Virus record (IMG/VR): IMGVR_UViG_3300009605_000177
Coordinates: 1 to 21,929 of that record
Reading direction: 5' to 3' (one strand)
DNA from: a virus
Length of the DNA stretch: 21,929 nt
Shown here piece after piece: positions 1 to 21,929 of this stretch. Within the stretch, counting starts at the first letter, position 1, and the number at the start of each line of letters is the position of its first letter. The notes beneath the pieces were generated by a model. The model saw only the letters and a program-made list of their open reading frames with translations. It made no database searches and was not told the origin of the DNA. The position numbers and the translations under genes are program-made.

Positions 1-4
1 CCGC

Positions 5-63
5 TGGTCCTTCGTTCTTGTTGCTGTCCTGTCTCTTCGAGGTGGTCCTACGTTCTACTGCTG
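5..63. repeat. Imperfect direct repeat at the left edge
   Basis: Two copies of a roughly 21-base unit lie at 5-26 and 43-63. Both begin TGGTCCT(T/A)CGTTCT and end TGCTG. No ORF here can be called: two forward frames are open from the window edge to about position 105-114, so the 3' end of a gene entering from the left is possible, but its composition is not convincing. A shorter direct repeat, GTTAGGGTA, follows at 101-109 and 112-120. Its function is unknown. Confidence 0.45.
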
Positions 64-152
64 ATCATGGATGGACACGTAACCATTTATGGCTGCCGAT
101 GTTAGGGTACTGTTAGGGTATAAAAAAATTTGCTATTTTAGTACTTTACCTG

Positions 153-181
153 TTGTCATTATGGTAACTTTGGACGATAAT
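153..181 (+). promoter_or_regulatory. Sigma70-like promoter of the early operon
   Basis: A -35 box TTGTCA (153-158) and a -10 box GATAAT (176-181) are separated by exactly 17 bases. This is close to the bacterial sigma70 consensus and sits about 50 bases before the first gene. An inverted repeat TTACC (146-150) / GGTAA (163-167) straddles the -35 box and could bind a regulator. The promoter is seen by eye only. It suggests that the early arm is read by host RNA polymerase. Confidence 0.6.
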
Positions 182-210
182 ACCTCTAGTCAAATGATGG
201 TATTTGGCAA

Positions 211-231
211 CAATATAAGAATGCAACAATG
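211..231 (+). repeat. Shared gene leader, copy 1
   Basis: The sequence AATATAAG(A/G)ATGCAACAATG, ending on the start codon, occurs here and again at 631-651, with 20 of 21 bases identical including the preceding C. A related form, AAGGATGCAAACAATG, lies at 882-897 before the third gene. The AAGGA/AAGAA core serves as ribosome-binding site, about 7 bases before ATG. The match extends beyond what a ribosome-binding site needs. Confidence 0.75.
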
Positions 232-558
232 TACAAATATCCAGAAATAGCAGAACATTACAAAGAGTTACTACTTGAGAATGGTCAAGAATGGGCAGAA
301 GAACACAAAGAGGATTTACACCATATCGCATTCAATGAGGAGAAATACATCATCGGTACGCATCGGGCTAAGGAGTGGCTATCCGATAAGGTGTTCGATG
401 TCATCGAGATTGTCAGAGAATATGAGCAAGACAATTTCGGTGAAGTGAATACCGATTTTAGCGATCCCGAAAAGATAGTCAATATGTATGTGTATATTGT
501 TGGGGAGCAAGTAGTACAGGATATTACCTTAGAGGATGTTTTTAGTACCGTTCAATAA
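229..558 (+). CDS. Hypothetical acidic protein, first early gene
   Basis: This ORF encodes 109 residues with no family I recognise. It is rich in Glu and Asp, has no membrane segment and no cysteines, and looks like a small soluble early phage protein. The ATG at 229 follows a leader (211-228) almost identical to that of the gene at 649, with AAGAATG as a weak ribosome-binding site. It lies about 50 bases after the predicted promoter and is followed by a terminator-like hairpin, so it may be expressed partly on its own. By analogy, promoter-proximal small genes in phages often encode host-takeover functions, but nothing in the sequence proves that here. Confidence 0.7.
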   Translation: MYKYPEIAEHYKELLLENGQEWAEEHKEDLHHIAFNEEKYIIGTHRAKEWLSDKVFDVIEIVREYEQDNFGEVNTDFSDPEKIVNMYVYIVGEQVVQDITLEDVFSTVQ

Positions 559-568
559 TCCACCACAT

Positions 569-603
569 GACCGCCTACCTTAGCGGGTAGCGTGGTCGTT
601 TTA
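569..603 (+). terminator. Rho-independent terminator-like hairpin
   Basis: GACCGCCTACC (569-579) pairs with GGTAGCGTGGTC (586-597), forming about 11 pairs with one bulged C and a small TTAGCG loop. GTTTT follows at 598-602. It sits between the first and second genes. The U-tract is short, so it may attenuate transcription rather than stop it fully. Confidence 0.55.
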
Positions 604-630
604 CTGTTTCAAGTTTTACACAATAACCAG

Positions 631-651
631 CAATATAAGGATGCAACAATG
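631..651 (+). repeat. Shared gene leader, copy 2
   Basis: This is the second copy of the leader described at 211-231. It differs only by G for A at position 640, which improves the ribosome-binding site to AAGGA. It ends on the ATG of the 71-residue gene and fixes that start at 649. Confidence 0.75.
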
Positions 652-864
652 AAAACACAATACCCAATAGAACGCGACCATCGCTACACAATCAACAAAG
701 AATACACTGGCCACCCATCGGCAAAACCTCAATTCGTTATTCGATTCTGTGGTGATTGGGTTGATTCTCGTCAATCCTATACCAGTGCAGTAGTCAGAGC
801 AGTAGGACATAATGCCGAGCGTATGCGACCTTATTCAGTCATAACAGTAGTCAGTAGTCATTAA
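649..864 (+). CDS. Hypothetical small protein
   Basis: The 71-residue product is basic to neutral and soluble, with no recognised family. An upstream in-frame start exists at 592, but the ATG at 649 is chosen because the AAGGA leader shared with the neighbours precedes it. The product has one Cys and the C-terminal tail VVSSH. The following gene ends in the same five residues and also shares about 26 bases of 3' DNA. Such a shared tail in otherwise unrelated proteins suggests exchange of gene cassettes at fixed borders, which is inference. The function is unknown. Confidence 0.65.
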   Translation: MKTQYPIERDHRYTINKEYTGHPSAKPQFVIRFCGDWVDSRQSYTSAVVRAVGHNAERMRPYSVITVVSSH

Positions 865-871
865 TTAGTCA
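846..871 (+). repeat. Shared 3' end of gene, copy 1
   Basis: Twenty-six bases covering the last five codons, the stop codon and a few bases beyond match 1206-1231 at 24 of 26 positions. The core is AGTAGTCAGTAGTCA followed by TAATTAG. The match spans coding and non-coding bases, so it is not explained by protein similarity alone. Confidence 0.75.
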
Positions 872-894
872 GCAACAGCAAAAGGATGCAAACA

Positions 895-1224
895 ATGTTT
901 GATGATATTACTTCTGGTCAGATTTTTGGACTGTGGGATAATGGTTTCGTAGTCGTAGGGGTAGTGTTTGGATTGACTTGCCTAGAGAGGTGGATAGCAC
1001 GTTCAATTCGTGGGTCGGCTAGTCCAAAAGCGTGCCTTATTCTTGGGGCTATTCTTGGTGGTGGTAACGCTAATACAATTTCAGATTTTTTGGGGGCTAT
1101 GTTTGATCCTGCACTACGACAATATGTAGTCGGTATCACCATAGGTACACAATATATTCTTATACCCTTTTATATCTATTGGGTATACCTGTTTATTCGC
1201 GGTCGAGTAGTCAGTAGTCACTAA
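895..1224 (+). CDS. Small multi-pass membrane protein
   Basis: The 109-residue product is mostly hydrophobic. Likely membrane segments lie near residues 16-32 (FVVVGVVFGLTCL), 45-57 (ACLILGAILGG) and 75-103 (ending WVYLFI). The start at 895 is chosen because AAGGA stands just before it in the shared leader; the in-frame ATG at 886 has no such site. The protein is probably in the inner membrane. Early phage membrane proteins can act in superinfection exclusion or host modification, but no family is recognised, so the role stays open. Its 3' end is the shared VVSSH cassette end. Confidence 0.65.
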   Translation: MFDDITSGQIFGLWDNGFVVVGVVFGLTCLERWIARSIRGSASPKACLILGAILGGGNANTISDFLGAMFDPALRQYVVGITIGTQYILIPFYIYWVYLFIRGRVVSSH

Positions 1225-1231
1225 TTAGCCA
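1206..1231 (+). repeat. Shared 3' end of gene, copy 2
   Basis: This is the second copy of the 26-base repeat at 846-871, with differences only at 1221 and 1229. It again covers the VVSSH tail, the stop codon and the start of the spacer. Confidence 0.75.
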
Positions 1232-1263
1232 TCTCATTGATGAAACCCCAAGTAAGGAGGACG

Positions 1264-1482
1264 ATGGAATACACCCCTCAGATAGCTAAGCATAATATAC
1301 AGGCTATGTTGCGTATGTATGTCGCTAAGTATCCCGAACTATCTAGTAAAGAGGTTTGGGAGTTGATGAAAAAGCAGGAAAGTCATTTCTTGGGACTTGA
1401 CTTGACTGCAGAAGAAATGAAGTCCCTTAGTCGAAAGGAGAGTATCCGAAAGGGTACCTTCTTCAAGAAACGTAAGAAATGA
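1264..1482 (+). CDS. Hypothetical small basic protein
   Basis: The 72-residue product is helical and Lys-rich, ending in a run of basic residues (FFKKRKK), which would suit nucleic-acid or ribosome contact. No family is recognised. A strong AAGGAGG (1254-1260) stands only three bases before the ATG at 1264, a short but usable spacing. Starts at 1237 (TTG) and 1240 (ATG) are in frame but place this site inside the coding region. The stop overlaps the next start by ATGA, so the two are probably translated together. Confidence 0.6.
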   Translation: MEYTPQIAKHNIQAMLRMYVAKYPELSSKEVWELMKKQESHFLGLDLTAEEMKSLSRKESIRKGTFFKKRKK

Positions 1483-1805
1483 TTAGTCAAGTACATACAA
1501 CAGAATCCCTACAATCCCAAGATGGCGAGTATGAGAATTACCATTATCAACTAGAGGATGGCGAACGGTATCAACTTACCGATGGCGAATTGGGGTGGCT
1601 AGCCCATGTAACCCATAAGTACATGATAGCTGACCATATTATCGAGAATATGGAAGATAATATCTACACAGTGGATACCATCGGTCTAGGGCAAGCAATG
1701 GACGATGACGGGATGTTCCCTAAGATAGTCATGCTATCTGAAGATAGCGTACTACATCGTATAGCATTTTATTCAGCGTATGAACCAGAGGAGGATCAAC
1801 AATGA
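1479..1805 (+). CDS. Hypothetical acidic protein
   Basis: The 108-residue product has many Asp and Glu residues, no cysteine and no membrane segment. It begins with an ATGA overlap on the preceding gene and ends with an ATGA overlap on the next one. Strong negative charge is common among small phage proteins that mimic DNA or bind host factors, but no specific motif supports that. I do not recognise the family. Confidence 0.65.
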   Translation: MISQVHTTESLQSQDGEYENYHYQLEDGERYQLTDGELGWLAHVTHKYMIADHIIENMEDNIYTVDTIGLGQAMDDDGMFPKIVMLSEDSVLHRIAFYSAYEPEEDQQ

Positions 1806-1918
1806 CCGATACAGTCAATTACAACCAAAACAAAGTATGGGTGTTAGTCCACTTCAACACTGGACGTATAGAGGCATGGCAGGCAGAGAAGATATTAGAG
1901 GATTCTGCTAATGTTTGA
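1802..1918 (+). CDS. 38-residue hypothetical protein
   Basis: This short ORF begins with ATG at 1802, overlapping the previous stop (ATGA), and ends at 1916-1918 inside the start of the nuclease gene. GAGGA about 6 bases upstream is a plausible ribosome-binding site. The peptide (MTDTVNYNQNKVWVLVHF, then a charged helix) has no known family. The overlaps on both sides are the main support, since translation would then run without a gap from 1264 to 2852. It may simply be a coupling peptide. Confidence 0.5.
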   Translation: MTDTVNYNQNKVWVLVHFNTGRIEAWQAEKILEDSANV

Positions 1919-2852
1919 ACTACATACGAGCGATTTTGACCCTTGCCCCGCCCGCGCCGTGTTGCGTCGGCGGGGTGCTTTTGATGGTGTGGCTGGTACT
2001 GCGCTGGTTCGAGGTCTTGCGGCTCACACAGCCCTCGAAAATCTGCACAAGGATACGAGCGAATTAACGAGCGATCTAGTCCAGCACGCACTGGCTAGCA
2101 CTGTAGATATGCTTGCGAGCGAGGGAAGAGAGGCGAGCGATGCGGTCGAGCGAAATATAGGGAGCATGGCGAGCGAAATTGTGACAATGCTCGAAAGCTA
2201 CAGGAGAAGGATACTCCCATTAACGAGCAAATGGACTCTACTTGGCACTGAAGTTCCTGTGTACTGGGAATTGCGCGACGATGTTCATTTGTCAAGCCAT
2301 GTTGATGTGCTGTACATTGATGAAAACGAGCGAGCAATCTGTTGGGACTGGAAGTGGAGGAAGGACGCACTTGCTATATCTGACCTGAGCAGGAACCTGC
2401 AACTCGCGTGTTATTGGGGAGCCTTGATCGATGGTGGGCTATTTCAACTCAAGACCAACGAGCGAGCGAGCGGGTGGGATTGCTCAGGCGATGGATGGTA
2501 TAGCCTTCCCGACGGTTCGAAGGTTCCGTTGGTGTCGTGGGTTGACCTCCCCTCACTAAAGCCATACGCAAGGGCTACAATGGGACAAGATGATAGTGGA
2601 AGGGCGATTCAGTACAAGAAGGGTGACGATAGACCTGTGTGCAGGGTAATCCGTACACCAAATTTTCACCCCAAGCAACTGGGCAACATTAAAGATGCAG
2701 CACTGGTTCGAGCCGATATGATAATCAACGGAACAGCACCATATATCCCGCAGGGATGTAGCCATTGTGAATGCGAGCCGTGGTGTCCGCGATTTGACAT
2801 GGCTACGACAAGTGAGTATCATGGTGTAACAACTAAAGGAGATTCAGTATGA
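1911..2852 (+). CDS. Cas4/RecB-like PD-(D/E)XK nuclease with predicted Fe-S cluster
   Basis: The 313-residue product has the layout of Cas4/AddB-type exonucleases. Cys12 lies in DPCPARAV. A GxxxHxxLE-like helix (GLAAHTALE, His39) follows, then Glu114, Asp132 (VDVLYID) and the D-x-K pair Asp146/Lys148 in WDWKWRK. The QLACYWGAL segment at 164 fits the QxxxY motif. The C-terminal cluster CSHCECEPWC (Cys283, 286, 288, 292), together with Cys12, could hold a 4Fe-4S cluster. In phages such nucleases resect double-strand ends to feed an annealing protein, and an ERF protein is encoded just downstream. The 5' half is locally GC-rich and packed with GAGCGA motifs, unlike its neighbours. Nuclease polarity cannot be read from sequence. 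Confidence 0.75.
   Translation: MFELHTSDFDPCPARAVLRRRGAFDGVAGTALVRGLAAHTALENLHKDTSELTSDLVQHALASTVDMLASEGREASDAVERNIGSMASEIVTMLESYRRRILPLTSKWTLLGTEVPVYWELRDDVHLSSHVDVLYIDENERAICWDWKWRKDALAISDLSRNLQLACYWGALIDGGLFQLKTNERASGWDCSGDGWYSLPDGSKVPLVSWVDLPSLKPYARATMGQDDSGRAIQYKKGDDRPVCRVIRTPNFHPKQLGNIKDAALVRADMIINGTAPYIPQGCSHCECEPWCPRFDMATTSEYHGVTTKGDSV
1928..2469 (+). repeat. Cluster of ten GAGCGA motifs
   Basis: GAGCGA starts at 1928, 2057, 2069, 2117, 2135, 2148, 2171, 2328, 2460 and 2464, mostly as (A/G)CGAGCGA. They fall in more than one codon phase, giving Thr-Ser-Asp/Glu in some places and Glu-Arg in others, so protein repeats do not explain them. Elsewhere on this strand I found only four (about 3673, 3989, 6483 and 10663). 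The spacing is irregular. Confidence 0.7.
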
Positions 2853-2935
2853 AACGATTTTTTAAGGCACTATTCGCAGCCCTTGTGGGTTGTGTAGACC
2901 GAGGAGAAATCCTCCCAGACAACAAAAAGGAATAA
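2849..2935 (+). CDS. 28-residue peptide, possible mini-lipoprotein
   Basis: The ATG at 2849 overlaps the nuclease stop (ATGA) and is preceded by a strong AAAGGAG. The peptide starts MKRFFKALFAALVGC, a basic N-terminus plus a short hydrophobic stretch ending in a lipobox-like LVGC, followed by a charged tail (DRGEILPDNKKE). If processed it would be a tiny lipopeptide. The hydrophobic stretch is short, so a small cytosolic peptide is equally possible. The good ribosome-binding site and the tight fit between two genes support translation. Confidence 0.5.
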   Translation: MKRFFKALFAALVGCVDRGEILPDNKKE

Positions 2936-2938
2936 GAT

Positions 2939-3688
2939 ATGACCACAACAAAAAACAGTAAGGTAGCCACCACAAAAACCGACAATCTGGGGTGGGCAGG
3001 AATTATGCCTGCGCTACTTAAAGCACAGATAATGGTGGAAAAGGTGGAAAAGGATACACAGGGGTACCAATACAAGTACGCCACAGCAGAATCTATGTAT
3101 TTGTCTGCAAGGGCGGCACTACATGAGAATAACATTGTTGTTTTTCGAAAATCTTGTGAAATTCTAACGCACATAGACACAGAAGTAACAAAGGGCGACG
3201 TGTTGACCGCGAACTATGGTCAAAAGATGATAGTTGTGTACGTGGTGTATTGCGGACAAAGCTGGGTTGAATGCCCAACAGAATATCCCATATGTGTAAA
3301 GGGTGGGATGAGTGACAAGGCTCTAAATGCCTCGTTGACCACCTGCCTCGCATACTTCCTGAGAGATTTGCTCCTCATACCTCGCTGTGACGAGGAAGTT
3401 GACCAAAGACCAGACACAATAGCGCATTCTGGTACAAGGACCACACCAAAACCAAAGGGTTCTGGCAAGAGCAACAAGCAAACCTTCATGGCAAATGTTG
3501 GGCAATGGATAAACCGAGATATTGCCGAATCTGATACAGCCGAGGCTTGTATTATCTTGCTCAAGAAAAACGATTTGCCGGTAGACGGATCGGCTACTTC
3601 AAAGCAATTCAAAGAAATTGCTGATATTGTTTCCGGATACATCGACGAAGCTATAGAACCTGCTACCATATTGAGCGATAATGGGTAA
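2939..3688 (+). CDS. erf: ERF-family single-strand annealing protein
   Basis: The 249-residue product matches ERF-superfamily recombinases such as P22 Erf. A helical N-terminus with a Lys-rich stretch is followed by the family signature YKYATAESMY (45-54) and a region like RAALHENNIVV. A variable linker (about 150-175) leads to a C-terminal helical domain. ERF proteins form rings on single-stranded DNA and anneal complementary strands during phage recombination and end-joining. The Cas4-like nuclease gene just upstream would supply resected ends, so the two form a plausible exonuclease-annealase pair. AAGGA stands before the ATG at 2939. A terminator follows at 3782. Confidence 0.8.
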   Translation: MTTTKNSKVATTKTDNLGWAGIMPALLKAQIMVEKVEKDTQGYQYKYATAESMYLSARAALHENNIVVFRKSCEILTHIDTEVTKGDVLTANYGQKMIVVYVVYCGQSWVECPTEYPICVKGGMSDKALNASLTTCLAYFLRDLLLIPRCDEEVDQRPDTIAHSGTRTTPKPKGSGKSNKQTFMANVGQWINRDIAESDTAEACIILLKKNDLPVDGSATSKQFKEIADIVSGYIDEAIEPATILSDNG

Positions 3689-3781
3689 TTTGCAACCATA
3701 CTTGTTCAGACCCCTTAGTTCCCGTATCACCATTTACGGGGAAGTTTACTCATTGCTTGGGGTCAGAACTCCTTTATTGTG

Positions 3782-3816
3782 CGATACCTCGGTCTTTACG
3801 GTCGGGGTATCGTTTT
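3782..3816 (+). terminator. Rho-independent terminator after the ERF gene
   Basis: CGATACC (3782-3788) pairs with GGTATCG (3806-3812). The inner bases extend the helix with further pairs, including wobbles, to a small loop around TTTA, and TTTT follows at 3813-3816. It ends the first early transcript before the non-coding region. Confidence 0.7.
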
Positions 3817-4192
3817 AACTTCTCTCTCTTCTGCCCATGGGTGAAAGCCTTTGGGTGGATTTTACAACTCAATCGAGCCGCACCCACCGGTTCATCTGCC
3901 TGCGGGCAAGTGGGTACCCTTAGCGACCTTGGGTTCTTTCAGGTCGTAACCGTTCGCTACGAGATGCACTAGTCAAATCTCATAGGGCGAGCGAGTGCCA
4001 AGACGCTCAGAATAAGCGTAACCGCAAAATCTTTACCATCTGGTAAAAATCGCGTGGGTAAACTTGGCTTGGGTTGGTGACACGCACTGCCCAAGCGGGG
4101 CTTGGCTGGGAAGGTGGAACCTTGGACTCCCATACAGAAGCGACAAGGCGGTGTTGATGGCTCGTCTGTGTATGACAAACCCATCTGGCCTC
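3817..4192. other. Non-coding, hairpin-rich region
   Basis: About 625 bases (3689-4314) carry no convincing gene in a genome where neighbours otherwise overlap. The ORFs here lack ribosome-binding sites and have shadow-like composition. After the terminator there is a chain of short perfect inverted repeats: CGACCT 3924-3929 / AGGTCG 3941-3946, which competes or nests with TAGCG 3921-3925 / CGCTA 3955-3959; GAGAT 3961-3965 / ATCTC 3977-3981; GAGCG 3989-3993 / CGCTC 4004-4008; TTTACC 4032-4037 / GGTAAA 4042-4047; and GCTTGGG 4067-4073 / CCCAAGC 4090-4096. It could be a structured RNA, a replication origin or a long regulatory leader. The sequence alone does not decide. Confidence 0.5.
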
Positions 4193-4216
4193 TAATTGAG
4201 ACTGATTCTCAACTAG
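4193..4216 (+). promoter_or_regulatory. Operator-like palindrome, distal copy
   Basis: The inverted repeat TTGAGA (4196-4201), CTGAT, TCTCAA (4207-4212) is identical to the proximal copy over 4193-4212, with one mismatch in the next four bases. On the other strand the core reads TGAGAATCAGTCTCA, one base from a perfect 7-1-7 Fur-type box. The centres of the two copies are 77 bases apart, about seven helical turns. Confidence 0.6.
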
Positions 4217-4237
4217 TTTCTTAGGGGTCGGTGCATC

Positions 4238-4267
4238 TTGGCTGAACTGTGATGACAAGACTAATTC
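4238..4267 (+). promoter_or_regulatory. Possible promoter of the replication operon
   Basis: A -35-like TTGGCT (4238-4243) and a -10-like TAATTC (4262-4267) are 18 bases apart, which would place the transcription start inside the proximal palindrome. Both boxes are imperfect. The call depends mainly on its position between the two operators and upstream of a long operon. Confidence 0.35.
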
Positions 4268-4269
4268 TG

Positions 4270-4293
4270 TAATTGAGACTGATTCTCAATTAG
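4270..4293 (+). promoter_or_regulatory. Operator-like palindrome, proximal copy
   Basis: A perfect nine-base inverted repeat, TAATTGAGA (4270-4278) and TCTCAATTA (4284-4292), surrounds CTGAT. It lies 22 bases before the next start codon, and its right edge is eight bases from the AAGGAGA ribosome-binding site (4301-4307). A protein bound here would block initiation, or a hairpin could affect the leader. It has no run of T after it, so it is not a terminator. Confidence 0.65.
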
Positions 4294-4314
4294 ACAACGC
4301 AAGGAGATGATTAA

Positions 4315-5091
4315 ATGACTAACAATATGACGACTGTGAACTATTCCGTTCTTGACGAGGCTCAGGTACGGAAACTCCGAAGGTGTGAGAAGATTGTCAA
4401 TGAAGGATTGAAAAGATTTATTGAAGTCGGGGCTGCTTTACAGACTATACGAGACGAAAAGCTGTGGCAAGGAAAGTATGATAGTTTCAAGGACTATGTG
4501 GACCGCAGATGGGCGTTGTCGCCCGCTCACGTCACAAGGCTTATCCAGGGTAGTGAAGTTGCAACGCGTGTGGCGGGAATACAGAATGAGGCTCAAGCAA
4601 GGGTGCTTGTAAATGTTCCGTACACCGAACAACAAACAATAGTGGACCGCGCGGTGGAATTGGCAAGAATCCGCAAAATTCCGCTATCCGCACCCCTTAT
4701 CAGAGAAGCTGCAAGGCAACCATCCCAAATATCTGCAAGACCAGAACTGCAATCCGACGAGCAACCGTGGGAAGCGGAGGGGTTATCAGATCTGTGGGAG
4801 ATGGCACAAAACCTAATTCTCGATATGAAAGAAGTCTCAAGAAAACTTGCCCTACACCAACAGGGATGCTGGCTCAAGGGTCACATGGACACCATAGAAG
4901 CACGTCTAAAGGATTTGAGCATACTAATCCGGTTCGCAAAACCACACTCGCCCTGCCCCGATTGTGCTGGTGGTATCGTTGCGAACTGTGAAACCTGCAA
5001 ATCGAGGGGCTGGCTACCAGAATCTCGAGCAGGAGCGTTAAAAAGAAAGAAAACGTATAAAGATATTGACAACTTTGAGACGAAAGACTAA
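4315..5091 (+). CDS. DNA-binding-type protein with C-terminal zinc knuckle
   Basis: The 258-residue product has an N-terminal helical part (about 20-80, with ALQTIRDEKLW and SFKDYVDRRWALSPAHVTRLI) of a kind often found in phage and plasmid proteins related to ParB-adjacent or DUF3102-like DNA-binding proteins. The middle, to about 200, is helical. A CxxC-x7-CxxC knuckle follows (Cys214, 217, 225, 228; CPDCAGG), resembling half of a DnaJ-type zinc finger, then a basic tail. As the first gene after twin operators it may be an operon regulator or replication accessory factor; that is inference. AAGGAGA stands 7 bases before the ATG. The exact family is uncertain. Confidence 0.65.
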   Translation: MTNNMTTVNYSVLDEAQVRKLRRCEKIVNEGLKRFIEVGAALQTIRDEKLWQGKYDSFKDYVDRRWALSPAHVTRLIQGSEVATRVAGIQNEAQARVLVNVPYTEQQTIVDRAVELARIRKIPLSAPLIREAARQPSQISARPELQSDEQPWEAEGLSDLWEMAQNLILDMKEVSRKLALHQQGCWLKGHMDTIEARLKDLSILIRFAKPHSPCPDCAGGIVANCETCKSRGWLPESRAGALKRKKTYKDIDNFETKD

Positions 5092-5132
5092 AATGAAGCA
5101 AACGTAACCAGATAACAAAAAAGGAATGACCA

Positions 5133-5444
5133 ATGAAACAACAGAATAGAGAGCGTGTAACGGAACGTGCTATACAAATTGTCGAAACGCAAAGAGATAT
5201 GGGTCGGTGCGCAGAGGAATTCACCCTGTATAATTCGGCGCATCATGCACTTGACGCAAGCCTTCAAATGATACTACTAACCAGTAGTTTGGGCGAGGCG
5301 AATTTCGAGAACAGATCAGTCTCATGCCTTAGAACAACGTGTATAACAGAGTCTTGGAGGAGTTGTTGGACTTGCTCCGACATAAGGAAGGCTGTTGCCG
5401 ATGCCCTAAAACTAGCAAAAAAGGAGTTGTGTAATGAGTGCTGA
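5133..5444 (+). CDS. Hypothetical Cys-containing helical protein
   Basis: The 103-residue product has a mostly helical N-terminal half and a cluster of cysteines in the second half (CLRTTC, SCWTC) plus a final CNEC. This would allow metal binding, though the pattern matches no zinc ribbon I know. AAAAGGAA is a good ribbon-independent ribosome-binding signal before the ATG. The 3' end overlaps the next gene by 11 bases. No function can be assigned. Confidence 0.6.
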   Translation: MKQQNRERVTERAIQIVETQRDMGRCAEEFTLYNSAHHALDASLQMILLTSSLGEANFENRSVSCLRTTCITESWRSCWTCSDIRKAVADALKLAKKELCNEC

Positions 5445-5739
5445 TATATCTGAAAAAGTGAAATTTAGCAAAAGCGTTTCTACAAACATAGTTATTGGTG
5501 GGGTCACATTGGATTGTTCTATTGAAGCCGACGTAATAGCCACCGTTGAAACATGGTACGCACATAACATGGGTGGTCGCATGGAAGATGCGGTTCAAGG
5601 CGAACAAGAAGTTACACTAGATAGCGTTGAAATGGAAGTGTGTTTAGAAAACAAGGTCACGTTCACATCCACTGACAGGGATTTTTTCGAAGCACACTTT
5701 GGGGAAATCGATTGTGACGACGTGGTGGGTCTGCCGTGA
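5434..5739 (+). CDS. Hypothetical acidic protein upstream of the helicase
   Basis: The 101-residue acidic product appears to mix beta and alpha structure, with no recognised family and no membrane segment. Its start at 5434 has AAGGAG (about 5421-5426) inside the end of the previous gene, and its stop overlaps the helicase GTG start (GTGA). This coupling suggests that it works with, or is produced in step with, the helicase. Confidence 0.65.
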   Translation: MSADISEKVKFSKSVSTNIVIGGVTLDCSIEADVIATVETWYAHNMGGRMEDAVQGEQEVTLDSVEMEVCLENKVTFTSTDRDFFEAHFGEIDCDDVVGLP

Positions 5740-7433
5740 CGCAAGAAGATATGTTTAATACGAGAACAAGGTCGGGCAAGCAACTGCGACCGTACCAAGA
5801 AGAAGCCATACAGTGCGTCGAGGATTCTTTCAAGGATTACCAGAACTGTATTATGATTATGGCAACCGGGCTTGGCAAGACGTTCACCGCAGTAGAAATT
5901 GCACGCAGGAGAGGCGGGCGGTTCATGTGGGTTGCTCACCGTGGGGAACTCATAGAACAGGCCGAACACGCTATTGCTGAATTGACCGGAGTAATCCCGC
6001 AGATAGAGATGGCAGACCGAACCGCGCGGTCCACGCTCGGATACAATCAGGGCTGTGTGGTCGGTTCTGTCCAAACATTGAACGCCAAGCGAAACGGCGT
6101 TCCAAGACTCCACCGATTCGACGCGAACTATTTTAATATGCTTGTCACTGATGAGGCTCACCATGCTGTTGCAGCCACTTGGGTGAAGATAGCCAACCAC
6201 TTTACAAATAACCAAGATCTAAAACATCTTGGAATGACCGCAACGCCCGACCGTGGTGATGAGGCGGCGTTGGGTCAAATCTACGACACCTGTGCATATA
6301 GGTATGACATACAAGACGGTGTTAAAGACGGATGGCTTGTGCCAATTATGATTCAGCGTATTTACATGGACGAAATAAACCTCTCTCGCGTCGATAAACT
6401 TGCGGGCGACTTTAATCAAGGTCAACTAGATCACGCAATGAGAAGGGATAAGGCAATGTACGGTGTTTCTGAGGCACTAAAGAGCGAGGTAGGAAGCCGA
6501 AAGACACTTGTGTTTTGTGCGTCAATCGAACACGCGCAGGACTTGACAGATATTCTTAATGCAAACATGCTTGGGTCCGCAGCACTCGTTACAGGAAAAA
6601 CGCCCAAGCACGAACGAAAGCAACTATTAGACAATTATCGTGCCGGAAACATACAATACCTGTGCAATGTTGGTGTTGCTACCGAGGGATTTGACATCCC
6701 CGACATTGGATGTGTGGCAATCGCAAGACCGACCATGAGTCGTGCGCTTTACGCACAAATGATAGGTCGCGGCACAAGACCTCTACCAAACATTGTTGAT
6801 GGACTCAACCACGCAGAACAGAGATTACAGTCGATACACGATTCGTTGAAACACGATTGCCTCGTGCTTGACTTTGTTGGCAACAGTGGTCAGCACAAAC
6901 TGGTCAGTGCTGCGGATGTTTTGGGTGGTAACATGGATACTCTTGTTGTTCAAGAAGCAAATAGGCTTGCTCGAAAACAGGGAACACCCGTTGATACACT
7001 AGAGCTTCTTATGAGGGCAGAGGCCATTGTACAAGCACGGCTTGAACGAGAAAAGCAAATCAATGAACGAAAGAAAATCAAAGCCAAGGCATCATACCGT
7101 AAAAAACCCCTTGATCCGTTTGATGTCCTTGATATAGCACCTGTGCTAGACGACTCTGAGTGGCGGGTAAGCCCACTTACACCAAAACAACTGCTGTTCT
7201 TGCAAGAAGCAGACATAGATACCAGCACAATGACCGTTAAGGAACAGCGAAAAGTATTCGCTACGATGATGGAAAGAAAAAACAAGGGATTAGCAACACC
7301 TAAACAATTACGGTTGCTAAAGAGATATAAATATGACACGGATGGCATGACAAAAGATAGGGCTAGTGGCATTATTGGTCGTCTCGCCAAGAATAATTGG
7401 AAAAAGGTTAAAATTAAGGAGACCTTATTATGA
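5736..7433 (+). CDS. Superfamily 2 DEAH-box DNA helicase
   Basis: The 565-residue product has the full set of SF2 motifs. A Q-like motif at LRPYQEEAI (17-25) is followed by Walker A ATGLGKT (43-49), DEAH (139-142), TAT (168-170), a C-terminal RecA fold with TEGFD (316-320) and the motif VI arginine finger QMIGRGTRP (341-349). This matches the UvsW/RAD25-like phage helicases (ResIII plus Helicase_C) that unwind or remodel branched DNA. A Lys-rich tail (about 425-565) includes two short repeats based on LTPKQLLFL and ATPKQLRLL, like those in related phage helicases. The start is GTG, overlapping the previous stop. It probably supports replication and recombination. It does not have the fold of a replicative DnaB hexamer. 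Confidence 0.88.
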   Translation: MTQEDMFNTRTRSGKQLRPYQEEAIQCVEDSFKDYQNCIMIMATGLGKTFTAVEIARRRGGRFMWVAHRGELIEQAEHAIAELTGVIPQIEMADRTARSTLGYNQGCVVGSVQTLNAKRNGVPRLHRFDANYFNMLVTDEAHHAVAATWVKIANHFTNNQDLKHLGMTATPDRGDEAALGQIYDTCAYRYDIQDGVKDGWLVPIMIQRIYMDEINLSRVDKLAGDFNQGQLDHAMRRDKAMYGVSEALKSEVGSRKTLVFCASIEHAQDLTDILNANMLGSAALVTGKTPKHERKQLLDNYRAGNIQYLCNVGVATEGFDIPDIGCVAIARPTMSRALYAQMIGRGTRPLPNIVDGLNHAEQRLQSIHDSLKHDCLVLDFVGNSGQHKLVSAADVLGGNMDTLVVQEANRLARKQGTPVDTLELLMRAEAIVQARLEREKQINERKKIKAKASYRKKPLDPFDVLDIAPVLDDSEWRVSPLTPKQLLFLQEADIDTSTMTVKEQRKVFATMMERKNKGLATPKQLRLLKRYKYDTDGMTKDRASGIIGRLAKNNWKKVKIKETLL

Positions 7434-7774
7434 TGAAATCAGGAATTGGATTTATTGTAGGAAAATGTATCGATATTGTTAGTGATTCATTCACGGGAAG
7501 AGATGGCACAGAAGTAAAAAAACTCTCTGTACTCATCAAGCCCGACGATGAGTCGACACCACTGGAATTGGAGGTGTGGGGTGAACTTGCAGCAAAATTT
7601 GAAGCCGACGTAAACATATTAGACGTTCTGGTATTTCAGGTTGGAATGGTTGGGCGCGAGTGGACCAATCAGGAGGGAAAGACATACCGGAACAATTCGC
7701 TTCGCATTAAGGAATGGACAGAACTTACGACCTCTCCATCAACAAAAGAAACCGTACCCAAAACCCCGTTTTAA
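7430..7774 (+). CDS. SSB-like OB-fold protein
   Basis: The 114-residue product has the length and strand pattern of a single OB fold. An N-terminal GFIVGKCIDIVSD strand, a KKLSVLI strand, LELEVWGELAAKF as in DUF3127-type phage SSB-like proteins, and a late strand near REWTNQEGKTYRNNSLRI resemble the corresponding part of bacterial SSB. The C-terminus ends in PF like SSB tails, but the acidic run before it is missing. It probably coats single-stranded DNA beside the helicase and primase, with which it shares an operon. It starts with an ATGA overlap and AAGGAG upstream. A second ATG follows directly at 7433. Confidence 0.6.
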   Translation: MMKSGIGFIVGKCIDIVSDSFTGRDGTEVKKLSVLIKPDDESTPLELEVWGELAAKFEADVNILDVLVFQVGMVGREWTNQEGKTYRNNSLRIKEWTELTTSPSTKETVPKTPF

Positions 7775-7781
7775 GGAGGAT

Positions 7782-7931
7782 ATGATGCACAGATTATGTG
7801 ACTGTTGTGCTGAGATGTACGATATAAAAACCGGATTGATAATAGAAGATGATTTTGCTTGGTGTGAAGATTGTTACGAACAGCACCAGAACGAACAAGG
7901 AAAGGACGATACAAATGAAACTCAAACTTGA
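7782..7931 (+). CDS. Small zinc-ribbon-like protein
   Basis: The 49-residue product has a CDCC motif near residue 6 and CEDC near residue 33, four to five cysteines arranged like a small treble-clef or zinc ribbon. The frame is open further upstream, but AAGGAGG at 7773-7779 sets the start at 7782 (or the adjacent ATG at 7785). It overlaps the next gene by 17 bases. Such mini zinc proteins are frequent between phage replication genes, and their role is mostly unknown. Confidence 0.6.
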   Translation: MMHRLCDCCAEMYDIKTGLIIEDDFAWCEDCYEQHQNEQGKDDTNETQT

Positions 7932-8397
7932 CAAAGCGCACGCGTCCATGCTAATACCAAACATTGTTGTTGGGATAGCCACCATCAAAGATGCAGAAGA
8001 GTCTGAAAAAACAGACAGCGTGGTTTCTGACACGATGACACACCTGCTGGAACACATAATGGATTCAGACTTATATGACAAGTCTATAGAATTGAATAAA
8101 AATCAACAGTTGTTTTTATTAACCGTGCTTTGTAGCGGCTTGCATAAGATTATGAGCGACGGAATAGAAAAAACAACAGGTCTTATAGATAAATATTATG
8201 GGACGGATCTACTGACGAGACGCGACCCGTGCGAAAGAAGGGCAATATATTTATCCTATTTAATGCTAGAGAAATTTGAGTGCGAGGTGGATTCTGAAGT
8301 GTACCGCAAATATGCCCGCGGTAAACTTGAGGACATAAACACGATAATACGTAATATGGCTGACGAAATGGAGGCAATCATTGAAGAAAACAATTAA
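7915..8397 (+). CDS. Hypothetical helical protein
   Basis: The 160-residue product is predicted mostly helical by composition, with no recognised motif. The long frame opens at 7849, but the ATG at 7915 has AAAGGA nearby (7901-7906) and avoids a long overlap. It lies between two small zinc proteins in the replication operon. Its 3' end overlaps the next gene's TTG start. No function is assigned. Confidence 0.6.
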   Translation: MKLKLDKAHASMLIPNIVVGIATIKDAEESEKTDSVVSDTMTHLLEHIMDSDLYDKSIELNKNQQLFLLTVLCSGLHKIMSDGIEKTTGLIDKYYGTDLLTRRDPCERRAIYLSYLMLEKFECEVDSEVYRKYARGKLEDINTIIRNMADEMEAIIEENN

Positions 8398-8572
8398 AAA
8401 ACAATGCCCGATATGTGGCAACAGCCTAGACGGCGGATGCACAATCACATCAGACAAGTTGCACGTACTATGTAAAAACGATGGAACCGGAACAAAGGTG
8501 TTCGAATCATATATGCACGTTATGCCAAAAAGAAAAGCCTCAACTACCAAAGGAAAAACACATGAATTATGA
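8381..8572 (+). CDS. Small zinc-ribbon-like protein with TTG start
   Basis: The 63-residue product begins at TTG 8381, supported by GGAGG (8370-8374) six bases upstream, inside the end of the previous gene. CPICG near residue 9 and two further Cys (about 20 and 31) could bind zinc, followed by a Lys-rich tail (PKRKASTTKGK). It may contact nucleic acid. No family is recognised. It overlaps the genes on both sides, which is typical of this operon. Confidence 0.55.
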   Translation: MKKTIKKQCPICGNSLDGGCTITSDKLHVLCKNDGTGTKVFESYMHVMPKRKASTTKGKTHEL

Positions 8573-8834
8573 TAAAAAGTTCTTGACTGCTATGAAGGTC
8601 AAGCTGAACGGTGGAGACTATTCAGAAACTTGGTACAGGAATCATTTTAGGGGAATGATTGATTGTATTGAACAGCACATAGGCGGCGAAGAATACCGAA
8701 AGGCATATATAAGAGGCTTGAGGGATGGAGGGGCTGTTGCGGTTGAAGTTGTGAAAAATCATACAAGCCCAGAACCAGAAACAGTGCCAAGGAACATACC
8801 AAAAGACATGACCGGAAATTCGGACATTTTTTAA
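8562..8834 (+). CDS. Hypothetical protein before the primase
   Basis: The 90-residue product has a helical N-terminal 65 residues and a Pro-rich tail. The frame opens at 8481, but the ATG at 8562, preceded by AAAGGAAA, is preferred. The stop shares its last base with the primase start (TAATG), so the two are probably coupled. I do not recognise the family. Confidence 0.55.
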   Translation: MNYDKKFLTAMKVKLNGGDYSETWYRNHFRGMIDCIEQHIGGEEYRKAYIRGLRDGGAVAVEVVKNHTSPEPETVPRNIPKDMTGNSDIF

Positions 8835-9697
8835 TGAGCCAATGGAAACGTGTAACCCGACTCTCGCCCTGCCCTGTCTGCAAAAAGCCCGACTGGTGTC
8901 TAATAGCACATGATAGGTCTGCTGCAATCTGCCCAAGAATTGAGCAGGGGTCTGTTCGAAACATTGAGGGTTCTGGGTATCTACATATATTTAAGATCAC
9001 TAAGGAGTGGGCTAGGGAAGTATATGTACCAGCGAGAGCCAAGCCCCTGCCAGAACACAACGAGGTATTGGCAATAAGGGCTAGACAATGGATACGAGAA
9101 TGTGAGCCTACCCGCATTGAGGAGTTGGCAGGGATGCTAGGTGTTAGCACGGAAGCACTTAACCTCCTCAATGTAGGGTGGTTCGACAAGAATCAATCTT
9201 GGATATTACCAATGATGCGAACCGGAGGCCGACTAATCGGCATAAGGATTCGACCACAAACAGGTAAAAAGTTTGCAATAAAAGGAAGCAAAAATGGGCT
9301 TTTTATTCCAAACAATCTGCCAAGCGAGGGCGTTGTCTATGTATGTGAAGGCGAGTCCGACACGGCTGCCATGCTAACGTGCGGTCTAAATGCTGTTGGC
9401 AGACCATCTTGCAACAGCGGCGACAGACTATTGAAGGAACTGCTGGAGAACAACGAAGTAATAGTCTGTGCAGACAGAGACGGTGTTGGGCGAAGAGGAG
9501 CAGAATCCCTAGTCCAATATCTTAATTTACATGTTTTGGGTGCTACAATGATGTTACCACCAGACAAATACAAGGATATGCGAGATTGGCTACATGGCGA
9601 AGGAAAAGAAAAGGTTTATACTGCCTCAAAGCGAGTATCTGAAGAAGCATGGGGACGAGGTGTACATACTGGTAGCGATGCCAGAGTACCTGATTGA
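8834..9697 (+). CDS. Toprim-domain DNA primase (stand-alone)
   Basis: The 287-residue product begins with a zinc-finger-like region (Cys13, Cys16, Cys22, Cys33), continues through a linker, and has a Toprim core. EGESD (172-176) carries the catalytic Glu, and ADRDGVGRRGA holds the metal-binding pair Asp214/Asp216. KDMRDWL (248-253) is the usual closing motif in phage primase and primase-helicase proteins. It would make RNA primers for the lagging strand. There is no RecA-like helicase domain, unlike T7 gp4, so it needs a separate replicative helicase that is not seen in this window. The last roughly 100 bases overlap the next ORF. Confidence 0.82.
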   Translation: MSQWKRVTRLSPCPVCKKPDWCLIAHDRSAAICPRIEQGSVRNIEGSGYLHIFKITKEWAREVYVPARAKPLPEHNEVLAIRARQWIRECEPTRIEELAGMLGVSTEALNLLNVGWFDKNQSWILPMMRTGGRLIGIRIRPQTGKKFAIKGSKNGLFIPNNLPSEGVVYVCEGESDTAAMLTCGLNAVGRPSCNSGDRLLKELLENNEVIVCADRDGVGRRGAESLVQYLNLHVLGATMMLPPDKYKDMRDWLHGEGKEKVYTASKRVSEEAWGRGVHTGSDARVPD

Positions 9698-9833
9698 TGA
9701 GATCGATGTCATGAGAGATGCAATAGTTACCTACATCCCCGGCTACGACAGAGAGGATTTCAAAGTCCTCAGAGCTGCGTTGGAATGGATAGAAAACGTA
9801 GACCAGTTGCTATGTGTGCAAGAGGAAAAATGA
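9594..9833 (+). CDS. Hypothetical protein overlapping the primase end
   Basis: The 79-residue ORF starts at ATG 9594, inside the primase gene, and overlaps it by 104 bases in another frame. No clear ribosome-binding site precedes it. An internal ATG at 9678 or a nearby GTG would shorten the overlap, so the start is uncertain. The downstream part (YLIDEIDVMRDAIVTYI and on) looks like a normal acidic helical protein. No family is recognised. It ends three bases before the methyltransferase start. Confidence 0.5.
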   Translation: MAKEKKRFILPQSEYLKKHGDEVYILVAMPEYLIDEIDVMRDAIVTYIPGYDREDFKVLRAALEWIENVDQLLCVQEEK

Positions 9834-10970
9834 ATGAAACCGAAAATCATCGTAGGAAATTGCATAGACAAACTTAAAGAACTACCATCTGGCAGTGTCC
9901 ATTGTTGCGTTACTTCCCCGCCATATTGGGGCTTGCGTGATTACGGCGAAGATGACCAACTCGGTCTTGAAGAAACGCCAGATGCGTATGTCGAGAACAT
10001 GGTTCAAGTGTTCAGGGAAGTCCGTAGGGTTTTGCGTGACGATGGAACGCTTTGGCTGAACCTCGGCGATTCTTATGCGGGAGGAAGTAGCGGTGGCACA
10101 AAGACGCAAGGCAACCCAGAGTTCAACAAAAACAGACCCAGCCGAGAAGCAACCAAAATACCACCAAAAGCGAAACCAAAAAACCTTAAACAAAAAGACT
10201 TGGTTGGAATCCCTTGGCGCGTGGCGTTCGCATTGCAAGCCGATGGTTGGTATCTCAGACAAGACATCATCTGGCACAAGCCAAACCCGATGCCCGAATC
10301 AGTAACCGATAGATGTACCAAAGCACATGAATATATTTTCCTATTGAGTAAATCCAAGAAGTATTATTTTGATAATGAAGCGATAAAAGAAGATAGTAAG
10401 ACAGAAGGCAGTATTCATGTTCATAAAAAAGGCAATAAAGCCGATGAATATGTAAAACAAGGATTGGTTACAAGACCACACAAAAACTATGTAACACCAG
10501 AAAAAAGGAACAAACGCTCTGTTTGGAGCGTATGCCCAAAACCCTTCAGGGGCGCACATTTCGCAACATTCCCACCAGACCTAATTGAACCATGTGTTCT
10601 TGCAGGTACTTCAGAAAAAGGTTGTTGTCAAATATGCGGTTCACCTTGGGCGAGAGATGTTGAGAGCGAAAGAAAACCAACTCGCCCCAATTTGACATCT
10701 AAGGTTGAGGGATTGCCTAGCGAGGTTGTTGGAAACAGAGACACAGAGAGGCATGTTACAACCACAAAGACTGTAGGATGGAGTCCTAGTTGCTCTTGTG
10801 GTGCTGATATCATTCCTTGTACTGTACTTGACCCGTTCCTTGGTTCGGGAACAACGCTTACTGTTGGACTGAAACACGGAAGGAACGGCATCGGGATTGA
10901 ATTGAATCCTGAATATGCTAAACTTGCAGAGAAGCGTATAGAAGATAATCAAAGTTTGTTTACCGTGTGA
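9834..10970 (+). CDS. Beta-class DNA methyltransferase (N4-cytosine or N6-adenine)
   Basis: The 378-residue product has the circularly permuted order typical of PF01555 enzymes: the catalytic SPPYW (28-32) comes first and the AdoMet-binding DPFLGSGTT (333-341) comes late. SPPYW is frequent in both m4C and m6A enzymes of this class, so the base cannot be decided. An inserted segment carries CCQIC (264-268) and CSC (320-322), a possible zinc cluster also seen in some phage members. No restriction enzyme gene is adjacent, so it is an orphan phage methyltransferase, plausibly protecting the genome from host restriction. GAGG shortly before the ATG serves as ribosome-binding site. Confidence 0.85.
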   Translation: MKPKIIVGNCIDKLKELPSGSVHCCVTSPPYWGLRDYGEDDQLGLEETPDAYVENMVQVFREVRRVLRDDGTLWLNLGDSYAGGSSGGTKTQGNPEFNKNRPSREATKIPPKAKPKNLKQKDLVGIPWRVAFALQADGWYLRQDIIWHKPNPMPESVTDRCTKAHEYIFLLSKSKKYYFDNEAIKEDSKTEGSIHVHKKGNKADEYVKQGLVTRPHKNYVTPEKRNKRSVWSVCPKPFRGAHFATFPPDLIEPCVLAGTSEKGCCQICGSPWARDVESERKPTRPNLTSKVEGLPSEVVGNRDTERHVTTTKTVGWSPSCSCGADIIPCTVLDPFLGSGTTLTVGLKHGRNGIGIELNPEYAKLAEKRIEDNQSLFTV

Positions 10971-10985
10971 CGCAAAGGAGAACCA

Positions 10986-11216
10986 GTGACAAAGAAAACA
11001 AAACATCCAATGCTCGGCAAGCAAGTTCGTGTATTCACAAGCGATGAAGAACTGGAGTCCTACTACCACCTTGGCGATGCTACGCTAATTCATATCTGCG
11101 ACAGTCACATCGTTGTCAAGATTGTCGAAGATGGTGGTGATAGTTTCCTTGCGATTCACCCGTGGCATGACATCAAGACGATAGATACACTGTCCGAAAT
11201 CGTTGGAGGACAATAA
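10986..11216 (+). CDS. Hypothetical protein between methyltransferase genes
   Basis: The 76-residue product starts with GTG at 10986, preceded by AAAGGAGA at a good distance. It appears to be a small mixed alpha/beta protein with no recognised motif. Its last bases hold the GGAGG site used by the next (decayed) methyltransferase frame. No function is assigned. Confidence 0.6.
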   Translation: MTKKTKHPMLGKQVRVFTSDEELESYYHLGDATLIHICDSHIVVKIVEDGGDSFLAIHPWHDIKTIDTLSEIVGGQ

Positions 11217-11217
11217 T

Positions 11218-11526
11218 GTGGATACTACCCAAACAATTACTCACCTCTCACTATGTGCCGGATACGGAGGCATCGACCTTGGACTTAGAAGCGTTTTGCC
11301 AAGCAGACCAGAAGAAGATCAACACTACTGGGAATACCCAAGAACAATCGGAAGTGAGGAAGTTATCACCGCTATGGGTGGCTCAGCTCATGGGATTGCC
11401 GATGGCGAACTGGTGCGTAATCAACGTATCGATTCACTGCGCGCCCTTGGAAACGGAGTTGTCCCTGCAACTGCTGCAAGGGCTTTCGTTATACTTATGG
11501 ACAGGTTAGGAGGAGGTACACTGTGA
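11218..11526 (+). pseudogene. Remnant of C5-cytosine DNA methyltransferase
   Basis: The reading frame from GTG 11218 (GGAGG at 11205-11209) opens with THLSLCAGYGGIDLGL, the AdoMet-binding motif I of Dcm-type enzymes, and ends with LRALGNGVVPATAARAF, the C-terminal motif X. The catalytic Pro-Cys motif IV, motifs VI-VIII and the target-recognition region are missing. Between about 11300 and 11410 the family-like text continues in another frame (KLSPLWVAQLMGLPMANW, read from ATG 11216), then returns to the first frame exactly at the 100-base repeat. A large internal deletion plus two frame changes make it inactive as a methyltransferase. The last 100 coding bases are duplicated downstream. Confidence 0.75.
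11411..11510 (+). repeat. 100-base direct repeat, copy 1
   Basis: This stretch recurs at 12056-12155 with one mismatch (A at 11478, T at 12123), giving 99 of 100 identical at an offset of 645. It encodes the C-terminal motif X region of a C5 methyltransferase. Identity stops sharply on both sides. Copy 1 is followed by AGGAGGAGG, the ribosome-binding site of the XF1762-like gene. Confidence 0.95.
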
Positions 11527-12065
11527 GTTTGCGAATAATTCCGCTAGACCTAAAAGAGGCAAATGCTATAGTTCAACGATTCCATCGACACCATAAACCG
11601 GCGGTAGGTCATCGTTTTTCTTTAGGGGTTATTGATGAGACGGGTAAATTATTAGGGGCAGCGATAGCGGGTCGTCCTATTGCGCGACTCTCGGACCAAA
11701 AGTTCATTTTGGAAATAACGAGAGTGGCAACAGACGGTACTAAGAATGCGTGCAGTATTTTGTTGGGAGCGATTGCAAAGTCTGCCAGATGTATGGGATA
11801 TAGCCTTGTCCAAACTACAACATTGCAGAGGGAGTCTGGGTCAAGTCTGAAAGCGGTGGGCTGGAAATGGCAGAACATAAATACTGATGGAACTGGGTGG
11901 GATAGTAGAAAGGGGCGCAATGTAGATTGCAAGAACGATTTGAAAGTCAGATGGTTCTGTGAATTGAGCAGTAAACCTGATTTACAGGAAATACCTACAC
12001 ACAAAAGACTGTATAAAGAAGAAAGTTTCCAGTTGTTTGGAGACGATGGAGGACATGGTGCGTAA
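11523..12065 (+). CDS. XF1762-family-like phage protein, possible GNAT/Mom-type fold
   Basis: The 180-residue product resembles the XF1762 family of phage proteins. EANAIVQRFHRHHKPAVGHR near the N-terminus is followed by GVIDETGKLLGAAIAGRP, ITRVATDGTKNACSILLGA and a late ESGSSLKAVGWKW. The layout (beta hairpin, then a helix after NACS, then AVGW) fits an acyltransferase-like fold, and similar proteins have been compared with Mom DNA-modification enzymes; that link is from memory and uncertain. The GTG start at 11523 overlaps the previous stop and has a strong AGGAGGAGG site. The gene fills the space between the two 100-base repeats, and its own stop codon lies in copy 2. Confidence 0.7.
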   Translation: MSLRIIPLDLKEANAIVQRFHRHHKPAVGHRFSLGVIDETGKLLGAAIAGRPIARLSDQKFILEITRVATDGTKNACSILLGAIAKSARCMGYSLVQTTTLQRESGSSLKAVGWKWQNINTDGTGWDSRKGRNVDCKNDLKVRWFCELSSKPDLQEIPTHKRLYKEESFQLFGDDGGHGA

Positions 12066-12165
12066 TCAACGTATCGATTCACTGCGCGCCCTTGGAAACG
12101 GAGTTGTCCCTGCAACTGCTGCTAGGGCTTTCGTTATACTTATGGACAGGTTAGGCGAATTATGA
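12055..12165 (+). pseudogene. C-terminal fragment of C5-cytosine methyltransferase
   Basis: From ATG 12055 a 36-residue frame repeats the motif X segment (RIDSLRALGNGVVP) and ends LGEL at a TGA that overlaps the next ATG (ATGA). That clean junction suggests that this is the original 3' end of the methyltransferase gene, while copy 1 is the displaced one. GGAGG lies only two bases before the ATG, so translation as a peptide is doubtful. Confidence 0.6.
12056..12155 (+). repeat. 100-base direct repeat, copy 2
   Basis: This is the second copy of the repeat at 11411-11510. It begins inside the last codons of the XF1762-like gene, whose GCG TAA end is made by repeat bases, and it ends ten bases before the stop of the methyltransferase fragment. 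Confidence 0.95.
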
Positions 12166-12566
12166 CTACTTCATACACAATCGTACTCGAATACCAGTTC
12201 GAATCTCTTAACATAACGATGAGGCAACACTGGGCTGTACGCAAAAAACGACAAGAAGAACTATTTACCGCAGTAGAATGTGCCGCAGAACAGCCAATAC
12301 CTACATTCAAGGGTAAATCAGTTGTTACAATTACGAGACAGTGGGGAAAACGGGGTCGTGCGTTTGACCCAGACAACCTTGTAGGTTCAGTAAAGCCCCT
12401 TATAGATTGCCTAAAAAAACCAAAAGGCAGACAAAAGAGTGGTCTGGGTATAATTCCAGACGATACACCAGAAGATATTGAACTACGAGTAAAACAAGAA
12501 AAATCGCCCGATGGCGTTCATCGGGCTATAATTGAAATAGATACACAAGGAACAAAAGATGTCTGA
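12162..12566 (+). CDS. RusA-like Holliday junction resolvase
   Basis: The 134-residue product has the length and signature of RusA endonucleases. FDPDNL (68-73) carries the conserved acidic pair, followed by KPLIDCL (78-84) and GIIPDD (96-101), which completes the metal site. RusA dimers cut four-way junctions made during recombination and replication. That fits with the ERF protein, the Cas4-like nuclease and the SF2 helicase in the same arm, and would clear branches before packaging. The ATG overlaps the stop of the methyltransferase fragment. The upstream ribosome-binding site is weak, so translation may depend on coupling. Confidence 0.82.
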   Translation: MTTSYTIVLEYQFESLNITMRQHWAVRKKRQEELFTAVECAAEQPIPTFKGKSVVTITRQWGKRGRAFDPDNLVGSVKPLIDCLKKPKGRQKSGLGIIPDDTPEDIELRVKQEKSPDGVHRAIIEIDTQGTKDV

Positions 12567-13371
12567 AGAAAACAACAATCAGGAAACATCAGAGGCGTTT
12601 ACAGAACTCATGCAAGAATTGCCCGAAGAACTCCGCAACAACCCATCATTGAAAGACTTTAAGAACTTTGAGGGAATGGCAAAATCACACATATCTGCAC
12701 AAAAAATGGTCGGTGCAGATAAAATCGTTCTGCCACCAAAAGACGCGACCGACGAAGAGCGCAGTGATTTCTTCAACAAACTTGGCAGACCAGAACAACC
12801 CGATGGATACGAGGCACCTACAGAAAACATGCCAGATGTAGAACTTGACAAAGATATGCTAAGTGGATTCTTTGACGAGGCGCACCGCATAGGCTTAAAC
12901 AAACAACAGGCAGCAGCACTCGTTAGATGGCAAGCTCAACAATCCGACAATTTTGTAGCTGAGTCCGTGCAAAACCAAGAAGCGGGTCTTGAGAAAGCCA
13001 CTGCAGCAATGCGAAAAGAGTTTGGCAGGTCATACGACCAGAAGATGGAGATGGCAACTACGGCACTCAAGCAATTTGGTGGCGACGAACTCGTTGAACT
13101 CCTCAACTCCACAGGATTAGGCAATGAGCCAGCAATCATCAAGGCGTTTGCTAACGTGGGTAAGGCTATTGCAAACGATGAGATCGTTGGCGGTGGCGGG
13201 CGACAGGGATTCCTGATGTCCCCATCAGAAGCGAAACAAGAAATCGCACAGAAAAAACAAGATCCGAATTTCATGAAGGCGTATCAAGAACGTGACCATG
13301 TAGGTCATAAAGAGGCAGTTGCAGATATGCAAAAACTGTTTGCGTCTGCGTACCCAGCAGAGGAAGCGTGA
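12559..13371 (+). CDS. Putative scaffolding / capsid assembly protein
   Basis: The 270-residue product is acidic, helical and low in aromatic residues. Its LPEELRNNPSLKDFKN segment, AKSHISAQKMVGAD and NKLGRPEQPDGYE are typical of phage proteins annotated as scaffolding or capsid assembly proteins. Such proteins template procapsid shells and then leave. It overlaps the RusA gene by eight bases, so it is tied to the early operon on the + strand, whereas the connector and terminase are on the - strand. The major capsid gene is not in the window. An internal-virion or non-structural role cannot be excluded. Confidence 0.6.
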   Translation: MSEENNNQETSEAFTELMQELPEELRNNPSLKDFKNFEGMAKSHISAQKMVGADKIVLPPKDATDEERSDFFNKLGRPEQPDGYEAPTENMPDVELDKDMLSGFFDEAHRIGLNKQQAAALVRWQAQQSDNFVAESVQNQEAGLEKATAAMRKEFGRSYDQKMEMATTALKQFGGDELVELLNSTGLGNEPAIIKAFANVGKAIANDEIVGGGGRQGFLMSPSEAKQEIAQKKQDPNFMKAYQERDHVGHKEAVADMQKLFASAYPAEEA

Positions 13372-13808
13372 ATTTGGCTAGGCGAGTAACCGTACAACAG
13401 CAACGCAAGTGGCTACAACAGACCTTAATGGAGGCTGTAAGTCCTGAGGACATGCAGATGGTTGTAATTATGTTGATAAACAGTGCCAGAAGCGGCTCTA
13501 TATCGGCAGCGAAAGAGTTGTTAGACCGAACCCTAGGCAAGCCAACTCAAGAAATCATAGTAGAGCAACAAGAGCAACGTAGCCCAAGTGAGGTCAGAAC
13601 ACGCTTGGCTGCGCTGTTGCTTGCTCATCCAGAACTACAGTCCGTACTAGAAGATGCCGGTCAAGAAAGGCAACTGGAAGCGATGACACCGGCAGAGAAA
13701 ATGAAATCGGACATTGTTGGGAAGCCTATATCATCAAAACCAGAGAACTACGAGAACGACACCGTGATTTACGAGAAAACGGATGAGCAATACAATGAAC
13801 CAAATTAG
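13368..13808 (+). CDS. Hypothetical protein, possible small terminase-like
   Basis: The 146-residue product begins at GTG 13368, overlapping the scaffold stop, with AGAGGAAG upstream. An N-terminal helical domain with INSARSGSISAAKELLDRTLGKP resembles the 'A..G...AA..LLDR.LGKP' element common in DUF5681-like and small-terminase-like phage proteins. The C-terminal third looks disordered. A packaging role would match the scaffold gene before it, but no clear DNA-binding helix-turn-helix is visible. This is a weak assignment. Confidence 0.5.
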   Translation: MNLARRVTVQQQRKWLQQTLMEAVSPEDMQMVVIMLINSARSGSISAAKELLDRTLGKPTQEIIVEQQEQRSPSEVRTRLAALLLAHPELQSVLEDAGQERQLEAMTPAEKMKSDIVGKPISSKPENYENDTVIYEKTDEQYNEPN

Positions 13809-13965
13809 GATATGTGTTGGGTGTGGCAGAGACACGCGGGATAAGACAGAGATATGTCACAAGTGTAAAATCAAGGGAACAAACACAAAAGTTGGTGCCA
13901 AACTGCCAGCCGTAGAAGACCATTACCCAGTAAGTGACGATTATTCTGAGGATTCTAAGCCATAA
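13783..13965 (+). CDS. Small zinc-ribbon protein, last gene of the early arm
   Basis: The 60-residue product has CVGCG (about 12-16) and CHKC (about 25-28), a standard two-knuckle zinc ribbon, and an acidic tail. The start is either 13783 or the ATG at 13795; the first overlaps the preceding gene by 26 bases. No ribosome-binding site is strong. It is the last + strand gene before the strands converge. Confidence 0.6.
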   Translation: MSNTMNQIRICVGCGRDTRDKTEICHKCKIKGTNTKVGAKLPAVEDHYPVSDDYSEDSKP

Positions 13966-13969
13966 TATT

Positions 13970-14003
13970 AAAAACCCCGCGCCAATACAAGACTGACGCG
14001 GGG
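13970..14003 (-). terminator. Rho-independent terminator of the late arm
   Basis: CCCCGCG (13975-13981) and CGCGGGG (13997-14003) form a strong GC stem. On the - strand the hairpin is followed by TTTTTAA (13970-13974 region), so it stops leftward transcription of the late genes. On the + strand only A follows the stem, so rightward termination here would be weaker. A second small hairpin, AACCCT 14014-14019 / AGGGTT 14026-14031, lies beside it. Confidence 0.8.
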
Positions 14004-14078
14004 CAAAAAAGGAAACCCTGACCAAAGGGTTGACCTTTATCATACAACCCCATATAACCAAAACACAAAACGAACAAA

Positions 14079-14954
14079 CTATTTTGCTCTAACTATTTCC
14101 CAACCAATTTCGTTGTCTGTGGAGTTCTTTACAAAAAACTTGAGCCACGCTGCACCCAGACCCTTCGGTGGTCCGCCCCTCTCAACGTGCCAACCGTCAA
14201 ACCCATCCACATATTCGTCCTTATATGTTCCACAACGCACATGTGTAACAGAATCCATGCCAACACGACCACTTTGAAACAACTTCTCTCTTGCAATTTC
14301 TAAAATCCAATGATCGTGCGTATGACCACTCGCAATGATATTCGCCTGTGGGTATATAACCGCCATCCTGTTTGTCTGAATAACGCCGCGCGTCACCGGT
14401 CCACCACCACCAGACCCATGAAAATACTTCAGGTTGCATTGTCTCTTAGACCCTTGGCAACGCACTACGAACCGTACCCATCCCCCATATCCGCCAGAAA
14501 AAACCTTTGTTTTTGTTATGGTCGAAATTCGCTCGCACGTTCGCTCACACAAATCTGTCTCATGTCTCTTTTCAATAGAGGTCTCGTGATTACCCTTGCC
14601 GATTACAACAAAGTTTTCGGCATAGGGTGCGTAAAACTCTGAGGCACAGTTAACTAGCGAATCAAGATACATGCCCTCTTGTTGTTCGGGACGACAAGCA
14701 TCAAGGCTTGACCTCTTGTCCCATTTCCCCTGCATGGCACAGTGCATATCACCGATGTCTATAATCCCTGCGCCACGCTTCTTTGCCTCGTCAAGGTGTT
14801 TTAGTTCTAGTTCCTGATCTGTGTGCGCATTGTCATGGTGCCTATCCGACGACAGCAAAAACCACTGTTCCCACTTAACGCCCGTGGTTTTCATGCGTAC
14901 AGTGTGAACATTTCTCGCCTGCTGGGTAACTGTCCAGTTTATTTTAGAGACCAC
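14079..14954 (-). CDS. Calcineurin-like metallophosphoesterase
   Basis: The 291-residue product has the metallophosphoesterase motif series: SDRHHDN (36-42), GDMH (68-71), GNHE (121-124), HGSGG (179-183) and GHTHDHW (210-216). Together these bind two metals. Motif I has an extra residue (D-R-H instead of D-x-H is normal; a second His follows). Substrates of such phage enzymes are unknown; DNA end processing and nucleotide hydrolysis are the usual guesses. The start is GTG at 14954, directly after the stop of the small membrane gene, with no strong ribosome-binding site, so coupling is likely. It is the last gene of the late arm. Confidence 0.8.
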   Translation of the reverse strand: MVSKINWTVTQQARNVHTVRMKTTGVKWEQWFLLSSDRHHDNAHTDQELELKHLDEAKKRGAGIIDIGDMHCAMQGKWDKRSSLDACRPEQQEGMYLDSLVNCASEFYAPYAENFVVIGKGNHETSIEKRHETDLCERTCERISTITKTKVFSGGYGGWVRFVVRCQGSKRQCNLKYFHGSGGGGPVTRGVIQTNRMAVIYPQANIIASGHTHDHWILEIAREKLFQSGRVGMDSVTHVRCGTYKDEYVDGFDGWHVERGGPPKGLGAAWLKFFVKNSTDNEIGWEIVRAK

Positions 14955-15077
14955 TTATTTTTTCTTTTTTGGCAATGTCCACCAGTTCATTACGTGTCCT
15001 ACAATCATAAACCAGCCTACTCCACCCACGAGGGTGCTACCAAAAAAGATGTTTCCTAACGCATCTGCTAATAACAT
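14955..15077 (-). CDS. 40-residue membrane peptide
   Basis: This small ORF reads MLLADALGNIFFGSTLVGGV and then continues as a single hydrophobic span to a Trp-rich and Lys-rich end (WWTLPKKKK). AAGGTGA stands about eight bases before the ATG at 15077. One membrane span with a positive C-terminal tail is consistent with a small holin-like or lysis-accessory peptide, and its neighbours are also membrane proteins. No homologue is recognised. Confidence 0.6.
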   Translation of the reverse strand: MLLADALGNIFFGSTLVGGVGWFMIVGHVMNWWTLPKKKK

Positions 15078-15079
15078 AA

Positions 15080-15604
15080 TTATTTCACCTTATATTCAGG
15101 GTTAAAATCTGCGTCCCCTACGTGTTTGAGAACGTCTGCTACTTCTAAATTATCTAAATTGACCTTCTTTGCGCCTCGAATAAACTTCTCCCTCGCGTCT
15201 ACACGCTTCATAATATCTTTCCTACCAAACCAGCGACCGAAAACAATGCCGAGTAGAGCCAGCCCAGCGAGTCCGACAAGTATCGAAATCCATGGTGCGA
15301 GTTCTGTTGCAATCCTGTCAACTATTGGAGGAGTCATCGCCAATAGGATGCCAATAACAAGCAGTTTTGCACTTCCTCGTAGGAATACAAGATTTACTAT
15401 GCCTGCTAGAAGGGCAAGGAACCCAGCAAATGCAATCGGCCACCATAGGTTTGTAGTATTAACGGCAGTAGACACAATGTCCAATGCTTGATTAGCGGTC
15501 GGCTTTGGTGCAAATATTGGTTGCAGGAAAGAGCATCCAGAAAGACAGAACAGCATTATCCCTGCTCCTGTAACAACTCTATATCTGTGCCAAAACAACA
15601 TCAT
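15080..15604 (-). CDS. Multi-span protein with lipobox-like N-terminus
   Basis: Starting at ATG 15604 (ATGA overlap with the upstream gene), the 174-residue product has a basic then hydrophobic N-terminus ending in LSGC (residues 21-24), a good lipobox. It has three likely membrane spans around residues 51-75, 79-100 and 105-130, and a charged C-terminal domain of about 40 residues. Lipid attachment plus several spans is unusual. It might be a lysis-related or virion membrane protein, given the XhlA-like gene beside it. A start at 15679 is possible but would place 25 extra residues before the signal. Confidence 0.65.
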   Translation of the reverse strand: MMLFWHRYRVVTGAGIMLFCLSGCSFLQPIFAPKPTANQALDIVSTAVNTTNLWWPIAFAGFLALLAGIVNLVFLRGSAKLLVIGILLAMTPPIVDRIATELAPWISILVGLAGLALLGIVFGRWFGRKDIMKRVDAREKFIRGAKKVNLDNLEVADVLKHVGDADFNPEYKVK

Positions 15605-15795
15605 GACTTGCCCATTATGTATGAGGTTACAAGAGCCACAAACCCACCAATTCCTGCCGCCTTTATTTGTAGTATCCATATTTTGTTCTCGATTTTAGCA
15701 AGTCTCTTGTTTATCTGCTCCAAAGACTTGTTCATGTGCTTTAGTTGATAACGAATCAGATTCTTATTTACATCCCAGCCATTCTCATCAGACAT
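15601..15795 (-). CDS. XhlA/holin-like coiled-coil membrane protein
   Basis: The 64-residue product has a coiled-coil region (about 15-42, QLKHMNKSLEQINKRLAKIE) followed by one C-terminal membrane span (GIGGFVALVTSYIMG). This is the layout of XhlA-type and other small phage lysis proteins that work with a holin. The ATG at 15795 with AGGAG seven bases upstream is preferred over a start at 15834. No endolysin gene is found nearby, so the lysis role is inferred from architecture. Confidence 0.6.
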   Translation of the reverse strand: MSDENGWDVNKNLIRYQLKHMNKSLEQINKRLAKIENKIWILQIKAAGIGGFVALVTSYIMGKS

Positions 15796-16084
15796 GTGTG
15801 AACTCCTGTACTGGACTGTATTCGATTGTGCCACTGTCTAGTCTATCGTTAATCCACTCTATGTCGCCCCTTTTACCGATTGAATTTAGAATATGCAATA
15901 TTACATGGCGTTCGCCCTCTCTAAACGCGGTTTCGTAGGGGTCGCCGGGCGAGTGGCTACTTCTGCCCCAATGAAATGTGGTCATAAGGTCTGCTATAAC
16001 GCGATTTCCAACATCCGAAGAAAAGACAGATACATAGTCTCCCCTTTTTCTAACCTGTCCCTGACCATCGTTTTTCTTTGCCAT
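15788..16084 (-). CDS. Bbp19-like phage protein
   Basis: The 98-residue product resembles the Bbp19 family of podoviruses such as Bordetella phage BPP-1: FSSDVGNRVIADLMTTFHW, then GDPYETAFREGERHVILHIL. The family is encoded close to the connector gene, as here, but its function is not established. AAGGAAA precedes the ATG at 16084. The gene overlaps the XhlA-like gene by eight bases. Confidence 0.7.
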   Translation of the reverse strand: MAKKNDGQGQVRKRGDYVSVFSSDVGNRVIADLMTTFHWGRSSHSPGDPYETAFREGERHVILHILNSIGKRGDIEWINDRLDSGTIEYSPVQEFTHV

Positions 16085-16106
16085 GTTAGTATTTCCTTAT
16101 GAAATT

Positions 16107-16121
16107 TTTACCATCTGGTAA
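16107..16121. repeat. Palindromic 15-mer shared with the non-coding region
   Basis: TTTACCATCTGGTAA occurs here and at 4032-4046. It can fold as TTACC / GGTAA around an ATCT loop. Here it lies directly after the connector stop codon. A single shared 15-mer in 22 kb could arise by chance, so its meaning is uncertain. Confidence 0.4.
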
Positions 16122-17732
16122 TTATTGACCAACCAAACCGAGTTCGCGTGCCGCCGAAGCCCCATCACTCGCTGCAGATGCTGCTGCCTGTATTTGTGAT
16201 AGTTGAATTGCCTGTTCCTCTTGTTCCTGTTGTTGTTGCCTCAGCTCATCAACCTGTGTCTTGGTACGCAAGAATGATGGGTCTACATTGTTGTTAATCA
16301 TGAGTGACCTGAATATACCGTCAACATCCAGATTTTGCATAACGGTTGGGTCTACTTGCACCAATGTCTGTGCCGCGCTCATTGCCGTTAGGAACGCCTG
16401 AGAGACGCTGGCACGACGACTTACAGCCAGAGGGCTAATATAGTTAATTTTCAACTGAACCCCAGACAGAGCGTCTGGTAGGTCAAATAGCATCTGCCTG
16501 CTCAACATCCACTTAAACGTGCGTTGGATGACTGGATTTAACCATTCTGCATACAGACGGGAGAGTATTGGAGAAATAATCAATAGACCCTGTTGTCTAC
16601 GTTCAATAATTTCCGTTGCGGTCATCCGGTCGTTCTGGGGCAAACTCAACCTGTCTGCAAAAAACGCCTTTTGAATCTTGTCCTCTTCTCTCTCCATCAT
16701 TTGTTCGCCTATATCTGGTCTAGCACCACTGTTGAATGGCTGTGGAACATCCCTAGTGCCTTGCCTGACATACATAATTGAGCCGGGAGCCGTTCTGATT
16801 GGACCCTCCATGGTTCCAGCCGTAACAACAATGGGTGGTCGTACGGACAACTCTGCTGCCTCTAGGATTGTCCTCGCCATCGCGTTGACTACTCGTATTG
16901 ACGGAAGAACCTCCATTGCTGGACCTCTTCCATACACCTCTTCAGCGGCCTTGCCCCATCTAGCAATAATGTATGGGTTTTCGTCAAACCCGCCCTCTCT
17001 TAATAGGTGTTTCGAATTCACTTCGATATATACGGAACCCCAAGACTTATTCGTGCTATCCCGACGCGTCTGATCTCTCTCTACGCGAAGATAAACATTA
17101 TGGACAAGTTGTATCATTTTGTCTTGTTTATCTGGGCTTTCGGCTAGTTTTCGCGTTTTTTCGCTTACGTTCTGAGTGCCAAACTCTTTTACCACTTCCC
17201 ATGCGGGCATTTCAAACTCTCTAAAGACATCTGTGAAGGTTCCAGAATCGTCCGCCTTTGCATAAATCCCGCTCAAATCCCTTGCTTGGAACTTGAGCAT
17301 CCCGTCTTTTTCCTGAACCAGAGTAACCCCAGTTCCGAATGAAACAAGGTCGATAGCCATTTCGTGACCACTAACACTGAATTGGGTGGCGGAATTGTCA
17401 AAATAGGCAAGCATTCGGTTCGTTGAATCATAAAGCCATCTTCGAACCTCTTGCCTTTTGTTCAAATCCTCGTCCTCAGTCGTTAATTCAAACCACCGTA
17501 TACCAGTGTTAAACAACATGCCCTCAAGGGCAGCGGCAAGTTGAATTGCGGCTTCAGGGGCAGTTGTGTTATAGATACGACCACGCCTCTGTGAACCCTT
17601 TGCGCGAGTTGTGTTAAAACTACGGCTAGGAAGCACAAAATCAGCCACATCTTGCCAATGGTTGTCCCAATTAGCGCGGTCGCTCTTGGCTTTTTTGAAA
17701 GATTTAATAATATGTTCTGGATTAAGAGGCAT
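16122..17732 (-). CDS. Head-to-tail connector (portal) protein
   Basis: The 536-residue product equals T7 gp8 in length and fits the podovirus head-tail connector family (PF12236). The N-terminus has a helical WDNHWQDVADFVLPSR motif, then RRGRIYNTTAPEAAIQLAAA and SFGTGVTLVQEKD, with ATEIIERRQQ in the later helical part and a Gln-rich coiled-coil C-terminus (QQQQEQEEQ). Twelve subunits form the channel through which DNA enters the capsid. It starts with a TAATG overlap on the HNH gene and lies in the same - strand operon as the terminase, two genes away. Confidence 0.92.
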   Translation of the reverse strand: MPLNPEHIIKSFKKAKSDRANWDNHWQDVADFVLPSRSFNTTRAKGSQRRGRIYNTTAPEAAIQLAAALEGMLFNTGIRWFELTTEDEDLNKRQEVRRWLYDSTNRMLAYFDNSATQFSVSGHEMAIDLVSFGTGVTLVQEKDGMLKFQARDLSGIYAKADDSGTFTDVFREFEMPAWEVVKEFGTQNVSEKTRKLAESPDKQDKMIQLVHNVYLRVERDQTRRDSTNKSWGSVYIEVNSKHLLREGGFDENPYIIARWGKAAEEVYGRGPAMEVLPSIRVVNAMARTILEAAELSVRPPIVVTAGTMEGPIRTAPGSIMYVRQGTRDVPQPFNSGARPDIGEQMMEREEDKIQKAFFADRLSLPQNDRMTATEIIERRQQGLLIISPILSRLYAEWLNPVIQRTFKWMLSRQMLFDLPDALSGVQLKINYISPLAVSRRASVSQAFLTAMSAAQTLVQVDPTVMQNLDVDGIFRSLMINNNVDPSFLRTKTQVDELRQQQQEQEEQAIQLSQIQAAASAASDGASAARELGLVGQ

Positions 17733-17959
17733 TATTTTGCTCCCTTTTTACGATTTGTTCGCCTAGATACAGGTCGAAGATTCTTCTTACCATTGCCACC
17801 ACCTTTGCTCAGGGGCTTCTTGTGGTCAACCTCTTTTCCATCGCCCATCTTCAAGCCAAGCAGGGTACGCGCCTTATTGCGCGCTGCCCTGCGCCTAATT
17901 TGTTCGGGCTTGCCATGAAAATCACGGTATTCTTTCTTGTAGTCGCGGAGTTTAGACAT
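17732..17959 (-). CDS. HNH endonuclease
   Basis: The 75-residue product is very basic and carries a compact HNH motif: EVDHKKPLSKGGGNGKKNL with the central D-H pair, and NRKKG at the end. Phage HNH proteins next to the large terminase often stimulate packaging cleavage, and others are homing enzymes. The position between the terminase and connector favours packaging. It begins one base after the stop of the preceding gene (TAAATG) and overlaps the connector start. Confidence 0.78.
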   Translation of the reverse strand: MSKLRDYKKEYRDFHGKPEQIRRRAARNKARTLLGLKMGDGKEVDHKKPLSKGGGNGKKNLRPVSRRTNRKKGAK

Positions 17960-18178
17960 TTAACTACCCAAAAGAGTTTTTGTTCCAACAGTACCGCTAG
18001 TGCCACCGCCCAAGCGTGTTGTTTTGAATGTATTAGCAAGCAACCGCCTTCGTCGACTTGCAACATCTGCCACGCCCTTTGCTGATTGCCGTATTGCGAC
18101 AGGGGCAGCTGTTGGCATTGGTGGCGGTGATGGTGCTGGTGGTGTTGGGCGAGGCGAACTTGGGAATAAACCACCCAT
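17960..18178 (-). CDS. Small Pro-rich virion-module protein
   Basis: The 72-residue product has a Pro-rich N-terminal third (SPRPTPPAPSPPPMP) and a basic, Gly-rich C-terminus including RRRRLLANTFKTTRLGGG. Short proteins with this RRRLL...TRLGG tail are common beside the connector of podoviruses, but their role is unknown. AAGGAGG six bases before the ATG at 18178 fixes the start, although the frame is open to 18211. It lies between the terminase and HNH genes. Confidence 0.72.
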   Translation of the reverse strand: MGGLFPSSPRPTPPAPSPPPMPTAAPVAIRQSAKGVADVASRRRRLLANTFKTTRLGGGTSGTVGTKTLLGS

Positions 18179-18189
18179 GATAAACCTCC

Positions 18190-19653
18190 TTAATAATCTT
18201 GCAGAGGACAAAAATCGTTAATAACCCTACTCTGCCTTGGGGTATTACTATCGACATGCGACGTAGCACATCGTAACATCATTACTGCGTAACGCGTTGC
18301 TGACTCAATATCATCCCGTTCAGGAACAATTTTGCCATCTCTCCTGTGCAACATGCGTTTTTCTTCGAACCACTCATTTAGGTGGTTAAAAACCTTAAAC
18401 CGTCCGGTACGCATACGCTCTAAAATATCTATGGTTGCGGGTTCCCGAGGTTGCCCACCACCCTTGTCATCATCATAACGTGCCGAGAAGCCAAGCATGT
18501 TGACCCCATGAGCAATATATTGTTCTTTAAGAGCAACACCGCCGCCCTTGTCCCGAATCATGCCATCGTGCGGGAACGAAACAGGAATCCAACTTCCCCG
18601 ACTCCGAATGGCAGCCGCATGATATGCCGCCGTCTGATTTCGCTCTTTATAGCAATCGTAGACATATATCGTATCAGCATCAGCGTCATACGCAATCCAC
18701 GCAGCAGCGGCAGGGTGGTCAATACCAAAGTCGATGCCACATATCCGCCTAAAATAATCAGGTATTTCAAACGGTTCGCACATAATCATCCCATCGGGAA
18801 TGTTGTAGACACCGCCACTACCCATCATGGGAACACCTTTGGACCGCGTGTCTCGTTCATGCTCTGGGTAACTCGATAATAATTGTTCTACCGCGTCTCT
18901 ATCGAGGTGCGGGGAGTCATCCCACGTTGCATTCTTATACCAAATGCCCTCTCCTCCATCTGTGTAGTGCTTAATTATCTCTGACAATCCAAAAAGCGGG
19001 GTACGACTAAACATCACAATACCTCGTTTATCAAATGTTCTGGTGATACATTCTGTGTAAATTTCATAATCTCTTGGTTCTTCGTCAAGCCACACGCCAT
19101 CAAGGGAAACAGACTGAAACTTAATAGATCCCTGTTCATACGACTTAAATGCTATTGTTGACACAGATCCGGACGAGTGCTTTATACGAATAGTGTCCAT
19201 GACGTTGCTAACACCGCACTGTCTCCACCCATAATCAAGTATTAGACTTGCTGGTATCCACCCAGTGCCAGAAGGAGCCTTCTCGCCCTCTTTCATTTGA
19301 CCCACCAAAGCGGTTTGTAGCGTGTTCCTGCACAACTCGTTAGTTGGTGCTGCGACAATCCAGTCGTTTCCAACCGTAAACTGCTTGCCCTTCCACCACG
19401 GTGGATATAAGCCAGTAACATGGATTGCAACTTCTGCAGCACACGGTCTTGTCTTGCCACATCTGTTACCAGCAATTATCGCTCTTTCTTTGCAGTCGTA
19501 TCCACGGTCGTGGAACTCCACTTGCCAATCATACGGACCACCCACCTGTCCCTGCTCATGAGTTCTAAAATAGAGTTCAGACAACTGATTTTCAGAAGAG
19601 GCTGTTTCCAGTTCTTCTAGCAATTCCATAAATTCTCGTTCTACTTTACTCAT
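18190..19653 (-). CDS. terL: Terminase large subunit
   Basis: The 487-residue product carries both terminase domains. The ATPase part has Walker A AGNRCGKT (61-68) and Walker B VWLDEE (187-192). The nuclease part begins at ICGIDFGIDHPAAAAW with catalytic Asp308 in an RNase H-like fold and continues through a conserved FPHDG segment. It translocates DNA into the procapsid and cuts it. The sequence belongs to the Terminase_6-type family. It overlaps the tail fibre gene by four bases (ATGA). A small subunit is not obvious nearby; a weak candidate is on the opposite strand at 13368. Confidence 0.93.
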   Translation of the reverse strand: MSKVEREFMELLEELETASSENQLSELYFRTHEQGQVGGPYDWQVEFHDRGYDCKERAIIAGNRCGKTRPCAAEVAIHVTGLYPPWWKGKQFTVGNDWIVAAPTNELCRNTLQTALVGQMKEGEKAPSGTGWIPASLILDYGWRQCGVSNVMDTIRIKHSSGSVSTIAFKSYEQGSIKFQSVSLDGVWLDEEPRDYEIYTECITRTFDKRGIVMFSRTPLFGLSEIIKHYTDGGEGIWYKNATWDDSPHLDRDAVEQLLSSYPEHERDTRSKGVPMMGSGGVYNIPDGMIMCEPFEIPDYFRRICGIDFGIDHPAAAAWIAYDADADTIYVYDCYKERNQTAAYHAAAIRSRGSWIPVSFPHDGMIRDKGGGVALKEQYIAHGVNMLGFSARYDDDKGGGQPREPATIDILERMRTGRFKVFNHLNEWFEEKRMLHRRDGKIVPERDDIESATRYAVMMLRCATSHVDSNTPRQSRVINDFCPLQDY

Positions 19654-21422
19654 CCGTTGCTCGTTTCTGGATATACAAAATAAGATATATGAGGAAAATC
19701 AAACAATCCAGCACCGCCGCTTTGGGTTAAATCTATGTTTAACGAGAAGATAATCACCTGATCGTTTCCATATTGGCACGTTAGGTGCGGACCAATCATT
19801 GAGGCGTATGTGTCTGGGTCAGCCACCGTCGAAGCATCTGCCGAAAAGGAACAACTTGATATAGACACATCTGTAGAAAATCCGTGTGGTATATCCTCTA
19901 AATTAGAATATGTTATGTGTGGTTGTGTGTTTACTAGTTCGCCACCAGACGGCTGAATTGTTCTCTGTATTGGGTCAGAACCACTCTCTTTCCATTCGAG
20001 GGTACGTGCTGGAGCAGATTTAATTTCTATTTTGGGTGGGTTTGCACCTAAATCAGAATCAAACTTTGAACTAACAGTACCCGCCTGTGGGTTATCGCTG
20101 TAAATCAATATCCGCAATATGCCCGACCTGTTTTCAATCGCATCTAAGACAAGACCCGTTATGTCTACTGTTGTGTCTCCGCCGCTTCCTATACTCATGG
20201 TATAGGTTTCCATATCTAAATCAACATCAGCGAACGCACCAGCTTGCCAATCCCAAGATGTTCCCGATTCATTTTCGTTCCAGGTTACATCGGCTTCAAC
20301 AAAAGTCGTAATCAGCCTTGCTATTTTTGCCTTCAGTGCTGTTCCACTACCAAGGGCGAGACTTAATTGCATCTCTCCGCTAATAATCGTGTCCCTGTCT
20401 ACTCCAGTTACACTACTTAAGTCCCATTCTAAGATACCGTGCCGTCTTGCACTGATTCTGTCTTTAACAAAAAACGTTGTTTGGGCAGAAAAGTTTGAGT
20501 CTGCCGCTGCCTCTTTCAGGTAGGAAACTTTTGTAGAGAGAACCGATTGGGTCGTAATACTTCCGCCACCAGAAACGCCAAGGACATATTCTCCCTGCGG
20601 TGGCACGAATGGCAAAAATCTTTTTTCCCTAAAGGCAACATTGCCAGCAGGTTGCCAAAAGATTGCATCCTTGTGGGTTGTGTTTGTTGTAAATGGAAGA
20701 GTATCAATATCCCTCCAAACAAGGGTCGTTCCGTCGGTATCCAGAGATAGATAATAGACGGGTTTGTTCAAGAACACAGGCGCGAAACTTGGGAATACAG
20801 TCCATTTAGGAACACCGTCCCAATCTACCGTTAGAAGTCTAAGGGTTCCCGGTGCAGAGGGAACATCAAACACCTCTTTCCAGATAACAGTTGTCGTGCT
20901 TTTAGAGTACAGGGCTTTATTGTCATCGGTCCCAGAGACAGGGGAAGCAATTTTACCCTTCTTTGAAAACTCTCTTTGCATGTAATCTACGTTGGCTACA
21001 TCTTTATCCTGTGTCGGGTCTGCGGTTTCCTGCATTCGCCCACCAGTTAAATCTATGCTCGAACCATCAGATGCTAGTGGCGTATTAGATGTTGCAATAG
21101 CAGATTTATCAAACCCAGTTTCCATGTCTTTTGTCTGGAACCCAGTAGATATTGTCTTTGTTTGTGTTGGGATAGAAGCACCGCGATAAATAGTTACAGT
21201 GTTGTTCGTAGACCCAACAAGGGTAACAGTGAACTGGTTGGGTGTTGTTCCGGGCAAACCCTCGCCGCTAACTGTGTAGTCGTCTGTTAGTTGCAGCAAA
21301 TAGCTCCCGTCATACACAACAACGTCTGCTTGTTTTTCGATTGCAAACAGAACTGTAAAAACTTGCCCAGTGGTCCCATCACCAGTAAATGTAGATTTTC
21401 GAATTGTTGAATCAATAGTCAT
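19650..21422 (-). CDS. Tail fibre / receptor-binding protein with DNRLRE-like domain
   Basis: From ATG 21422 (sharing a base with the upstream stop, TAATG) the product has 590 residues. The first ~90 (STFTGDGTTGQVFTVLF, DDYTVSG, then TVTIYRGA) resemble the T7 fibre-type N-terminal domain that attaches to the tail. A linker with DVANVDYMQREF follows. Residues about 297-468 (RRHGILEWDLSSV, then TTFVEADVTWNE, VDITGLVLDAI and PPKIEI) have the pattern of DNRLRE/CBM96-like beta domains, often linked to carbohydrate binding. It probably recognises a host surface sugar. The frame opens at 21512, but that start would overlap the neighbour by 90 bases. Confidence 0.78.
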   Translation of the reverse strand: MTIDSTIRKSTFTGDGTTGQVFTVLFAIEKQADVVVYDGSYLLQLTDDYTVSGEGLPGTTPNQFTVTLVGSTNNTVTIYRGASIPTQTKTISTGFQTKDMETGFDKSAIATSNTPLASDGSSIDLTGGRMQETADPTQDKDVANVDYMQREFSKKGKIASPVSGTDDNKALYSKSTTTVIWKEVFDVPSAPGTLRLLTVDWDGVPKWTVFPSFAPVFLNKPVYYLSLDTDGTTLVWRDIDTLPFTTNTTHKDAIFWQPAGNVAFREKRFLPFVPPQGEYVLGVSGGGSITTQSVLSTKVSYLKEAAADSNFSAQTTFFVKDRISARRHGILEWDLSSVTGVDRDTIISGEMQLSLALGSGTALKAKIARLITTFVEADVTWNENESGTSWDWQAGAFADVDLDMETYTMSIGSGGDTTVDITGLVLDAIENRSGILRILIYSDNPQAGTVSSKFDSDLGANPPKIEIKSAPARTLEWKESGSDPIQRTIQPSGGELVNTQPHITYSNLEDIPHGFSTDVSISSCSFSADASTVADPDTYASMIGPHLTCQYGNDQVIIFSLNIDLTQSGGAGLFDFPHISYFVYPETSNG

Positions 21423-21929
21423 TATTTGCCACTCACCATCCAATGTAATTTCACCGTCGCGTTTCCTGTCCACGTAAGGGCGGCTGCCGTTCCATATTCG
21501 TTCGCGTTCCACATAACAATCTTGCCCTCTAATCTGGTTGCAGATATTCCCAACGGGTCGCCATCGTGTTGTTCATCTAGGTTATTTAGATATGCTGTGA
21601 ACACCGGATAATCATCCGTGTTTACAGTTGGGCATTCAACCTGTAACCAAACCAATTCGGGTTTTGTTGAAGCTCCAGTATCGTCCACAAGCCCGTGGGC
21701 AATCGAAAAAGTGCTGACAGTATCTGTATGCTTGTCGGTACTCGTTGTGCTGGTTTTAGTTAGACTCTCCGTTCCATACACGTACCGCCTTCCATGATTA
21801 ACACCTGTGCTATCTTGGATAATAAACCTGTCGTCGGCCTGTGCATCGGTGAGTTCGGTTGTCTCTATTACCGGTTGCCAAATGATGTTATCTTGTATGT
21901 CTACACCAACTACGGAGTCTATTTCTGCA
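21422..21929 (-). CDS. Virion or tail protein, 5' end outside the window
   Basis: The frame is open from its TAA at 21422-21424 to the right window edge, so the gene continues beyond. The apparent start at 21781 is only an internal GTG. Visible upstream residues include DNIIWQPVIETTELTD and QDSTGVNHGRRYVYG. The C-terminal part is rich in Thr, Ser and beta-prone residues, as in tail or capsid decoration proteins. It is coupled to the tail fibre gene by the TAATG overlap. No specific family is recognised. Confidence 0.65.
   Translation of the reverse strand, partial: AEIDSVVGVDIQDNIIWQPVIETTELTDAQADDRFIIQDSTGVNHGRRYVYGTESLTKTSTTSTDKHTDTVSTFSIAHGLVDDTGASTKPELVWLQVECPTVNTDDYPVFTAYLNNLDEQHDGDPLGISATRLEGKIVMWNANEYGTAAALTWTGNATVKLHWMVSGK

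Follow-up and report, generated by a model that had tools for sequence, protein, structure and literature searches.

A putative recombination scar in an acquired phage DNA-modification block, and a candidate class of C5 methyltransferases encoded in overlapping frames

A doubled methyltransferase end

Why does the motif X end of a C5 methyltransferase (dcm) gene stand twice in a phage genome, once on each side of another gene? The question is raised by the window analysed here, an entire IMG/VR virus record of 21,929 bases, in which two direct repeats are located on the + strand at positions 11411..11510 (copy 1) and 12056..12155 (copy 2). The copies are identical at 99 of 100 positions, lie 645 bases apart from start to start and differ by an A in copy 1 and a T in copy 2. 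A preliminary description of this DNA had given their coordinates and length exactly, and had also recognised that both encode methyltransferase motif X (RIDSLRALGNGVVPATAARAFVILMDRLG). A 100-base repeat at 99% identity is not a product of chance; no other direct repeat in the window exceeds 27 nt. Two pairs of short direct repeats of 26-27 bases (92-93% identity) can be observed in the early region, at 846-871/1206-1231 and 4190-4216/4267-4293. We read the locus, with a probability of roughly 0.62, as a scar left by recombination in a DNA-modification block that the phage acquired, ordinary in kind, as a case of phage gene shuffling, and informative in detail.

The two copies and the A/T difference between them recur in three IMG/VR sister contigs (L001, L002 and L003/L084), which share 99.8-99.9% identity with the window across 7-10 kb and differ from it at 6-11 positions, none of which is found between 11000 and 12200. 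The shared layout and copy-specific base make a one-off or collapsed assembly error unlikely, for contigs whose samples may be related rather than independent. Within IMG/VR, the motif DNA is carried only by these three contigs and, as a single copy, by L094 and L095, while no variants with zero, one or two of the 645-bp units were found. A nucleotide search of cultured phages with the region 10950-12600 likewise returned no match.

The gene between the copies

One complete gene is located between the repeats (11523..12065, + strand), as first described, with a GTG start, its own ribosome-binding site (AGGAGG, 11511..11516) and a stop codon that falls within copy 2. Its 180-amino acid product had been likened to XF1762, an assignment borne out by the NCBIfam family NF045478 (150 bits; cut-off: 50) and by PHROG 1384, 'Mom-like DNA modification protein' (e-value: 4e-28). 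The match to the Pfam Mom family (PF25680) reaches 23.5 bits and lies below the curated cut-off of 27.1, and the gene is therefore assigned to XF1762/PHROG 1384 and not to Pfam Mom proper. All residues that are invariant in 36 family members are retained. The AlphaFold2 model (pLDDT 84) takes a GNAT fold like that of the Mom protein of phage Mu, with which it superimposes at Z 14.9 over 145 residues and 2.4 A (8bv8), a score tied with those of other GNATs. The catalytic residue of phage Mu Mom is Ser124.

The likeness to Mu Mom thus consists of family profiles, conserved residues and a predicted fold for which 8bv8 is among the best matches. The window protein differs in that PDB sequence searches, with the protein and with the family alignment, gave no true match, in the Pfam score below cut-off, and in that no regulator gene was identified for it. 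Judged from profiles and model, 11523..12065 is an intact gene and probably encodes a Mom-type DNA-modifying enzyme, with a probable role in anti-restriction.

A chimeric methyltransferase remnant

The gene ending in copy 1 is broken, as the preliminary description had recognised: the catalytic core is gone, while motifs I and X are left. The broken METHYLTRANSFERASE is a 107-amino acid ORF (11203-11526) that opens at TTG 11203, with a likely start at GTG 11218, such that the remnant occupies 11218..11526 (+ strand) in the main (alpha) frame by comparison with the intact dcm gene of L094. Amino acids 2-30 match PHROG 363 (motif I) and are joined in frame to a C-terminal segment with motif X. 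Motifs IV (PCQ) and VI (ENV), which a functional C5 methyltransferase would have, are absent from the translation, and PF00145, which matches the intact relatives, does not match the remnant. The product would be catalytically dead, and may at most serve as a translated leader for the mom gene. A second ORF of 97 amino acids overlaps it in the +1 frame (11216..11509, + strand) with the motif IX-like sequence KLSPLWVAQLMGLP, and appears to be the remnant of a second overlapping frame.

The remnant resembles different relatives along its length. Its first 92 bases are identical to L094 at 88/92 positions and to L086 at 64/89, the next 120 bases, forming the left flank of the repeat, agree with L086 at 104/120 (87%) and with L094 at 90/120 (75%), and the repeat itself agrees with L094 at 94/100 and with L086 at 64/100. 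At sites informative between the two relatives, the L086:L094 ratio is 13:5 to the left of the repeat and 1:31 inside it (Fisher's test, p 3e-7, which counts linked sites as independent). Similarity thus switches from one relative to the other, and the alignments indicate a chimeric remnant drawn from two dcm lineages, with an L094-like start, an L086-like piece (11306..11397, + strand) and an L094-like motif X.

The first joint coincides with the microhomology CCAAGCA (11299..11305, + strand), where an L094-like 5′ part meets an L086-like 3′ part in a preserved reading frame; CCAAGC(A) is found both in the 5′ part of the L094 gene and in the 3′ part of the L086 gene. A second joint is placed near 11398, immediately ahead of the repeat; the L094-like tract that includes copy 1 apparently begins about 10-15 bp before the repeat, in a stretch with few informative sites. 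The proposal that the methyltransferase core was replaced through homology at motif X does not hold, as the core was lost at CCAAGCA, ~105 bp upstream of copy 1. What stands of it is that the motif X segment took part in a rearrangement. Two simpler schemes were rejected: an intragenic deletion of a single dcm gene, as the pieces match different relatives, and insertion of the mom gene where the core was lost, as the two joints are ~105 bp apart.

What the two copies share

Copy 2 bears the T that is shared with L094 and L095, while the A of copy 1 is new. Furthermore, both copies have GTT where L086, L089, L090, L094 and L095 all have GTA; read in the +1 frame, GTA forms the TAG stop of the overlapping ORF, and this stop is lost in both copies. 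Two long-separated functional genes are not expected to share a stop-loss change. As such, the copies most likely descended from one already altered dcm gene, either through a duplication or through recombination with a closely related sister.

Copy 1 ends in GTGA (11523-11526), in which the dcm stop overlaps the GTG start of the Mom-like gene, with AGGAGG six bases before it, while downstream of copy 2 the junction is ATGA (12162-12165), which overlaps the start of a RusA-like gene. Copy 2 had been proposed as the original 3′ end and copy 1 as a displaced end. The ATGA junction is indeed present, but copy 1 also has a natural-looking junction in GTGA and is not obviously displaced; the right-hand ends of both copies look functional. 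A 39-amino acid ORF (12046..12165, + strand) runs through copy 2 in the frame of motif X, and its stop overlaps the rusA start. Directly before copy 2, at 12048..12055 (+ strand), is the sequence GGAGGACA, which occurs in the window only here and at 11205, before the dcm start. This is suggestive, and hints that the occurrence at 12048 may be a trace of the 5′ end of a deleted second dcm gene.

The locus in related contigs

The helicase, primase, rusA-like and scaffold genes are common to the window, L086, L089 and L090. In these three contigs a dcm gene is located directly after the helicase gene, although that of L090 is frameshifted, while rusA follows the primase gene or a 79-amino acid gene without a modification block; L088 likewise has no block before rusA. 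In L090 (2107-3120), the ORF in the frame +1 to the N-terminal part of dcm continues into what is the main frame for the C-terminal part and motif X, and this gene is probably a broken copy. In the window, the next gene follows directly after the helicase gene, and the L086-type dcm is absent from the position it normally occupies.

Between the 79-amino acid gene and rusA, the window harbors a 2.3-kb block comprising an N6/N4-type methyltransferase gene, a 76-amino acid ORF, the dcm remnant, the Mom-like gene and copy 2. The first gene of this inserted block (9834..10970, + strand) encodes a 378-amino acid N6/N4-type DNA methyltransferase (PF01555, e-value: 3e-48; PHROG 67, e-value: 4e-78) and is absent from seven related contigs (L085, L086, L088, L089, L090, L094 and L095). 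The 76-amino acid ORF (10986..11216, + strand) has relatives only in the sister contigs, and none beyond these that would point to a donor. Among 26 contigs, the mom gene was found only in a sister contig. The block is followed by the rusA-like gene (12162..12566, + strand), predicted to encode a Holliday junction resolvase on the basis of a weak profile match (PHROG 4632, E 0.0075) and a DPDN motif, with relatives of 69-73% amino acid identity in L085-L090. Further downstream, a DNA repair exonuclease-like gene (PHROG 7339; 14079-14954, − strand) is located where the genes switch to the opposite strand.

The position of copy 2 beside rusA had been taken as ancestral. This is contradicted by L086, L088, L089 and L090, which have no dcm gene between the primase/79-amino acid gene region and rusA, such that an ancestral dcm-rusA adjacency was not seen in any of the four. 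A dcm gene does stand upstream of and near a mom gene in L032, L039, L047, L052 and L077, and in L032 the order is dcm, N6/N4 gene, mom; the dcm, N6/N4 and mom gene types thus keep company. The best DNA relative found for the window's N6/N4 gene is that of L032, directly before mom, at 76% nucleotide identity over 194 bases. A recurrent cassette with a doubled motif X was sought and not observed within 6 kb at the other loci compared. The features of a mobile cassette or insertion element with target duplication are not seen: the 645-bp unit contains no recombinase gene, and those loci gave no second case of a doubled motif X.

Origin of the locus

Under the scar reading, an L094-type and an L086-type dcm gene would have recombined at short homologies. 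We further infer a recombination between a dcm gene followed by mom and a dcm end that shared its recent ancestry, after which mom was flanked by a dcm end on either side; of the joints made in this exchange between dcm genes, one would most likely have formed at homology and the other at an almost random position. The joining was probably carried out by a phage-encoded Erf-like annealing protein together with an exonuclease and the RusA-like resolvase. Candidates for the first two are encoded at 2939..3688 (+ strand; PHROG 155, e-value: 2e-9; PF04404, 22.0 bits, below the cut-off of 25), an Erf-like single-strand annealing protein, and at 1911..2852 (+ strand), a PD-(D/E)XK exonuclease (PF12705, e-value: 4e-15; PHROG 1218). 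Protection of the phage DNA would now probably fall to the Mom-like enzyme and the N6/N4 methyltransferase.

A process that pairs homology at one end with illegitimate joining at the opposite end has been described (PMC3240628), and relaxed fidelity is known for the Rad52-like recombinase of phage lambda (PMC5928155), with relaxed recombination linked to phage mosaicism by De Paepe 2014, as cited in PMC5928155. The window agrees with this mosaicism in its short-homology joints between diverged relatives, in the functional neighbour left in place and in the presence of a phage-encoded annealing protein. It differs in keeping a duplicated gene tail that flanks an acquired gene, and the process is deduced here from sequence. 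No intermediate or donor phage was found for the scar, and the order of events is therefore conjectural. Against the scar reading, dcm stands directly before this rusA in no relative, and pure decay would not call for both remnant frames to have stayed open. The L094-like tract of copy 1 to the left of the repeat fits neither a simple duplication nor a simple conversion perfectly.

A tandem duplication within one genome is an unlikely but serious competitor, in which an ancestor with mom beside dcm doubled this region at short homologies, through slippage or unequal crossing-over, and subsequently lost the dcm cores and one mom gene by deletion, leaving two tails. The derived base that is common to both copies and absent from five close relatives, pointing to a recent common origin, is accommodated well, as is the restriction of GGAGGACA to the start of the first dcm gene and the edge of copy 2, consistent with the former presence of a second dcm 5′ end. 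Duplication would, however, require three or more deletions, has left no trace of a second mom gene, and has to contend with right-hand neighbours that differ between the copies and both look natural.

Far less probable is that the repeats are kept because the mom cassette can be reversibly lost and gained in the population. The length and 99% identity of the repeats should permit recombination, for which the phage has genes, but all four contigs have one mom gene and two repeats, and the lack of any other copy number in IMG/VR gives the idea of a come-and-go cassette no support. Similarly, we give very little credence to a functional split methyltransferase, assembled from the remnant, the +1-frame peptide and the 39-amino acid motif X peptide together with another subunit: both remnant frames and the 39-amino acid ORF are open with plausible starts, and two-polypeptide C5 enzymes are known (PMC3404938), yet the remnant lacks the PCQ and ENV catalytic motifs and any PF00145 match, and the L086-type dcm is gone from its place after the helicase gene. 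An assembly artefact from collapsed or misjoined strain variants, to which metagenomic contigs and a mosaic dcm might point, is highly improbable in view of four contigs, perhaps not from independent samples, that share the structure and the copy-specific base while differing elsewhere.

The recombination scar offers a base-resolution view of a phage DNA-modification locus being rebuilt, in which one modification gene decays via joints between diverged relatives and an unrelated anti-restriction type takes over.

Overlapping frames in related dcm genes

The more surprising observation is a class of methyltransferase genes in overlapping frames, to which the open +1 frame of the remnant would belong. 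The +1 frame of dcm stays open across 429, 412 and 370 codons in intact relatives, an openness matched by 1, 0 and 0 of 2000 synonymous-codon permutations, respectively. Among 52 related phage dcm genes, whose mutual relatedness means that they are not independent samples, 50 have a second (+1) open frame of nearly full length; +1 openness falls within the top 5% of permutations in 50 (top 1% in 45) and is borderline or above 1% in five of the 52, while the +2 frame reaches the top 5% in two. The 52 loci were picked by their main frame, and the second frame was thus not selected for. Examples among the 52 genes are the overlapping ORFs L094:169-1458 over L094:171-1523, L086:2692-3930 and a further case in L089. 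In L094, L095, L086, L032 and L047, the +1-frame product has a match in PHROG 1008, a family likewise annotated as DNA methyltransferase. In the N-terminal part, amino acid conservation of the +1 frame exceeds that of the +2 frame by only a small margin, which suggests that the second protein may be under loose constraint there.

The motifs are divided between the frames. Motif IX is found in the +1 frame in 48/52 genes and in the main frame in none of the 52, while motif X is found in the main frame in 49/52 and in the +1 frame in none (0/52). In the candidate two-subunit class, the +1 frame holds motif IX and probably the recognition region. We consider it rather probable that these genes represent a widespread class of phage C5 methyltransferases, with two subunits in frames that overlap over almost the entire gene and the motif X end as an exchange point, and that in the window both subunits were destroyed at once and a Mom-type gene was left. 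If the exchange reading is true, the motif X end is where lineages swap two-subunit dcm genes. A search of a limited literature collection found no paper describing overlapping-frame phage C5 methyltransferases. A second open frame that holds the missing motif IX implies that many dcm genes may be annotated as one protein although they encode two, or in the wrong frame.

A precedent is found in M.EcoHK31I, for which motif IX alone is described as residing on the smaller polypeptide (PMC3404938). The intact relatives are organised likewise: one frame holds the catalytic motifs together with motif X, while motif IX is confined to the overlapping +1 frame. The window, in contrast, has both subunits truncated, and the phage pair is read as a candidate from its sequence. 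A further departure from M.EcoHK31I is seen in L032 and L047, which have motif X in the second frame. In these two genes (L032:3234-4104 and L047:3998-5000), the main frame stops once the catalytic part is complete, and the second frame holds motif IX as well as motif X, such that motif X has switched frame relative to the relatives of the window.
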